Origin: Acidobacteriota bacterium
GTDB lineage: Bacteria > Acidobacteriota > Vicinamibacteria > Fen-336
Direction: 5' to 3'
Length of the DNA: 64,000 bases
Assembly: GCA_011526565.1 (NCBI GenBank)
Contig: WYBL01000082.1
Span: 1-64,000, forward strand
Below the pieces are notes generated by a model that was given only the letters and a program-made list of their open reading frames with translations, searched no databases and had not been told where the DNA came from. Position 1 is the first letter of the stretch, and the number at the start of each line of letters is the position of its first letter. Shown here piece by piece: positions 1-64,000 of the stretch. A program made the translations under genes and the position numbers.

Positions 1-273
1 AGCAAGGCGGGGCTGATCGGGTTCACGAAGAGCGTCGCCCGCGAGGTGGCCTCGCGGGGCATCACCTGCAACGCCGTGACCCCCGGCTACATCGAGACCG
101 AGATGACGGCCGCGATGACCGACAAGGCCCGCGAGGCGATGCTCTCGGCGATCCCGCTGGCCCGGGCCGGCCGGGGTGAAGACGTGGCGGGGGCGGTCGT
201 GTTCCTGCTCTCGGAATCGGCGTCGTACGTGACGGGCCAGGTGCTCGGCGTCGACGGCGGATTCCACATGTAG
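1..273 (+). CDS. fabG: 3-oxoacyl-ACP reductase, C-terminal part (5' end outside window)
   Basis: Reading frame 1 is open from the first base and ends at TAG 271-273. The first residues, [15 protein letters not shown], are the classic end of the short-chain dehydrogenase active site (Y-x3-K), so residue 2 is the catalytic lysine and the tyrosine lies just upstream of the window. The [13 protein letters not shown] stretch (nucleotide-binding loop) and the terminal GQVLGVDGG are typical of FabG. It would reduce beta-ketoacyl-ACP with NADPH in fatty acid elongation. The acpP and fabF genes that follow are the usual fab cluster partners, which favours FabG over another SDR enzyme. Confidence 0.88.
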
Positions 274-369
274 AATGGCGCGCCCGGCCCCGTGCCGGGC
301 GGATCTCAACGACGTCGCGACCAGAGGAGGAGAGGGGAGTGCCCGCGAGGCCCTTCCCCGGAGGACCGC

Positions 370-612
370 ATGGAGCCTGTTGCCGATCGCGTGAAGAAGA
401 TCATCGTGGAGCAGCTGGGGGTCGAGGAGGACCTCGTCAACCCGGACGCCTCCTTCGTCGACGACCTCGGCGCGGACAGCCTCGACACCGTCGAGCTGGT
501 GATGGCGCTGGAGGAGGAGTTCGGCGTCGAGATCCCGGACGAGGACGCCGAGAAGATCACCCGCGTCCGCGAGGCGGTCGACTACATCGAGAAGCACGCC
601 GCCAAGAAGTAG
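370..612 (+). CDS. acpP: Acyl carrier protein
   Basis: An 80-residue acidic protein with the phosphopantetheine attachment motif GADSLDTVE; Ser37 is the modified residue. Length, helix pattern and charge are those of bacterial AcpP, the soluble carrier of growing acyl chains. The ATG at 370 is chosen because GGAGG lies at 360-364, five bases upstream; the frame is open further upstream but has no better start and the extra residues do not look like ACP. It sits between fabG and fabF. A GC-rich hairpin follows the stop codon and may reduce read-through into fabF, which would help keep ACP in excess. Confidence 0.95.
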
Positions 613-658
613 TCGGTCCGGCGATTCTCCCCCCGGGGCGCTCGCTGCGGACCAGGAC

Positions 659-695
659 GCCCCGGGTGGCGAGGCCGCCCGGGGGCCCTTTCTTC
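659..695 (+). terminator. Possible partial terminator between acpP and fabF
   Basis: Arms 659-670 and 674-686 can pair over about 12 bp with one bulge and one wobble. The hairpin is followed by CCCTTTCTTC, a weak pyrimidine-rich tract rather than a clean U-run. A leaky terminator or processing hairpin would fit the need for more ACP than FabF. Confidence 0.4.
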
Positions 696-709
696 ACAGG
701 AGCTAGCGA

Positions 710-1954
710 GTGAGCCAGAAGCGGCGCGTCGTGGTGACGGGGGTGGGAGTGCTGTCCCCGGTGGGGATCGGCACCGAGGCGACGTGGGAGGGGCTGAAGG
801 CGGGCCGTTCCGGCGCCGGGCCCATCACGCTGTTCGACGCCTCCGCGCACTCGACGCGCTTCGCCTGCGAGGTCAAGGGCTTCGACCCGCTGGCCCACGT
901 CGACAAGAAGGACGTGAAGAAGATGGACCGCTTCACCCAGTTCGCGGTGGCGGCCAGCGACTTCGCGTTGAAGGACTCCGGGCTCGTGATCGACGCGGGC
1001 AACGCCGAGCGGGTCGGGGTGCTGATCGGCTCCGGGATCGGCGGCTTCGCGACGATCGAGCGCGAGCACGAGACGCTGATGAAGAGCGGCCCGCGACGGA
1101 TCAGCCCGTTCTTCATCCCCGCCGCGATCATCAACCTGGCCTCGGGCTGGGTCTCGATCCGCACCGGCGCCAAGGGCCCCAACTCGGCCGTCGTCACGGC
1201 CTGCGCCACCGGGGCTCACGCGATCGGCGACGCCTTCCGCATCCTGCAGCGCGGGGAGGCCGACGCGATGATCTGCGGCGGTTCCGAGGCCGCGATCACG
1301 CCGCTGGCGGTCGGCGGCTTCGCGGCGATGCGCGCGCTTTCGCAGCGCAACGACGCGCCGGACAGGGCCTCGCGCCCCTTCGACAAGGACCGCGACGGGT
1401 TCGTGATCGGCGAAGGCGCCGGCGTGCTGGTGCTCGAGGCGCTCGAGCACGCGCAGGCGCGTGGCGCCCGCATCCAGGCCGAGATCGTCGGATACGGCAT
1501 GTCCTCCGACGCGTTCCACATCTCGGCCCCGGCCGAAGACGGCGACGGGATCCGCCGGGTGATGGTCGCCACCCTGCGCGACGCCGGCGTGGCGCCGGCC
1601 GAGGTCGGCTACGTCAACGCCCACGGCACCTCGACGCCCGCCGGCGACCCGATCGAGATCACCGCGATGAAGGCGGTCTGGGGCGACGCGATCGGGAAGG
1701 TCGCGGTATCCTCGACCAAGTCCATGACCGGCCACCTGCTCGGGGCGGCCGGCGGAGTGGAGGCGGCGGTCACGGTCCTGGCCCTGCGCGACCAGGTCCT
1801 GCCGCCGACGATCAACCTGGAGAATCCCGACCCCGCCTGCGACATCGACTGCGTGCCGAACGTCGCGCGCGAGGCGGCGATCACCCACGCTCTCTCGAAC
1901 TCCTTCGGGTTCGGGGGCACCAATGCGGCCCTGCTGTTCCGCCGTCATCAGTAG
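710..1954 (+). CDS. fabF: Beta-ketoacyl-ACP synthase II
   Basis: A 414-residue KAS II enzyme that condenses acyl-ACP with malonyl-ACP in fatty acid elongation. The Cys-His-His triad is visible: Cys165 in [10 protein letters not shown], His305 in [12 protein letters not shown] and His342 in [13 protein letters not shown]. The N-terminus [15 protein letters not shown] and the C-terminal NSFGFGGTN loop are family hallmarks, and the length is normal. The GTG start at 710 follows AGGAG at 698-702. It is downstream of fabG and acpP in the standard order and ends 45 bp before etfB. Confidence 0.96.
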
Positions 1955-1999
1955 CAACGGCATTCGCTCGTTTCATTCCCCGACTGAATTGAGGGACCG

Positions 2000-2779
2000 A
2001 TGAAGATCATCGTCTGCGTGAAGCAGGTCCCCGACACCGAGACCCGCATCCGGATCAACCCGGAGGGCAACGGCATCGTGGACCAGGACGTGAACTGGGT
2101 CGTCTCGCCGTACGACGAGTTCGCGATCGAGGAGGCGCTCCGCATCAAGGAGGCGAAGGGCGGCGAGGTGGTGCTCGTCTCGCTCGGCCCCGACCGCGCC
2201 CAGACCGCGTTGCGCAACGGCCTGGCGATGGGCGCCGACTCGGCCGTGCACCTCAAGGACGCGGCGTTCGACGCCGCGGACACGATGGGCGTGGCGAAGG
2301 CGCTGGCGGCGGCGATCAAGGGGATCGGCGGCGCCGACCTGGTGCTCACCGGGCAGCAGGGCGTCGGCGGCGATCACAGCCAGGTGCCCGGGCTGCTGGC
2401 CGGGCTGCTCGACCTGCCGCAGGTGACGATGGCGATCAAGATCGAGCTGGGCGAAGGCAAGGCGACCGTCACCCGCGAGATCGAGGGCGCCAGCGAGGTG
2501 TGGGAGACCGCGTTGCCGGCGGTGATCTCGGCCCAGAAGGGGCTCAACGAGCCTCGCTACGCGAGCCTCAAGGGCATCATGGCCGCGAAGAAGAAGGCGA
2601 TCGACGTCAAGGACGCGGCGGCCCTCGGCCTCGCGGCCGCCGACCTCGCGCCGCTCACCACCGTCGCGTCGCTCGAGCTGCCGCCGGCCCGGCCGGCCGT
2701 GCGCATGATCGACGGCGACCCCGAGACCCAGGCCCGCGAGCTGCTCCGGCTGCTCCACGAAGAAGCGAAGGTGATCTGA
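2000..2779 (+). CDS. etfB: Electron transfer flavoprotein, beta subunit
   Basis: A 259-residue protein beginning MKIIVCVKQVPDTETRI, the standard start of EtfB, which carries AMP and forms a heterodimer with EtfA. The region around DLVLTGQQGVGGDHSQVPG is the conserved nucleotide-binding segment, and the late stretch PRYASLKGIMAAKKK is the recognition loop that contacts partner dehydrogenases. A GAGGG precedes the ATG. The stop overlaps the start of etfA by one base (TGATG), so the two subunits should be translationally coupled. The protein accepts electrons from acyl-CoA and related dehydrogenases. Confidence 0.95.
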   Translation: MKIIVCVKQVPDTETRIRINPEGNGIVDQDVNWVVSPYDEFAIEEALRIKEAKGGEVVLVSLGPDRAQTALRNGLAMGADSAVHLKDAAFDAADTMGVAKALAAAIKGIGGADLVLTGQQGVGGDHSQVPGLLAGLLDLPQVTMAIKIELGEGKATVTREIEGASEVWETALPAVISAQKGLNEPRYASLKGIMAAKKKAIDVKDAAALGLAAADLAPLTTVASLELPPARPAVRMIDGDPETQARELLRLLHEEAKVI

Positions 2780-3762
2780 TGAAGTCCATCGTCACGTTTG
2801 CCGAACAGCGCGACGGCAAGCTCCGGCGGCCGTCGCTGGAGGCGGTCTCGGAAGCCCGCCGCGTCGCCGACGCGATGGGCGGGGCGCAGGTCGAGGCGGT
2901 CGTGATCGGCGCCGGCAGCGGCGCCCTCGCCGCCGAGCTGGGCCACTACGGGGCCGACGTCGTCCACGTCTTCGACGCCGCCGAGCTCGCCCACTACGCG
3001 ACCGAGGTGTGGGCCCGCGCGCTCGGCCAGGTGATCGGCGAAGTGAAGCCGGCGGCCGTGCTGATCCCGTTCACGGCGATGGGCAAGGACCTGGCGCCGC
3101 GGGTGGCGGCCGCCACGGGCGCCGGCCTCGTCTCCGACTGCTCCGCGCTGGCCGTCAAGGACGGCAAGCTGGAGGCCCGCCGCGCGGTCTACTCCGGCAA
3201 GGCGTTCGCGACCGTGCGCTGGAGCGGAGAGCCCCAGATGGCGACGCTGCGGGCGAACGTGTTCTCGCTCGCGACGCCGGACAGCTCCCGCGCCACGAAG
3301 ACCGTCGCGCGCACGGTCGACGCCGCTTCGCGGGCGAAGGTCACCGCGGTCAACGCGGCGGCCGGCGGCAAGCTGGAGCTGACGGAGGCTCAGACGATCG
3401 TCTCCGGCGGCCGCGGCATGAAGGGGCCCGAGCACTTCCATCTCGTGGAAGACCTGGCGGCGGCCTTCGGCGCGGCGGTCGGCGCCTCGCGCGCGATCGT
3501 CGACGCCGGCTGGGTCGACCACCACATCCAGGTGGGGCAGACGGGCAAGACCGTCTCGCCGAACCTCTACATCGCCTGCGGCATCAGCGGCGCGATCCAG
3601 CACCTGGCCGGCATGTCGTCCTCGCGCATCATCGTGGCCATCAACAAGGACGGCGACGCGCCGATCTTCAAGGTCGCCAACTACGGCATCCTCGGCGACG
3701 CGTTCGAGGTGATGCCGAAGCTGACCGAGGCCGCGAAGGCGTACTTCGCCGCCAAGGGCTAG
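2779..3762 (+). CDS. etfA: Electron transfer flavoprotein, alpha subunit
   Basis: A 327-residue EtfA. The N-terminal half is an adenine-nucleotide-hydrolase-like fold. The C-terminal FAD domain carries the diagnostic [16 protein letters not shown], the [20 protein letters not shown] segment and a final stretch ending in VMPKL. The ATG at 2779 overlaps the etfB stop, giving a start that agrees with family N-termini. It holds the redox FAD and passes electrons to the quinone reductase encoded only 4 bp downstream. The three genes form a complete route from flavin dehydrogenases to the quinone pool. Confidence 0.95.
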
Positions 3763-3766
3763 GCCG

Positions 3767-5452
<1,686 letters not shown>

Positions 5453-5482
5453 TCGCGTGAAGGCGGCGCGCGGGGACCGGCG

Positions 5483-6520
5483 ATGAGCGCGGCCCCGCGC
5501 GTCGGCCTGTTCGACCACCCGGCCTTCCTGGAGCACGACACGGGGCCGGGGCACCCGGAGCGGCCCGAGCGCCTGGTCGCCTTCGAGCGAGGCCTGCGCG
5601 AGGCGGGCCTCGAGGGCCGCCTGGCCCGCCGCCAGCCCCGCGAGGCCGATGCCGCGGACGTGCTCCGCGTCCACTCCGACCGGCACCTGCTCGACCTGGA
5701 GGCGGCGCGCACGGCCCGCGTCGCCTTCGACCCGGACACGCCGGCGGGGCCGCGGTCGATGGAAGCGGCGCTGCTCGCCGCGGGTGCCGTGACGGGGGCC
5801 GTCGACGCGCTGCTCGACGGCGAACTCGACAGCGCCCTGGTCGCCGTGCGCCCGCCGGGGCATCACGCCGAGCGGGATCGGCCGATGGGCTTCTGCCTGC
5901 TCGGCAACGTCGCGATCGGCGTGGCCCACGCCCTGGCACGCGGGCTCGACCGGGTCGCCGTCGTCGACTGGGACGTGCACCACGGCAACGGCACCCAGCA
6001 CGCCTTCGAGTCCGACCCGCGGGTGTTGTTCGTCTCCTCGCACGCGTGGCCGTTCTACCCGGGCACGGGGGCGCTGGGCGAGATGGGGCAGGGACGCGGG
6101 CGCGGGTTCACCGTCAACCTGCCGCTGCCCCAGGGCTGCGGCGATGCCGAGTACGGTGCGCTCTACGAGGGCCTCGTCGGGCCGGTCGCCCTGTCCTTCG
6201 CGCCACAGCTCGTCCTGGTGTCGATGGGCTTCGACCCGCACGCGGACGACCCGCTGGCCGGGATGCGGGTCTCGGCCGCGGGTTTTGGCAGGCTGGCCCG
6301 GGCCTGTCTCGCGGCGGCCGCTCCCGCCGGGGGACGGGTGGCGTTCGTGCTCGAGGGCGGCTACGACCTCGACGGCATCGCCGGCTCCGCGGCGGAGGTG
6401 GCGCGGGCCGCGCTCGGGGAGGGGGAGTCGGCTCCGCCACCCGCGCTCGACACGCGCGGTGCCGCGCTGCTCGCGGCGCTGCGCAGCGCCCATTCGGGGC
6501 ACTGGCCCGTCCTGCGCTAG
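5483..6520 (+). CDS. Histone-deacetylase-superfamily amidohydrolase
   Basis: A 345-residue zinc amidohydrolase of the HDAC/AcuC/acetylpolyamine family. Visible hallmarks are HDTGPGHPERPERL near the N-terminus, the His pair in RPPGHHAERD, the zinc-binding WDVHHGNGTQ and the late VLEGGYDLDGI. Bacterial members deacetylate small molecules such as polyamines or acetylated proteins; the substrate cannot be read from sequence. It starts 30 bp after the ETF quinone reductase, so co-expression with fatty acid and amino acid oxidation is plausible (AcuC-like roles are known elsewhere). No signal peptide is present, so it is cytoplasmic. Confidence 0.88.
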   Translation: MSAAPRVGLFDHPAFLEHDTGPGHPERPERLVAFERGLREAGLEGRLARRQPREADAADVLRVHSDRHLLDLEAARTARVAFDPDTPAGPRSMEAALLAAGAVTGAVDALLDGELDSALVAVRPPGHHAERDRPMGFCLLGNVAIGVAHALARGLDRVAVVDWDVHHGNGTQHAFESDPRVLFVSSHAWPFYPGTGALGEMGQGRGRGFTVNLPLPQGCGDAEYGALYEGLVGPVALSFAPQLVLVSMGFDPHADDPLAGMRVSAAGFGRLARACLAAAAPAGGRVAFVLEGGYDLDGIAGSAAEVARAALGEGESAPPPALDTRGAALLAALRSAHSGHWPVLR

Positions 6521-6561
6521 CATTCACGGTTCGAACGGCAACCAGGACGGACACGAGGGCG

Positions 6562-9045
6562 ATGAGCGACTACGATTTCGAGGCGATCGAGGCGCGCTGG
6601 CAGAAGCGCTGGCAGGACGAGGGCACGTTCGAGGTCCGCGAGGACGCGTCGCGGCCGAAGTTCTACTGCCTCGAGATGCTGCCGTACCCGTCCGGCGACA
6701 TCCACGTCGGCCACGTCCGCAACTACTGCATCACCGACGTGATCGCGCGGGTCAAGCGGATGCAGGGCTTCAACGTGCTGCACCCGATCGGCTGGGACGC
6801 GCTGGGACTGCCCGCCGAGAACGCGGCGATCAAGCGCGGCACCCACCCGGAGACCTGGACCCGCTCGAACATCGCGGGCATGAAGCGGCAGCTCATGCGG
6901 ATGGGCTTCAGCTACCCGTGGAGCCGCGAGATCGCCACCTGCGACGCGGACTACTACCACTGGAACCAGTGGACGTTCCTGCGCATGCTGGAGCGCGGCA
7001 TCGCCTACCGGCAGAAGGCCCCGGTCAACTGGTGCCCGTCGTGCCAGACCGTGCTCGCCAACGAGCAGGCCGAAGGCGGCACCTGCTGGCGTTGCAAGAG
7101 CGCGATCCAGGAACGCGAGATGGACCAGTGGTTCCTGCGCATCACCGCCTACCAGGACCAGCTCCTCGAGGACATGGACGGCCTGACCGAGTGGCCCGAC
7201 CGCGTGCTGGTCCAGCAGAAGAACTGGATCGGGCGCTCGCCGGGCGCCCACGTCGACTTCGCGGTGGACGGCGAGGCCGAGCCGATCCGGGTGTTCACGA
7301 CCCGGGTCGACACCATCTGCGGCGCGACGTTCCTGCTGCTGGCCCCGGAGCACCCCCGGGTCGACGGCCTGATGCGCGGCGCCGACGCCGGGGCCAAGGA
7401 GGTCGTGGCCCGCCTGCGCAAGCAGGACCGGCGCGCCCGGCTGGCGGGCCAGGTCGACAAGGAAGGGGCCTTCACGGGCCGCCATGCGGTGAACCCGTTC
7501 AACGGCGAGCGGGTACCGATCTGGGTCGGCAACTTCGTGCTGATGGGCTACGGCACGGGCGCGATCATGTCGGTGCCCGCCCACGACCAGCGCGACTTCG
7601 AGTTCGCGAGACAGTACGGGCTCGACGTGCGCGTCGTGATCCAGCCCGAGGGCGAGGCGCTGGACGGCGCGACCCTGGCCGAGGCGTACTCGGGGCCGGG
7701 GTGCCTGGTCAACAGCGGCGAGTGGAACGGCCTCGAGTGGGAGGTCGCCAAGGAGAAAATGGCGGCCCACGCCGAGGCGAAGGGCTTCGGCAAGGCCACC
7801 ATCACGTACCGGCTCAAGGACTGGCTGATCAGCCGCCAGCGCTACTGGGGCACGCCGATCCCGGTCGTCTACTGCGACCAGTGCGGCATGAAGGGCGTGC
7901 CGGACTCCGAACTGCCGATCACGCTGCCGCCCGACGCGCCGTTCACCGGCGAAGGCGGCAATCCGCTGGAGAAGGTCGAGTCGTTCGTCAAGGCCAAGTG
8001 CCCGTCGTGCGGAGGCCCCGCCCGCCGCGAGACGGACACGATGGACACCTTCGTCGACTCGTCCTGGTACTTCTACCGCTACTGCTCGCCGAAGCACGCG
8101 GACGGCCCGTTCGACCCGAAGGCCGTGGCCCACTGGTTCCCGATCGACCTCTACGTCGGCGGCATCGAGCACGCGATCCTGCACCTGATCTACTCGCGCT
8201 TCTGGACCAAGGTGCTGCGCGATCTGGGCCTCGTGAAGGACGCCGAGCCCGTGACGCGGCTGTTCCCGCAGGGCATGGTCCACTGGAAGGGCGAGGTGAT
8301 GTCCAAGTCGAAGGGCAACACGATCGCCCCCGACGACGTCAACGCCCGCTACGGCGCCGACACGCTGCGGCTGTACGTGCTCTTCGCGGCGCCGCCGGAG
8401 GACTCGCTGGAGTGGAGCGAGGAGGGCATCGAGGGCCCGCACCGCTTCCTGCTGCGGCTGGTCCGCCTGGTCGCGCGACACGGCGAAGCGTTCCGCGCGC
8501 TGGCGGGCCAGGCGATGCCGGCGGAGCTGCCGGCGGTCGCACGCGACCTGCGCCGTCGCACGCACCAGACGATCGCCAAGGTCACGGACGACGTCTCGAA
8601 GCGCCTGCAGCTCAACACCGCCGTCGCCGCCCTGATGAAGCTGTCGAACGAGATCCACGCCGCGGAGCCGGCGCTGCACGAGGACGCGGCGGGCCGCTTC
8701 GCGCTGCGCGAGGCCGTGGCCACGCTCGTCCAGCTCCTGAACCCGTTCGCGCCGCACGTCACGGAGGAGCTGTGGGAGCGGCTGCAGCCCGCGGGCACCG
8801 CTCCGCTGGTCGACACGCCGTGGCCCGTGGCCGACGCCGCGGTGGCCCGCGAAGAGACGGTCGAGCTGGCCGTGCAGGTCAACGGCAAGGTGCGCGGTCG
8901 CATCAGCGTCGCCGCCGGCACGCCGGAGGAGGCCATCCGTGCAGCGGCGCTCGCCGAGCCGCGGGTCGCGGAGCAGGTCGCGGGCAAGGCGGTGCAGAAG
9001 GTGGTGGTGGTGCCCGGGCGGCTGGTCAGCGTGGTGGTCAAGTGA
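6562..9045 (+). CDS. leuS: Leucyl-tRNA synthetase
   Basis: An 827-residue class I synthetase charging tRNA-Leu. The HIGH-type motif is in PSGDIHVGHVRNY (about residues 42-54) and the KMSKS-type motif in GEVMSKSKGN (about 577-586). A CP1 editing domain with the TTRVDTICG motif and two zinc-type CxxC pairs (VNWCPSCQTV, VVYCDQCGM) are present. The length is slightly below that of E. coli LeuRS. The ATG at 6562 gives the expected N-terminus MSDYDFEAIEARWQKRW. Its last four bases overlap the lptE start. Confidence 0.97.
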   Translation: MSDYDFEAIEARWQKRWQDEGTFEVREDASRPKFYCLEMLPYPSGDIHVGHVRNYCITDVIARVKRMQGFNVLHPIGWDALGLPAENAAIKRGTHPETWTRSNIAGMKRQLMRMGFSYPWSREIATCDADYYHWNQWTFLRMLERGIAYRQKAPVNWCPSCQTVLANEQAEGGTCWRCKSAIQEREMDQWFLRITAYQDQLLEDMDGLTEWPDRVLVQQKNWIGRSPGAHVDFAVDGEAEPIRVFTTRVDTICGATFLLLAPEHPRVDGLMRGADAGAKEVVARLRKQDRRARLAGQVDKEGAFTGRHAVNPFNGERVPIWVGNFVLMGYGTGAIMSVPAHDQRDFEFARQYGLDVRVVIQPEGEALDGATLAEAYSGPGCLVNSGEWNGLEWEVAKEKMAAHAEAKGFGKATITYRLKDWLISRQRYWGTPIPVVYCDQCGMKGVPDSELPITLPPDAPFTGEGGNPLEKVESFVKAKCPSCGGPARRETDTMDTFVDSSWYFYRYCSPKHADGPFDPKAVAHWFPIDLYVGGIEHAILHLIYSRFWTKVLRDLGLVKDAEPVTRLFPQGMVHWKGEVMSKSKGNTIAPDDVNARYGADTLRLYVLFAAPPEDSLEWSEEGIEGPHRFLLRLVRLVARHGEAFRALAGQAMPAELPAVARDLRRRTHQTIAKVTDDVSKRLQLNTAVAALMKLSNEIHAAEPALHEDAAGRFALREAVATLVQLLNPFAPHVTEELWERLQPAGTAPLVDTPWPVADAAVAREETVELAVQVNGKVRGRISVAAGTPEEAIRAAALAEPRVAEQVAGKAVQKVVVVPGRLVSVVVK

Positions 9046-9572
9046 AGCGCCGCGCGGCGCTCGCCCTGGTCGGCGGGGGCCTTGCTGCCGGCTGCGGCTA
9101 CGGGCTCGTCGGTCGCGGCGGCTCGATCGACCCGACCATCAAGCGGCTCGGCGTGCCGCTGTTCAAGGACGCCACCGGCCGCCCGGGGCTCGACCAGAAG
9201 ATCACCGCCCGCGTGATCGAGGAGCTGCTCAAGCGCGGCTCCGGCGTCGACGTCGTCCAGGACAAGGCCGGCGTCGACGCCCTCGTCGAAGGCGAGCTGA
9301 CCGGGTACCAGGTGGTGCCGGTCGGCTTCGAGCAGGGCAGCAGCGGCACCACCCAGGCCAGCCGCTACACGATCGTACTCACGGCGCGCGTGCGCTACAC
9401 GAAGACCGGGGTCGACGAGCCGCTCTACGAGAACACGGGCTTCCAGTTCCGCGACGAGTACGACATCAGCGGCGACCCCGCGGACTTCTTCGACCGCGAG
9501 ACGCAGGCGACGGAGCGCCTCGCGCAGCAGTTCGCGCGGGCCCTGGTCGCCACCATGCTCGAGGCGTTCTAG
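9042..9572 (+). CDS. lptE: LPS-assembly lipoprotein LptE
   Basis: A 176-residue predicted lipoprotein: basic start MKRRAALAL, hydrophobic stretch, then lipobox LAAGC with acylated Cys18. The body has the LptE/RlpB pattern, including a stretch on growing a number of beta strands (TARVRYTKTG, ENTGFQFRDEY) and a C-terminal helix ending ARALVATMLEAF. LptE plugs the LptD barrel at the outer membrane. The GTG start overlaps the leuS stop (GTGA), and holA follows directly; leuS-lptE-holA is the order also found in proteobacteria, which strongly supports the call. It pairs functionally with the LptF-LptG permease at 17.4-19.8 kb. Confidence 0.88.
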   Translation: MKRRAALALVGGGLAAGCGYGLVGRGGSIDPTIKRLGVPLFKDATGRPGLDQKITARVIEELLKRGSGVDVVQDKAGVDALVEGELTGYQVVPVGFEQGSSGTTQASRYTIVLTARVRYTKTGVDEPLYENTGFQFRDEYDISGDPADFFDRETQATERLAQQFARALVATMLEAF

Positions 9573-9576
9573 CCCC

Positions 9577-10632
9577 TTGGCCGCCCGGGGCGCGACGCCG
9601 GCCGCCTTCCTGCACCTGGTCCACGGCGACAAGGACCGGTTCGACTCGTTCCTCGCGGAGCGTGCGCTGCAGCGGGTGCTCGGCCAGTGGCTGGGCCCGG
9701 ACCCGCCCCCCGACGCCATCGTCACCTTCCGCGGCGAGGAGCGCGCGACCTGGCCCGAGATCGCGGACGCGCTCCGCTCGGGTTCGCTGTTCGCCTCCAG
9801 GCGGATCGTCGTCGTGCGCCGCGCCGAGGCCGTGACGGACGACGCCGAGGCGCTGCTGGCAGCGCTCGACGCCCCCGGTCCTGGCAACGCCCTGGTGGTG
9901 ATCGCCGCGAAGACCGACAAGCGCCTCAAGCTCTGGAAGGCGCTGTACGAGCGGGCGACGGTTCACCCTGCGCTGCCGCTCAAGGAAGGCGACGTGCGCG
10001 CGGAACTGCGTGGCGAGCTGGCGCGGCGCAAGCTTCAGCTCTCGCCGGACACGATCGAAAAGCTGATCGCCCGCGTGGGACAGGACCTCCGACGCCTGAT
10101 GGGGGAAGTCGAGAAGCTGGAGCTGCTCGCGGACGGCGGACGGCTCTCGGCGGAGGAAGCCGCGGCCTCGCTCGGCCGGGCGATGGGCCGCCCGCCGTGG
10201 CTGCTGGGCGAGGCGGTGGGGCGGCGTGACCTGGCCACCGCGCTCGAACTGGTCGAGGAGGAACTGGACCTGCGCGAGTACCCGCCGCTCCTGCTGGGCC
10301 GGATCTACTCGGCGCTGCGGGGGCTGCGGGCAGCCCGCGCGCTCGGGCTGCGGGGGATCGGGACCGAGCACGCCCAGCTCCTCGGCGTGCTCCCGTTCAA
10401 GGTCAACGAGGTCGTGGCCCAGGCCCGCGACTGGACGGACGCCCAGCTCGACGCCGCGCTGGGGGCAGCGCAGGAAGCCGACCGGCGCCTGAAGCTGGGA
10501 GCCGAGCCGCGCGCGACGCTGGCGGCAGCCCTGGTGGCGGCCCTCGGGGGAGCGGGCCGCACGGCCCGGCCGGGGACGGCCGGGCCCGAAGGTCGTGGAG
10601 CTAGGAGGCCTTCTGCGCCGCGAGGGCGTTGA
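9577..10632 (+). CDS. holA: DNA polymerase III delta subunit
   Basis: A 351-residue clamp-loader subunit. The N-terminal AAA+-like fold is recognisable from LHLVHGDKDRF and the RIVVVRRAEAV segment, followed by a three-domain architecture with the C-terminal collar (for example LGRAMGRPPWLLGEAVGRRD). Delta opens the beta sliding clamp. The TTG start at 9577 is four bases after the lptE stop. The 3' end runs 32 bp into the oppositely oriented rpsT, a real convergent overlap since both reading frames are intact to their stops. Its neighbour rpsT is also beside holA in other bacteria. Confidence 0.9.
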   Translation: MAARGATPAAFLHLVHGDKDRFDSFLAERALQRVLGQWLGPDPPPDAIVTFRGEERATWPEIADALRSGSLFASRRIVVVRRAEAVTDDAEALLAALDAPGPGNALVVIAAKTDKRLKLWKALYERATVHPALPLKEGDVRAELRGELARRKLQLSPDTIEKLIARVGQDLRRLMGEVEKLELLADGGRLSAEEAAASLGRAMGRPPWLLGEAVGRRDLATALELVEEELDLREYPPLLLGRIYSALRGLRAARALGLRGIGTEHAQLLGVLPFKVNEVVAQARDWTDAQLDAALGAAQEADRRLKLGAEPRATLAAALVAALGGAGRTARPGTAGPEGRGARRPSAPRGR

Positions 10633-10879
10633 CGCGCTTGCTGAGCCGGCTCTTGTAGCGAGCGGCGGCGTTGTCGTGGACGATGCCCTTCTTCACGGCC
10701 TTGTCGATCTGGCCGACGGTCGCCGGCAGCAGTTCCTTGGCAGCGGCAGCGTCGCCCGCGCTCATCGCCGAGCGGAGCTTCTTGATCTGGGTCTTGAGCA
10801 GCGACGTGTTCTTCCGGTTGCGGGCCCGCTTCTTGAGGCTCTGCCTCTGCTGCTTCTGGGCCGACGCGTGATGAGCCAA
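10601..10879 (-). CDS. rpsT: 30S ribosomal protein S20
   Basis: A 92-residue, very basic helical protein starting MAHHASAQKQQRQSLKKR, typical of S20, a primary 16S rRNA binder. The start codon is TTG with GGAGG about six bases upstream. E. coli rpsT also uses UUG and this weak start is part of its autogenous control, so the rare codon here is probably functional. A consensus-like promoter lies at 10939-10967. The 3' end overlaps holA on the other strand. Confidence 0.95.
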   Translation of the reverse strand: MAHHASAQKQQRQSLKKRARNRKNTSLLKTQIKKLRSAMSAGDAAAAKELLPATVGQIDKAVKKGIVHDNAAARYKSRLSKRVNALAAQKAS

Positions 10880-10938
10880 GTCTTCCCTCCTGGGGCGCGG
10901 AGGGCCGTCCAGGCCTTTGAGCCGCGCGACAAACCGGC

Positions 10939-10967
10939 AGTTTACGGGCCGTGAGCCATCCGGTCAA
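10939..10967 (-). promoter_or_regulatory. Sigma-70-type promoter of rpsT
   Basis: Read on the minus strand, the -35 is TTGACC (10967-10962), the spacer is 17 bases and the -10 is TAAACT (10944-10939). This predicts transcription from about 10932, giving a leader of roughly 50 nt before the TTG start of rpsT. The -35 lies inside the first codons of the divergent murJ. Confidence 0.6.
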
Positions 10968-12543
10968 GGACGGATCGCCCTCGCTGGCGCGGTCGGCGAC
11001 GCTGGTCAGCTCGATGGTCGGCGTGTCCCGCGTCATGGGCCTCGTCCGCGAGCAGGTGTTCGCGGCCCTGCTCGGCGCTGGCGTCCACTCGGACGCCTTC
11101 CGGATCGCCTTCCGCATCCCGAACCTCGTCCGGGACCTGTTCGCCGAGGGGGCGCTCTCGGCGGCGCTGGTGCCCACCTACGCCGCGACGGTCGAGAAGG
11201 AGGGGCTGCCGGCGGCCCACCGGCTGGCCTCGCGGCTGTTCACGCTGCTCGCGGTGGGCCTCGGCCTGCTGGTCGTGCTCGGCTGGTTCTGCGCCGACAC
11301 GATCGTGGCGCTGATCGCGCCCGGCTTCGCCGACGTGCCGGGCAAGGCCGAGCTGGCGACGCGGCTGACCCGGGTGATGCTGCCGTTCCTGCCGATGGTC
11401 TCGTTCGCGGCCGTCGCGATGGGCATGCTCAACGCCCGCGGCCGCTTCGGGCTGCCGGCGTTCGCGCCGGCGATGTTCAACGTGGTCTCGGTGGCGATGG
11501 GGATCGCCCTCTGGGCGGCGGGCTTCGAGGGCGAGAGCGTCGTCTTCGGCTGGGCCATCGGGACCCTGCTCGGCGGCGCCGCGCAGTTCCTCGTGCAGTG
11601 GCCGGCGCTGCGCGCCGAGGGCTATCGCCTGGCGCCCGAGTGGAGCCCCGGAGATCCCGGAGTGCGACGGATCGGGGCGCTGATGGCGCCGGCGACCGTC
11701 GGGCTCGCGGCCGTGCAGGTCAACGTCTTCGTCAGCAGCCAGTTCGCGTCGGAGATCCCGGGCGCGGTGTCGTGGCTGGAGTACGCGTTCCGCCTGCTGT
11801 ACCTGCCGCTCGGCATCTTCGGCGTAGCGATCGCCACGGTGGCGGCGTCAGGCCTCTCGCGCCAGGTCGCGCAGGGGGACCACGAGGCCGCCGCGCGCAC
11901 GCTGCGCCAGGGCCTGCGCTTCGCACTGTTCCTCACCCTGCCCGCCACGGTCGGACTGATGGTGCTGCGCGAGCCGATCGTGCGGCTGATCTACGAGCGA
12001 GGGCGCTTCGCCGCCGAGGACACCCGGCAGGTCGCCGCTGCGCTGCTCGTCTACGCGCTCGGGCTCTGCGCGCTGACGGCCGTCAAGGTCGTGGCTCCCG
12101 CGTTCTACGCGGCGGGCGAGCCGCGGGTGCCGCTCGCCGGCAGCCTGGCCGCGATCGCCACCAACCTGGCCATGATGTTCGCCGCCTGGGGGGCGCTCGG
12201 CCACCTCGCGGTCGCCCTCGGCATGAGCGCCGGGGGCCTCGTGAACGCCGCGGTGCTCATCGTGATGCAGCAGCGACGGCGCGGCGGGCTGCGCGGCCAC
12301 GGGCTCGGCGTCGCAGGGTTGAAGATGGCCAGTGCCTCGGCCGTGATGGGCGCGGCGGCGGCCGCCGCCGTCAGCGGACTCGAGTTGTGGATCGGCAGCG
12401 CGAGCCTGTGGCGGCAGGCGGCCGTCACGCTGGGTGCCGTCGCGGCGGGGGTGGTCGTCTACGCGGGGTCCGCCCTTGCGCTCCGGTTGCCCGAGGCCAC
12501 GCTGGCAGCCCAGGCGATCCGCCGTCGGTTGGGGCGGACCTAG
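10951..12543 (+). CDS. murJ: Lipid II flippase MurJ (MviN)
   Basis: A 530-residue polytopic membrane protein with about 14 predicted hydrophobic helices. The N-terminus carries SRVMGLVREQVFAALLGAG and FRIPNLVRDLFAEGALSAA, which are diagnostic of MurJ; the arginines line the central cavity. It moves the lipid II cell-wall precursor across the inner membrane. Length is normal. The GTG start at 10951 gives the usual short cytoplasmic N-terminus. It is divergent from rpsT with a 71-bp gap, and the rpsT -35 overlaps its first codons. Confidence 0.95.
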   Translation: MSHPVKDGSPSLARSATLVSSMVGVSRVMGLVREQVFAALLGAGVHSDAFRIAFRIPNLVRDLFAEGALSAALVPTYAATVEKEGLPAAHRLASRLFTLLAVGLGLLVVLGWFCADTIVALIAPGFADVPGKAELATRLTRVMLPFLPMVSFAAVAMGMLNARGRFGLPAFAPAMFNVVSVAMGIALWAAGFEGESVVFGWAIGTLLGGAAQFLVQWPALRAEGYRLAPEWSPGDPGVRRIGALMAPATVGLAAVQVNVFVSSQFASEIPGAVSWLEYAFRLLYLPLGIFGVAIATVAASGLSRQVAQGDHEAAARTLRQGLRFALFLTLPATVGLMVLREPIVRLIYERGRFAAEDTRQVAAALLVYALGLCALTAVKVVAPAFYAAGEPRVPLAGSLAAIATNLAMMFAAWGALGHLAVALGMSAGGLVNAAVLIVMQQRRRGGLRGHGLGVAGLKMASASAVMGAAAAAAVSGLELWIGSASLWRQAAVTLGAVAAGVVVYAGSALALRLPEATLAAQAIRRRLGRT

Positions 12544-12652
12544 CCGCGAGACCTTGGGGGCGTCCGGAGGCGGGTCACAAATCCTTGTGGCTCAGCGCGG
12601 CGGCGTGCTAGTGTCCCGCAGGTTCAGTGTTGCGCGCCCCGGAGGTGGGATC

Positions 12653-13414
12653 TTGAGGAAATATGCCCTCTTTCTGGCCCTGATGGCGTCCGGAGCCCAG
12701 GCCCAGGAACTGCCGGTGTACGAGCAGTACAACTTCCGTGTCGAGTACCTGGAGTGGCGCCCCACGCTCACCGGCGAGGTCCAGAAGTCGGGTGCCGCCG
12801 GCGACGGGACCCTGAGCGACCTGGTGGACGACCTGGGCATCGCGGACGAGCGGACCTTCGAGGTCCGGGCCACCCTGCAGCTCCGGCCGGGTACGAAGCT
12901 GCGGGGCAGCTACACGCCGGTCGACTACCGCGGGGACGTGGTCACCGGGCGCAACATCCGCTTCGGTGACGTCACCTTCTTCCGGGGCACCGAGGTCTTC
13001 ACCACGGTCAAGGGCGGGATCTACGCGGTCGATTTCCAGATGGACTTCGCGAAGGGAGAGTGGGGCTACTTCGGGCTGAAGATCGGCGGCCGCTTCTCGG
13101 ATGCCGACGTCGTGCTCGTGGCGCCGGCGCTCGGCGACCGCGAGACCGAGCAGTTCCGGGTGCCGATCCCGACCCTCGGGGCCGCCTTCCGGGCCTACGC
13201 GGGCCGGCTGTCGATGTCGGCCGACTTCGCCGGCATCACCCTGGGCAGCCGCGGCCACATGTACGAAGGGGAGGCAGCCGTGCGCCTGCACCTGACCGAC
13301 CGCCTGGCCGGCACGGCGGGTTACCGCATCGTCAAATTCAAGGGCCAGGACGACCCCGACTTCGTGCAGTACGAGATGAGCGGCTTCACGTTCGGGGGCG
13401 AGATCAGCTTCTGA
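12653..13414 (+). CDS. Predicted outer-membrane beta-barrel-like protein
   Basis: A 253-residue exported protein of unknown function. A short signal peptide is seen (hydrophobic ALFLALMASG then AQAQE). The rest is alternating beta-strand sequence with aromatic residues (for example FRVEYLEWRPTL, YFGLKIGGRFSDADVV) and a C-terminal strand ending in Phe (FTFGGEISF), as in outer-membrane barrels. The TTG at 12653 is chosen because GGAGG lies at 12641-12645 and it opens directly into the signal peptide; the open frame upstream overlaps murJ. A possible extended -10, TGCTAGTGT, lies about 45 bases upstream. No specific family was recognised. Confidence 0.65.
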   Translation: MRKYALFLALMASGAQAQELPVYEQYNFRVEYLEWRPTLTGEVQKSGAAGDGTLSDLVDDLGIADERTFEVRATLQLRPGTKLRGSYTPVDYRGDVVTGRNIRFGDVTFFRGTEVFTTVKGGIYAVDFQMDFAKGEWGYFGLKIGGRFSDADVVLVAPALGDRETEQFRVPIPTLGAAFRAYAGRLSMSADFAGITLGSRGHMYEGEAAVRLHLTDRLAGTAGYRIVKFKGQDDPDFVQYEMSGFTFGGEISF

Positions 13415-14337
13415 CCGCTGCCGCTCCCGCGGACAAGGGCAGCGGCAGCCGGCCGCGCACCCGGATCGGCCGCGAGTATCTCGACCACCTGAGGGTGGAG
13501 CGGGGGCTCGCGGCCAACTCGCTCGAGGCCTACGGGCGCGACCTCGTGAAGCTCGAGCGCTTCGCGCAGGAGCGCGGCCGCGACCCCCTCGACCTCGTCC
13601 AGCACGACGTCTCCGAGTGGATGATGGCGCTGCGCCAGGGCGGCCTCTCCGCGCGCTCGGTGGCGCGCTCCGTTCACGCGATCCGCGGGCTCTTCCGCTT
13701 CGCCGTGCGCGAGGGCCGGCTCGAGAACGACCCGATGGAGAACCTGCGCGCGCCGCGGGCTTTCCCCGCGCTGCCGCGCTTTCTGAGCGCCGCCCAGGTC
13801 GAGGCACTGCTGCGCGCGCCCGACGTCGCCACGCCGCTCGGACTGCGCGACCGCGCGATCCTCGAGACGCTGTACGCCACCGGCCTGCGCGTGTCGGAAC
13901 TGATCGCGCTGCGGGCGGCGCAGATCGACTTCGAGCTGGGGCTCGTCACGACCCTGGGCAAGGGTCGCAAGGAGCGGATCGTGCCGCTCGGCTCGGAGGC
14001 GATCGCCTGGGTGCGGCGCTACGCGGCCGACGCGCGGCCCGGGCTGGGCAAGCGCCAGGCGGTGGAGCTGTTCCTCGGGCGGCGCGGACGCCGGCTGTCG
14101 CGAATGGGGCTGTGGGGGATCGTGCGGCGGCACGCCGTGACGGCCGGCGTCGGCAGCGTGCTGACGCCCCACGTCCTGCGCCACTCGTTCGCGACCCACC
14201 TGCTGGAGCGCGGGGCCGACCTGCGCGCCCTGCAGGCGATGCTGGGCCACGCCGACATCTCGACGACCCAGATCTACACCCACGTCACCCGCGAGCGCCT
14301 GCGCCAGGTCTACGAGCGCTTCCACCCGCGGGCCTGA
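13411..14337 (+). CDS. Tyrosine recombinase of the XerC/XerD family
   Basis: A site-specific recombinase of about 308 residues. The SAM-like N-terminal domain includes [19 protein letters not shown]. The catalytic core shows Arg in ATGLRVSEL, Lys in GKGRKER, the [15 protein letters not shown] box, the second His in [10 protein letters not shown] and the nucleophile Tyr in IYTHV. The frame has no ATG, GTG or TTG before a GTG at 13495, which would cut helix 1. The CTG at 13411 overlaps the upstream stop codon and is taken as a tentative start. XerC and XerD cannot be told apart by eye. A dif-like target lies 10 kb downstream. Confidence 0.88.
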
Positions 14338-14416
14338 CCCCCCTCGATCGGCTTTCTCCGGCAGGGGTCCTCTGGTACCCTCCGCCGCGAAGGAAGGCAA
14401 CGCAGGAAAGGACGCG

Positions 14417-15568
<1,152 letters not shown>

Positions 15569-15575
15569 TCCGTCC

Positions 15576-17291
15576 GTGACGCGGCGCCGCGCGATCCTCG
15601 TCGGCGCCGCGTCCCTGTTGTTCCTCGCGGCCGCGCGCGTCGCGTCGCTGCGGCCCCTGCCCGTCTCCGGCCCCGCGCCGGGCGACGGGCTTTTTCGCGT
15701 CTCCGGCGTCGTGCACGTGCACACGACCCACTCCGACGGCGGGGGAGACCCGGCCGAGGTCGCGCGCGCGGCGAAGGCCGCAGGCCTCGGCTACGTGGCG
15801 ATCAGCGACCACAACAACCTCGACGCCAAACCCTTCGAGGGGTACCACGACGGCGTGCTGGTGCTGGTCGGCTCGGAGATCTCGACGACGTCGGGGCACG
15901 TCCTCGCCCTCGGCCTGCGCGAGGACCCGGCGTTCCGCTTCTCGGGCGACGCCCGCGACGCCTTCGACGACGTCCGCCACCTGGGCGGGCGCGCGTTCCT
16001 GGCCCACCCGACGAACCTGAGGGCGGAACTGCTATGGACCGACTGGGAGGCCGCCGGGGACTGGGGCGTCGAGCTCCACAATGGCGATTCGCAGTGGCGC
16101 TCGGCGGGCCTGCTGCGCCTGGCGCGCACGGGAGCCACCTACGCACTCAACCCGCGCCACGCGCTGCTCTCCTCGATCGGCCCGGTCGACGACGCGCTGC
16201 GCCGCTGGGACGAGGTGCTGGCCCGCCGCGACGCCTCGGGCATCACGGGCGCGGATGCCCACTCGCGGGTCCCGATCACGAAACGAAGCGGGCTGCGCTT
16301 CCCGTCCTACGAGGCGCGCTTCGGCCTCGCCCGCAACGTCGTCCTGCTCGACGCCCCGCTGGCCGGCGACGCCACCGCCGACGGAGCGCGGGTCGTGGAC
16401 GCGCTGGCCGCGGGCCGTGCGTACGTCGCGCTCGAGGCGCTGGCCCCGGCCGACGGGTTCTTCTTCGAGGCCAGCGCGGGAGAGCGGCGTGTCGTGATGG
16501 GGGAGACGATCGCGCCAGCGGCCGGCCTGCGCTTCCGGGCCGGCGGGCGTGTGCCCGCCGGGACGCGCCTGCGCCTGCTGCGCGACGGCAAGCTGCTGCA
16601 CGAGTCGATCGACGCCCTCGACGTGGCGTCGCCCGGGCCCGGCGTGTACCGGGTCGAGGCGTGGGTCGAGGGCTGGCCGGCGCCGTGGGTGATCGCCAAC
16701 CCGATCTACGTGTTCGACGAGGCCGCCGCGGCGGCGCGCCGAGCGGCAGCCGCCCCGGCCGCCCCGGATGTCGCGCCCGACGTGGCGACCGTGATCGAAG
16801 ACTTCGAGGCGGAGCCGCGCTTCCGTCCCGAGCACGACCCGCGCTCGGTGATGGCGGGAGAGTCGACGCTCGACGGCGGCGGGCCCGCCGGATCGCGGGC
16901 CGGGCGGTTGCCGTTCCGGCTCGCCGAGGTCGAGCCGGGGGCGGACGCCTGGTGCTCGCTCGTGTTGCGCGAGGAGCAGGACTGGCGCGGGCGGCAGGGC
17001 CTCGCGATGTGGGTCAAGGCGGACGGCGTCTACCGCTTCCACGTGCAGGTGCGCGACCGCAACCCGGCATCGAAGGACGACGGCACGGAGTGGTGGTTCG
17101 CGTCGGTCCGGACGAGCCCGGGCTGGCAGCGGGTGGCGCTGCCGTTCTCGCGCTTCCGCTCGATCAACCCGGACAGCGACGGCCGCCTCGACCTCGGCAA
17201 GGTCGTGGGCGTTGCCCTGGTCCTCGACAAGGGCGCCATCCGCCCGGGCACCGCCGGCGAAATCCTCCTCGACGAGATCGCTGTGTACTGA
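15576..17291 (+). CDS. Exported PHP-domain phosphoesterase with C-terminal beta-sandwich
   Basis: A 571-residue protein starting at GTG 15576, eight bases after metK. The N-terminus has a hydrophobic anchor or signal (ILVGAASLLFLAAARV). The PHP domain follows: HVHTTHSDGGG (about residues 47-57), ISDHNN, GSEISTTSG and HPTN, the metal-binding His/Asp/Glu set of the PHP superfamily. Residues from about 405 resemble a CIA30/carbohydrate-binding jelly-roll (EDFEAE, LAMWVKADGVYRFHVQ, WQRVALPFSRF). The substrate is unknown. It has a smaller paralogue at 57114-58115. A GC-rich hairpin repeat begins ten bases after its stop. Confidence 0.8.
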   Translation: MTRRRAILVGAASLLFLAAARVASLRPLPVSGPAPGDGLFRVSGVVHVHTTHSDGGGDPAEVARAAKAAGLGYVAISDHNNLDAKPFEGYHDGVLVLVGSEISTTSGHVLALGLREDPAFRFSGDARDAFDDVRHLGGRAFLAHPTNLRAELLWTDWEAAGDWGVELHNGDSQWRSAGLLRLARTGATYALNPRHALLSSIGPVDDALRRWDEVLARRDASGITGADAHSRVPITKRSGLRFPSYEARFGLARNVVLLDAPLAGDATADGARVVDALAAGRAYVALEALAPADGFFFEASAGERRVVMGETIAPAAGLRFRAGGRVPAGTRLRLLRDGKLLHESIDALDVASPGPGVYRVEAWVEGWPAPWVIANPIYVFDEAAAAARRAAAAPAAPDVAPDVATVIEDFEAEPRFRPEHDPRSVMAGESTLDGGGPAGSRAGRLPFRLAEVEPGADAWCSLVLREEQDWRGRQGLAMWVKADGVYRFHVQVRDRNPASKDDGTEWWFASVRTSPGWQRVALPFSRFRSINPDSDGRLDLGKVVGVALVLDKGAIRPGTAGEILLDEIAVY

Positions 17292-17300
17292 CTGACCCCT

Positions 17301-17384
17301 TGGGGGTGCGGGGGCGGAGGAGGGTGCGTTGTCCGACGTAGCCCCCGCGGAGCGCGGAGCCGCGACCAGCGGCTCTGCGACTCC
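17301..17384. repeat. Dispersed double-hairpin repeat, copy A
   Basis: The first 59 bases match 55 of 59 with 25159-25217. Two stems are visible: an 8-bp stem GCGGGGGC/GCCCCCGC (17308-17315 with 17341-17348) and a 9-bp stem (17355-17363 with 17369-17377, one G-U pair). The second stem differs in sequence from copy B but keeps the fold. The element fills almost the whole gap between the convergent PHP and lptF-lptG genes and could also act as a bidirectional transcription barrier. Confidence 0.75.
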
Positions 17385-17386
17385 AG

Positions 17387-19807
17387 CTACGTCTCGAGGG
17401 TGAGCATCAGGTAGACGCCCACCGAGCCGAAGATCAGATTGGGGGCCCAGGCGGCGAGGAACGGCGGCAGCAGCGCGTTGTTGCCGAGCGCCTCGAAGAC
17501 GCCGAGGCAGGCCCAGTACACGATCGCGACGACGATGCTGATCGCGACGCCGTGCAGCGCGCCGCGGCGGCCGACGACGAACGCGTAAGGGATGCCGATC
17601 AGCGTCATCACCAGGCCGAGGGTGGGGAAGGCCAGCTTGCGGTGGAGCTGGACGCGCAGCCGGGTCACGTCGAGGCCGAGCGAGTCGAGCGAGTCGATGT
17701 AGCGGGCGAGCTGCGCGAAGCCCATGGTGTCGGGCTCGCGGTCCTCGCGGCGGAAGTACTGCGGGGGATCGATCTGCGCCGTGCGGGCCTGCTCGAACTC
17801 GCGGTAGCCGGGCGCCGGCAGGAAGGTGCGGCGCCAGCCCCCGGTCAGCTCGTAGACGCTGCCGTTCCACGACGCGCGCCGCGAGTAGAAGCGGTCGGCG
17901 AGCTGCCACTGGCGCGGCTCGACGTCGTAGACCGACAGCCCGTAGAGCGAGGCCTGGCCCGGCTCCGGGCCGTCGACGTAGAAGTCGTAGTTGTAGAAGC
18001 GGCCGTCGGCGCCGAGGATCCAGCGCTTGTCGAAGGTGGTGCCCGACTGCGGCGGCCGGCCCTTGATCACGTTGAAGTCGCGCTGGGCCACGCGGTTGGC
18101 CTCCGGCAGCACGAACTCGGAGAGCCCGAACAGGAAGCCGCTCGCCAGCAGCCCCATGCCCAGCACGGGGACGGCGGCGCGGTACACGCTGATGCCGCCG
18201 GCCTTGATCGCCGTGATCTCGTTGCGCCGGCTCATCACGCCGAAGGTGACGAGCGTCGTCACCAGCACGACGACGGGCGTGATCAGGTGGACGATGAACG
18301 GCGCGTGGAACAGGTAGTAGTGCAGCACCACGACGCCCTTGACCCGGTTCTGCTGGACGTCGTCGAACAGGTCCATGAACTCGGTGAGCGTGTAGATGGC
18401 CCAGAAACTGGTCAGCACGAGCAGGAAGTAGCCGAGGTACTCGCGGGCGATGTAGCGGTCGAGGCGACTGCCGACCGGAACCCCGAGCCGCGGCACCTTG
18501 AGCACGACCGTCGCCCCCGAGCGCGCCACCGGGCGCTGCGGCACGCGCACGGCGCGCACGCCCCCCGAGCGTCGCGTCGCGGTCTCCGGCGCGGCGTCCG
18601 CGCGCGCGGGCAGCAGCCGCGGCAGCCATGCGAGGTAGTGCGCGGGCGAGAGCGGATCGAACGCCGGTTCGCGCAGGTTCAGCCACAGGAGCCCGAGTGC
18701 CGCCAGCCCCAGCACGACGTTCGCGCCCCACATCGCCATCCACGGCGCGATCATGCGGTTGTCGCCGGCCTGTTCGCCGAGCCGGATCAGCACGTAGTAC
18801 GCGAAGATGATCGCGACCGACAGGCCGAACGCCGCCGAGCGGGCCTCGCGGCGCGCGCCCAGCGACAGGCCCAGGCCGAGGCCGGCGAACACGAAGCACG
18901 CCGCCGGGATCGCGAACTTCTTGTGGATCTCGACCCACAGCTTGTGCGGCTCGTGGGGCTGGCCCTTGACGGGCGGGGCGTCGGCGGCAGCGAGCAGCTC
19001 GCCGAGGGTCATCTCGCGGTCGCCCTTCTGCAGCGGGATCTTGGGGAAGAACTCGTCGAAGGGCAGCGGAAACTGGCCGCTCCGGAAGCGCTGCAGCTCG
19101 TAGGCCCCGGGTTTCGTCTGGTCGAGGGTGTGGAGCTGGCCCTGCTCGAGGTGCAGCTCCACCCGCTTCGCGCCCTCGTCGATCACGAGACGCCCCTGGC
19201 GGGCCAGGATCAGCCGCGGCCTGTTGGCGACCGTGTTGTCGTGCAGCAGCAGGTCGCGCCACTCGCCGGTGTCCGCCGGGATGTCCGAGACGTAGAGCAC
19301 CATGCCCGGGATCAGGTCGTCGACGAACACGCGGGCCTTGACCCCGGTCTTGGCCTTGCTGACCACCAGGTTGTAGAAGATCTCGCGGTAGGTCTGGTTG
19401 GCCTCCGGCACCGCGTAGGCCAGCACGTAGAAGTTGACCGTCGCCGCCAGCAGCGCCAGCAGGCCCAGCGGCCGCAGCAGGCGGGTGGGGCTGATGCCGC
19501 CGGCCCGCATCGCGATCAGCTCGCTGTCGGCGGCCAGCCGGCCGAACGCCAGCAGCACCCCGAGCAGGAACGCCATCGGGATCGTCGTGGCGAGAATGCT
19601 CGGCAGCAGGTTGAGGAACAGCCGCAGGACGGTCGGCAGGTCCGCGCCGCGCGCGATCAGCAGGCCGGTGAGCAGCGTGATCTGCTGCAGGAGCAGGATG
19701 AAGGTGAACACCAGGAGCCCGAGGAAGGTGGGCGGCAGCACCTCGGCGATCACGTAACGGTCGAGCAGTTTCGGCCAGAGCCGCGCGCGCAGGGTCACTG
19801 CGCGCAT
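17387..19807 (-). CDS. Fused LptF-LptG lipopolysaccharide export permease
   Basis: An 806-residue protein containing two YjgP/YjgQ-type permeases in tandem. The first half has LDRYVIAEVLPPTFLGLLVF, MAFLLGVLLAFGRLAADSE and a periplasmic domain. After a basic linker (about residues 400-440) the pattern restarts with LDRYIAREYLGYFLLVLTS and TLVTFGVMSRRNEITAIKAG and a second periplasmic domain. LptF and LptG are normally separate; with LptB they extract LPS from the inner membrane. ATG 19807 is preferred over GTG 19834 because the family homology starts just after it and a purine-rich stretch precedes it. Its partner lptE is at 9.0-9.6 kb. Confidence 0.88.
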   Translation of the reverse strand: MRAVTLRARLWPKLLDRYVIAEVLPPTFLGLLVFTFILLLQQITLLTGLLIARGADLPTVLRLFLNLLPSILATTIPMAFLLGVLLAFGRLAADSELIAMRAGGISPTRLLRPLGLLALLAATVNFYVLAYAVPEANQTYREIFYNLVVSKAKTGVKARVFVDDLIPGMVLYVSDIPADTGEWRDLLLHDNTVANRPRLILARQGRLVIDEGAKRVELHLEQGQLHTLDQTKPGAYELQRFRSGQFPLPFDEFFPKIPLQKGDREMTLGELLAAADAPPVKGQPHEPHKLWVEIHKKFAIPAACFVFAGLGLGLSLGARREARSAAFGLSVAIIFAYYVLIRLGEQAGDNRMIAPWMAMWGANVVLGLAALGLLWLNLREPAFDPLSPAHYLAWLPRLLPARADAAPETATRRSGGVRAVRVPQRPVARSGATVVLKVPRLGVPVGSRLDRYIAREYLGYFLLVLTSFWAIYTLTEFMDLFDDVQQNRVKGVVVLHYYLFHAPFIVHLITPVVVLVTTLVTFGVMSRRNEITAIKAGGISVYRAAVPVLGMGLLASGFLFGLSEFVLPEANRVAQRDFNVIKGRPPQSGTTFDKRWILGADGRFYNYDFYVDGPEPGQASLYGLSVYDVEPRQWQLADRFYSRRASWNGSVYELTGGWRRTFLPAPGYREFEQARTAQIDPPQYFRREDREPDTMGFAQLARYIDSLDSLGLDVTRLRVQLHRKLAFPTLGLVMTLIGIPYAFVVGRRGALHGVAISIVVAIVYWACLGVFEALGNNALLPPFLAAWAPNLIFGSVGVYLMLTLET

Positions 19808-19919
19808 CCTAACGTGGCGCTCCGTTTCCTTCACAGCGGGTCAGCCTGGCACCGCGAGGCGCTAGAATCCGAGGGAGAGCGAGCTGGAGCCGTCCGGACC
19901 ACTCATCACGGAGAGCCCC

Positions 19920-22082
19920 GTGCCCGTAAGAGTCGCGTTCCTCTGGCACATGCACCAGCCGAACTACCGGGACCCGCAAGGGGGGGACGCCGTCCTGCCC
20001 TGGACCCGGCTGCACGCCCTGAAGGACTACCTGGGCATGGTCGAAGCGGCGACGACGGCGGCCGCGCGGGTCACGTTCAACCTGGTCCCGAGCCTCGTCG
20101 ACCAGCTCGAGGCCTACGCCGAGGGCCGGCTGCGCGACGCGCTGCAGGACGTCTGCGACCGCCCGGCGGCCGAGCTCACCGAGCCGGAGCGCCGGCTGGC
20201 CCCGCGCGGCCTGTTCCTGGCCAACCGGCAGAACCTGATCGGCCGCTTCCCGCGGCTCGAGGAACTGCTCGAGCGGCGCGGGCCGGAGGTCGACGAGGCA
20301 TCGCTGCACCACGCGCTCCAGCGCTTCGACACGGCCGAGTTCCGCGACCTGCAGGTGCTGGCGCGGCTGTGCTGGTTCGACCGCGGCTGGCTCGAGAGCG
20401 ACCCCGAGCTCGGTCGCCTGGCCGGCAGGGGACGGGACTTCACGGAAGCGGACCAGCGCGCCGTCGCCGCGCGGGAGGCCGCCCTGCTGGCAGCCGTCCT
20501 GCCGGCGTATCGCAAGGCCGCCGAGGCGGGGCAGGTGGAGCTGTGCACCTCGCCCTACTACCACCCGATCCTGCCCCTCATCTGCGACACCGAGGCCCAC
20601 CACGAGGCGGCCCCGGGCGCGCCGCTGCCGCGCCGCTTCGCGCGCCCCGAGGACGCGGCCGATCAGCTCCTGCGCGCCCGGCGTCGCCACCAGGCCGTGT
20701 TCGGCCGCGCCCCGGACGGGCTGTGGCCGCCGGAAGGATCGCTGTCCGAGGCGGCGGCGACGGAGATCGCGCGCGCCGGGTTCTCGTGGACGGCGTCCGA
20801 CGAGGCCGTGCTCGCGCGCAGCGCGGGCCGTCCGCTCCACCGGGACTCGCGGGGCACCGTCCACCCGCTCGAGGTGCTGTACCGGCCCTGGGTGCGACAC
20901 ACCGCCGCCGGACCGCTCACCATCGCGTTCCGGGACCGCGCGCTGTCCGACCTGATCGGCTTCTCGTACTCCGGTCTCGACCCGTCGCTGGCGGCGGTCG
21001 ACCTGCTGGAGCGCTTCCGGCGCATCGGCGAGCACTGGGCCGGCGCGGGCCTCGCCGGCGACCCGTCGGTGTTCGTGATTCTCGACGGCGAGAACTGCTG
21101 GGAGCACTACCGCGACGGCGGGCGCGACTTCCTGCGCACGCTGTACACCGGGCTCGCGGAGGACCCGGCGCTCGAGGCCGTGACGGTCTCGCAGGCGCTG
21201 GCGGGCGCGGGGGAGCCGGCACCGCTGCCGCGGGTCTTCGCCGGGTCGTGGATTCACGCGAGCTTCGACGTCTGGATCGGGCACCCCGACGACCGCCGGG
21301 CCTGGGACCTGCTCGGCCGCGCGCGCGAGGCCCTGGACCGTCACGGGCCCGCCGTGCCCGTGACCGAGCGCGAGGCCGCATGGGAGGCCTACCGCGTCGC
21401 CTGCGGCAGCGACTGGTGCTGGTGGTACGGCGACGACCACAGCTCCGCGGACGACCTCGAGTTCGACCGGCTCTTCCGCCGCTACCTGCGCACGGTCTAC
21501 CAGAAGCTGAAGCAGCCGGTGCCCGAGGTGCTGTACGAGACGCTGATCACGGCCCGGCGCCACGAGGTGCGTCACAGCGCCCCGACCGGCGCGGTGCAGC
21601 CGACGCTCGACGGCGAGATCAGCGCCCCGGCCGAGTGGGTGCTGGCGGGCGTGTTCCACGTGCCCGTCGCGGCGGGCGCCATGCGCCGTGGCGACGAGGT
21701 GGTCCAGTGCGTGCGCTTCGGCACCGACGGCGACCTGTTCCACCTGCTGATTGAGACGGCCCGCCCGGCGCGGGAGGCGCTCCGCGCGGGCGACCTCGCG
21801 GTCCGCTTTCCGGGGCCGCGCACGCTTCGCTACCGCGTCTCCGGAGACGGCGCCCCGGTTCGCCGCGAGGAGCGCAGCGGCAACTTCTGGGCGCCGCTGC
21901 CCACCCAGGCCCGGGCGTGTGCCGGGAGAGTCGTCGAGGTCGCGATTCCGCTGGCTGAGTTGCGCTCGGGTCCCGGGGCCATCGAGTTCCGGGTCGCGCT
22001 GCTCTCGGGCGAAGTGGAGATCGCGCGCCAGCCCGAGACCGGCCCGCTGCGGCTCGACCCCGCGGCGTTGTCCCGCGCCTGA
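19920..22082 (+). CDS. Glycoside hydrolase family 57 protein
   Basis: A 720-residue GH57 enzyme (alpha-amylase/glucanotransferase type). The N-terminus VAFLWHMHQPNYRDP is the diagnostic GH57 start. The probable nucleophile Glu is in LWPPEGSLSE and the acid/base Asp in VILDGENCWEHY. A C-terminal beta domain (from about residue 540) follows, as in amylases and mannosidases of the family. No signal peptide is seen, so it likely acts on cytoplasmic alpha-glucans such as glycogen. The GTG start at 19920 is followed at once by the conserved block. A good -10 (TAGAAT, 19863-19868) lies upstream without a clear -35. Confidence 0.9.
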   Translation: MPVRVAFLWHMHQPNYRDPQGGDAVLPWTRLHALKDYLGMVEAATTAAARVTFNLVPSLVDQLEAYAEGRLRDALQDVCDRPAAELTEPERRLAPRGLFLANRQNLIGRFPRLEELLERRGPEVDEASLHHALQRFDTAEFRDLQVLARLCWFDRGWLESDPELGRLAGRGRDFTEADQRAVAAREAALLAAVLPAYRKAAEAGQVELCTSPYYHPILPLICDTEAHHEAAPGAPLPRRFARPEDAADQLLRARRRHQAVFGRAPDGLWPPEGSLSEAAATEIARAGFSWTASDEAVLARSAGRPLHRDSRGTVHPLEVLYRPWVRHTAAGPLTIAFRDRALSDLIGFSYSGLDPSLAAVDLLERFRRIGEHWAGAGLAGDPSVFVILDGENCWEHYRDGGRDFLRTLYTGLAEDPALEAVTVSQALAGAGEPAPLPRVFAGSWIHASFDVWIGHPDDRRAWDLLGRAREALDRHGPAVPVTEREAAWEAYRVACGSDWCWWYGDDHSSADDLEFDRLFRRYLRTVYQKLKQPVPEVLYETLITARRHEVRHSAPTGAVQPTLDGEISAPAEWVLAGVFHVPVAAGAMRRGDEVVQCVRFGTDGDLFHLLIETARPAREALRAGDLAVRFPGPRTLRYRVSGDGAPVRREERSGNFWAPLPTQARACAGRVVEVAIPLAELRSGPGAIEFRVALLSGEVEIARQPETGPLRLDPAALSRA

Positions 22083-22091
22083 GAGGGAAGG

Positions 22092-23021
22092 ATGAGCACG
22101 CCGACGTTTGCCACGGCCTTCGCGCCCGCGACGCTGTCCAACCTCGGACCGGGCTTCGACTGCCTCGGACTGGCGGTGACCGCGGGCGGAGATCGCGTCA
22201 CGGTGCGCCGGGTGCCCGGTTCCGGGGTGCGCGTCGCCTCGGTGTCCGACCCGCGGCTCCCGCTGGAGGCCGACCGGAACACCGCGGCGCTGGCCGCCGC
22301 CGCGGTGCTGCGCCGCACCGGGCAGTCGGCCGGCCTCGAGCTGTCGGTCGAGAAGGGGCTGCCGCTGGCGGCCGGGCTCGGCGGCAGCGCGGCGTCCGCC
22401 GTCGCGGGGGCCGTGGCGGCCAACGCCGTGACCGGCTCGACGCTGTCGCGGCGCGAGCTCGTGCTCTGCGCGCTCGACGCGGAGGCGGTCGTCTCGGGGC
22501 GTCACGCGGACAACGTCGCGCCCGCCGTGTGGGGCGGCGCCGTGCTCGTGCTGGCACTCGAGCCGCTGCGGCTCGTCACGCTGCGGGTCGCCGAGAAGCT
22601 GCGCTTCGTGATCGCGACGCCCGAGTATGCCGTCGAGACGCAGCAGGCGCGCGCCGCGCTTCCCGAGGCGGTGCGGCGCGAAGACGCGATCGCGCAGGCG
22701 GCAGGGCTCGGGGCGCTGGTGCTGGCGCTCGAGCGGGGCGACACGAAGACTCTCGGGGCCGCGCTCGAGGACCGCATCGCGCTGCCGTACCGGGCGCCGC
22801 TGTACCCCGGTTTCGCCGAGGCCCGCGACGCGGCGCTCGAGGCGGGAGCGCTCGGCGCGACGATCAGCGGCGCCGGGCCGACGGTCGTCGCGGTCGTGTC
22901 GACGGAATCCGATGCCGGGCCCAGGGTGGCCGAAGCGATGCGCGCGGCGTACGCCGGCGTGGCGATCGCCGCCAGCGTGAGCGTGGCGCGGGTGGACGTG
23001 CGCGGCGCGCACCTGCTGTGA
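22092..23021 (+). CDS. thrB: Homoserine kinase
   Basis: A 309-residue GHMP kinase. Visible motifs are FAPATLSNLGPGFDCLGLAV at the start, the phosphate-binding LPLAAGLGGSAASAV (about residues 94-108) and the third motif GATISGAGPTVVAV. It phosphorylates homoserine on the way to threonine. Its stop overlaps the thrC start, so the two are co-translated. It begins nine bases after the GH57 stop, with a GAGGGAAGG ribosome site in that gap. Confidence 0.93.
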   Translation: MSTPTFATAFAPATLSNLGPGFDCLGLAVTAGGDRVTVRRVPGSGVRVASVSDPRLPLEADRNTAALAAAAVLRRTGQSAGLELSVEKGLPLAAGLGGSAASAVAGAVAANAVTGSTLSRRELVLCALDAEAVVSGRHADNVAPAVWGGAVLVLALEPLRLVTLRVAEKLRFVIATPEYAVETQQARAALPEAVRREDAIAQAAGLGALVLALERGDTKTLGAALEDRIALPYRAPLYPGFAEARDAALEAGALGATISGAGPTVVAVVSTESDAGPRVAEAMRAAYAGVAIAASVSVARVDVRGAHLL

Positions 23022-24337
23022 CGCCGCCGCGGCGAGCGCGCAGGCCGGACCCGGAGGACCGCGTGCTCGTGCGTTGTGGCGCCTGCGGGCATCGCTTCCC
23101 GGTCGAGTACCGCGGGTCGGCCTGTCCCTGCGGCGGCCTGCTCGACGTGCGGCACTGCCCGGAGCGGACGGCCGCGGCGCTCCGGACGGTCTTCGACCGG
23201 CGCGCGGGCGCGGCCAGCCTGGCTCGTGGCCGGGTCGGCGGGGAAGTCGCTGCCAGCGGTGTATGGCGGTTCCGCGAACTGTTGTTGCCGGGCGACGGCG
23301 CCACGCTGGCGCACCCGGAGGGCGACACGCCGATCTACCGGCGGGAGGCCGTCAGCCGCTTCGCCGGGGTCGCGGATCTGGGCCTCAAGCACGAGGGCCA
23401 GAACCCGACCGGCTCCTTCAAGGACCGCGGGATGACGGTGGCCGTGAGCCACGCAGCTCGCCACGGCGCCACCGCGGTCGCCTGCGCTTCGACCGGCAAC
23501 ACGTCGGCCTCGATGGCCGCGTACGCAGCTCGTGCCGGACTCCCGGCGCTGGTCCTGGTGCCCGCGGGCCGCGTCGCTGCCGGCAAGCTGGCGCAGGCCG
23601 TGGCGTACGGCGCGCGCACCCTGATGGTCCGCGGGGACTTCGACGACTGCCTGAGGTTGTGCCGCGAGGCGGCGGACGAGCTCGGGGTCACGCTGCTCAA
23701 TTCGATCAACCCGTGGCGGATCGAGGGCCAGAAGACGATCGTGCTCGAGATGCTCCAGCAGCGCGGCTGGCAGCCGCCGGACTGGATCGCGGTGCCCGCC
23801 GGCAACCTCGGCAACACCTCGGCCTTCGGCAAGGCGCTGGTCGAGGCGCGCGACCTCGGCCTGATCGACCGGCTCCCGCGGATCGCGGCCATCCAGGCCG
23901 CGGGCGCCAGCCCGTTCGAGCGTTCGTACCGGACGGACTTCCGGAAGCGGTACTCGGTCCGGGCGGAGACGGTCGCGACCGCGATCCGGATCGGCGACCC
24001 GGCCAGCCATGACCGGGCGGTGCGGTCGATCCGGGACACCCGCGGCGTGGTCGCGCGAGTCACGGACATCGAGATCCTGGCGGCGAAAGCGATCATCGAC
24101 GCCGCAGGCATCGGCTGCGAGCCAGCGTCCGCGGCCTCGGTCGCCGGCGTCCGGAAGCTGGTCCGCGCCGGGACCATCCGTCCCGGCGAGTCGGTGGTGG
24201 CCGTGCTGACCGGTCACGTCCTGAAGGACGCCGAGATCGTCATGAAGTACCACTCGACGAAAGGCCGGGGCCGTCACTCGCCGACCGAGATCCCGGCCGA
24301 GCTCCGGGCCGTGGCCCGGTTCGTTCGCGCCTCCTAG
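23018..24337 (+). CDS. thrC: Threonine synthase
   Basis: A 439-residue PLP enzyme converting phosphohomoserine to threonine. It begins with a small zinc-ribbon-like segment (LVRCGACGHRF, SACPCGG) seen in one class of ThrC. The PLP lysine is in NPTGSFKDRGM, and the phosphate-binding loop is ASTGNTSASMAAYAARAG. The C-terminal VLTGHVLKD is also characteristic. GTG 23018 overlaps the thrB stop (GTGA); GTG 23063, just before the ribbon, is an alternative start. Together with thrB it completes threonine synthesis from homoserine. Confidence 0.93.
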   Translation: MTPPRRARRPDPEDRVLVRCGACGHRFPVEYRGSACPCGGLLDVRHCPERTAAALRTVFDRRAGAASLARGRVGGEVAASGVWRFRELLLPGDGATLAHPEGDTPIYRREAVSRFAGVADLGLKHEGQNPTGSFKDRGMTVAVSHAARHGATAVACASTGNTSASMAAYAARAGLPALVLVPAGRVAAGKLAQAVAYGARTLMVRGDFDDCLRLCREAADELGVTLLNSINPWRIEGQKTIVLEMLQQRGWQPPDWIAVPAGNLGNTSAFGKALVEARDLGLIDRLPRIAAIQAAGASPFERSYRTDFRKRYSVRAETVATAIRIGDPASHDRAVRSIRDTRGVVARVTDIEILAAKAIIDAAGIGCEPASAASVAGVRKLVRAGTIRPGESVVAVLTGHVLKDAEIVMKYHSTKGRGRHSPTEIPAELRAVARFVRAS

Positions 24338-24378
24338 CGCCTCCTGGACGCCCGCCTCCCGGCTGCGCCCCGCGTCAG

Positions 24379-24406
24379 AGTGCCGATAAGATATGTTATG
24401 TACGCT
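24379..24406 (+). other. dif-like Xer recombination site
   Basis: Two 11-bp arms flank a 6-bp centre: left arm AGTGCCGATAA, centre GATATG, right arm TTATGTACGCT. The hallmark ATAA-N6-TTAT is present, and 18 of 28 positions agree with E. coli dif as I recall it, including GTGC in the left arm and TTATGT in the right. The site is a striking AT-rich island in a very GC-rich region and sits in a non-coding gap. It is the expected substrate of XerC/XerD for resolving chromosome dimers. The assignment is by pattern only. Confidence 0.7.
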
Positions 24407-24489
24407 ACTGGAAGCGGGATACCATCGCCCGCGCGGACGCGAACTGGCCCGGCGTCCTGGCCGTCCGGGAGGCGCGGTGAACTTTCTCC

Positions 24490-24518
24490 TTGACAGGCCG
24501 GCCGCGGCCTCCTAACTT
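24490..24518 (+). promoter_or_regulatory. Consensus sigma-70 promoter of a short transcript
   Basis: A perfect -35 TTGACA (24490-24495), a 17-base spacer and a -10 TAACTT (24513-24518). Transcription would begin near 24525. It is among the best promoters in the window, and its only downstream content before a strong terminator is about 150 nt. Confidence 0.7.
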
Positions 24519-24543
24519 GGGCGGCACGCTCATGGAGTACCGG

Positions 24544-24615
24544 ATGAAGTCGACTCGCCAGTTCGATCTCGCGCGCCCGCGGCCCTGTGGCCGTCGGCGC
24601 GGCGGTGCACCCTGA
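24544..24615 (+). CDS. Possible 23-residue leader peptide
   Basis: A short ORF begins at ATG 24544 with GGAG seven bases upstream, and ends at TGA 24615. The peptide MKSTRQFDLARPRPCGRRRG plus GAP is arginine-rich: 6 of 23 residues are Arg. It lies inside a promoter-to-terminator unit with a hairpin that could compete with the terminator, so a translation-controlled attenuator is conceivable. However, no structural gene follows closely on the + strand, and the arginine content could simply reflect high GC. Treat as tentative. Confidence 0.25.
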   Translation: MKSTRQFDLARPRPCGRRRGGAP

Positions 24616-24643
24616 GGCGTTCCTCGTCCTCGCGAGAGGCACG

Positions 24644-24682
24644 AGGCCTTCCGGGTGCTCCCCGGAAGGCCTTTTTCATTTT
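24644..24682 (+). terminator. Strong intrinsic terminator
   Basis: A perfect 12-bp stem, AGGCCTTCCGGG (24644-24655) with CCCGGAAGGCCT (24661-24672), a five-base loop and then TTTTCATTTT. It is oriented to stop + strand transcription. Confidence 0.88.
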
Positions 24683-24792
24683 GATGCGGACTCATCGTGT
24701 CCCGGGCCGGCGGCGCCCGCTTCCCCGCCTCGAGCGGTCGGAGGCGCGTGTTCCGCGCGACGGGTTCTGACGAAGGGAGACGTGCAGTCACC

Positions 24793-24809
24793 ACCGCCTC
24801 GAAAGCGGT
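24793..24809 (+). other. Isolated tRNA-Ser(CGA)-like anticodon arm
   Basis: ACCGC-CTCGAAA-GCGGT forms a perfect 5-bp stem with a seven-base loop, U33 in place and anticodon CGA. It ends one base before the degenerate tRNA. No D-arm or acceptor for it could be found, so it may be a second tRNA fossil or chance. Confidence 0.25.
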
Positions 24810-24810
24810 C

Positions 24811-24885
24811 GTACGGATAGCTCAGTGGGTAGAGCAGCGAACACGGATTCGCGGGTCGCAGGTTCGAATCCTGCTCCTTCAGCCA
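24811..24885 (+). pseudogene. Degenerate tRNA, probably a former tRNA-Arg(ACG)
   Basis: A 75-nt tRNA-like sequence with encoded CCA. The D-arm is GCTC/GAGC (24820-24835), the T-arm GCAGG-TTCGAAT-CCTGC (24858-24874) and the discriminator G24882. The anticodon stem GCGAA/TTCGC (24837-24841, 24848-24852) is perfect, but the loop is only six bases, CACGGA, and lacks the invariant U33. Restoring one T gives CTACGGA, the usual tRNA-Arg(ACG) loop. The acceptor halves GTACGGA and TCCTTCA form only four of seven pairs. A functional tRNA is therefore unlikely unless the assembly has errors. Confidence 0.6.
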
Positions 24886-25130
24886 GTCGTGAGGGTCGTA
24901 CCGCCGACCGGAGGCGGAAAGCCGTGTCCGGCGCCAGCCCCGGGGCCAGGCCACGTCCGCTCGAGTGGACGACCTCGGGGCAGCGCGCGAAGGCGTCCTG
25001 CAGGGCCGTGCGCCGCGCGCGGCGAGCCGCCAGCACCAGGGGCTCGCCGCCGCACCGGCCCTCCACGCCCGAGGCGTGGCGCGGCCGGCGCCGCCTCCGG
25101 AAGGCGTCGTGTCGTGAGTGCCAAGTCGAG
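24886..25130. other. Non-coding stretch with successive hairpins
   Basis: No credible gene was seen. Small perfect inverted repeats follow one another: CGTCC/GGACG (24954-24971), GGCGAGCC/GGCTCGCC (25021-25028, 25040-25047) and CCACGCC/GGCGTGG (25063-25079). They lead into the double-hairpin repeat at 25131-25243. Confidence 0.5.
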
Positions 25131-25154
25131 CGGAGCCGCGGAGACGCGACTCCG
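25131..25154. repeat. Partial third copy of the repeat tail
   Basis: CGGAGCCGCG and CGCGACTCCG pair over 10 bp with one G-U, around a GAGA loop. The sequence resembles the second hairpin and the trailing CGACTCC of copy A at 17355-17384. Confidence 0.45.
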
Positions 25155-25158
25155 GAAC

Positions 25159-25243
25159 TGGGGGTGCGGGGGCGGAGGAGGCTTCGTCGTCCGACGTAGC
25201 CCCCGCGGAGCGAGGAGACGCCAGGAGGCGTCTCCTCGACTCC
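25159..25243. repeat. Dispersed double-hairpin repeat, copy B
   Basis: It shares 55 of the first 59 bases with 17301-17359. The first stem (25166-25173 with 25199-25206) is identical to copy A. The second is a perfect 12-bp stem, CGAGGAGACGCC/GGCGTCTCCTCG (25211-25222, 25227-25238), different in sequence from copy A but in the same place and followed by the same ACTCC. It ends six bases before the ribosome site of the slipin gene. Confidence 0.75.
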
Positions 25244-25261
25244 CTGACAGGAGGTGAAGTC

Positions 25262-26365
25262 GTGATTCGGGTCGTGAAGGTGCGGGAGCACGAGCGGGCG
25301 CTCGTGTTCCGCGACAAGGTGTTCGAGCGGCTCCTGAAGCCGGGCTGGCGCGTGATCGCCGACCCGCTGCTGAAGGTGCGCGTCGAGCGGGTTTCGGTCC
25401 GCGAGGCGTGGTTCGCCCACAAGGAGCTCGACGTGATCGTGCGCAAGGGCGCGCTCGAGAGCGGCGAGGCCGTCGTCCTCGACCTGGCCGAGCACGAGCG
25501 CGCGGTCGTGTGGATCGACGGCCGCGTGGCCGCGGTCCTGCGGCCGGGGCTGCACGCGCTGTGGAACTCGTTCCGCGAGGTGCGCGTGGAGCGGATCGAC
25601 GCCCGGTCCGTGCGCTTCGAGCACGCGAGCCTGACGGCGATCCTGCAGGCCCAGGGCGCGCGCGAGGCGCTCGAGGCCCACGTGGTCGAGGCCGGCCACG
25701 CGGGCGTGTACCTGCGCGAGGGCCGCCACGAGGCGACGCTGCGCCCGGGCACGCACGCGTTCTGGAAGGGCGTCGCACGCCTGAAGGTCGTGGCCGTCGA
25801 CCTGCGCGAGCAGACCATCGACGTCGCCGGTCAGGAGATCATGACCGCCGACAAGGTCACCCTGCGCCTGAACGCCGTGGTCGTGTCCCGCGTCGTCGAC
25901 GCGTCCAAGGCCGTGGCCGAGGTCGAGGACCACCGCCAGGCGCTGTACCGCGAGGCGCAGCTCGCGCTGCGGGCGGCGATCGGCACGCGCGAGCTGGACG
26001 CGCTGCTGCAGGAGAAGGACGCCGTGGCCGCCGAGCTGGCGGCGGCGGTGGGCCGTCGGGCCGCGTCGTTCGGCGTCGAGGTCGTCACCCTCGGCATCCG
26101 CGACGTGATCCTCCCGGGCGACATGAAGGAGCTGATGAACAAGGTGACCGAGGCGAAGAAGGCCTCGGAGGCCAACCTCATCACGCGGCGCGAGGAGACG
26201 GCGGCCATGCGGTCGCAGCTCAACACGGCGCGGCTCTACGAGCAGGCGCCGGCGCTGATGCGCCTGCGCGAGCTGGAGACGCTCGAGAAGGTCGCCGGCA
26301 AGGCCCAGCTCAAGGTCGTGCTGACCGAGAAGGGCCTGGCCGAGACGGTCGGCAAGCTGATCTGA
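25262..26365 (+). CDS. Slipin-like SPFH/band 7 protein
   Basis: A 367-residue SPFH-family protein. The SPFH core runs from about residue 140 to 300 (AVDLREQTIDVAGQEIMTADKVTLRLNAVV, GVEVVTLGIRDVILP), followed by an alpha-helical coiled segment (TEAKKASEANLITRREETAAMRSQ) that drives oligomerisation. The N-terminal 140 residues contain two related beta modules instead of the usual membrane hairpin, so it is probably soluble or peripheral. GTG 25262 is preceded by a near-perfect AGGAGGTGA (25249-25257), the reason for choosing this start. Slipins scaffold membrane microdomains; the specific role here is unknown. Confidence 0.85.
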   Translation: MIRVVKVREHERALVFRDKVFERLLKPGWRVIADPLLKVRVERVSVREAWFAHKELDVIVRKGALESGEAVVLDLAEHERAVVWIDGRVAAVLRPGLHALWNSFREVRVERIDARSVRFEHASLTAILQAQGAREALEAHVVEAGHAGVYLREGRHEATLRPGTHAFWKGVARLKVVAVDLREQTIDVAGQEIMTADKVTLRLNAVVVSRVVDASKAVAEVEDHRQALYREAQLALRAAIGTRELDALLQEKDAVAAELAAAVGRRAASFGVEVVTLGIRDVILPGDMKELMNKVTEAKKASEANLITRREETAAMRSQLNTARLYEQAPALMRLRELETLEKVAGKAQLKVVLTEKGLAETVGKLI

Positions 26366-26369
26366 ACGA

Positions 26370-26403
26370 GGCCCGGCGCCGGAGCGAACTCCGGCGCCGG
26401 GCC
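26370..26403 (+). terminator. Perfect GC hairpin after the slipin gene
   Basis: A perfect 15-bp stem, 26370-26384 with 26389-26403, and a CGAA loop. There is no U-tract, so it may be a Rho-independent pause, an mRNA 3' protective hairpin, or both. Confidence 0.5.
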
Positions 26404-26456
26404 GCTCCGGTTCGTGGCGGCTCACCTACAATCGGACCTTCCCTGGAGGCCCGCCC

Positions 26457-27353
26457 TTGAACCGTGTCCTCGCTCTCGCCGCGCTCCTGCTCGCCGGGCC
26501 CGCCGCCTCCGCGGCGACGCCCGCCAAGCTCAAGGTCTTCGTCTCCGTCGACATGGAGGGCGTCGCCGGGGTCGTCAGCCCCGACCAGCTCGGGCCCTCC
26601 GGGTTCGAGTACGCCCGCTTCCGCGAGTTCATGACGAAGGAGGCGCTGGCGGCGGTGACGGCCGCGAAGGAGGGCGGCGCCACCGAGATCGTCGTCGCCG
26701 ACGCCCACGGCAACGGCCAGAACCTGCTGATCGAGCAGTTCCCACCCGACGTCCGCATCGTGCGCTCGTGGCCGCGGCCGCTCGGCATGATGGGCGGCAT
26801 CGACGCGAGCTTCGACGCGGCGCTCTTCGTCGGCTACCACTCGTCGACCGACAACCCGCAGGGCGTCCGCGCCCACACGTTCTCGAGCGCGCGGCTGCAC
26901 TCCGTGAAGCTCAACGGCCAGGTGGCCAGCGAGGGCTCCTTCAACGCGGCCGTCGCGGGGCACTTTGGCGTCCCGGTGGTGTTCGTCTCCGGCGACGACG
27001 CGGCGGTGGCCGAGGTGCGCGCGCAACTCGGGGACGTCGAGGCCGTCGAGACCAAGCGCCACCTCGGGTTCCACGCGGCGGAGACGCTCACGCCCGCCGC
27101 GGCCTGCGCCCGGATCGCCGAGGGCGTGAAGCGGGCCCTGGCGCGGCGCGCCGGCTTCAAGCCGTTCCGGATCCCGACCCCGGTCGCGCTCGACGTCACG
27201 TTCAAGAACTACCGCCCGGCCGAAGTCGCGGCCTACCTGCGCGCGATCCAGCGCGTCGACTCGCACACGATCCGCTTCGTCGGCCAGGACATGCTGGAGG
27301 TTTCGGCCTTCCAGGTGTTCCTCACGAACTACTCGCTCGAGCTGGAGCCCTGA
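26457..27353 (+). CDS. Exported M55-family D-aminopeptidase-like peptidase
   Basis: A 298-residue protein with signal peptide (LALAALLLAGPAASA) and an M55/DppA domain. Zinc-site features are VSVDMEGVAGV, ADAHGNG, GYHSS and the acidic ASEGSFN. DppA enzymes are self-compartmentalising zinc peptidases that cleave D-amino-acid dipeptides. Export suggests use on peptidoglycan fragments or environmental peptides. The TTG start at 26457 has GGAGG seven bases upstream. The M28 peptidase starts four bases after its stop, making a peptidase pair. Confidence 0.85.
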   Translation: MNRVLALAALLLAGPAASAATPAKLKVFVSVDMEGVAGVVSPDQLGPSGFEYARFREFMTKEALAAVTAAKEGGATEIVVADAHGNGQNLLIEQFPPDVRIVRSWPRPLGMMGGIDASFDAALFVGYHSSTDNPQGVRAHTFSSARLHSVKLNGQVASEGSFNAAVAGHFGVPVVFVSGDDAAVAEVRAQLGDVEAVETKRHLGFHAAETLTPAAACARIAEGVKRALARRAGFKPFRIPTPVALDVTFKNYRPAEVAAYLRAIQRVDSHTIRFVGQDMLEVSAFQVFLTNYSLELEP

Positions 27354-27357
27354 GCCC

Positions 27358-29400
27358 ATGCGCATCGCCGCCGCCGTCTCGATCGCCGCCCTCGGGCTTG
27401 CTTCCCCACTCGCCGCCGAGGCTCCCCCGCTGCTCCCCCGCCCGTCCGCCGAGGCGCTCGAGCGGGAGGTCTCGGGCGAGCAGGCCAAGCGCGAGCTCGA
27501 GTTCCTCGCGCGCCAGCACCGGATGCGCGCCTCGGCGGGCTTCCGCGCCGCCGCGCTCCACGTGGTCGAGCGGCTGAAGGCGGCTGGTCTCGAGGAGGTG
27601 AAGCTCGAGGAGCTGCCCGCCGACGGCACGACCTTCTACGGCACCCAGCGCTCGCGGCCGGCCTGGAACCCGGCGTTCGCGGAGCTGTGGGAGCTCGGCC
27701 CGGCGCGCGCCGACGGGACCCGCGAGCGCCTCGAGCGCGTCGCCTCCTGGGAGGCCCAGCCGCTGACGCTCGCCCAGGACTCGCACTCCGGGGCGGCGCG
27801 CGCGGAACTCGTCGACGTCGGCGCCGGCACCCGCGAGCACGACTACGCCGGCCGCGACGTGCGCGGTCGCCTGGTCCTGACCTCGAGCCAGCCCGAGGCC
27901 GTCGCCGCCCTCGCCGTCGGCCGCTTCGGCGCGGCGGGCATCGTGAGCTGGGCCCAGAACCAGCGCACCGCCTGGTGGGGCGAAGACGCGTCGCTGATCC
28001 GCTGGGGGCACCTCGACACGTTCGCCCCCGAGGCGGAGCGCACCTTCGCGTTCATGGTCTCGCCCGCCCGCGCGCGCGGCTGGCAGGCGCGGCTCGCCCG
28101 CGGCGAGAGCGTCTGGCTCGACGCGGGCGTGGAGGCGGCGCAGCAGGCGGCGAGCTACGACATCCCGAGCGCGGCCCTCCTCGGCGCCGACCCGAAGTTG
28201 CGCGCCGACGAGATCGTCTTCTCGTGCCACCTCGATCACCCGCGCCCGGGCGCCAACGACAACGCCAGCGGCTGCGCCGCCATCCTGGAGGCGGCGCGCT
28301 CGCTCGCGCGCCTCGTGAAGGACGGGACGATCCCGCGCCCGGCGCGCACGCTGCGCTTCGTGTTCCCGCCCGAGATCGAGGGCACGCTCGCGCTGCTGGA
28401 GGGCCGGCGCGACTGGGCGCAGCGCCTGAAGGCGGCGATCCACCTCGACATGGTCGGCGGCGGTCCCGAGACGAAGGCCGTCTTCCACGTCACCCGCGGG
28501 CCGAGGAGCCTGCCGTCGTTCGTCCACGACGTCGCGGAAGAGCTGGCGCGCTGGCTCAACGCCGAGACACTTGCCTTCGCGTCGACCGGGGCCGCCGACT
28601 TCCCCGTCGTCGCGCCCGAGGGTGGCCGCGAGCCGCTGCAGGCCGACCTCGCGGAGTTCTCGACGGGCAGCGACCACCAGGTCTACGCCGAGGGCTCGTG
28701 GCGGATTCCGTCGCTCTACTTCAACGACTGGCCCGACCGCTACATCCACACGACGGCCGATCGCGCCGCGAACATCGACCCGACCAAGCTCAAGCGCGCG
28801 GGGTTCCTCGCCGCCGCGTCCGCGCTCGTGCTCGCGGACTTCGGCGCGGACGACGTGCCCGCGATGCAGGCGAAGCTCGAGGGCCAGGCGCTGCGTCGCG
28901 CCGCGGCGACGCTGGAGCGCCGGGCTCGACTCGCCGACGCGACCGAAGCCGCGAACCTGGCCCGCTTCGCGCTCGCGTACGAGCGCGGCGTGTTCGAGTC
29001 GATGGCCGCGTTCGCGCCGCTCGACGCCGCGGCCCGCGCTCGCGCCGACCGCTTCCTGCTTCAGGTCGCGGCGTTGTTCGGCGGAACTCCGGCTGCGCCC
29101 GCGGCACCGGCCTCCGCTTCCGAGGGGCGCGTCTACGCGCGCAACCCCGGACTACGCGGGCCGATGTGGGCGTTCGGCTACGCGTACCTGCCGGACAAGC
29201 TCGGCCGCGACGCCACCGCGGCCCTGCGGCTGCCGCGCTTCGGCGCCGGCGGCTACGACTACGAGGCGCTGAATCTCGTCGACGGCAGGCGCACGGTGCG
29301 CGAGATCCGCGACGCGCTGTCGGCCATCCTGGGCCCCGTGCCGATCGACCTGGTCGCCGAGTACCTCGCGGCCCTGGCGAAGATCGACGTCCTGCGCTGA
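27358..29400 (+). CDS. Exported M28-family zinc aminopeptidase
   Basis: A 680-residue secreted enzyme. A signal peptide (AAAVSIAALGLASPLAA) is followed by a PA-like insert (about residues 130-260) and an M28 catalytic domain. Metal-binding residues are visible in FSCHLDHPRPGANDNASGCA, FVFPPEIEGT (catalytic Glu-Glu replaced by Glu-Ile-Glu context) and HLDMVGGG; a late His is in DRYIHTTAD. The C-terminal 150 residues are helical and end in a small domain (YDYEALNLVDGRRTVREIRD). It resembles M28 peptidases with PA domains used for peptide scavenging. Co-transcribed with the M55 gene; converges on the M1 gene six bases later. Confidence 0.82.
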   Translation: MRIAAAVSIAALGLASPLAAEAPPLLPRPSAEALEREVSGEQAKRELEFLARQHRMRASAGFRAAALHVVERLKAAGLEEVKLEELPADGTTFYGTQRSRPAWNPAFAELWELGPARADGTRERLERVASWEAQPLTLAQDSHSGAARAELVDVGAGTREHDYAGRDVRGRLVLTSSQPEAVAALAVGRFGAAGIVSWAQNQRTAWWGEDASLIRWGHLDTFAPEAERTFAFMVSPARARGWQARLARGESVWLDAGVEAAQQAASYDIPSAALLGADPKLRADEIVFSCHLDHPRPGANDNASGCAAILEAARSLARLVKDGTIPRPARTLRFVFPPEIEGTLALLEGRRDWAQRLKAAIHLDMVGGGPETKAVFHVTRGPRSLPSFVHDVAEELARWLNAETLAFASTGAADFPVVAPEGGREPLQADLAEFSTGSDHQVYAEGSWRIPSLYFNDWPDRYIHTTADRAANIDPTKLKRAGFLAAASALVLADFGADDVPAMQAKLEGQALRRAAATLERRARLADATEAANLARFALAYERGVFESMAAFAPLDAAARARADRFLLQVAALFGGTPAAPAAPASASEGRVYARNPGLRGPMWAFGYAYLPDKLGRDATAALRLPRFGAGGYDYEALNLVDGRRTVREIRDALSAILGPVPIDLVAEYLAALAKIDVLR

Positions 29401-29406
29401 CGGCGC

Positions 29407-32400
29407 TCAGTGCAGCTCCACCGCGGCACGGCTGCGGTGGAGCTGGAGCAACTGCAGGTCCGGGTCGGCGACGACGCGGAGCGGAGCGAACGGCAGATTC
29501 CAGCGCGCGACTCCCGCTTGCAGCGGCATATCGCTGCGCTCGCCCGCGGCGCCGAACGCGGCGAGCGTGAGTTCGAGGCCTGCCGCTCCTGCCACCGCGA
29601 CGACGAGGTCGTGACGGCCCGGCGCGAACGCTCCCGAGCGCACGACCTCCAGCTCCAGTTCGGGTAGCTCGGTGCCGCGGAACCAGAAGTCCGCGACATG
29701 GTCGAACGCCGCAGCGTCGTGGGCTCGCACCCGCAGTAGTGCCAGCGCGTCCTCCAGGGTGGGATGGTGGGGACCGCCTCGATAGCGCTCGATCAGCTCC
29801 CGCAGGCCGGCCAGCAGGCGCTCGCGGCCGAGTTGGCGATCGAGCATCCAGAAGGCCCAGGCGCCGCGGTTCTCCGCGGACGAGCGCTCGTGATCGGTGC
29901 CTGCGGCGAGCGCGACCAGGGGACGCTCCAGGTCGACCCGCCGTCGCGAGACGTACTGCTCCTCGAGATGCCGCGCGAACGCCTGCCTCGATTCGGGCCC
30001 GCGCTCCGCTTCGAGCCAGAGCAGCGTCGAGTAGTGCGCCAGGCCCTCGAGCAGGACGTCGGCCCCGGGCGCCGCCGCGGGCGTGAGCAGGTGCCCCCAC
30101 CACTGATGCGCGGCCTCGTGAACGGCGACGATCGTCGCGGCCGGAGCACCCGGGCCGTCACCGGAGAAGAGCCCCATGCCCTCCGAGAAGTGGATGAGCG
30201 TCGGGAACGAGCGCGCGCGCGTCGCGTGATCCGGCATCACGGCGAGCCGGAGCCGCGACCAGGGGTACGCCCCGAACCACTCGGAGTAACGCCTCCGCGC
30301 CGAAGTCAGCGTCTCCAGCACTTCCGCGGCCGTGTGCGCGAGTGACGGGTGGTGGTACACGGCCACGCCGTCGCCGTACCGCGGCGTCCAGCGGCCGGCG
30401 GCGAGGCTGACGAAGCGCACTCCCTGCGGGCCACTCTCCCACACCGTCACGCCGCGACCGTCGCGCTCGAACTCGGCCGTCTTCTCGCCCGTCGCCACGA
30501 CGGACAAGCCGGAGGGCGCAGTGATCTCGAGGCGGGTGCGGAAGGGTCGCGGGTTGCCCTGGATCGGCGCCCGGGCCTGGCCGGGAGGGACCGACGGCCC
30601 GGGTGCCGGCTCGTGCCGTCGCTCCGCCGACTCTCCGACGCCCGCCACGAAGCCGGGAACGGGCAGCAGGTGGCGGCCGAGCGTGTCGAGTTGCACCGAA
30701 GAAGGCAGCACGAACTCGACGGCCTCGACGCCGCGACGGTAGCCGTCGCCCAGGTAGAGGTCGTAGTCGAAGCCGGCCTCGACCGTCGCGTCGACCGGGA
30801 GCGGCATGGCGGGGCGAAGCACGAAGAGCCCAGCGCGGTCCTCCGCGGCGATGGAGGCACCGTCCAGCGTCCACCGAACCGATCGGGCCGCGGGCCCGAG
30901 CGTGAACGGGAGCGCCCCGAGTGCGGCCGGACTCTCGTTGCGGAGTCGGTAGCGCCCTGAGACCCGGACCGTGCCGTGAACGCGGCCCGCGCTCGGGGCG
31001 TGAAGGTCGATGCGGGCGTCGAGCCTCTCGATCGTCGCCAGTGGCGCTCCGGACCAGGCGGCCACGTTCAGCCGCCAGTAGTCGGCGTCGCGCGTCCGCG
31101 CCGCGCTCCCGTCGGTGCTCCGGGCGACGCCGTGGACGAGCAGCCCTCCGGCCAGGAAGGCGAGAGAGAGCGCCATGCGCGACCCGGGAGCCCGCAGCAT
31201 CCCGGGTCGCGCGCGAAGCCGATCGGCCTCCCGTCGCGGGAAGCGCCCGATCGCGATGATCGTGAGCGCCACGGCCAGCGCCGTGAAGAGCACGCGGTTC
31301 AGCAGCAGCGGCTCGCGGGCCATATCGAGGGCCGGGCCCGATTCGCTCCAGCGCAACACGCCCCACAGCGGCCAGTTGGACCACCACTCGAGCCGATCCT
31401 GCAGGTGCGCCGCGGCGGTCAGCGCCAGCAGGCCCAGTCCGATCCCGATCGTCTTCGCGCGGTCGTGCGTGAACGCCCAGGCGAGCAGCACGGCCGCGCC
31501 CCAGGCCGCGGAGCTCGGAGCCAGCAGGAGGCCCCACACGAACGGGAGCGGCCACGCCGCGCCACCGGTGGAAGAGGCGAGCGCCACCAGCGCACCGCCG
31601 GCGAGCAACCCCGCGAGCGCCACGTGGCTCGCGAGCAGGGGCCCCAGCAGGAGCGCGGACGTCGGCACGGCGGTGGCGTGGACCACGGCGACGGCCCGCG
31701 TGCGACTTCCGCGGTCGAGCGCGTCGCTCAGCGAAAAGAGGAGGAACAGCGCGCCCATCGCGGTAACGGTCGGAACCAGGCTCGTCGCAAGAAGGCCCGC
31801 GGTCCAGCGGACGGGGCTGTCGAGCACGCCGCGCGTCGCGCCTGCGTGTTCGAGGACCAGGAGGCACAGGAACGCCGCGAAGATCCACGCGCCCGGCTGA
31901 CGGACGAGTTGAGCCAGTTCGGCCCGAGCCAGGACGAGGCTGGCCTCGAGCGCGCCCGGAGGGCGGATCGTCGCGGGCGGGCCCAGGGGTTGCCGCCGAA
32001 CGACCGCCGCGGCCTCCGTCGGTGCCATCGCGCCCGCCGGTGCTGGTCGACTCGTCTCGCGGCCGCGAACCACCCGCTCGCAGTGCCGCATCGCGGCGAC
32101 CACGATCACGGCACAGCCGGCGGCCATCACCGCGCGGCTGACCCAGAACGCAAGGTCGAACGGGATCGCCGCGTCGTTGAACCACGCTGCACCGCGGTCG
32201 ACCGCGAAGACCGTCCTCGAGAGCCAGCGTGCGCCCCACGGGTCGACGAGGACGAAGAAGCCGTCGACCCAGCCGTCGAGCACGCCGGGTGGGCGCGGCA
32301 CGAGCCCGGCCACGCCCAGCGGGAAGAGCACCGAGGCCGCCGCGTAGACGGCGAGCGGGCTACGCGTTCGTTCGCCGAGGGCGAAGCCGACCACCGCGCA

Positions 32401-32937
32401 AAGTGCGATGCCGGGGCCGAGGAACAATAGCGGTGGCAACGCGTAGGCGACGAGCGAGATCGGGCCGATCACCAGGCGCGCGCCGAGCCAGGCGGAGGCC
32501 AGGTGCCAGCACGCGATCAAGAGCGCATGGCCGAACGCAACCGCTCCCAGGGCCAGCAGCACACCCGCGAGCTTGCCTGCCACGTACTCGCGTGTGCGCA
32601 ACGGAGTCGCGTGCAACAGCGGTCCCACTCCCGCCTCGTCGTCTCGCAGCGCGGCCTGCCCGCCCAGCAGCGTCGCCGGGAACGTGTAGAAGATCAGGCC
32701 GGAAAGCGCCATCGCCTGGGCGAGGGCCAGCGGCGCGTTGGCGAACGGTGCGACACCGCCGACCGCAGCCTGTCCGGTGGGCACCATGGCCGCGGGGTTG
32801 ACCGCCATCGTCGCGAAAGCGGCGGCAGCCGCCAGCGCCCACAGCAGGGGGCTCGCGAACTGGAACTGCGCCTCGCGCATTGCAACGGAGAGGGTTCGAC
32901 CGGCTGCGGCGCCGTGCTCGACCCGGGGCCCGCTCAC
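29407..32937 (-). CDS. ABC-2 permease fused to an M1 (gluzincin) peptidase
   Basis: A 1176-residue fusion. Residues 1-560 hold about 12 hydrophobic helices in two ABC-2-type blocks. After a beta-rich M1 N-domain comes the catalytic motif VAVHEAAHQWWGH with the third ligand in LLEGLAHYSTLL, that is HExxH-18-E (about residues 938-961). GTG 32937 overlaps the stop of the ATPase gene (GTGA). The ATPase partner is the next gene upstream, so the transporter is complete. Such permease/aminopeptidase fusions are known as a family of unknown substrate; the topology would place the peptidase outside the inner membrane. Confidence 0.85.
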   Translation of the reverse strand: MSGPRVEHGAAAGRTLSVAMREAQFQFASPLLWALAAAAAFATMAVNPAAMVPTGQAAVGGVAPFANAPLALAQAMALSGLIFYTFPATLLGGQAALRDDEAGVGPLLHATPLRTREYVAGKLAGVLLALGAVAFGHALLIACWHLASAWLGARLVIGPISLVAYALPPLLFLGPGIALCAVVGFALGERTRSPLAVYAAASVLFPLGVAGLVPRPPGVLDGWVDGFFVLVDPWGARWLSRTVFAVDRGAAWFNDAAIPFDLAFWVSRAVMAAGCAVIVVAAMRHCERVVRGRETSRPAPAGAMAPTEAAAVVRRQPLGPPATIRPPGALEASLVLARAELAQLVRQPGAWIFAAFLCLLVLEHAGATRGVLDSPVRWTAGLLATSLVPTVTAMGALFLLFSLSDALDRGSRTRAVAVVHATAVPTSALLLGPLLASHVALAGLLAGGALVALASSTGGAAWPLPFVWGLLLAPSSAAWGAAVLLAWAFTHDRAKTIGIGLGLLALTAAAHLQDRLEWWSNWPLWGVLRWSESGPALDMAREPLLLNRVLFTALAVALTIIAIGRFPRREADRLRARPGMLRAPGSRMALSLAFLAGGLLVHGVARSTDGSAARTRDADYWRLNVAAWSGAPLATIERLDARIDLHAPSAGRVHGTVRVSGRYRLRNESPAALGALPFTLGPAARSVRWTLDGASIAAEDRAGLFVLRPAMPLPVDATVEAGFDYDLYLGDGYRRGVEAVEFVLPSSVQLDTLGRHLLPVPGFVAGVGESAERRHEPAPGPSVPPGQARAPIQGNPRPFRTRLEITAPSGLSVVATGEKTAEFERDGRGVTVWESGPQGVRFVSLAAGRWTPRYGDGVAVYHHPSLAHTAAEVLETLTSARRRYSEWFGAYPWSRLRLAVMPDHATRARSFPTLIHFSEGMGLFSGDGPGAPAATIVAVHEAAHQWWGHLLTPAAAPGADVLLEGLAHYSTLLWLEAERGPESRQAFARHLEEQYVSRRRVDLERPLVALAAGTDHERSSAENRGAWAFWMLDRQLGRERLLAGLRELIERYRGGPHHPTLEDALALLRVRAHDAAAFDHVADFWFRGTELPELELEVVRSGAFAPGRHDLVVAVAGAAGLELTLAAFGAAGERSDMPLQAGVARWNLPFAPLRVVADPDLQLLQLHRSRAAVELH

Positions 32938-33830
32938 GCCGAGGCCGGCAGGGTCCGCGCGGCGTCGTCGAGGGTGAGCAGCATGTAGGCGTCCTCGAGC
33001 GTGGCCGGCACCTCGACGAATTCCGGCGGGAGCGGCCCCTCGGGCACGTGCAACCGCACCCGATGGCGACCCTCGAACAGCAGGTGCTGCGTGACGCGCG
33101 CCGTCCGCCGCAGCGGCTCCAGCGCATCGCGCGCGACGAGGCCCTCCGCGAGGCGGCCCGGGATCGCGCGGCGGGCCTGCTGCGGCGTGCCCTCCAGGAG
33201 GAGGCGACCGAAGCGCAGGACGGCAAAGCGCGGGCAGAGCATGGCGACGTCCTCGACGAGGTGGGTCGACAACAGCACCGTCCGCGTCTCGGCCAGCTCG
33301 GCCAGCAGGTGATGGAAACGCAGCCGCTCCTCGGGGTCGAGCCCCGCGGTGGGTTCGTCGACGATCAGCAGTTCCGGGTCGCCGGCGATCGCCTGGGCGA
33401 TGCCCAGCCGCTGCCGCATGCCGCCCGAGTACTCCGCGACCCTGCGGCCCGCAGCGGCCCCCAGGTTCACCCGGTCCAGCAGCTCCAGGGCGATCCGACT
33501 GCGCCGGCTGCGCTCCCCCACGCCCTTGAGGTCCAGCAGGTGGCGCAGCATCGCCTCGCCCGTGAGCCGCGGGTAGAAGCCGAAGTCCTGGGGCAGGTAG
33601 CCCAGGCGCGGCCACACGAGTTGCGGGCGATCGGTGACGTCGACGCCGTCGAGGACCACGCGCCCCGACGTCGGGGCCAGCAGGCCTGCCAGGATCTTCA
33701 TCAGCGTCGACTTGCCGGAGCCGTTGGGCCCGAGCAGGCCGAACAGGCCGCGCGGCACGTCGAGACGGACGCCGTGGAGGGCCGCCACCGGCCCGGGATA
33801 CACCTTCACCAGGTCGCGGATCTCGAGCAT
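32934..33830 (-). CDS. ABC transporter ATP-binding protein
   Basis: A 298-residue ATPase with Walker A GPNGSGKSTL, Q-loop LGYLPQDFGFYPRLT, signature YSGGMRQRLGIAQA, Walker B LLIVDEPTAGLDP and the H-loop LLSTHLVEDV. It belongs to the group working with ABC-2 permeases and must energise the downstream permease/M1 fusion, with which it overlaps by four bases. A C-terminal domain of about 80 residues follows the ATPase core. It is the third gene of the PadR operon. Confidence 0.92.
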   Translation of the reverse strand: MLEIRDLVKVYPGPVAALHGVRLDVPRGLFGLLGPNGSGKSTLMKILAGLLAPTSGRVVLDGVDVTDRPQLVWPRLGYLPQDFGFYPRLTGEAMLRHLLDLKGVGERSRRSRIALELLDRVNLGAAAGRRVAEYSGGMRQRLGIAQAIAGDPELLIVDEPTAGLDPEERLRFHHLLAELAETRTVLLSTHLVEDVAMLCPRFAVLRFGRLLLEGTPQQARRAIPGRLAEGLVARDALEPLRRTARVTQHLLFEGRHRVRLHVPEGPLPPEFVEVPATLEDAYMLLTLDDAARTLPASA

Positions 33831-33836
33831 CGCCCG

Positions 33837-34430
33837 TCAGCCGCGCACGACGCGGGTGTGCGAGAGCAGCTCGAACGCGCGTTGCCGGCGCTCGGTGAAG
33901 AGCGCGAAGGCCGCGTCGATCCAGAACACCTGCAGGAGCAGCGGGAGCTGTCGCACGGCGGCGGCGCCAGCCGAGGGACGCGTGCCGGCCTCGGACACGA
34001 CGCGGAGTCCGAAGAGCCGCTTGCCCGGCGTCGTGCCGAATCGGTACTCCGCCCAGGCGGTACCCGCCCAGAAGGCACACGCGCCGGCCAGCAGCGCCGC
34101 GACGACCAGGACTCCCTGCAAGTCCTCGGTCGGAGCGAGCGTGGCGCCGGCCAGCGCCAGCCCGACCGCGAGCGTCCCAGCGAGCGTCGCGTCGACGAGC
34201 TTGGCGCCGAGGCGGGGCCCGTGGGCCGCGGGCTCCAGGGCCACGGCGCGGCCGTACGAACTCGCCAGCGTCACCGGATCGCCGAGTCCAGCCAGCACCT
34301 CGGGCAGCGGCTGGCCCTCGCCCACCCGTTCGGCGATGTGGCCACGCAGCTCCAGCGCGATCGAGTCGCGATCGGCCACACCGGCCGGCAGCGCCGCCAG
34401 CACCCGCGAGACGTAGTCGTCCGCCGTCAT
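33837..34430 (-). CDS. HAAS-RDD membrane protein
   Basis: A 197-residue protein. The first 70 residues look like the HAAS/DUF1700 helical domain commonly found next to PadR regulators (ELRGHIAERVGEG, LAGLGDPVTLASSYG). The rest is an RDD-type membrane domain with three hydrophobic segments and GTTPGKRLFGLRVV. Start ATG 34430 overlaps the PadR stop by four bases. In PadR systems such proteins are thought to carry or sense a membrane signal; here that is inference from context. Confidence 0.75.
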   Translation of the reverse strand: MTADDYVSRVLAALPAGVADRDSIALELRGHIAERVGEGQPLPEVLAGLGDPVTLASSYGRAVALEPAAHGPRLGAKLVDATLAGTLAVGLALAGATLAPTEDLQGVLVVAALLAGACAFWAGTAWAEYRFGTTPGKRLFGLRVVSEAGTRPSAGAAAVRQLPLLLQVFWIDAAFALFTERRQRAFELLSHTRVVRG

Positions 34431-34798
34431 CGGCCCTCCTGGTCGCGCAGCAGCCGACCCATCGCCTTCGAAAACGCCGCCCACTCGCGGCCCAACATCG
34501 CCAGCTCTTCGCGACCCGCGGGCGTCAGGCGGTAGTACTTGCGCGGCGCGCCACGCTCCGGGGTTTCCCACCGCGTCGCCACGAAGCCCGCCTTTTCGAG
34601 GCGGTAGAGGAGCGGGTACAGCGTGCCGTCGGTGATCTCGAGGGCGCCCCGGGAGCGCGCCGTCACCGCGGACACGATCTCGTAGCCGTAGGCTTCTCCG
34701 GGCGCGAGGAGCTGCAGGACGACCAGCTCCAGCGCGCCCCGCTTCAGCTCGCGGAGCGTGCTCCGCCGGCCCTCCCCGCCTTCTCCATCCCTGGTCAC
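34427..34798 (-). CDS. PadR-family transcriptional regulator
   Basis: A 123-residue winged-helix regulator. Hallmarks are LKRGALELVVLQLLAPGEAYGYEI, DGTLYPLLYRLEKAGFV and RKYYRLTPAGREEL, followed by a short dimerisation helix. It heads a four-gene minus-strand operon (PadR, HAAS-RDD, ABC ATPase, permease/M1) and most likely represses it through the palindrome at 34818-34838. A possible promoter (TTGCGT, 17 bases, TACATT at 34808-34803) places the start of transcription almost at the GTG, so the mRNA may be leaderless. Confidence 0.9.
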   Translation of the reverse strand: MTRDGEGGEGRRSTLRELKRGALELVVLQLLAPGEAYGYEIVSAVTARSRGALEITDGTLYPLLYRLEKAGFVATRWETPERGAPRKYYRLTPAGREELAMLGREWAAFSKAMGRLLRDQEGR

Positions 34799-34817
34799 AC
34801 GACCAATGTATGCCGAG

Positions 34818-34838
34818 ATACCTTGTCACGCAAGGTAT
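34818..34838 (-). promoter_or_regulatory. Palindromic operator upstream of padR
   Basis: A perfect inverted repeat, ATACCTTG (34818-34825) and CAAGGTAT (34831-34838), spaced by five bases, about 20 bp upstream of the PadR start. It overlaps the likely -35 region. PadR proteins bind such two-fold sites and autoregulate, so this is the natural operator. Confidence 0.7.
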
Positions 34839-34892
34839 ATTTCAAGGCGAGGGCGACGAAAGGGGGCGGGGCCGGGACTGAAGCAGGCGGAG

Positions 34893-35954
34893 CTAGGCGG
34901 CCGAGCCGTCCGTCGCCTCGCGCTGGGCGGCGATCGTCGCCCGCCGCGCGCGGTAGGCGCCGAGGGCTCGCGACAGCTCCCTGGCGACCTCGCGGCGCAG
35001 GTCCGCCGGAGCCAGCACCTCGGCTTCGGAGCCGAACTGCATCAGCCAGCGGCGCACGCCGCTCGTCTCCGCCACTCGCATCCGCAGGATCACGTCGCCG
35101 TCGGGGCGCACCTCGACCCGGGCCGAGCGGTGCCACTGGCGCTCCCGAATCCAGCGCCCCTGGCGCGCGGCGAAGCGGATCACGACCTCGCGCGGCGCGC
35201 CGCCGCGCATCACGCCGAAGGCGCCGGACATGAAGCGCTCGTAGCGGAAGCCGGCCGGGATCTCGAACGGCTCCTCGGTGAGCTCCGCCGAGAGGCAGCG
35301 ATGCAGGGCGAACAGGCGGACGTCGTCGTGGCCGGGATCGTGGGCCGCCACATACCAGTCGCCGCGGTGGTTGGCGACGTGATAGGGCGCCAGGCTGCGG
35401 GTCGCCGTGCGGCCCGTGCTCAGGCTGCGGTACCGGACACGGGCGCGCCGACGCTGCTGCCAGGCGCGGAGTAGCGTGCGGAAGACGTCGGCATCCGGCG
35501 TGTGGAGCGCCCCCGGATCGAAGCTCAGGTAGTCGTGGATCTGCTCCGGCGAGACGGGCACCAGGTGCGGCAGCAGTTCCTGGATCTTGCGAAACGCGCT
35601 CTCGAGGTCCGCTTCGAACGGCGTGCCGCGGTACTGCCCCAGCACCTTCTCGGCGAAGTAGAGCGCGACCAGTTCTCCTTCGCTGAGGGTGACCGTGGGC
35701 AGTGCGCCGATGGGCCCGGTCAGGGTGTAGGTCCGCTCGCTCGGGTCGAAGTCCAGGGGGACCCGCCACTCGTCGCGCAGGAAGTCGAGGTCGCGGTACG
35801 CCGTCCGCACGCTGACCTCGAACTCGCGGGCCAGAGCGGTGGCGGTCAGCGGGCGCCGCGCGCGCAACTGCTCGATCGCCCACAGCAGGCGGCGCAGCGC
35901 CGGGCGGGTCACCTGGACGGCTCGTCGGGAGGGACGGCGAGTCTGTCGTGGCAT
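34893..35954 (-). CDS. WYL-domain transcriptional regulator
   Basis: A 353-residue protein: an N-terminal helix-turn-helix (LRRLLWAIEQLRARRPLTATALAREFEVSVRTAYRDL region), a central WYL domain (RSLAPYHVANHRGDWYVAAH, LFALHRCLS) and a C-terminal WCX-type domain. WYL regulators sense nucleic acids or small ligands and act as activators or repressors. ATG 35954 is preferred over ATG 36011 because homology begins there and the longer version would place the start inside a palindrome that looks like its operator (35998-36028). A matching site precedes the lipoprotein and methyltransferase genes. Confidence 0.85.
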   Translation of the reverse strand: MPRQTRRPSRRAVQVTRPALRRLLWAIEQLRARRPLTATALAREFEVSVRTAYRDLDFLRDEWRVPLDFDPSERTYTLTGPIGALPTVTLSEGELVALYFAEKVLGQYRGTPFEADLESAFRKIQELLPHLVPVSPEQIHDYLSFDPGALHTPDADVFRTLLRAWQQRRRARVRYRSLSTGRTATRSLAPYHVANHRGDWYVAAHDPGHDDVRLFALHRCLSAELTEEPFEIPAGFRYERFMSGAFGVMRGGAPREVVIRFAARQGRWIRERQWHRSARVEVRPDGDVILRMRVAETSGVRRWLMQFGSEAEVLAPADLRREVARELSRALGAYRARRATIAAQREATDGSAA

Positions 35955-35997
35955 GGGAGCCGCATTGTCACCTGCCCAGCGAAGTTCGACGGAGGGC

Positions 35998-36028
35998 GGC
36001 ACCCCTGACATCGGTTGTCAGGGGTGCC
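35998..36028 (-). promoter_or_regulatory. WYL operator 1 (31-bp palindrome)
   Basis: Perfect 13-bp arms, GGCACCCCTGACA and TGTCAGGGGTGCC, around five bases, in front of the WYL gene. The core CTGAC-N7-GTCAG (36005-36021), read on the minus strand, has centre AACCGAT; operator 2 has the same core with centre AACCGGC. There is no U-tract, which argues against a simple terminator. Confidence 0.65.
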
Positions 36029-36045
36029 GTGCACCTGGGAGAGCT

Positions 36046-36600
36046 TCAGTGCGCGCCGGGCGCCAGCACCAGGCGGAAGCCCTCGCCCTCCGGCACCATC
36101 GCCAGCAGCCCGGGGAACACCTGGACGTCGGTCAGCCGCGAGATCTCTGCCGTGTGGGCGTTGCCGCGGTCGTCGGTGAAGCTGAACGTCATCCGGAAGA
36201 AATCGAAGGTGCTCGAGTTGAAGTCGAAGTTGGCGCTGAACGTCGTCGCCTGCGAGGCGCGAATCACGTTGCTGCCGAGCCCCTGCTCGATCTGCACGGC
36301 GCCCAGCTCGGAGCGCTCGATCTCGATCCCGCCGCGGAAGAGCTGGAGGCGGATGAAGTTCATGCGCGCGCCCAGCCCCCCGCTCTCCGTCACCCGGAAC
36401 GGGACGCGGAGCCGGAAGTCGTGCAGCGCCGAAGGGGAGATGCCGAGGAGCGCCGTGCCGTTCTGGGCCACGGTGATGCTGGATCGGGCCGGGAGCGTGG
36501 TCGGTGGCGTCGAGGGAGCGGAGGGACTGCTGCCGCCGCACGCCGCGGCCAGCAGGCCGAAGCCGAAGGGAATCGCGAGGGTCGCCAAGAATCGTCGCAC
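36046..36600 (-). CDS. Predicted lipoprotein of unknown function
   Basis: A 184-residue exported protein. The N-terminus RRFLATLAIPFGFGLLAAAC is a lipoprotein signal with lipobox LAAAC, followed by a Ser/Pro/Thr linker (GGSSPSAPSTPPTT) and a beta-rich domain (FRLRVPFRVTESGG, FRMTFSFTDDRGN) that may be immunoglobulin-like. GTG 36600 is chosen because AGGAGG lies four bases upstream. No family was recognised. It lies between two copies of the same palindromic core, one upstream (36658-36674) and one downstream ahead of the WYL gene, so it is probably in the WYL regulon. Confidence 0.65.
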   Translation of the reverse strand: MRRFLATLAIPFGFGLLAAACGGSSPSAPSTPPTTLPARSSITVAQNGTALLGISPSALHDFRLRVPFRVTESGGLGARMNFIRLQLFRGGIEIERSELGAVQIEQGLGSNVIRASQATTFSANFDFNSSTFDFFRMTFSFTDDRGNAHTAEISRLTDVQVFPGLLAMVPEGEGFRLVLAPGAH

Positions 36601-36657
36601 GGGGCCTCCTGTCCTGGTCCGCGTCGTTGCGGACGCGGGGAGGATCGGCGCCCGGCT

Positions 36658-36678
36658 CTGACAACCGGCGTCAGGGGT
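36658..36678. promoter_or_regulatory. WYL operator 2, between divergent genes
   Basis: The core CTGAC (36658-36662), seven bases AACCGGC, GTCAG (36670-36674), then GGGT. On comparing with operator 1 read from the minus strand, CTGACAACCG and GTCAGGGGT are shared. It lies between the start of the lipoprotein gene (minus) and the methyltransferase gene (plus), where a bound regulator could control both. Confidence 0.6.
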
Positions 36679-36706
36679 CCGCTGGCGCGATACGATCGCC
36701 TGCGTC

Positions 36707-37312
36707 ATGGACCTCGTCGAGGAGTTCGGGGCGATCGACATCTACCTGTTCGACCAGGCGCTCAAGGGGCGCTTCGCGCCCGGCATGCGGCTGCTCGACG
36801 CCGGCTGCGGCAGCGGCCGGAACCTGGTCTTCTTCCTGCGCCAGGGCTTCGACGTCTGCGGCCTCGACCCGTGGCCGCAGGCCGTCGAGCAGACCCGCGC
36901 GCTCGCCGCGCGCCTCGCCCCGGCCCTGCCCGCGGCCAACTTCCGCGCCGAGGCGCTCGAGACCGCCAGCTTCCCCGACGCCGCCTTCGACGCCGTGGTC
37001 TGCAGCGCGGTGCTGCACTTCGCGGAGAACCCGGGGCACTTCCGGCGCATGGTCGACGGCGCCTGGCGCATGCTGAAGCCCGGCGGCTTCTTCTTCGCGC
37101 GGCTCGCCTCGACGATCGGGCTCGAGGACCGCGTGCGCCCGCTGGGCGAAGGCCGCTACCGGCTGCCGGACGGCACCGACCGCTACCTGGTCGACGAAGC
37201 CGCGCTGCTGCGGCTGACCGAAGAGCTGGGCGGCACCCTCGCCGAGCCGCTCAAGACCACGAACGTGCAGGGGCAGCGCGCCATGACGACCTGGTGCGCG
37301 ACGAAGCGCTGA
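36707..37312 (+). CDS. Class I SAM-dependent methyltransferase
   Basis: A 201-residue methyltransferase. Motif I is LLDAGCGSGRNLVFF, motif II lies around GLDPWPQAVEQTR, and post-motifs include DAVVCSAVLHF and LKPGGFFFARLA. It is a small single-domain Rossmann enzyme; the substrate cannot be assigned. ATG 36707 follows the WYL operator 2 by about 30 bp. The DinB gene begins 14 bases after its stop, so the two are likely one transcript. Confidence 0.88.
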   Translation: MDLVEEFGAIDIYLFDQALKGRFAPGMRLLDAGCGSGRNLVFFLRQGFDVCGLDPWPQAVEQTRALAARLAPALPAANFRAEALETASFPDAAFDAVVCSAVLHFAENPGHFRRMVDGAWRMLKPGGFFFARLASTIGLEDRVRPLGEGRYRLPDGTDRYLVDEAALLRLTEELGGTLAEPLKTTNVQGQRAMTTWCATKR

Positions 37313-37326
37313 AACGGAGAACTCGC

Positions 37327-37860
37327 ATGGCCGACCTCGACCGCACGCTGAAGCTGCTCGACGACACCCGGAGCCGCCTGCTCGCCGAGGTCGCGCCGAT
37401 GCCGGACGACGACTTCGCGCGGCGCCCCGCCCAGGACGCCTGGAGCGCGGGTCACGTGCTCGATCACCTGGCCGTGCTCGAGGGCCGGCTGGTCCCCCAC
37501 TTCCGCGCGATGGTCGCCGGCACGAAGCCCTCCACCGTCTCGCTCTTCGACCGCCTGCGCTGCCTGCCACCGCGCGTCGTGCTGTGGCGCGGCATCCGGA
37601 TCCGGAACCCGAAGATCGTCGCCCCCGCGGAGCAGCCGCCGACCCGCGAGGAACTGCTCGCCCGCCTCGCCGGCTCGCGGGCGGACCTGAAGGCGTTCAT
37701 CGCCGAAAACCGCGACCGCGACCTCACCCGCTACCGGCTGGTCCACAAGGCGCTCGGCGGCATCCACCTCTACGCCTGGTTCGAGATGATCGCCTGCCAC
37801 GAGGAGCGCCACCGCCAGCAGATCGCCGAGATCCGGGAAGCCCTCGCGGCGAAGCGCTGA
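37327..37860 (+). CDS. DinB-superfamily protein
   Basis: A 177-residue four-helix-bundle protein. The DinB/YfiT metal triad is suggested by His in WSAGHVLDHLAVLEG and the C-terminal IACHEERHRQQI. Many members are thiol-dependent S-transferases (bacillithiol or mycothiol), others are uncharacterised. The ATG at 37327 gives the standard N-terminus. It is co-directional with the methyltransferase gene and convergent with the small helical gene at 37910. Confidence 0.85.
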   Translation: MADLDRTLKLLDDTRSRLLAEVAPMPDDDFARRPAQDAWSAGHVLDHLAVLEGRLVPHFRAMVAGTKPSTVSLFDRLRCLPPRVVLWRGIRIRNPKIVAPAEQPPTREELLARLAGSRADLKAFIAENRDRDLTRYRLVHKALGGIHLYAWFEMIACHEERHRQQIAEIREALAAKR

Positions 37861-37909
37861 GCCGTTGCCTCGCCGGCGGCCACCGGAGAACCGGTCCGCG
37901 ACCGGCGCG

Positions 37910-38284
37910 TCAGCCGGCCGTGCGCGAGTGCCAGCGCTCGACCACCTCGAGCCAGCCCCGGAGTTCGGCGGCGGTCGGCGCCAGTTCGTAGGCGTGGTGA
38001 TGGCAGGCGCGCGAGAGGGCGTGCCACGTGCCCGACAGGGCCGTGGCGCTCTCGGGGTCGCTGCGCTCGTACTCGGCGAGGCAGATCCACTGCGCGCGAG
38101 CGCTGCACTCGTGGAGCGCCAGGCCGCGAGCGCGCCAGTACCGGTCGAGCGCCGCCTCGAGCGCCTGCCGGATCAGCAGCGCGCAGGCTCGGGGCCAGGT
38201 GCCTGCCAGGTCGCCCCGGCGCGGGCGCGCGAGCAGGTCGCGTGCGGTGTCGAGCAGGAATCGCACCTCGGACGCGCCGCTCAT
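37910..38284 (-). CDS. Small helical partner of the zinc-hook ATPase (HEPN-like)
   Basis: A 124-residue all-helical protein not recognised by name. It contains LIRQALEAALDRYWRARG, then CSARAQWICLAEYE, and SRACHHHAYELAPTAAELRG with three adjacent histidines. The ATPase upstream ends in a domain with the similar pieces CRQAIEAAAMQAVRARR, AAGSHEE and NDAHALARWL, so this protein may be a free-standing copy of that domain. The pattern (Arg near one helix, R-A-C-H-H-H near another) recalls HEPN ribonucleases. ATG 38284 overlaps the ATPase stop (ATGA), so the two are translated together. Confidence 0.6.
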   Translation of the reverse strand: MSGASEVRFLLDTARDLLARPRRGDLAGTWPRACALLIRQALEAALDRYWRARGLALHECSARAQWICLAEYERSDPESATALSGTWHALSRACHHHAYELAPTAAELRGWLEVVERWHSRTAG

Positions 38285-40818
38285 GCCGACCTCGCGAGCC
38301 AGCGAGCCAGCGCGTGCGCGTCGTTGACGTGGGCCATCAGGTCGCCGGCCACCTCCTCGTGGCTGCCCGCAGCGCACCACTGCCAGGCGTCTCCGAACGT
38401 CCGTCGCTCGCGGTTGAGCCGGTTCATCACGTCGCCGGCGCGCTGCTCGTCGTCGAACAGCGCCAGGGCGACCAGTTTCAGTCCGCTCGCCTTCTCGAGC
38501 ACGGCCTGCACGTCGTCGTGGCGGTCGCCGCGGCCGATGCGGCGCGCGCGCACAGCCTGCATGGCTGCGGCCTCGATCGCCTGGCGGCAGAGCCCGGGCA
38601 CGACGCGGCGAGCCGCGGCGGGCGGCAGCTCGTCGGTCAGCGCCAGTGCCCGGGCGTCCCCGATCGCGCGGTCGACGGGGTCGGCGTTCGGCTTGACCTC
38701 GACGACCGAACCCTCGGCGCGGGTCACGGCGAAGATCGCGGCGTCGAGGGCCAGGCGGCGCACCGACTCCGCGAGGCGGTCGTCGTGGGTGAAGACGATC
38801 ACCTGGCGCTCGCGGGCAGTTTCGGCCAGCACCCGAGCCAGGCCGTCGACGCGGGCCGGGTCCATCGACTGCACGGGGTCGTCGATGACCAGGAAGCGGA
38901 ACGGGCTCTCCGGCTGCGTCGCGCGCGGGAGGAACAGGCTCAGCGCGAGGGCGTGGATCTCGCCCTGGCTCATCACGCCGAGCGCCACCGAGTCGGCCCC
39001 GTCCACGGCGACCTTGAGCTCGACCCGGCGCTTGGTCGCCGTGCCTTCGAGCACTACGTCGCGCAGGTCGACGTTGCTCTGCAGCCGCAACTGTTCCCAG
39101 ATCGACCTGGCCCGCTGCCCGATCGGGGCGAAGCGTTCGGCGCGCAGGGCCTTGCCCTGCGCGCCGCGCCAGGCCGCGGCCGCCTCGATCGCGGGCAGCG
39201 CCGACGCCGACGCGCGCGCTCTCTCGGCGCCGGGGATCCACTCGAGGAGCCGCCGAGCCAGCGGGCGCCAGGCATCCTCCCGCTTCTGCAGCTCCTGGCG
39301 CGCTGCTCCCGCCAGCTCGTCCAGCGCCTCGCGCAGCGGCCCGGCCGCGGCGGCCAGCGCGTCGGCGCCGGCAGCCAGCTCCGCTCCCGGGGAGGCCGAG
39401 GTCGCGACGCCGCGGCGCCAGGCCTCGAGCGGCTCCAGCGCAGACTGGCAGGCCGCGACCGCGGCGAGCAGCGTCTCGACGTTCAGCCCGAGGCCGCCAG
39501 CCTCGGCGAGGGCCTGCACGGGCAGGTCGCGCAGCAGGCCGCCAGCGGCGGTCACGGAGCGCTCCCCCGCCTGCCGCGCGCTCGCGACGGAAGCAGCGGC
39601 CGAGCGCAGCTCGACGACCTCGGCGGTCCGCGCCTGGTGCCAGGCGCCGTCGATCGCGCCCGCGCGGCCGCACACCGGGCAGGGGCCGTCGCCGGTGGCA
39701 TCGTGGAAGCGCAGCGCCGAGTCGAGCAGGTCGGCGAGCTGCTGCGATCGCTCCGCGAGCGTCCCGGCTGCGGCTCCGAGCTGCCGCGCCGCGGCGCGCA
39801 GGCCGTCGACCACGGCCCCGACCGACTCCGCAGACGGCCCCTCCAGCGCGGCGAGCTGACGCAGCACCGCGAGGCCAGTGGCTTCGCGCGGGGTGGCCTC
39901 GGCGGTCAGCTTCGCCGACAGCTCGGCGAGCCCCCAGTCCGCTCCCGCCAGCAGCTCGCGGGCGCCGGTCGCGCGCAGGTCCGGGTGTGACGCCAGCTCC
40001 GCGAACAGGGCATCGCGGGCCACCCCGGCCTGCTTGAGCGCCTTCTCGCGCGCGAGGCGCTCCTCGGCGAGCACCTTCTGCGCGGCGGCCAGTTCGTCGA
40101 GGCCGAGGATCTGGGCGAGGCGGTCGTGCAGGTCGGTGGGCTGGTCGAACGTCGAGCCCAGTTCCGCGTAGGACAGGAATGGGCGCCAGGAGGAGAGCGC
40201 GGTCCCCCAGCCCAGCGCCGCGAACGGCTCGACGGCCTGTCCGCGGCGCTGGACCAGCGTCGTGGCGGCCTCGAGACGGCCGCCCTCCTCGAACTCGCGG
40301 CTCACCGTCAGGCCTGCGGGTTCGCCCTCCACCGCGAAGTCGGCCGCGATCCGGGCCGCCGGCTCGTGGAGGTTGCGCCAGGCCTCGCGCCACACGGCGC
40401 TGCGGTCCTTCCAGCGAAAGGTGTCGCCGGTCAGCAGCAGCTCCAGGGCTTCGGCGAAGCTCGACTTGCCGGAGCCGTTGCGCCCGACGACCAGCGTCAG
40501 TCCCGGACCGGGGTTGAGGTCGAGCCGCGTCTCGCGCCCCACGCCGCGGAAGCCCTGCACCCGGATCTGCCGAAGGAAGATCCCCGGCACGCGAGCGGGC
40601 TCCGGCAGCGGCGGCAGGGCTCTGCCGGCGGCGGCCGAAGGCGTGTCGAGCGCCCCGGCCAGCGCCTCGCGGCCCTCGAGCGCGGCGAGCACGAGGTAGT
40701 CCCAGCCCTCGGCTCTCGCGGCCTTCGGGCGGCCGCGCTTGAGCGGGGCGGGCGACGGGCCCTCCGCTCCTTCGGCGTCGAGCCTCTCGAGCACGATCCG
40801 CTGCAGCGCTGGGTCCAA
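38281..40818 (-). CDS. SMC/Rad50-type ATPase with zinc hook (RloC-like)
   Basis: An 845-residue protein. Walker A is VVGRNGSGKSS (about residues 110-120), a long helical region carries the hook motif CPVC (380-383) at its middle, and the second lobe has signature MSQGE (616-620), Walker B FLVIDDP (642-648) and H-loop FTHDD (676-680). A C-terminal helical domain (about 731-841) contains R-QAI-E and a late SHEE. RloC and PrrC are ATPases with anticodon-nuclease domains; the zinc hook points to the RloC type. TTG 40818 is chosen because GGAGG lies six bases upstream; ATG 40905 lacks a site. Confidence 0.8.
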   Translation of the reverse strand: MDPALQRIVLERLDAEGAEGPSPAPLKRGRPKAARAEGWDYLVLAALEGREALAGALDTPSAAAGRALPPLPEPARVPGIFLRQIRVQGFRGVGRETRLDLNPGPGLTLVVGRNGSGKSSFAEALELLLTGDTFRWKDRSAVWREAWRNLHEPAARIAADFAVEGEPAGLTVSREFEEGGRLEAATTLVQRRGQAVEPFAALGWGTALSSWRPFLSYAELGSTFDQPTDLHDRLAQILGLDELAAAQKVLAEERLAREKALKQAGVARDALFAELASHPDLRATGARELLAGADWGLAELSAKLTAEATPREATGLAVLRQLAALEGPSAESVGAVVDGLRAAARQLGAAAGTLAERSQQLADLLDSALRFHDATGDGPCPVCGRAGAIDGAWHQARTAEVVELRSAAASVASARQAGERSVTAAGGLLRDLPVQALAEAGGLGLNVETLLAAVAACQSALEPLEAWRRGVATSASPGAELAAGADALAAAAGPLREALDELAGAARQELQKREDAWRPLARRLLEWIPGAERARASASALPAIEAAAAWRGAQGKALRAERFAPIGQRARSIWEQLRLQSNVDLRDVVLEGTATKRRVELKVAVDGADSVALGVMSQGEIHALALSLFLPRATQPESPFRFLVIDDPVQSMDPARVDGLARVLAETARERQVIVFTHDDRLAESVRRLALDAAIFAVTRAEGSVVEVKPNADPVDRAIGDARALALTDELPPAAARRVVPGLCRQAIEAAAMQAVRARRIGRGDRHDDVQAVLEKASGLKLVALALFDDEQRAGDVMNRLNRERRTFGDAWQWCAAGSHEEVAGDLMAHVNDAHALARWLARSA

Positions 40819-40840
40819 ATTGGTCCTCCGGGAAGGTGTT

Positions 40841-40853
40841 ACCTTATCAAGGT
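40841..40853. promoter_or_regulatory. Palindrome between the ATPase and HEAT-repeat genes
   Basis: A perfect ACCTT-ATC-AAGGT inverted repeat in the 107-bp divergent gap, about 25 bases upstream of the ATPase TTG. It is an unusually AT-rich spot and could be an operator or promoter element. Confidence 0.35.
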
Positions 40854-40925
40854 CGCGCGCTTGCCCGCTCCGCGCCGCGGGCCTAACCTCGCAGCAGCCG
40901 GACACTCCCTCACGATCCGGGGACG

Positions 40926-41912
40926 ATGGCCCTCGTCGACCTGTTCAGACCGAAGTGGCGGCACTCCGACTGGGAGGTGCGCCTCGCCGCCGTCGCGGCC
41001 GTGCCCGACGCGGCCACCCTCGAGGAGCTCGCCCGCGAGGACCAGAACGGGCTGGTGCGGGCCGCTGCCGCGGCCCGGCTCGTGAGCGCCGACGCGCTCG
41101 TCGCCATAGCGCTTTCCGACCCCGATGCCGACGTGCGGGCCGCCGCGGTGGCGCGTCTCGCCGAACCGGAGCCCCTGCTGCGGCTGGCCTGCGCCGACTA
41201 CCCGCCCGACGTCGCGATCGCGGCGGGCCGCCGGCTGTCCGCGGCGGCCGACCTGGACCAGCTCCTGACCCTGGCACCGCTCGCCCGGGTGCGGCGTGAC
41301 GCCCTCGACCGCACGACGGACGCGGCGCTGGTCGAGCGCATCGCGCTGCTGGACCCGGAGCCGGACCTGCGGGCCGCGGCGCTGTGTCGGGCGCAGGCCG
41401 ACGTGGTGGCCACGGCCGCCCGCTCCGACGGAGACGAGGGCGTGCGGCTGGTCGCGGTGACGCTGCTCGAGGAAGGTGCGGCGCTGCATCGCGCGGCGCT
41501 CGAGGATCCGAGCCCCCACGTGCGGGAGCAGGCCGTCGCGCGGGTCCTCGACCAGGCCGTGCTCGCCCGGGTCGCCCTGTCGGACGCGGCCGAGAGCGTC
41601 CGCCTGCTCGCGGTGGACCGCGTGCACGATCCCGCCGCGCTGGCCGAGATCGTGCGCACCGACCCCTCGCGCGAGATCCGCTGCCTGGCCCTGCCGCGGG
41701 TGGAGGACGCGCAGTTGCTCGCGCTCGTCGCGCGCACTGCCGGCGAAGAGGAGGAGCGCGCCGTCGCGCTCGCGGCGCTGCGCGACCCCGACGCGCTGGC
41801 CGAGCTGGCGCTGCCCGAGAGCGGCGCTCCCGAGGCCGTGCGCCAGGCGGCGCTGGCGCGGCTGGCCGAGCTGGCCGAGGGCGAGGACGGCGCCCTGCGG
41901 CTCACCGAGTGA
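40926..41912 (+). CDS. HEAT-repeat-like protein
   Basis: A 328-residue protein built of short helical repeats of about 25-30 residues. Typical pieces are DWEVRLAAVAAV, DADVRAAAVARLAEP, SPHVREQAVARV, AESVRLLAVDRV and SREIRCLALPRV. The start FRPKWRHSDWEVR resembles the N-terminal part of DUF349-type proteins. HEAT-like solenoids act as protein-binding scaffolds. It is divergent from the zinc-hook ATPase and shares its upstream region, but nothing else ties the two together. Confidence 0.7.
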   Translation: MALVDLFRPKWRHSDWEVRLAAVAAVPDAATLEELAREDQNGLVRAAAAARLVSADALVAIALSDPDADVRAAAVARLAEPEPLLRLACADYPPDVAIAAGRRLSAAADLDQLLTLAPLARVRRDALDRTTDAALVERIALLDPEPDLRAAALCRAQADVVATAARSDGDEGVRLVAVTLLEEGAALHRAALEDPSPHVREQAVARVLDQAVLARVALSDAAESVRLLAVDRVHDPAALAEIVRTDPSREIRCLALPRVEDAQLLALVARTAGEEEERAVALAALRDPDALAELALPESGAPEAVRQAALARLAELAEGEDGALRLTE

Positions 41913-41921
41913 GCGGCGCGC

Positions 41922-42965
41922 CTACTGCCAGCGGAAGGTCCGCACCGCCAGCGCGAAGCTGATCGCGCCCCAGGCCGCCAGCAGCAACAGTTCGGGCGCG
42001 AGCGCGGCGAGCGAGGCGCCTTCGAGCATCACGCCCCGCAGCGCGTCGTTGAGCGCCGTCAGCGGCAGCGCCTGCACGAAGGGCTGGAGCGCGTCGGGAA
42101 AGCGCTCCGTCGAGAAGAAGATGCCCGAGAAGATCCACATCGGGACCATCACCAGGTTCATGATCCCGGACACGCCCTCGATCGTGCGCGGCCGGGCGGC
42201 CGTCAGCAGGCCGAGGCCCGCGAACGAAACCGCGCCGAGCAGCGAGACCAGCGCGAGCAGGGCGAGTGAGCCGCGCAGCGGCACGTCCATCACCGCCCAG
42301 CCGAACAGCAGCAGCACGCCTGCCTCCGGCACCAGGAACAGCAGCCGCGACAGGATCTGGGCGCCCAGCAGGTGGCTCTTGCGGGCGGGGGCCGCGACCA
42401 GGCGCTTGAGCAGGTTGCCGTTGCGGGCGACGACCAGCGAGAAGGCGATGCCCCACATCCCGGTCCCCATCAGGTTCATGCCCAGCAGGCCGGGTACCAG
42501 GAAATCGACGTAGCGGGTGCCGGGCTCGCTCGACTCGCGGCGGCCCGCGGTGAACGCGTCGGTGCGGCCTGCCGCGCGCTGCAGCGCCGCGTCGACGGCG
42601 AGGCGTGCCGCGCGGCTCTCCGGCTGGGCCGGGTCGTAGGCGTAGGTCGGCGGCTCCCCCGCTTCGACCACGAGCACCACGCGGCCGCGGCGCAGGGCTT
42701 GCCGCGCCGCCTCGGCCTCCATCCGTCGCGGCAGGAGGTCGGGATCGGCGGCCAGGGCCGCGAAGCGAGCCGACGCGGCGGCGCCCTCGACGACGGCCAC
42801 GGGCAGCGGCTCGGGCGGGCGGCTGCGGAACGCCACGCCGAGCACGCCCACCATCAGCACCGGGAACATGAACACCCAGAACACGGCCTCCGGTTCGCGC
42901 AGCAGTTCGCGGACGCGGGCCAGCGTCAGCTCGACCAGGGCGTGGCGGACGCGGCGCTCAGGCAT
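41922..42965 (-). CDS. ABC-2 type exporter permease
   Basis: A 347-residue membrane protein. One N-terminal helix (EAVFWVFMFPVLMVGVLGVAF) is followed by an extracytoplasmic domain of about 130 residues and then five or six helices (for example GLLGMNLMGTGMWGIAFSLV), the ABC-2/DrrB-NodJ-like layout. It pairs with the ATPase gene upstream, whose stop lies eight bases inside its start. The substrate is unknown; related pairs export lipids, polysaccharides or drugs. Confidence 0.85.
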   Translation of the reverse strand: MPERRVRHALVELTLARVRELLREPEAVFWVFMFPVLMVGVLGVAFRSRPPEPLPVAVVEGAAASARFAALAADPDLLPRRMEAEAARQALRRGRVVLVVEAGEPPTYAYDPAQPESRAARLAVDAALQRAAGRTDAFTAGRRESSEPGTRYVDFLVPGLLGMNLMGTGMWGIAFSLVVARNGNLLKRLVAAPARKSHLLGAQILSRLLFLVPEAGVLLLFGWAVMDVPLRGSLALLALVSLLGAVSFAGLGLLTAARPRTIEGVSGIMNLVMVPMWIFSGIFFSTERFPDALQPFVQALPLTALNDALRGVMLEGASLAALAPELLLLAAWGAISFALAVRTFRWQ

Positions 42966-43899
42966 CGCGCAGGGTCCTCCCCGTCAGGTGCACGAACACG
43001 TCCTCGAGGGTGGCGCTGTGCACGCTGAGCTGGCTCGGCTCGCGGCCGCGCTCGGCGAGGGCCGTCAGCAGCGCGGGAACCGCGCGGTGCACCTCGCGCA
43101 CGCTGAGCCGCCACGCGCCGTCGTCGCGCTCGACCGCCTGCACGCTGGGCAGTGCCGCCAGCTCCTGGCTGGTCGGGGCCGGCCCCGTCCCGTCGACCGC
43201 GAACTCGACGACGTGCTCGGCCCCCAGCGAGGCGATCAGCTCGCGCGGCGTGCCCAGCGCGATCACCTTGCCGCGGTCGACGATCGCGACACGGTCGCAC
43301 AGCCGCGCCGCCTCTTCCATGTAGTGTGTCGTCAGCAGTACCGTCCGGCCCCGCCGCTTCAGGTCCTCGACGATGTCCCAGGCCTGGCGCCGCGATTGCG
43401 GGTCGAGGCCCGTCGTCGGCTCGTCCAGGAACACCAGCTCCGGGTCGCCGACCAGGGCGCAGGCCAGCGACAGGCGCTGGCGCTGGCCGCCGGAGAGCCC
43501 GCGCACGAAGGCGTCGGCCTTCTCCTGGAGCGCGACGACCGCCAGCGCCTCCGCCACCGAGAGTCCCCGCGGGTAGAAGCTGCGGAACAGCGCGAGCGTC
43601 TCCGCGACGGTCAGCTTCTCCGGGTACTTCGTCTCCTGGAGCTGGATGCCCAGCCGGGCGCGCAGGGCCATGCCGTCACCGGCCCAGCGCTCGCCGAGCA
43701 CCACGACCTCGCCGGCATCGGGAGCGTTCAGCCCCTCGAGGATCTCGATCGTCGTGGTCTTGCCGGCGCCGTTGGGGCCCAGCATGCCGAAGCACTCGCC
43801 GCTGCGGACCTCGAGATCCAGGCCGTCCACGGCAGTCACGCTCCCGTAGCGCTTCACGAGCCCGCGACAGACGACTGCGGCCTCGACGCGTGCGCTCAC
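42958..43899 (-). CDS. ABC transporter ATP-binding protein (CcmA/DrrA type)
   Basis: A 313-residue ATPase with Walker A GPNGAGKTTT, LSGGQRQRLSLA signature, Walker B LVFLDEPTTGLDP and H-loop LLTTHYMEE. A C-terminal domain of about 80 residues is typical of DrrA-like exporters. GTG 43899 overlaps the stop of rarD (GTGA), and its own 3' end overlaps the permease gene, so rarD, ATPase and permease form a compact minus-strand operon. Confidence 0.92.
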   Translation of the reverse strand: MSARVEAAVVCRGLVKRYGSVTAVDGLDLEVRSGECFGMLGPNGAGKTTTIEILEGLNAPDAGEVVVLGERWAGDGMALRARLGIQLQETKYPEKLTVAETLALFRSFYPRGLSVAEALAVVALQEKADAFVRGLSGGQRQRLSLACALVGDPELVFLDEPTTGLDPQSRRQAWDIVEDLKRRGRTVLLTTHYMEEAARLCDRVAIVDRGKVIALGTPRELIASLGAEHVVEFAVDGTGPAPTSQELAALPSVQAVERDDGAWRLSVREVHRAVPALLTALAERGREPSQLSVHSATLEDVFVHLTGRTLRDA

Positions 43900-44816
43900 G
43901 CGCGCCCCCGGGTCTTGCGCAGCGTGTAGACGACGAACACCGCGAGGCCGGACCAGATGAAGCCGAAGCCGACGGCGCGCACCAGCGGGAACGGCTCGCC
44001 GTAGACGAACACTCCGAGCAGCAGTTGCAGCGACGGCGCGAGGTACTGGAGGAAACCGAGCGTCGACAGCGGCAGGCGCCGCGCGGCCCCCGTGAAGAAC
44101 AGCAGCGGGATGGCGGTGATCGGACCGGCCGCCACCAGCGCCAGCGTGACGCCGGTGCCCGCCGCGCCGAAGACCAGGCGGCCCTGGTCGTGCATCCAGA
44201 GCGCGTAGCCGACGGCCAGCGGGGTCAGGAGCAGCGTCTCCACGGCCAGGCCCGTGACGGCCCCGACCGGCGCCGTCTTGCGCAACAGGCCGTACAGCGC
44301 GAAGGAGAAGGCGAGCGACAGCGCGATCCACGGCGGCCGGCCGGCGGCAATCGTCAGCCAGGCGACGCCGCAGCCTGCGAGGCCGATCGCGACCACCAGC
44401 GCCCGGGGCAGCGTCTCGCGCAGCACCAGGACGCCCAGCGCCACGTTGACGAGCGGGTTGATGAAGTAGCCGAGGCTGCCTTCGAGGATCCGGCCGGTGA
44501 CGATGGCCCAGATGTAGAGCCCCCAGTTGACGGCGATCAGCGCCGTCGACGCGGCCAGCAGCCCCAGGGTGCGCGGCGTGCGCAGCGCCTCCAGCACCTG
44601 GCCCAGCGCCTTCTGCTGCCGCGCCAGCAGCAGCAGCAGCCCCATCGCCCAGATCACGCGGTGGGCCAGGAGCTCGAGCGGCGGCACGGCGGCCAGCAGC
44701 TTGAAGTAGATCGGCATCACGCCCCACCAGCCATAGGCGGCGAGGCCGTAGCAGAGGCCGGTGCGGTGTTCCGGGGAGGCCGCCGCGGGGGCGGCGGCGA
44801 GGGGAGGTGAACTCAC
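43896..44816 (-). CDS. rarD: RarD-like EamA transporter
   Basis: A 306-residue ten-helix DMT transporter. The block AAYGWWGVMPIYFKLL and the following AHRVIWA are characteristic of RarD, and two EamA halves are visible (about residues 20-150 and 160-295). RarD was linked to chloramphenicol sensitivity by name only; the transported compound is unknown. GTG 44816 gives a short cytoplasmic tail. It is the first gene of the operon with the downstream ABC exporter. Confidence 0.88.
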   Translation of the reverse strand: MSSPPLAAAPAAASPEHRTGLCYGLAAYGWWGVMPIYFKLLAAVPPLELLAHRVIWAMGLLLLLARQQKALGQVLEALRTPRTLGLLAASTALIAVNWGLYIWAIVTGRILEGSLGYFINPLVNVALGVLVLRETLPRALVVAIGLAGCGVAWLTIAAGRPPWIALSLAFSFALYGLLRKTAPVGAVTGLAVETLLLTPLAVGYALWMHDQGRLVFGAAGTGVTLALVAAGPITAIPLLFFTGAARRLPLSTLGFLQYLAPSLQLLLGVFVYGEPFPLVRAVGFGFIWSGLAVFVVYTLRKTRGRA

Positions 44817-44894
44817 GGAGGCGGCAGTATCGCACGCGCCCCGGGGCGAGCCGCCGGCGATATGCTGCACGAGCTCGATCGAACGGAGGCCCGC

Positions 44895-46118
44895 ATGCCG
44901 CGTCTCGCCCTGGCCCTGGTCCTGACCCTCGTCGCCTCCGCCTCCGCGGCGGAGGGCACGTCCCGCCCGCGGGCCCGCGAGCTCGGCATCGCCGCGCTGA
45001 TCGGCGGCACTCCCGGAGCGCTCGACGCGATCACCGACGTGCCCGGCGTCGAGGTGGGCCACGCGACCGTCATCCACGGCAGCGGCCCGCGGGTGCGGGG
45101 CCAGGGCCCCGCGCGCACCGGGGTCACCGTCGTGCACCCGCGCGGCAAGGCCAGCATGGATCCCGTGTTCGCCGCCTGGTTCACCCTCAACGGCAACGGC
45201 GAGATGACGGGCACGACCTGGATCCAGGAGAGCGGCTTTCTCGAGGGTCCGGTCGCGATCACCAACACGAACAGCGTCGGCGTCGTGCGCGACGCGATCC
45301 TCGAGTGGCAGGTGGCGCGGCCCGGGCTGCAGCCGTGGGGCCTGCCGGTCGTGGGCGAGACCTGGGACGGCTCGCTCAACGACATCGACGGCTTCCACGT
45401 GAAGCCGTCGCACGCGATCGCGGCCCTCGACGCCGCGGGCGGCGGCCCGGTCGCCGAGGGCAACGTCGGCGGCGGCACCGGCATGATCTGCCACCGCTTC
45501 AAGGGCGGCATCGGCACCGCCTCGCGCGTCGTCGAGGTGGCCGGAGCGAGCTACACGCTGGGCGTGCTCGTGCAGTGCAACTACGGCCGCCGCCCGGACC
45601 TGCGCGTGGCCGGCGTGCCCGTCGGGGAGACGATCCCGGACCTCATGCCCTGCGTCACCGGCGGCGGCAGGTCCGGCATGGAACCGGAGGCGCCGGCCTG
45701 CGAGGCGGACCCCGCCAGCGGCGCCGCCGACGGCGGCGAAGACAGCGGCTCGATCATCGCGGTGGTGGCGACCGACGCGCCGCTGCTGCCCCACCAGCTC
45801 AAGCGCATCGCGACCCGCGTCTCGCTGGGCATCGGCCGCGCGGGAGGCATGGGCGCCAACAGCTCCGGCGACATCTTCGTCGCCTTCTCCACGGCCAACC
45901 CCGGAGCGGCGCTCGCGCCGAAGACGGCTCCCGTCCAGATGATCCCCAACGGCGCGATCAATCCGCTGTTCCACGCGACCGTGCAGGCGACCGAGGAGGC
46001 GATCGTCAACGCGCTGCTGGCCGCGGAGACGATGGACGGCGCCGACGGGCTCCGCGTCCACGCCCTGCCGCACGACCGGCTGCTGGCGGCGCTGAAGGCG
46101 GCGAACCGCCTCCCCTAG
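44895..46118 (+). CDS. Exported P1-family peptidase (DmpA-like)
   Basis: A 407-residue N-terminal-nucleophile hydrolase precursor. A signal peptide (ALALVLTLVASASA) precedes the DmpA domain: DAITDVPGVEVGHATV, VAITNTNSVGVVRDA and the self-cleavage/nucleophile site GANSSGDIFVAFSTANP, where the first Ser of the SSGD becomes the new N-terminus. DmpA-type enzymes release N-terminal D- or L-amino acids and beta-peptides. ATG 44895 follows GGAGG by five bases and opens the signal peptide. It converges with the hydroxylase gene, overlapping by four bases. Confidence 0.9.
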   Translation: MPRLALALVLTLVASASAAEGTSRPRARELGIAALIGGTPGALDAITDVPGVEVGHATVIHGSGPRVRGQGPARTGVTVVHPRGKASMDPVFAAWFTLNGNGEMTGTTWIQESGFLEGPVAITNTNSVGVVRDAILEWQVARPGLQPWGLPVVGETWDGSLNDIDGFHVKPSHAIAALDAAGGGPVAEGNVGGGTGMICHRFKGGIGTASRVVEVAGASYTLGVLVQCNYGRRPDLRVAGVPVGETIPDLMPCVTGGGRSGMEPEAPACEADPASGAADGGEDSGSIIAVVATDAPLLPHQLKRIATRVSLGIGRAGGMGANSSGDIFVAFSTANPGAALAPKTAPVQMIPNGAINPLFHATVQATEEAIVNALLAAETMDGADGLRVHALPHDRLLAALKAANRLP

Positions 46119-47251
46119 TCCGCCGCGGCCCGGAACGGGTGGGCGAGCTGACCGAGGTAGCCCGCGGGCACGGGCTCCCCGGCGACGCCGTAGGTGTCGG
46201 GCCAGCGCCCCGGCGGCAGGTGACGGGTCCCGAACACGGCGTCGATCCACGGCAGGTGCACCGCGAAGTTCCGGTCGCGGGCCTCGGCTGCATCGGAGTG
46301 ATGCCAGTGGTGGAAGCGGGGACTGACCAGCACGCGTTCGAGCGCCCCGAAGTCCCAGCGCAGGTTGGCGTGGATCAGCACCGCGTGCAGCGAGACGAAC
46401 GCGAGGTACCCGGTGAGCGCCGGCGCCTCGATCCCCAGCGACAGCAGAGCCGTCAGCACCAGGCTGCGCGTCGCCAGCACGTCCACGAGGTGCAGCCGCG
46501 ACCCCGCCAGCCAGTCGAGCGCGGGGCTCGAGTGGTGGATCGCGTGGAAGCGCCAGAGCAGCGGCACGACGTGGAAGGCGCGGTGCACGGCGTACTGCGC
46601 GAGGTCCGCGACGATGACCGCGAGCAACCACTGTCCCCAGGTCGGCAGGCCGCGGACCAGCGGCACCACGACCGCGTCCGGAACGGCCGCGGCAAGGCGC
46701 GTCGCGGGCCACAGGATCAGGAAGCTGAGCGCCTGCACCAGCACGTGGCTCGCGAAGAAGTGGACGACGTCGGTGGTCCACGCTGGGCGGAACACGCTCT
46801 GCTCCGCCCGCAGCGGCCACAGCCGCTCGAGCGGCACGAAGACGAGCGCCAGCAGGAACAGGTTGAGCAGGAACCAGTCGAGCCCGAGGCCCAGCTCGGG
46901 CCCGCCGCGCGCGCTGGCCCCTCCGTCGCCGATGGCGGTCGCCAGGATCGCAAGGCCGCAGCCCGTGAGGCCCAGCACCTTGCGCCGGCGCAGCAGCAGG
47001 CTGAGCACCCCGAGCAGGAACGCGACGACGAGGCCCGCTTCGAGGACTCCGCGCACGACGGCCATCGGGTACAGCTCGCGGAAAGCGGGCGCCGACAGCG
47101 CCCCGGGAAAGCGGAGGACGAGCGTCGCCCCGGCCGCCACCGCGCCCAGGAACACGGAGGCGGTGCCCGAGACCCAGCCGGTGCCCAGGCGGGAGGGCGC
47201 GTCGTCGTCGAAGACGCGCCGGAACCACTCGTCGAGGGCGGGACGCACCAT
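46115..47251 (-). CDS. Sterol desaturase/fatty acid hydroxylase-family protein
   Basis: A 378-residue membrane di-iron enzyme. The histidine clusters are VHRAFH and RFHAIHHSSP, then LIHAN and FHHWHHSD. These are the eight or so histidines of the FA-hydroxylase superfamily. Several hydrophobic helices surround them, including an N-terminal segment before the catalytic part. The family hydroxylates or desaturates lipids; substrate unknown. ATG 47251 is preceded by no strong ribosome site. Confidence 0.88.
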   Translation of the reverse strand: MVRPALDEWFRRVFDDDAPSRLGTGWVSGTASVFLGAVAAGATLVLRFPGALSAPAFRELYPMAVVRGVLEAGLVVAFLLGVLSLLLRRRKVLGLTGCGLAILATAIGDGGASARGGPELGLGLDWFLLNLFLLALVFVPLERLWPLRAEQSVFRPAWTTDVVHFFASHVLVQALSFLILWPATRLAAAVPDAVVVPLVRGLPTWGQWLLAVIVADLAQYAVHRAFHVVPLLWRFHAIHHSSPALDWLAGSRLHLVDVLATRSLVLTALLSLGIEAPALTGYLAFVSLHAVLIHANLRWDFGALERVLVSPRFHHWHHSDAAEARDRNFAVHLPWIDAVFGTRHLPPGRWPDTYGVAGEPVPAGYLGQLAHPFRAAAD

Positions 47252-47281
47252 CCGCGGAGGATACGCCCCGCCCGCCAGGGG

Positions 47282-49681
47282 TCAGCCGAGGTCGGCGAAC
47301 AACTCGCCGAAGACGAGATCGGCCCGGTTGCGCCACGAACCCCACGAGTGGCCCTCGACCACCTCGCGGGTCCGCACCGCGACGCCGAGGCGCTGCAGCT
47401 CGGCGGCGAGCGTCCTGCCGTTGTCCGCCAGGTTCCAGCCCTCGTGTTCGGCGCGCAGGTCGTAGCGGCTCCACTCGAGCCAGGCGGCTTCGGGCCGCGC
47501 CGCGGCCTCCTTCAGGCGGCCCAGCAGCGCGTCCATGTGCACTGTGATCCCGAACAGCGACTGCGCCGACACGCGCCCGAACACGTCCCCGCGCCGGAAC
47601 GCGACGTAGGCCGCCGCGTATCCGCCACGGCCTGCTCCGACGCTGGCCCGCGCGGCGCGTTCGGCGCGGGTGCGGTAGGTGCGGTCGATCAGGCCGACCA
47701 CGTCCTCGGCGACGCCGTCGGCATAGGCGTCGCGCTTGTCCCCCAGCAGTTCCGCGCCCGCCTGCTGCGGCGTCCCCACGGTCGAGACGAACGCCACGAT
47801 CAGCGGTCGCACCCGGCCGCTGCCGACCAGGTTGTCGAGTGCGCGGGCCAGGTGGCCGGACTCCAGCGCCTCGCCGCCCGCGTGCACGTAGGCCACGGGG
47901 TACCGCGCGTCGCTCGCGTCGTAGCCGGGTGGCAGCCACACGTCGACGACGCGCTTGCCGTCGGTCTTCGCCCCCTCGGCCTCGTGGCGCACGACCCGGC
48001 CGCGGCGCGCTTCGTCGGTCTCCGCGAAGAACTCCGGCTCGATCCAGCCGGGCATCGCGAACCACGACCACTCGCCGCCGCCGTCCTTCTCGCGGCGGGA
48101 GTGGCCGGGGTCGGGCAGGTTCTCGTCGAAGTCGCGCACGAAACGGTAGGTCATCCGCGCCGCCGGCAGCACCCGCGTGCTCCAGTAGAAGAGATCGGTT
48201 CCCGCCACCCGGGTCATCGCCCGCTGCTGCCGGGCGCCGATCATCTCGCCCACGAGGCCGAGGTCGTTGCCCGGCCCGCGGTAGACGAAGTGGACGACGT
48301 CACCTTCGATCCACGGCAGGCCCGGCGCCGCGGCCAGCAGCGCCGTCACGGCGGCGGCCTTGTCCTGCGCCTGCTCCACGGAGGCGATCGCGGCGGCGAA
48401 GCGCGGCCCCAGCGGCAGCGCTTCGACGGCGACCGCGGCGCGCTCGGGCATCGCCGCCGAGGCCAGGCCGAGCTTGACCAGCCGGCTCATGCCGCGGGCA
48501 TACAGGTGCCCACCCGCGTAGGCGACGGCCGTCCACGAGTGGTCCGGCATCGCCTGGGTTCGCGCGATCTCGCGGAAGCCCTCGGGCCCGACCTCGCCGA
48601 CGTGCACGGCGCCCAGCTTGGTCTGCACGACCAGCTTGCCACCGACCATCGTCAGGAAGCCGTCCCCCGGCGCCCGCGAGCGCCAGAGCAACTCGCCGTC
48701 CGACGCGCGGACGCAGGTGAGCAGCGTGCCCGCGTAGCCGTAGAAGTGGCCGTCGTGGTAGACGGGCCGGTTGTAGCTGCCGCGCAGGCCCTTGCTGGCC
48801 CAGGCCTGCGAGGCCTTCCACGTCTCGCCCTCGCGGGCGAGCTGGAACAGCGCCGCCGAGTCGCCGCGGTGGTTGACCAGCACGCGGTCGCCCTCGACGA
48901 CCAGCGGCACGGCGGCGGGAGCGCCGACCGGGCTCGGGTCCGGTTCGAACCCGACCTCCCACAGCACCCGGCCGTCGTCGGGTGCGAGGCCGTACAGCGC
49001 CTTGCCATCGGCCGCGACCACCTGCGCCACGCCGTGCAGGGTCGCCAGCACCGGCGACTGGTACGCCACCTCGTTGCGGCCGGCGATCCAGCGGACGCGC
49101 CCGGTCTCCCGGTCGAAGCAACTGATCGACTGCCGGTCCTTGATGCCGTGGTGCAGCACCACGCAGGACCCGGCCAGCAGCGGCGAGCTGGCGTGGCCGT
49201 AGAGCGGCTTCTCGGTGCCCGCGATCTCGCGCAGGTCGACCCGCCACAGCAGGGCCCCGTCGCGCACCGCGAGGGCCAGCAAGACGCCGCGCGGCGACAG
49301 CACGAACACGGCCCGTTCGTCGACGGCCGGCGTGGCGATCGGGCCGTCGTGCGATCCGTCGTGCCCCTTGTACGCCGCATCCAGCGGCCGCCGCCACATC
49401 TCGCGCCCGTCCTGCTCGTCGAACGCGGCGACCACGTCCTCGGCTCCGGCCGCGAACGCGGTGAAGACCCGCCCGCCGTGAACCGCGGCACCGGAGTAGC
49501 CCGAGCCGAGCGGCGCGCTCCATCGCTCCACGAGGGCCGGGCGCTCGAGGCCCACGAAGAGACGCGAGGCCTCGGCGCCGCCGACGGCATCGGGCCCGCG
49601 GAAGCCCGCCCATTCCTGGGCCGCCACCGGCGTGCAGACGCACAGCCCCCACGCACACACGAACCACGCCAAGCGACGCAT
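47282..49681 (-). CDS. Exported PQQ-like propeller fused to an inactive-looking esterase domain
   Basis: A 799-residue secreted protein: signal peptide (FVCAWGLCVCTPVAAQ), a PQQ-type beta-propeller (about residues 25-400, with repeats such as GREMWRRPLD, GALLWRVDL, GRVLWEVGF, GELLWRSRAPG), a beta early-set segment, and an enterochelin-esterase-like alpha/beta domain (about 570-799). In that domain the nucleophile elbow reads SVGAGRGGY where GxSxGG is expected, so the catalytic Ser is Gly. The late GHSWGSWR keeps the His. It may bind rather than cleave its ligand. Confidence 0.78.
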   Translation of the reverse strand: MRRLAWFVCAWGLCVCTPVAAQEWAGFRGPDAVGGAEASRLFVGLERPALVERWSAPLGSGYSGAAVHGGRVFTAFAAGAEDVVAAFDEQDGREMWRRPLDAAYKGHDGSHDGPIATPAVDERAVFVLSPRGVLLALAVRDGALLWRVDLREIAGTEKPLYGHASSPLLAGSCVVLHHGIKDRQSISCFDRETGRVRWIAGRNEVAYQSPVLATLHGVAQVVAADGKALYGLAPDDGRVLWEVGFEPDPSPVGAPAAVPLVVEGDRVLVNHRGDSAALFQLAREGETWKASQAWASKGLRGSYNRPVYHDGHFYGYAGTLLTCVRASDGELLWRSRAPGDGFLTMVGGKLVVQTKLGAVHVGEVGPEGFREIARTQAMPDHSWTAVAYAGGHLYARGMSRLVKLGLASAAMPERAAVAVEALPLGPRFAAAIASVEQAQDKAAAVTALLAAAPGLPWIEGDVVHFVYRGPGNDLGLVGEMIGARQQRAMTRVAGTDLFYWSTRVLPAARMTYRFVRDFDENLPDPGHSRREKDGGGEWSWFAMPGWIEPEFFAETDEARRGRVVRHEAEGAKTDGKRVVDVWLPPGYDASDARYPVAYVHAGGEALESGHLARALDNLVGSGRVRPLIVAFVSTVGTPQQAGAELLGDKRDAYADGVAEDVVGLIDRTYRTRAERAARASVGAGRGGYAAAYVAFRRGDVFGRVSAQSLFGITVHMDALLGRLKEAAARPEAAWLEWSRYDLRAEHEGWNLADNGRTLAAELQRLGVAVRTREVVEGHSWGSWRNRADLVFGELFADLG

Positions 49682-49771
49682 ACGCCTCCCGGGAAGACGG
49701 AGAGAATTTGGCGGAGTGTAGTGTGCGAAACGCGGCGGGGCCAGCGGGCGTTCAGCCGGCTGGTCAGCGCT

Positions 49772-50425
49772 TCAGCCGCGCTCCACGTACATCTCGACCT
49801 TGCGCTGGGCCCAGGGCTCGAGGTCGAAGAACTCGCAGCCGAACTGGTGAGGACCCGCGAATCGAACGACTCGGGCCTGACCCTCGACGACGTCGTCGAA
49901 GCCGAAGTGGAGCTTGAAGCCGAAGCGCTCGCCGATCTGGGCGTCGGCGTGGCACTCGATCAGCATCCCCGTGCGGCTGACGTTGAGCGTGCGACCGGCC
50001 ATCTCGTTGTCTCCGAACAGGCCCTGGAACGTCAGGTCCGCCTTGATCCGGAGCTGCTTGCGCACGGGAACGCTCAGCAGCCGCTCAAGCCGTGCTTCCC
50101 ACTCCGCGTCCGGCGGGAAGCGCAGCACCGCGTTGGCGCCGACCTCCAGCAACTCGATCTCGCGGGCGTCGAAGTCGGACCCGGCGACGATCACGATCGA
50201 GGCCAGCACGGTCGGCGGCGTGATCCGGAGCTGGCGGATGAGGCCGGCCACACCCGGCAACTCGCGGTCCACCAGCACGAGCCGGGGCGAGACCTTCGGG
50301 GCCGCCGCCAGGGCGGCCGCCGGCGAATCGGCACGATGACGCTGGACGTCGTCCCTCCCGAGCGGGGAGCGGCTGACGGCGTCGGCCAGCGGACCCTTGC
50401 CACAGATGAGGACGCTGATCGGCAT
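49772..50425 (-). CDS. Receiver-like/PilZ c-di-GMP-binding protein
   Basis: A 217-residue protein. The N-terminal 120 residues resemble a response-regulator receiver (SVLICGKGPLADAV, LVLVDRELPG with a candidate phospho-Asp). The C-terminal PilZ domain has both binding motifs, RKQLR and NVSRTG. It should read c-di-GMP; the output is unknown. ATG 50425 is chosen because earlier residues are low-complexity. It is divergent from the cyclic-nucleotide-binding gene at 50616. Confidence 0.82.
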   Translation of the reverse strand: MPISVLICGKGPLADAVSRSPLGRDDVQRHRADSPAAALAAAPKVSPRLVLVDRELPGVAGLIRQLRITPPTVLASIVIVAGSDFDAREIELLEVGANAVLRFPPDAEWEARLERLLSVPVRKQLRIKADLTFQGLFGDNEMAGRTLNVSRTGMLIECHADAQIGERFGFKLHFGFDDVVEGQARVVRFAGPHQFGCEFFDLEPWAQRKVEMYVERG

Positions 50426-50615
50426 TTCCTGGAGCCGGAATTTACCACGAGCCCGCGGCTGGGGCGCCGGGGCCGCCCCTCGCGCGGACGCTCGGCGAGC
50501 GCCGGCGAGCGGCGTCGAGGTTGGGTCAGGCCGCGACCGTACCTCCCGCTCCGCCGCCCGGGCTGGATTGGGCGATCTCCCACGGGTGCCGTTCCGGAGT
50601 ATGCTCTGCGCGGCG

Positions 50616-51050
50616 ATGGCGCCTCTCGACACCGGTCTCGACCAACTCGCGGCGGACCTGGGGCGCACCGACCTCTTCCGCGAGCTCTCGCTCGCCACCC
50701 GGCTGCGCGTCGCCGCCTGCCTGGGCCAGCGCCGGCTCGGCGCCGGCGAGCGGCTGTTCGCCCAGGGCGACCCCGGCGACGCGTTGTACATTGTGGTCAG
50801 CGGCCGGCTGCGCGTGTGCATCCGGCGCGGCCGCGAGTCTTCGGTGATCGGCTCGATCGGGCCGGGAGAGAGCGTGGGCGAGATGGCGGTGATGAAGGGC
50901 GGCGAGCGCAGCGCGGACGTGCTCGCCGACGAGGAGTCGGAGCTGCTGGTGCTGTCGGCGGCCGACTACGGGCGCCTGCTGGGCCACGAGCCCGGGCTGG
51001 CCCTGGCCCTCGCCCGTCTCGTCGGCGCGCGCCTCCTTCGCGCTCGCTGA
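50616..51050 (+). CDS. Cyclic-nucleotide-binding-domain protein
   Basis: A 144-residue stand-alone cNMP-binding domain. Visible features are LFRELSLATRLRVAACLG, AGERLFAQGDPGDALYIVVSGRLRV and the phosphate-binding GESVGEMAVMKGGERSADV. No helix-turn-helix follows, so it is a sensor domain without its own DNA-binding part. ATG 50601 is an alternative start. The ABC ATPase gene starts seven bases after its stop, making it the first gene of the AttEFGH-like operon. Confidence 0.85.
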   Translation: MAPLDTGLDQLAADLGRTDLFRELSLATRLRVAACLGQRRLGAGERLFAQGDPGDALYIVVSGRLRVCIRRGRESSVIGSIGPGESVGEMAVMKGGERSADVLADEESELLVLSAADYGRLLGHEPGLALALARLVGARLLRAR

Positions 51051-51057
51051 ACCCGCG

Positions 51058-51738
51058 TTGCCGGCCCTGATCCGGTTCGACCGCGTCAGCAAGACCTACC
51101 CCGAGGGGGACGCGCCCCGGGTGGTGCTGCGCGAGGCGTCCGCCGAGGTCGCGGCCGGGGAGATCGTCGCCATCCGCGGGCGCAGCGGCAGCGGCAAGAG
51201 CACCCTGCTGAACCTCGTCGCGGGGCTCGACTCCCCCACCTCCGGAGACGTGTGGCTCGGGGACGTCGCGGTCAACCGCCTGTCGCCCCGGGAGCGGACG
51301 CTGCTGCGCCGCGACCGCATGGGATTCGTGTTCCAGTTCTTCAACCTGATCCCGACGCTGCGGGTGCTCGAGAACGTCGTGCTGCCGGCCGAACTGGCCG
51401 GGCGCGGCCCGCGCGCCGCGCGCGAGCGGGCGCTGGCGCTGCTCGACAGGGTGGGACTGGCCTCGCGCGCCGACGCCTTCCCGGACCGCCTCTCCGGCGG
51501 CGAGCAGCAGCGCGTGGCGCTCGCCCGGGCGCTCGTGATGGACCCGCCGCTGGTCCTCGCCGACGAGCCGACGGGCAACCTCGACGACCATGCCGGCGAG
51601 GTGGTGATGCAGCTCCTCGACGAGATGACGCGGGCGGCGGGCAAGACGCTGCTGCTCGTCACCCACTCGCGCGAGGTGGCGGCCCGCGCCGATCGGGTGC
51701 TGACGATCGAGGACGGCCACCTCGTCGCCCCCCGCTGA
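51058..51738 (+). CDS. ABC exporter ATP-binding protein (LolD/AttE type)
   Basis: A 226-residue ATPase with [19 protein letters not shown] (Walker A), [18 protein letters not shown] (Q-loop region), [16 protein letters not shown] (signature) and [12 protein letters not shown] (Walker B). It is of the MacB/LolD/FtsE class and must serve the FtsX-type permease eight bases downstream. The TTG start at 51058 gives the usual N-terminus. Confidence 0.92.
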
Positions 51739-51745
51739 GCGCCGG

Positions 51746-54280
51746 ATGCTGCCCCGCACCCTGCTCGCGACCGGCCTGCGCGATCTGCTGCGCCGGCCGC
51801 TCCACACGGCGCTGCTGGTGCTGGGCGTGGCGCTCGGCGTCGCGGTCGTCGTCGCCATCGACCTCGCGGGCGACAGCGCCCGCCGCGCCTTCGCCCGCTC
51901 CGCGGATGCCGTCGTCGGCCGCGCCACCCACGTGGTGCTCGGCGGGCCGTCCGGCGTGCCCGTGGCGGCGTACCGCGACCTGCGCCGGCACGAGTCGGTG
52001 CAGGCGGCCGCACCCGTCGTCGAGGCGACGGCGGTCTCCGACACGCTGGGCCGCAGCGCCGTGCGCCTGCTCGGGGTCGACCCGATCGCCGAGGGCCCGT
52101 TCCGCGACCACCTCGGCGGCGGTTCGCTGCGCGCGCCCGGGTTCGGGCGGTTGTTCACCGAGCCGCGCGGCGCTGTCCTCTCCGCGACGCTGGCCCGGCG
52201 TCACGGCCTCGGGCCGGGCGATGCGCTGAGCCTGCGCGTCGACGACCGCCGGCTGGAGCTCCGCGTGCTGGGCCTGATCGAGACGGCTCCGGACCGGGCG
52301 GCCGCACTCGACGGCCTCGTCCTGCTCGACGTCGGCGTCGCACAGGAACTGCTCGGCCGCGGCGACCGGCTGACCCGGATCGACCTGATCCTGGCGCCCG
52401 GCGCCTCGCCCGCCGCGATCGCCGCGGGCCTCGGGCCAGGACTGCGAGTCGCGCCCGCGAGCGAGCAGGCCGAGACCGCGATCCAGCTCACGGAGGCCTT
52501 TCACCTCAACCTCGGCGCGCTCTCGCTGCTCGCCCTGGTCGTGGGCATGTTCCTGATCTACAACACGATCACCTTCAGCGTGGTCCAGCGGCGCGCGGTC
52601 TTCGGCACGCTGCGCCTGCTCGGCGCCACGCCGCGCCAGGTGTTCGCGCTGATCCTGGTCGAGGCCGCCGCCGCCGCCGCGGTGGGCACCCTGGCCGGCG
52701 AAGCGCTCGGCTACGTCCTGGGCCAGGGCGCCGTGCGGCTGGTGACGCGCACGATCAACGACCTCTACTTCGTGCTGGCGGTCGGCGACGTCCCGCTGAC
52801 GGCGGGCGTGGCCCTGCCCGGCGCCCTGCTCGGGCTCGGCGCGGCCCTGCTCGCGGCCCTGCCCCCGGCGCTCGAGGCCTCGCGGGTCGAGCCGATCGCC
52901 GCGCTGCGGCCCTCGACCTACGAGAGCCACGCGCGGCGCCTGCTGCCGCGGCTGGCCTCGGCCGGCGCCCTGCTCGCGCTCGGCGGCGGCGCGCTGCTCG
53001 CCGTCACCGATGGCGTGCCGGCGGCGTTCGGCGCGCTGTTCGCGATCGTGCTCGGCGTGGCGCTGGCGGTCCCGTTGCTGACCGCGACCTTCGCCGCCCG
53101 CGCTGCCGCACCGATGGGCCGCGTCGCGGGCGCGCTGGGGCGGATCGCGGCCCGCACCGTGGAGCGCTCCGTGGGCCGCACCGGGGTCGCCGTCGCGGCG
53201 CTGACTACCGCGGTCTCGGTGACGGTCGGCGTCAGCCTGATGATCGCCAGCTTCCGCGCCACCGTCGTGAACTGGCTGGAGCTGACGATCCGCGCCGACC
53301 TCTACGTCGGCGCGCCGTCGGGCGGCGGCGTGCGGGCGACGCCGGCGATCGACCCGCAACTGCCCGCGCGGCTCGCGGCCCTGCCCGGGGTCGAGGCGAT
53401 CGAGACGATCCGCCGGGTCCGCATCGCGTCCGAGGTGGGCGAGATCGCGCTCGGGGCGTCGGACCTCGGCGCGGCGGGCGCGGGGCTGTACCGCTTCGCC
53501 GCGGGGTCTGACCCGGATCCCTGGGCCCGCGTCGAACAGGGCGCACTGATCGTCAGCGAGCCGTTCGCCCACCGCCACCGTCTCGCCCCGCGCGGGGCCA
53601 GCGTCCTGCTGCAGACCGACCGCGGCCGCGTCCGCTTCCCCGTCGCCGGCGTGTTCTACGACTACTCGACGGAAGAAGGCCTCGTGCTGATGGGACGGGC
53701 GACGTACGAGCGTCACTTCGAGGACCGGGCCGTGTCGTCGATCGCGCTGCACGCGGCTCCGGGCGTGGACCTCGACGCCCTCGCGTCGCAGGTGCGCGAG
53801 GCCGCAACGGGGCGCGCGCTCCTGGTCACCGACAACCGCAGCCTCAAGCGCGAGGCGATGCGCGTCTTCGATCGGACGTTCGCCGTCACGCATGCGCTGC
53901 GCCTGCTGGCGGTCGTCGTGGCCTTCGTCGGCGTCTGGAGCGCGCTGATGGCGCTGCACGCCGAGCGCACCAGGGAACTCGCGACGTTGCAGGCGCTCGG
54001 CCTCACGCCGGGCCTGCTGCGGCGCCTCGGCCTGCTCGAGAGCGGCCTGATGGGAGCGCTGGCGGGGCTGCTCTCGCTGCCACTGGGAGCCCTGCTCGCC
54101 GCCATCCTCGTCGACGTGATCAACGTCCGCTCGTTCGGCTGGACGATGGAGTTGCGGCTGGAGCCGGGGCTGTTCGTCCAGGCGCTGGCGGTGTCGCTCG
54201 CCGCCTCGCTGCTCGCGACGGTGTACCCGCTGTGGCGGCTGTCGCGGCGCGAGGTCGCCGCCGCACTGAGGCAGGAATGA
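51746..54280 (+). CDS. FtsX-type ABC permease with duplicated permease domain (AttF/G-like)
   Basis: An 844-residue permease. A first helix ([20 protein letters not shown]) is followed by a MacB-like periplasmic domain, a three-helix FtsX block (about residues 250-400), a second helix and periplasmic domain, and a final FtsX block (about 700-840, [20 protein letters not shown]). Family permeases of this size carry both halves of the transporter. Its stop overlaps the start of the lipoprotein gene, giving the ATPase-permease-lipocalin order of the Att exporters. Confidence 0.88.
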
Positions 54281-55419
54281 GCGCCGCGCGGTCCCTCGCT
54301 CTCGCCGCCCTCCTGGCCGTCGCCTCCTGCGGGGGGCCGGGCGGCCCGGAGCCCGCGCCCGATCGACTCGACCTCGGCGGCGCCGACGATCTCTCCGGCT
54401 TCGCACGCGCCACCGCCCCGGTCCCATTGCGCTTTGCCGAGGACCACGGCCCGCACTTCGAGTACCAGACCGAGTGGTGGTACTGGACGGGCCATCTCGC
54501 GGACGGCGCCGGTCGCGCGTACGCCTTCCAGTTCACGATCTTCCGCCGCGGCCTTTCGCCCGGACCGCCGCCCGCCGGCCCGGGCCTGCGGACCAACCAG
54601 GTCTACTTCGCCCATCTCGCGATCACCGACGAGCACGGCGATCGCCACGTCTTCGCCGAGCGCTGGGCGCGCGGGGCTGCCGGCCTCGCCGCGGCCGCGG
54701 CGCAGCCGTTCCGCGTTCACGTGGACGACTGGGAGGCCACCGGCCTCGACGCCGCGGGGGCCGTGAGGATCCGGGCTCGCCACGCCGACTTCGGCCTCGC
54801 TCTCGAGCTCGCGCCGCAGAAGCCGCCGGTCCTGCACGGCGACCGCGGCCTCTCCCCGAAGAGCGACGAGCCCGGCAACGCGTCCTTCTACGTGAGCCTG
54901 ACCCGGATGTCGGCGCATGGCCGCATCCGGCTCGACGGCCGCGAACTGGCGGTGCGGGGCGAGAGCTGGTTCGACCACGAGTGGAGCACGAGCGCGCTGG
55001 GCCCGGACGCGGAGGGCTGGGACTGGTTCAGCCTGCAGCTCGACGACGGACGCGAGCTGATGTTCTTCGTGATCCGCCGGCGCGACGGCGGCATCGAGCC
55101 TGCCTCCGGCGGCACCCTCGTCGAACGCGACGGCACGACCCGGCACCTGGGCCCGCGCGACGTCCTCGTCCAGGCCCGCGCCCACTGGACGAGCCCCGGC
55201 ACCGGCGCGCGCTACCCCGCCTCCTGGACCCTGCGCGTGCCCTCGGAGCGCCTCGAGCTGCGCCTGGAGCCGCTGGTGGCCGACCAGGAGATGCGCACGT
55301 CGATCGTCTACTGGGAGGGCGCGGTGCGGGTGGACGGGCAGGCCGCGGAGCGCCCCGTCGCGGGCCGCGGCTTCGTCGAGCTGTCGGGCTACCACGCCCC
55401 GATGCAGGGCCTCTTCTGA
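54277..55419 (+). CDS. AttH/CrtC-like lipocalin lipoprotein
   Basis: A 380-residue lipoprotein with signal AARSLALAALLAVASC (lipobox VASC). The mature part has the AttH/carotenoid-hydratase-type lipocalin pattern: FEYQTEWWYWTGHL, QFTIFRRG, FYVSLTRMSAHG, GESWFDHEWS and WDWFSLQLDDGREL. Such proteins pair with LolD/FtsX-type exporters in AttEFGH clusters. It probably carries a hydrophobic ligand from the permease through the periplasm; the ligand is unknown. ATG 54277 overlaps the permease stop by four bases. Confidence 0.87.
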   Translation: MSAARSLALAALLAVASCGGPGGPEPAPDRLDLGGADDLSGFARATAPVPLRFAEDHGPHFEYQTEWWYWTGHLADGAGRAYAFQFTIFRRGLSPGPPPAGPGLRTNQVYFAHLAITDEHGDRHVFAERWARGAAGLAAAAAQPFRVHVDDWEATGLDAAGAVRIRARHADFGLALELAPQKPPVLHGDRGLSPKSDEPGNASFYVSLTRMSAHGRIRLDGRELAVRGESWFDHEWSTSALGPDAEGWDWFSLQLDDGRELMFFVIRRRDGGIEPASGGTLVERDGTTRHLGPRDVLVQARAHWTSPGTGARYPASWTLRVPSERLELRLEPLVADQEMRTSIVYWEGAVRVDGQAAERPVAGRGFVELSGYHAPMQGLF

Positions 55420-55424
55420 CGCCC

Positions 55425-55453
55425 TTGACAAAATAGACCGCGCGTTCTATTTT
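55425..55453 (+). promoter_or_regulatory. TetR promoter and overlapping operator
   Basis: -35 TTGACA (55425-55430), 17-base spacer, -10 TATTTT (55448-55453). The inverted repeat AAAATAGA (55430-55437) and TCTATTTT (55446-55453) is perfect and covers the spacer and -10, so a bound TetR dimer would block polymerase. Transcription is expected at about 55459-55460, at the GTG start. Confidence 0.8.
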
Positions 55454-55459
55454 TGGCGT

Positions 55460-56059
55460 GTGCGCAAGGGCGAACTGACTCGGCAGAAGGCGCTGGAGGC
55501 CTCCGTGGGACTCGCCTCGCGGCTGGGCCTCGGCGGCCTGACGATCGCCAGCCTGGCCGACGAACTGGGCATCTCGAAGAGCGGCCTCTTCGCCCACTTC
55601 CAGTCGAAAGAAGCGCTCCAGGTGCAGACTCTCGAGGCTGCGGCCGAGCGGTTCACCGACGCGGTGATCCGGCCCGCGCTCGCCGCCCCCCGGGGGGTGC
55701 CGCGGCTGCGCGAGTTGTGCGAGCGCTGGCTGGTGTGGCCACGGGTGGTGCCCCAGGAGGGCGGCTGTCTCTTCGTGGCGGCGGCCGTCGAGCTCGACGA
55801 CCGGCCGGGGCCCGCGCGCGACACCCTCGTGCGCATCCAGCGCGACTGGCTGGATTTCCTCGCCGGAACCGTGCGCATCGCCGTGGCGGAGGGCCACTTC
55901 CAGCCGAAGACGGATGCGGCGCAACTGGCGTTCGAGATCTACGGCGTGATGCTGTCGACCCACCACGCCCATCGCCTGCTGGGGGACCCGAAGGCTGCGT
56001 CACGCGCCCGTCGCGCCCTCGACGACCTGATCGCCCGCCACGCGGTCGCCAGGCACTGA
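55460..56059 (+). CDS. TetR-family transcriptional regulator
   Basis: A 199-residue regulator. The helix-turn-helix is TIASLADELGISKSGLFAHFQSKEAL (split across residues 28-53), with the C-terminal ligand domain after it (TetR_C-like, PQEGGCLFVAAAVELDDRPGP). The GTG start lies seven bases after the -10, so the mRNA is probably leaderless. A perfect operator covers the promoter, so it most likely represses itself and the alpha/beta hydrolase gene that starts 20 bases after its stop. Confidence 0.92.
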   Translation: MRKGELTRQKALEASVGLASRLGLGGLTIASLADELGISKSGLFAHFQSKEALQVQTLEAAAERFTDAVIRPALAAPRGVPRLRELCERWLVWPRVVPQEGGCLFVAAAVELDDRPGPARDTLVRIQRDWLDFLAGTVRIAVAEGHFQPKTDAAQLAFEIYGVMLSTHHAHRLLGDPKAASRARRALDDLIARHAVARH

Positions 56060-56079
56060 AAGCCAGGACTCTGCGCCCG

Positions 56080-57090
56080 ATGGACGATCCACGCGCCAGA
56101 AACAGCACGACCGTTCGGTCGCGGCCGACGCCAGTCGCGTTGCGCGTCGCCGGGCGCTCCCTGCGTGCGCTGGCTGCCGTGTCTCCGGAATCCGCGGCCG
56201 CCCTGACGGAGCGCCTGTTCCTCTCGCCGCCGCGCTTCGCGCCTCCCTCGCACGAGCGTGCCGCTTTCGCGGCCGCCCGGCCCGCCCGCATCGACGGCCC
56301 CGATGGCCCGCTGCGGCTGTGGCGGTTCGACGCCGGCGCGATCGACGTGCTGCTGCTCCACGGCTGGGGCGGGCGGGCCAGCCAGATGGCGGCCTTCGTG
56401 GCGCCCATGCGCGCGGCAGGCCTCCGCGTGGCAGCGCTGGACGGCCCCGCCCACGGCGACTCCGCCGGCCGCCTGGCCACGGTCCCCGGTTTCGCAGTCG
56501 CCCTGCGCCAGGCCCACTGCCAGCTCGGCTTTCGCGCCGTCGTCGGCCACTCCATGGGTGGCGCCGCGACGGCGGTGGCCGTCGCGCGCCACCAGTTGCC
56601 CCTCGAGGCCGCCGTCCTCATCGGCTCACCGGCGCGGCCGAGCCGCTTCGTCCGGGACTTCGCCGACGCGCTCGGCCTGCCCGCGCCGCTCGAGGCGGTA
56701 CTGCTGCGGAGGCTCAAGCGCCGGACGGGGCTCACCCTCTCCGAGATCGACGCCGAGGCACTGGCGCCGGCGCTCCGCGGCGCCGCGCTCGTGATCCACG
56801 ACCGGGCCGACCGCGAGGTGCCCTACGCCGATGCCGAGGCCCTGGTCCGGGCGTGGCCGCGTGCCGTACTGCTGACCACCGCGGGACTCGGCCACCGCCG
56901 CATCCTCCGCGACCGCAACGTCGCCGCCGCTGCGGCCCGGTTCGTGGCGGCCGCGCTGGGCCGTCCGCTTCGTCCCTGCCTCACGGAGGGCTGTCCCGAG
57001 CTCCCGTTCCGCCCTGGAGGGCGCTGCGAGCGCTGCGCCCTCGAGGCCTTCCTCTTCGATCCCGGCGCGCGCGGGCCGTTCGCGGCCTGA
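56080..57090 (+). CDS. Alpha/beta hydrolase with C-terminal cysteine cluster
   Basis: A 336-residue hydrolase. The fold is shown by LLLHGWGGRASQM (oxyanion region), LDGPAHGDS, nucleophile elbow VVGHSMGGAAT, acid residue in HDRADREVP and His in LGHRRIL. The last 45 residues carry four cysteines, in PCLTEGCP and GGRCERCAL, an arrangement like a metal-binding knuckle and unusual for this family. It is the likely target of the TetR regulator upstream. Substrate unknown. Confidence 0.85.
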   Translation: MDDPRARNSTTVRSRPTPVALRVAGRSLRALAAVSPESAAALTERLFLSPPRFAPPSHERAAFAAARPARIDGPDGPLRLWRFDAGAIDVLLLHGWGGRASQMAAFVAPMRAAGLRVAALDGPAHGDSAGRLATVPGFAVALRQAHCQLGFRAVVGHSMGGAATAVAVARHQLPLEAAVLIGSPARPSRFVRDFADALGLPAPLEAVLLRRLKRRTGLTLSEIDAEALAPALRGAALVIHDRADREVPYADAEALVRAWPRAVLLTTAGLGHRRILRDRNVAAAAARFVAAALGRPLRPCLTEGCPELPFRPGGRCERCALEAFLFDPGARGPFAA

Positions 57091-57113
57091 CGGCCCGGGC
57101 GTATCCTCGCGGC

Positions 57114-58115
57114 ATGCCTCGCGGGTCCCGACTCGTCGCCCTCGCCGCCCTGCTGTCCGCCGTGCCTGCCCTGGCGCAGTCGCCGCCGGCCGCGCCAGGA
57201 GCCTGGCTCAAGGGCAACCTCCACACCCACACGAACCGCAGCGACGGCGATGCCGCGCCGGAGGAGGTGGTCCGCTGGTACCGCGATCACGGGTACGACT
57301 TCCTCGCCCTGAGCGATCACGACCAGTTGACGGACCCCGCTCTGCTCGCGGCTGCCGCAGGGCTCGTCCTGCTCCCCGCGGAGGAGATCACGGGGCTCGC
57401 CCTGCCGGCGGACGGCCGGCGGCTGCCCGTCCACGTCAACGCGCTCGGCGTGCGCGCGGCCGTCGAGCCGTTCAAGGGCGGAACCGCGGCGATGGCGCTG
57501 CGCGAGAACGTCGACCGCGCGCGCGCGGCCGGAGCGCTCGCCCTGGTCAATCACCCGAACTTCGGCTGGGCGCTTTCGACGGACGACCTGCTGTCCGTCG
57601 CGCCGCAGTTCCAGTTGCTCGAGATCTTCAGCGGGCACCCGCTCGTCCACCACCTCGGTGGCGGCGGCGCGCCTTCGGCCGAGCAGGCGTGGGACGCGCT
57701 GCTCGGCGCGGGGCACCGCGTCCATGGAGCGGCCGTCGACGACTCGCACCACTTCGTCGGCGAGTGCACCCCGGCCCGCGCTTGCCCGGGGCGCGGCTGG
57801 GTCGTGGCGCGGGTTCCGGAGGCCACGCCGGCCGCGGTGCTGGACGCCCTCGAGCGCGGCGACTTCTACGCCTCGAACGGCGTCGTGCTTCGCGACGTTT
57901 CGCGGGACGCGGACGGTCTGCGCCTCGAGGTCGAGCCGCAGAAGAGCTTCCGCTACCGCATCGAGCTGATCGGCGACGGCGGGCGGGTGCTGACGACCGT
58001 CGACGGACTGTCCGCGGGCTGGCGCTTCAGCGGCAACGAGCGCTACGTGCGCGCCCGCGTCACCGACTCGATGGGCCGCCAGGCCTGGACGCAGGCCGCG
58101 TTCAGGGTGCGCTGA
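57114..58115 (+). CDS. Exported PHP-domain protein (smaller paralogue)
   Basis: A 333-residue protein with signal peptide (LVALAALLSAVPALAQ). The PHP metal motifs are NLHTHTNRSDG, LSDHDQ, EEITG, NHPNF and the late DDSHHF. A C-terminal beta segment of about 80 residues follows. It shares the core layout of the 571-residue protein at 15576 but lacks its jelly-roll domain. ATG 57114 opens the signal peptide. It is 23 bases downstream of the hydrolase gene and may be in the same transcript. Confidence 0.83.
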   Translation: MPRGSRLVALAALLSAVPALAQSPPAAPGAWLKGNLHTHTNRSDGDAAPEEVVRWYRDHGYDFLALSDHDQLTDPALLAAAAGLVLLPAEEITGLALPADGRRLPVHVNALGVRAAVEPFKGGTAAMALRENVDRARAAGALALVNHPNFGWALSTDDLLSVAPQFQLLEIFSGHPLVHHLGGGGAPSAEQAWDALLGAGHRVHGAAVDDSHHFVGECTPARACPGRGWVVARVPEATPAAVLDALERGDFYASNGVVLRDVSRDADGLRLEVEPQKSFRYRIELIGDGGRVLTTVDGLSAGWRFSGNERYVRARVTDSMGRQAWTQAAFRVR

Positions 58116-58125
58116 GGCCGCCCGC

Positions 58126-58704
58126 CTAGAGGCCGATCTCGTCGGCGATCGGCTTCAGCGCCTCGATCAGGAAGCCGACGTGCTCGTCGAGCGGGCGCCC
58201 GAGCGCCTCGGCCCCGCCGTAGACGTAGCTGCGGTCCACCGAGCGCGCGAAGGCCTTGTCCTTCAGCTTCTTCGTGACCGACTCCACGGGCAGGTCGGCG
58301 ATCTTCTTCGTCGGCCGTACCTTGACCGCCGCGCCGATGAAGCCGACCAGCTCGTCGCACGCGTAGATCGCCTTCTTGAGCGGCGTGTCGCGCGGGATGT
58401 TCATGTAGTCGGCGTGGGAGCAGATCGCCTCGACGATCTCCTCGGGATAGCCGCGCTCGCGCAGGATTCGCGAGCCCACATGGAGATGCGTCTCTTCGGT
58501 CGGGTTCTGCTCGTAGTCGAAGTCGTGCAGCAGGCCGACGATGCCCCACTTCTCGATCTCGGCGGCGTCGGTGACGCCGAACCAGCCCGCATAGGCGCGC
58601 ATCGCCTGCTCGACCGCGCGCCCGTGCTTGCGCAGGGCGTCCGACTGCGTGAACTCGAACAGGAGGGCCTCGGCCTCGGCCCGGGTCGGCACTCGCTCGC
58701 TCAT
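58126..58704 (-). CDS. HD-domain phosphohydrolase
   Basis: A 192-residue metal-dependent hydrolase. The HD motif residues are in LRKHGRAVEQAM, GLLHDFDYEQ, HLHVGSRIL and ICSHADY, the H...HD...H...H pattern of HDIG-like proteins. The substrate may be a nucleotide, but nothing in the sequence decides it. It is the last gene of a minus-strand run with mutM and the NmrA-like gene. Confidence 0.85.
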   Translation of the reverse strand: MSERVPTRAEAEALLFEFTQSDALRKHGRAVEQAMRAYAGWFGVTDAAEIEKWGIVGLLHDFDYEQNPTEETHLHVGSRILRERGYPEEIVEAICSHADYMNIPRDTPLKKAIYACDELVGFIGAAVKVRPTKKIADLPVESVTKKLKDKAFARSVDRSYVYGGAEALGRPLDEHVGFLIEALKPIADEIGL

Positions 58705-58721
58705 GCGGCCAAAGATACCTC

Positions 58722-59603
58722 TCAGCGCTGGCAGCGCGGGCAGAAGTGGGACGAACGTCCGCCGATCACGCGCCGGGCAATCGCCGCCTCGCCGCAGCGC
58801 AGGCAGCGCTCACCGGTGCGGGCGTAGACGCGGCGCTCGTCCTGGTAACCGCCGTCGGTTCCGTCGGGGTGCACGTAGTCGCTGATGCTGGAGCCGCCGG
58901 TTTCGATCGAGCGCAGGAGCACGCGCCGGATCTCGGCCGCCAGGCGCTCGCACTCGGCGCGGGTCAACCGCCGTGCCGCCCGCGTCGGCCGCACACCCGC
59001 GCCGAACAGCGCTTCGTCGGCGTAGATGTTGCCGACCCCCGCCAGCACGGCCTGGTCGAGCAGCAGCGTCTTGACCGGAGCCGACCGCCGGCGCGACGCC
59101 GCCCACAGCAGCAGGCCGTCGGCCCCGAGCGCGTCCGGCCCCAGCCGGTCGAGGCGCGGATCGGAGCGGCCCGGCGCGAGCCAGGCCACCTTGCCGAACT
59201 TCCGCGTGTCGCGGAACAGCAGGTCGCGCCCCCCGTCCTCGAAGGCCAGCCGCAGGTGGACGTGGCGGTCGGTGCCGCGGGCTTCGACCTGCTCCTCGGG
59301 GCTGAGCGTCCCGCCGCCCGTCGACGACAGCAGCCGCACGCTGCGCGCTCCCGTCCCGAAGAGCTGCCCGGTCATGCCCAGGTGCAGGAGCAGGCGCGAG
59401 CCGTCGTCGAGGGCAGCCAGCAGGTACTTGCCGTGCCGCTCGACCTCCGTGGCGGTCCGGCCGGCCAGTCGCCGCCGCAGCGTCGCCGGCGGCGTGACGA
59501 AGAAGTAGCTGGGCCTCGTCGTGTGCACGGCAGCGATCCGCCGTCCCACCAGCAGCGGCCGCACCTGCCGGCGCGTCACCTCGACCTCGGGCAGCTCGGG
59601 CAC
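58722..59603 (-). CDS. mutM: Formamidopyrimidine-DNA glycosylase
   Basis: A 293-residue Fpg/MutM enzyme that removes 8-oxoguanine and cleaves the abasic site. The mature protein starts PELPEVEV, so Pro2 (after removal of the initiator) is the catalytic amine and Glu3 its helper. The helix-two-turn-helix is around LLDQAVLAGVGNIYADEALF, and the C-terminal zinc finger is shown by RCLRCGEAA and FCPRCQR. The GTG start at 59603 sits directly before the Pro. Confidence 0.95.
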   Translation of the reverse strand: MPELPEVEVTRRQVRPLLVGRRIAAVHTTRPSYFFVTPPATLRRRLAGRTATEVERHGKYLLAALDDGSRLLLHLGMTGQLFGTGARSVRLLSSTGGGTLSPEEQVEARGTDRHVHLRLAFEDGGRDLLFRDTRKFGKVAWLAPGRSDPRLDRLGPDALGADGLLLWAASRRRSAPVKTLLLDQAVLAGVGNIYADEALFGAGVRPTRAARRLTRAECERLAAEIRRVLLRSIETGGSSISDYVHPDGTDGGYQDERRVYARTGERCLRCGEAAIARRVIGGRSSHFCPRCQR

Positions 59604-59614
59604 GGCCGCGGACG

Positions 59615-60487
59615 TCAGGCCTTGCGCGGGGGCGCGAAGGCGTTGGCGTAGTCGCGGGCGAAGTCCTCGAACGCGAGCGGCGCGCGGCCCAACACCTTGT
59701 GCACGTCGCCCGTGACGCGAGCCCACTCGCCCGCGCGGAACGACGCGTACATCTCGAGCATGCCGTCCGCCAGCCAGTCGGGCAGGCCCGCCGAGCGGAA
59801 GGCGGCGCCCGCCTGCTCGGGGCTCGCCGCCTGGTACCGCACCGCGCGCCCCGTGGCGGTCGCGAGCTGCTCGGCCATCTCCTCGAAACGGAGCGCGGCC
59901 GACCCGGTCAGCTCGTAGGCGCGGTTCTCGTGGGCCGCGGGCGAGAGCAGCACCGCGGCGGCCACCGCCGCCACGTCTCGGGCGTCGATCGCGGCCACTG
60001 CCGCCTCGCCGGCGGGCAGCGAGAAGCGACCCTCAGCAGCGATCGACGTGGCGGACATCAGCAGGTTCTGCATGAACCACGTCGGCCGCAGCAGCGTGTA
60101 GGCGAGGCCGGACTCCTCCAGCCGCTTGTCGGTCGTCGCGTGCCAGCGGGAGAAGCTGACGGGCGAGCCGGTGCGCGCGCCGGCGCCAGAGACGCGGACC
60201 ACCCGCGGCACGCCCGCGCGCCGGGCGGCCCCGATCGCGCGGCCCTGGAGCTCGTCCTGCCGCGGGTCGACGGGCGAGAGCAGGAACAGCGTGTCGACGC
60301 CGTCGCAGGCAGCCTCGAGCTGCTGCGGCTGGTCCAGGTTGCCCTCGACCACCTCGATGCCGGTGTCGCGCAGGGTCCGCGCCTTGGCGGGAGTGCGGGC
60401 GAAGACACGGAACGCCGCGCCGCGATCGCGCAGCAGCCGCACGAGTTCGGTGCCGATCGTGCCGGTGCCGCCAGTGACGAGGATCAT
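59615..60487 (-). CDS. NmrA-like NAD(P)-binding protein
   Basis: A 290-residue atypical SDR. The glycine-rich start MILVTGGTGTIGTELVRLL and the following VFARTPAKA fit the NmrA/NAD(P)H-binding group. The active-site Tyr-Lys pair of classic SDRs is not clear. Members act as redox sensors or quinone reductases. It lies 11 bases upstream of mutM in the same direction. Confidence 0.85.
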   Translation of the reverse strand: MILVTGGTGTIGTELVRLLRDRGAAFRVFARTPAKARTLRDTGIEVVEGNLDQPQQLEAACDGVDTLFLLSPVDPRQDELQGRAIGAARRAGVPRVVRVSGAGARTGSPVSFSRWHATTDKRLEESGLAYTLLRPTWFMQNLLMSATSIAAEGRFSLPAGEAAVAAIDARDVAAVAAAVLLSPAAHENRAYELTGSAALRFEEMAEQLATATGRAVRYQAASPEQAGAAFRSAGLPDWLADGMLEMYASFRAGEWARVTGDVHKVLGRAPLAFEDFARDYANAFAPPRKA

Positions 60488-60513
60488 CGAGTCGTTGCCT
60501 CCATGGAGGAAGT

Positions 60514-61683
60514 TCAGAGATCGCGCAGCGCCACGGCGACCGGCACCCGCACCGCCCGCAGCGCGGGCGGCAGGCCGCCGACGGCCCCCATCGCCAGCGC
60601 GAAGCCGAAGCCGAGGGCCAGCAGGTCCGGGGTGACGCGGAACGCGAATGCGACGTGGGAGAAGGTCTGGAAGTTGAGGGTGGACGTGGTGAGCCCGTCC
60701 AGCGGCCAGGCGAGCAGCGCGCCCAGCACTCCCCCGGCGGCCGCGAGCAGCAGCGACTCGGCCACGATCGCGATCACCACCGCCCCTCCGCCGAAGCCCA
60801 GGGCGCGGATGGTGGCGAGCTCCCGTGCGCGCTCGGCCACTGCCGAGTAGAGCGTGTTGAGCGCGCCGCAGACCGCGCCGACGCCCATCACCGCGGCGAC
60901 CAGCGCGCCCAGCGAGAGGATCATGCCTCGCATCGCCTGCGACGCCTTGGCGTAGTACTCGGTCTCGCGGTCCACCTGGTGTCGCATCCTGGGGTCGGAG
61001 GCCACCCGCTCGCGCAGCGCGCCGAGCGCGTCGCGCGCGACGAGCCGGGCCGCCGCCGATTGATAGTACCCCCGCGGCCGCTGGTACGCGGGGCCGACCA
61101 CGGCCTCGTCGGCCCAGATCTCGGAGTCGAAGGCGCTCCCGCCGGCGTCCAGGAACCCGACGATCGTGAACGGCGTGCCGCCCAGTCGGACCGAGGCCCC
61201 GAGGTCGAGCCCGGCGTAGCTGTTCCGGGCGTAGCGGCCGACCACGACCTCGGCGGTGCCCGGCGTCAGCATGCGGCCCTCGGCGACGCGCACTCCCCCG
61301 TGCACGTCGAGGGCGCGCGCGGTCACGCCGCGGACCATGACGTTGGCCTCCGTGCCGGCCTGGCGCAGCGGCAGCGCCACCAGCACGACGATCTCCCCGC
61401 TGACCAGCGGGCCGCGCGCGTCGCGTGCGACCTCGGGCGCGTCCTGCAGCACCCGGAGCTCCTCCACGTCGAGCACGCTGTCCATCTCGGAGGTGGCGCC
61501 CGCGCGCCGGACCAGCGCGTTGTCGGGCGAGCCCGAGGAGACGAGCGCCAGCTCGAAGCCGCGCGCCAGCGCCAGCATCGCCACGAAGACGGCGACCGAT
61601 CCCGCGATGCCCGCGACCGCCACGAGCGACGACCGCCAGCGCGCGCGCAGGCTCTCGATCGAGTAGACGAGCGGGAGGGCCAC
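60514..61683 (-). CDS. FtsX-type ABC permease, second subunit
   Basis: A 389-residue MacB/FtsX-type permease: N-terminal helix (LVAVAGIAGSVAVFVAMLALA), a periplasmic domain of about 220 residues and a C-terminal three-helix FtsX block with ARELATIRALGFGGGAV. GTG 61683 is chosen as it leads directly into the first helix. It forms a transporter with the permease at 61691 and the ATPase at 62838, each separated by only a few bases. Confidence 0.85.
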   Translation of the reverse strand: MALPLVYSIESLRARWRSSLVAVAGIAGSVAVFVAMLALARGFELALVSSGSPDNALVRRAGATSEMDSVLDVEELRVLQDAPEVARDARGPLVSGEIVVLVALPLRQAGTEANVMVRGVTARALDVHGGVRVAEGRMLTPGTAEVVVGRYARNSYAGLDLGASVRLGGTPFTIVGFLDAGGSAFDSEIWADEAVVGPAYQRPRGYYQSAAARLVARDALGALRERVASDPRMRHQVDRETEYYAKASQAMRGMILSLGALVAAVMGVGAVCGALNTLYSAVAERARELATIRALGFGGGAVVIAIVAESLLLAAAGGVLGALLAWPLDGLTTSTLNFQTFSHVAFAFRVTPDLLALGFGFALAMGAVGGLPPALRAVRVPVAVALRDL

Positions 61684-61690
61684 GTGCGTC

Positions 61691-62836
61691 CTACAGCCTT
61701 CGCAGGGCCGTCGCGACGTCGAGCCGGGCGGCCTGCAGCGCGGGCGCGAGGCCGGCGGCGAACCCGACCCCCAGCGCGAGGAAGAGCGCCGCGACGGCGC
61801 CGCCGTCCGGCAGGTAGAAGACGGGCAGCAGGCCGCCGGTCGGATCGCCGCCCAGGGTAAACGCCTTGGCGAACGCCGTGCCGGCGACGCCACCCAGCAG
61901 CGCGATGCCCAGCGACTCGGCCAGCACCAGGCCCAGCACGAAGCGGTCGCCGTAGCCGATCGCCTTCAGCACCGCGAGCTCCGCCGTACGCTCGCGCACG
62001 GCCCCCGCCATCGTGTTGCCCGTGACCAGCAGCAGGGTGAAGACGACGACAGCGCCCACGGCCAGCATCAGGGTCTCGATGTTGCCCATCTGCTTGACGA
62101 ACGAGGCGGCCAGCGCCTTCTCGCTCTGGGCGCGGGTCTCCCAGGCCGAGTTGGCGAAGCGCTCGTCGATGCGCTTGCACACCTCGACGAGGTCCGCGTC
62201 CGGCGCGATTCTCACGGCGTACCAGCCGATCAGCCCATCCGGGTAGCCCTCGGGCAGGTTCTCGAGCAGGTAGTCGGAGCGGAACCAGAACTGGGTCAGG
62301 TCGTCGGTCGGCTTGGAACCTTCGTAGATGCCCACGAGGTGGAAGTTCCACTCGCCGGTGAAGATCGTGCCCTGGATCGGGACCCGGTCGCCGACCTTCC
62401 AGCCGAAGCGTTCCGCGAGCGCGGCGCCCGCGATCGCCGCGGTGCGATCGGAAAGGAACTCCCGCCATGCCGCGTCGTCGATCCGGAACTCGCGGTACAT
62501 GTCGCGGTAGGTGTCCTTGTCGATCGCGAACTGCGGAAAGAAGTTCTTCGGGTCCTGGTAGACGCCGCCGAACCAGTTGGCGTAGGTGACGGCCTCCACG
62601 CCGGGGAGCTTCAGGATCTGGTCGCGGTACGCGAGCGGCAGCGGCTGGATCAGCGACGTGCGGTTGGTGACGAAGATGCGGTCGGCGCCGGCGGCGTCGA
62701 TGCCCTGGTTGAAGGCCGCGCGGATCGTCACCAGCAGGCAGAACAGGAACAGCGCGACGGCGAAGGACGCTGCCGTCAGCAGCGTGCGCGCCTTCTTGCG
62801 CAGCAGGTTGGCCGCGACCAGGGGCAGGAAGCGCAC
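61691..62836 (-). CDS. FtsX-type ABC permease, first subunit
   Basis: A 381-residue permease with N-terminal helix (LLTAASFAVALFLFCLLVTIR), a MacB-like periplasmic domain (PGVEAVTYANWFGGVYQDP) and a C-terminal FtsX block with TAELAVLKAIGYGDRFVLGL. GTG start. Both subunits lack the HlyD-type adaptor gene often found beside MacB, so this is probably a two-permease mechanotransmission or lipoprotein-type exporter. Confidence 0.87.
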   Translation of the reverse strand: MRFLPLVAANLLRKKARTLLTAASFAVALFLFCLLVTIRAAFNQGIDAAGADRIFVTNRTSLIQPLPLAYRDQILKLPGVEAVTYANWFGGVYQDPKNFFPQFAIDKDTYRDMYREFRIDDAAWREFLSDRTAAIAGAALAERFGWKVGDRVPIQGTIFTGEWNFHLVGIYEGSKPTDDLTQFWFRSDYLLENLPEGYPDGLIGWYAVRIAPDADLVEVCKRIDERFANSAWETRAQSEKALAASFVKQMGNIETLMLAVGAVVVFTLLLVTGNTMAGAVRERTAELAVLKAIGYGDRFVLGLVLAESLGIALLGGVAGTAFAKAFTLGGDPTGGLLPVFYLPDGGAVAALFLALGVGFAAGLAPALQAARLDVATALRRL

Positions 62837-62837
62837 G

Positions 62838-63536
62838 TCAGGACAGCTCGCCCTTGTCGAGGTGGAAGGTGACCTGGGCGCGGGCGGCGGCCCGCGGGTC
62901 GTGGGTCACCATCAGCACGGTCTTGCCGAACTCGGCGACCAGGTGGTGGAGCATCTCCAGGATCTCGTCCGCGCTGTGGCGGTCGAGGTCGCCCGTGGGC
63001 TCGTCGCACAGCAGGAACGTGGGGTCGGCGACGATCGCCCGCGCGATCGCCACCCGCTGCTGCTGGCCGCCCGACAGCTCGCGCGGCTTGTGGTCCAGGC
63101 GGTCCGCGAGACCGACGACCCGCAACGCGGTCGCCACCCGCTCGCGGCGATCGGCCTTCGACAGCGGCAACAGCAGCAGCGGCAGCTCGACGTTGCGGAA
63201 GGCCGACAGCACCGGGATCAGGTTGTACATCTGGAACACGAAGCCGACGTGCCGCGCGCGCCAGGCCGTGAGGCGGGCCCGCGACAGCGCGGTGATCGCG
63301 TCCCCGGCGACCCGGATCGTGCCGGCGGTCGGCACGTCGAGGCCGCCGATCAGGTTGAGCAGCGTGCTCTTGCCGGAACCCGACGGCCCCATCAGCGCGA
63401 CGAACTCGCCACGCTCGACGTCGAGGTTGACGTCGGTCAGCACGTGGAGATCCTCGCTGCCGCGGCGGTAGCCCTTGGCCACCCCGCGCAGGCAGATGAG
63501 CGCTTCCGACCGTGCGGTCGAGCCGACCCTGGCCAT
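62838..63536 (-). CDS. ABC transporter ATP-binding protein (MacB/LolD type)
   Basis: A 232-residue ATPase with [52 protein letters not shown] and LLCDEPTGDLD. It is the first gene of a minus-strand run of six (ATPase, two permeases, NmrA-like, mutM, HD protein). It ends one base before the next gene. Confidence 0.93.
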   Translation of the reverse strand: MARVGSTARSEALICLRGVAKGYRRGSEDLHVLTDVNLDVERGEFVALMGPSGSGKSTLLNLIGGLDVPTAGTIRVAGDAITALSRARLTAWRARHVGFVFQMYNLIPVLSAFRNVELPLLLLPLSKADRRERVATALRVVGLADRLDHKPRELSGGQQQRVAIARAIVADPTFLLCDEPTGDLDRHSADEILEMLHHLVAEFGKTVLMVTHDPRAAARAQVTFHLDKGELS

Positions 63537-63643
63537 GGGCCGCGATCCTACCGCCGATCGGAAAGGGCTTGCATTCGCCCCCGGGACGACCCATCTTGAA
63601 GGTGTCAGGACGAACGAGGGTCAAGCTCGGAGGTCCATTGGCC

Positions 63644-63745
63644 ATGGAGGGTCCCCCCGACCAGTGCGGGCCCCGTGGAGGACGGCGGGGCCGTAAGAGG
63701 ACGGAGCGGACCGGGCTCGTCCTCGCCCGGTGTTCGTTGACATGA
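63644..63745 (+). CDS. Possible 33-residue leader peptide
   Basis: An ORF starts at ATG 63644 with GGAGG about ten bases upstream and stops at TGA 63745, inside the leader that ends in the terminator. It begins MEGPPDQCGPRGGRRGRKR and is rich in Arg and Gly. It could be an attenuator peptide, but may be a chance frame in GC-rich sequence. Confidence 0.22.
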   Translation: MEGPPDQCGPRGGRRGRKRTERTGLVLARCSLT

Positions 63746-63788
63746 GAACCCCCGCCCCCGGGGCGGGGCGCGAGATGGAACCTCGCAG

Positions 63789-63824
63789 GGCCCGGCAGCG
63801 CTTCGCAGGCTGCCGGGCCTTTTT
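63789..63824 (+). terminator. Intrinsic terminator upstream of the BtpA gene
   Basis: An 11-bp perfect stem, GGCCCGGCAGC (63789-63799) with GCTGCCGGGCC (63809-63819), a nine-base loop and five T. It is oriented to stop + strand transcription before the BtpA start at 63851. Confidence 0.85.
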
Positions 63825-63850
63825 CGTGCTGTGCTAACGTCGCGCCCGGC

Positions 63851-64000
63851 ATGGACCAGCGTGGCCTCGTCCCGGCGCTCTTCGGCGTGCCCCGCGCGCT
63901 GATCGGGATGCTCCACGCGGGAGCGCTCCCCGGCGCTCCCCTCTCCTCCGATCCCGTCGGCGCCTCGTGCGAGCGGGCCGTGGCCGAAGCCCGACTCCTG
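63851..64000 (+). CDS. BtpA-family protein, N-terminal part (3' end outside window)
   Basis: The first 50 codons of a gene cut by the window end. The sequence FGVPRALIGMLHAGALPGAP, then a helix CERAVAEARLL, matches the start of BtpA/SgcQ-type TIM-barrel proteins, in which an IGM(V/L)H segment opens the barrel. BtpA was linked to photosystem I assembly in cyanobacteria, but most bacterial members are uncharacterised. It lies behind an intrinsic terminator, so expression is probably controlled by read-through. Confidence 0.72.
   Translation, partial: MDQRGLVPALFGVPRALIGMLHAGALPGAPLSSDPVGASCERAVAEARLL

Follow-up and report, generated by a model that had tools for sequence, protein, structure and literature searches.

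The window, a stretch of 64,000 nucleotides from a bacterium of the Acidobacteriota, carries on its reverse strand two overlapping genes. The first (38281..40818, -) encodes an 845-residue ABC ATPase predicted to combine a Rad50/SMC-type head, a zinc hook and a HEPN-like C-terminus; it starts with TTG at 40818, 6 nt from an upstream ribosome-binding site, GGAGG, read from the sequence (40825..40829, -), and stops at 38281-38283. The second, hereafter the partner (37910..38284, -), encodes a 124-residue protein of predicted HEPN fold that runs from an ATG at 38284 to a stop at 37910-37912. The ATPase stop and the partner start share four nucleotides (ATGA), and both open reading frames, their lengths and the overlap are as the first-pass annotation of this DNA had given them. 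A genome of the same genus carries the pair too, with an ATPase of 97-99% identity and flanks identical in kind; this synteny rules out misassembly and means that the pair is no recent mobile island in the genus, whilst a chance overlap of reading frames is ruled out by conservation of the pair across two phyla. Near the ATPase N-terminus lies an AT-hook-like KRGRPK (40723-40740, -), in a stretch that is not kept in relatives.

Searching whole genomes with a profile of the partner placed it next to an ATPase at 60/60 loci in 45 actinobacterial genomes and at 19/19 loci in acidobacterial relatives, together 79/79 loci in 64 whole genomes from two phyla; the first-pass annotation had allowed that the two genes might not co-occur elsewhere, and this did not prove to be the case. 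Partner matches with no neighbouring ATPase numbered only 11 across the same whole genomes and were mostly fragments. At the loci with a readable ATPase end (95), an ORF of 100-200 aa starts no more than 30 nt from that end in 93, and the overlap is exactly 4 nt in 77. Between the two proteins, pairwise distances show a correlation of r=0.87, a value matched in 0 of 2000 permutations, none of which exceeded 0.19. The two genes form a genuine and nearly obligate unit, and their proteins co-diverge. The pair is also old and widespread. In named genomes 404 relatives were counted, of which 80 loci were kept, their sources being mostly Acidobacteriota and Actinomycetota. Its spread is patchy, with about 19 in 100 acidobacterial relatives carrying the pair, and in the ATPase tree Acidobacteriota are interleaved with Actinomycetota metagenome-assembled genomes, a pattern compatible with transfer though no proof of it. 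Plasmids carry a few copies. Cargo of phages or viruses is rejected: phages gave no match, viral contigs gave only short matches to the ATPase head, and neither collection contained a full-length copy.

The motifs first ascribed to the ATPase (Walker A, a CPVC hook, signature and Walker B) are all present and cannot be put down to chance, because 58 relatives keep them with little or no variation. Alignment with these relatives places Walker A, GRNGSGKSS, at residues 112-120 (40459..40485, -), where G112, R113, N114, G115, G117, K118, S119 and S120 are invariant; the ABC signature, GVMSQGE with its string VMSQGE, at residues 614-620 (38959..38979, -); Walker B and the D-loop, LVIDDPVQSMDP, at residues 643-654 (38857..38892, -), with VIDDPVQSMD as the Walker B string; and the switch histidine in FTHD at residues 676-679 (38782..38793, -), H678 being found in 58/58. 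Both cysteines of C380-P-V-C383 (39670..39681, -) are likewise present in 58/58 relatives, and in the predicted structure helices 354-375 and 391-407 flank the motif, consistent with a putative zinc hook between helical arms. The model (pLDDT 90.5) comprises a head, the arms and a helical C-terminal domain at residues 714-845, the last of which had also been anticipated. A structural search, whose matches are dominated by the head domain, aligned the head with Rad50 (4ncj) at Z 27.0 over 306 residues, so that on its predicted fold the ATPase is of Rad50/SMC-head type, closest to Rad50/SMC. At the level of sequence families, no SbcC, RecN or Rad50 model scored above its own cut-off (Rad50 models gave 16-32 bits against cut-offs of 454-1087), and the AAA_13 model, which covers PrrC and RloC, gave 22.4 bits, under its cut-off of 36. 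A housekeeping match for the pair, the outcome set against the proposal at the outset, did not appear, and an SbcC, RecN or Rad50 identity is ruled out by these sub-cut-off scores together with the patchy distribution.

The partner had been described as a helical, HEPN-like protein of 124 residues, and its predicted structure bears this out: the helical model (pLDDT 93.2) superposes on 2hsb with Z 14.6 and 1.9 A over 112 residues. HEPN proteins make up nearly all of its top 30 or so matches by structure, among them HEPN/MNT toxins, the sacsin HEPN domain, Csm6 and LsoA, with several HEPN/MNT proteins at Z 10-11; Foldseek returned the same families with weak E-values (best 0.075). No Pfam, NCBIfam or PADLOC model gave a real family for the partner, no Pfam HEPN model matched it and a search of its profile against PDB chain sequences returned nothing meaningful, so the assignment rests on predicted structure, by which the partner is a HEPN domain. 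HEPN folds mostly belong to RNases. The likeness to HEPN/MNT toxin-antitoxins lies in this fold; they differ in that the cognate gene here encodes an ABC ATPase rather than a nucleotidyltransferase, and in that the Rx4-6H motif is not conserved.

A further HEPN-likeness, which the first-pass annotation did not state, lies in the C-terminal domain of the ATPase itself (residues 714-845; 38284..38679, -). Its helices follow the same order as those of the partner in the predicted models, and hhalign related the two at P=0.002, as compared with 0.03-0.14 for control segments, placing R745 on R39 and E749 on E43. The domain is probably a second HEPN, its likeness to the partner being modest and its assignment weaker than the partner's own. 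Each domain carries a conserved triad. That of the partner is formed by R39-x3-E43 on its long second helix (38156..38170, -; R in 55/58 and E in 55/58) and by the first histidine of H95-H96-H97 (37994..38002, -; 58/58, 47/58 and 52/58), past the end of its fourth long helix, with an overall spacing of R-x3-E-x49-52-H; that of the ATPase, R745-x3-E749-x70-H820, is kept in 58, 57 and 54 of the 58 relatives at a spacing of R-x3-E-x69-73-H. In RloC the pattern is R-X3-E-X36-52-H, and anticodon cleavage depends on every one of its residues (PMC2610378); the partner's E-H spacing falls inside this range and that of the ATPase outside it. The arginine of the HEPN Rx4-6H motif is poorly kept, R92 of the partner occurring in only 29/58 relatives and the ATPase C-terminus lacking it, and one or both HEPN-like domains could for this reason be non-catalytic. 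Some HEPN families keep the histidine and lack the arginine (PMC3710099). As that arginine is not conserved, an RNase function is suggested by the fold and by the PrrC/RloC-like triad.

Were only one of the two domains active, the small subunit might be a toxin, or the inhibitor of one, docking on a pseudo-HEPN at the ATPase C-terminus in the manner of a toxin-antitoxin system. H95 of the partner is indeed held more strictly (58/58) than H820 of the ATPase (54/58), a few matches to the partner alone exist, and the pairing of a HEPN protein with a regulatory partner is common in HEPN/MNT systems (PMC4621449). Such an arrangement nevertheless seems rather unlikely, as R745 and E749 (58/58 and 57/58) are as conserved as R39 and E43 of the partner (both 55/58), which is unexpected for a mere dock.

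Gene neighbourhoods differ between the window and the wider family. A survey of neighbours for signs of defence, proposed with the original observation, came out differently in the two: in Actinomycetota the linkage to restriction-modification is strong, whereas the genes around the pair in the window are ordinary (a WYL regulator, a methyltransferase, a DinB protein, a HEAT-repeat protein and, from sequence, transporter-like ORFs), and no restriction gene was recognised near it there. An N6_Mtase gene lies within 10 kb of 32/60 actinobacterial ATPase loci as against 0.56 expected from a background of 124 matches in 351 Mb (45 genomes); these genomes are related, which inflates the P-value and makes it nominal, but leaves the effect size as it is. 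The methylase-linked loci usually hold type I restriction genes, and at typical actinobacterial loci the pair and two N6 methylase genes are divergently oriented, with HsdR near some. Pairs on two Streptomyces plasmids also lie near annotated methyltransferase genes, one of them with HsdR and HsdS. Other company includes GmrSD at Streptomyces loci and, elsewhere, DUF6119, UvrD-type helicases or an RNase H-like protein. One locus (L056, 4475-6376) and others like it share a conserved double N6 methylase arrangement, in which what reads as a fusion of helix-turn-helix and N6_Mtase parts, HsdS-like at one end, adjoins HsdM and is divergent from the pair; at the same locus (7067-7903) and in several Micromonosporaceae an RNase H-like protein stands directly upstream of the ATPase. 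At L080 (970-2751) and six further loci, in Streptomyces and others, the pair has in its vicinity a recurring protein of about 590 aa with no Pfam match. In a Vicinamibacteria metagenome-assembled genome (L032, 11780-18189) and in Smaragdicoccus (L041, upstream on the opposite strand) the pair stands beside two large AddAB-like proteins of UvrD-helicase/PD-(D/E)XK type, a link that recurs in very distant genomes.

Some of these observations would suit a complex for DNA repair or end-processing of the SbcC/Rad50 kind, in which the helical partner would be a DNA- or protein-binding subunit and not a toxin. The ATPase head is closest to Rad50/SMC, the two distant loci above lie beside an AddAB-like helicase/nuclease pair, the PGAP label on plasmid copies is double-strand-break repair and the neighbours in the window are ordinary. 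We consider this quite improbable: at about 19 in 100 relatives the pair is far too rare for a housekeeping function, its partner has a fold that is mostly an RNase fold, N6_Mtase genes accompany it at 32/60 loci and the SbcC, RecN and Rad50 families all fall below cut-off.

Comparison with described systems places the pair closest to PrrC and RloC. As in RloC, an ABC ATPase is interrupted by a coiled coil bearing a CxxC hook and ends in a domain of HEPN type with R-x3-E...H; RloC, though, is one protein, whereas the present system has two genes and an additional, separate HEPN subunit, its ATPase lies outside the AAA_13 cut-off, and the E-H spacing at the ATPase C-terminus is 69-73 as against 36-52. 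Alignment by hhalign with the C-termini of 12 RloC-like proteins from plasmids was not significant for either the partner (P 0.12) or the ATPase C-terminus (P 0.073), with the R-x3-E and HH patterns visible in both comparisons, and a scan of viral contigs for further RloC sequences found none. By the comparisons made, the pair is not RloC itself, given the sub-cut-off AAA_13 score, the spacing of the C-terminal triad and the split over two genes. The original idea of an RloC that had gained a subunit finds no support in the same AAA_13 score and the non-significant profile comparison; nor does the small protein look like a replacement, appearing instead to be a second HEPN, because the ATPase retains its own HEPN-like C-terminus with R-x3-E...H. 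PrrC with EcoPrrI likewise joins an ABC ATPase to a HEPN RNase domain, is linked to type I restriction and is likely a restriction guard, but is a single protein described as lacking a zinc hook, where two genes and a hook are present here; the corresponding restriction linkage is confined to some members, among them 32/60 actinobacterial loci, and is not seen in the window.

Resemblance to other two-gene systems is more distant. The ABC ATPase DndD/CxC with DndE offers a zinc-hook ATPase (in the CxC clade), a small, obligate, co-diverging partner and modification genes nearby, and from this matching layout (PMC10853773) the pair could be read as scanning DNA or assisting restriction alongside type I methylases, with a partner that aids DNA binding and does not cut RNA. 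That reading appears highly improbable, for DndE is said to consist of two ribbon-helix-helix domains (PMC10853773) and the partner here is modelled as an all-helical HEPN bundle, whilst no methylase lies near the locus in the window or near about half of those in Actinomycetota. A DndE-type partner as such, that is a DNA-binding ribbon-helix-helix protein, is ruled out by fold. PARIS (AriA/AriB) and Septu (PtuA/PtuB) share the two-gene logic of an ABC-type ATPase sensor and a small nuclease effector, but their effectors are TOPRIM or HNH proteins and matches of their ATPases to this one are weak and confined to the head. Lamassu LmuB and Mad3 share an SMC-like head and scored best among PADLOC models, reaching 1.7e-25 and 2.7e-25; on the window ATPase itself their best stretches cover only parts of the head and arms. 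PADLOC models were applied to the ATPase and the partner, and no LmuA, LmuC or MADS gene was recognised nearby. As far as compared, the pair is taken to be of one kind with PrrC and RloC but is itself neither of these, nor Rad50/SbcC, nor Lamassu or Septu.

Taken together, we favour, with a probability of roughly 0.55, a two-gene module for abortive defence, or guard, of PrrC/RloC-like kind, in which a Rad50-like ATPase would control a two-subunit HEPN RNase; a sensing ATPase that gates a HEPN RNase is proposed because PrrC and RloC set the precedent. We infer a heterodimer, its RNase activity, an RNA target, a trigger and a role in defence. In outline, an ATPase dimer, its coiled coils joined at the zinc hook, would sense DNA that is foreign or broken, or else the condition of a type I restriction system next to it, and nucleotide-driven movement of the heads would then license the RNase, which most likely would consist of the ATPase C-terminal HEPN-like domain and the separate HEPN subunit with one R-x3-E...H triad each. 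Cutting of tRNA or other RNA may then stop growth of the infected cell. Since HEPN enzymes usually act as dimers and the two genes encode one triad-bearing HEPN-like domain apiece, the simplest assembly would be a heterodimer. More tentatively, and with the odds somewhat against it, the pair may represent an undescribed immune family, spanning at least two phyla, in which the zinc-hook Rad50-like ATPase and the second gene each carry half of a HEPN RNase; this enzyme would occur solely as a heterodimer gated by the ATPase and would guard type I restriction systems.

PrrC and RloC are the textbook cases of DNA-sensing ATPases tied to an RNA-cutting domain, and how the ATPase turns the RNase on is unsettled; a naturally detachable HEPN subunit would allow the sensor and RNase parts to be tested separately. 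If defensive, the pair, with more than 400 relatives in one genome collection, would count as a common yet unrecorded system of soil Acidobacteriota and of Nocardia, Micromonospora and Streptomyces. The literature searched does not describe the pair, and a 2020 paper that reportedly classified the ABC ATPases of conflict systems may mention it.

At a few loci (L113, 14073-14707; G066:C17; G068) the ATPase copy is apparently decayed or split, with the partner still nearby.
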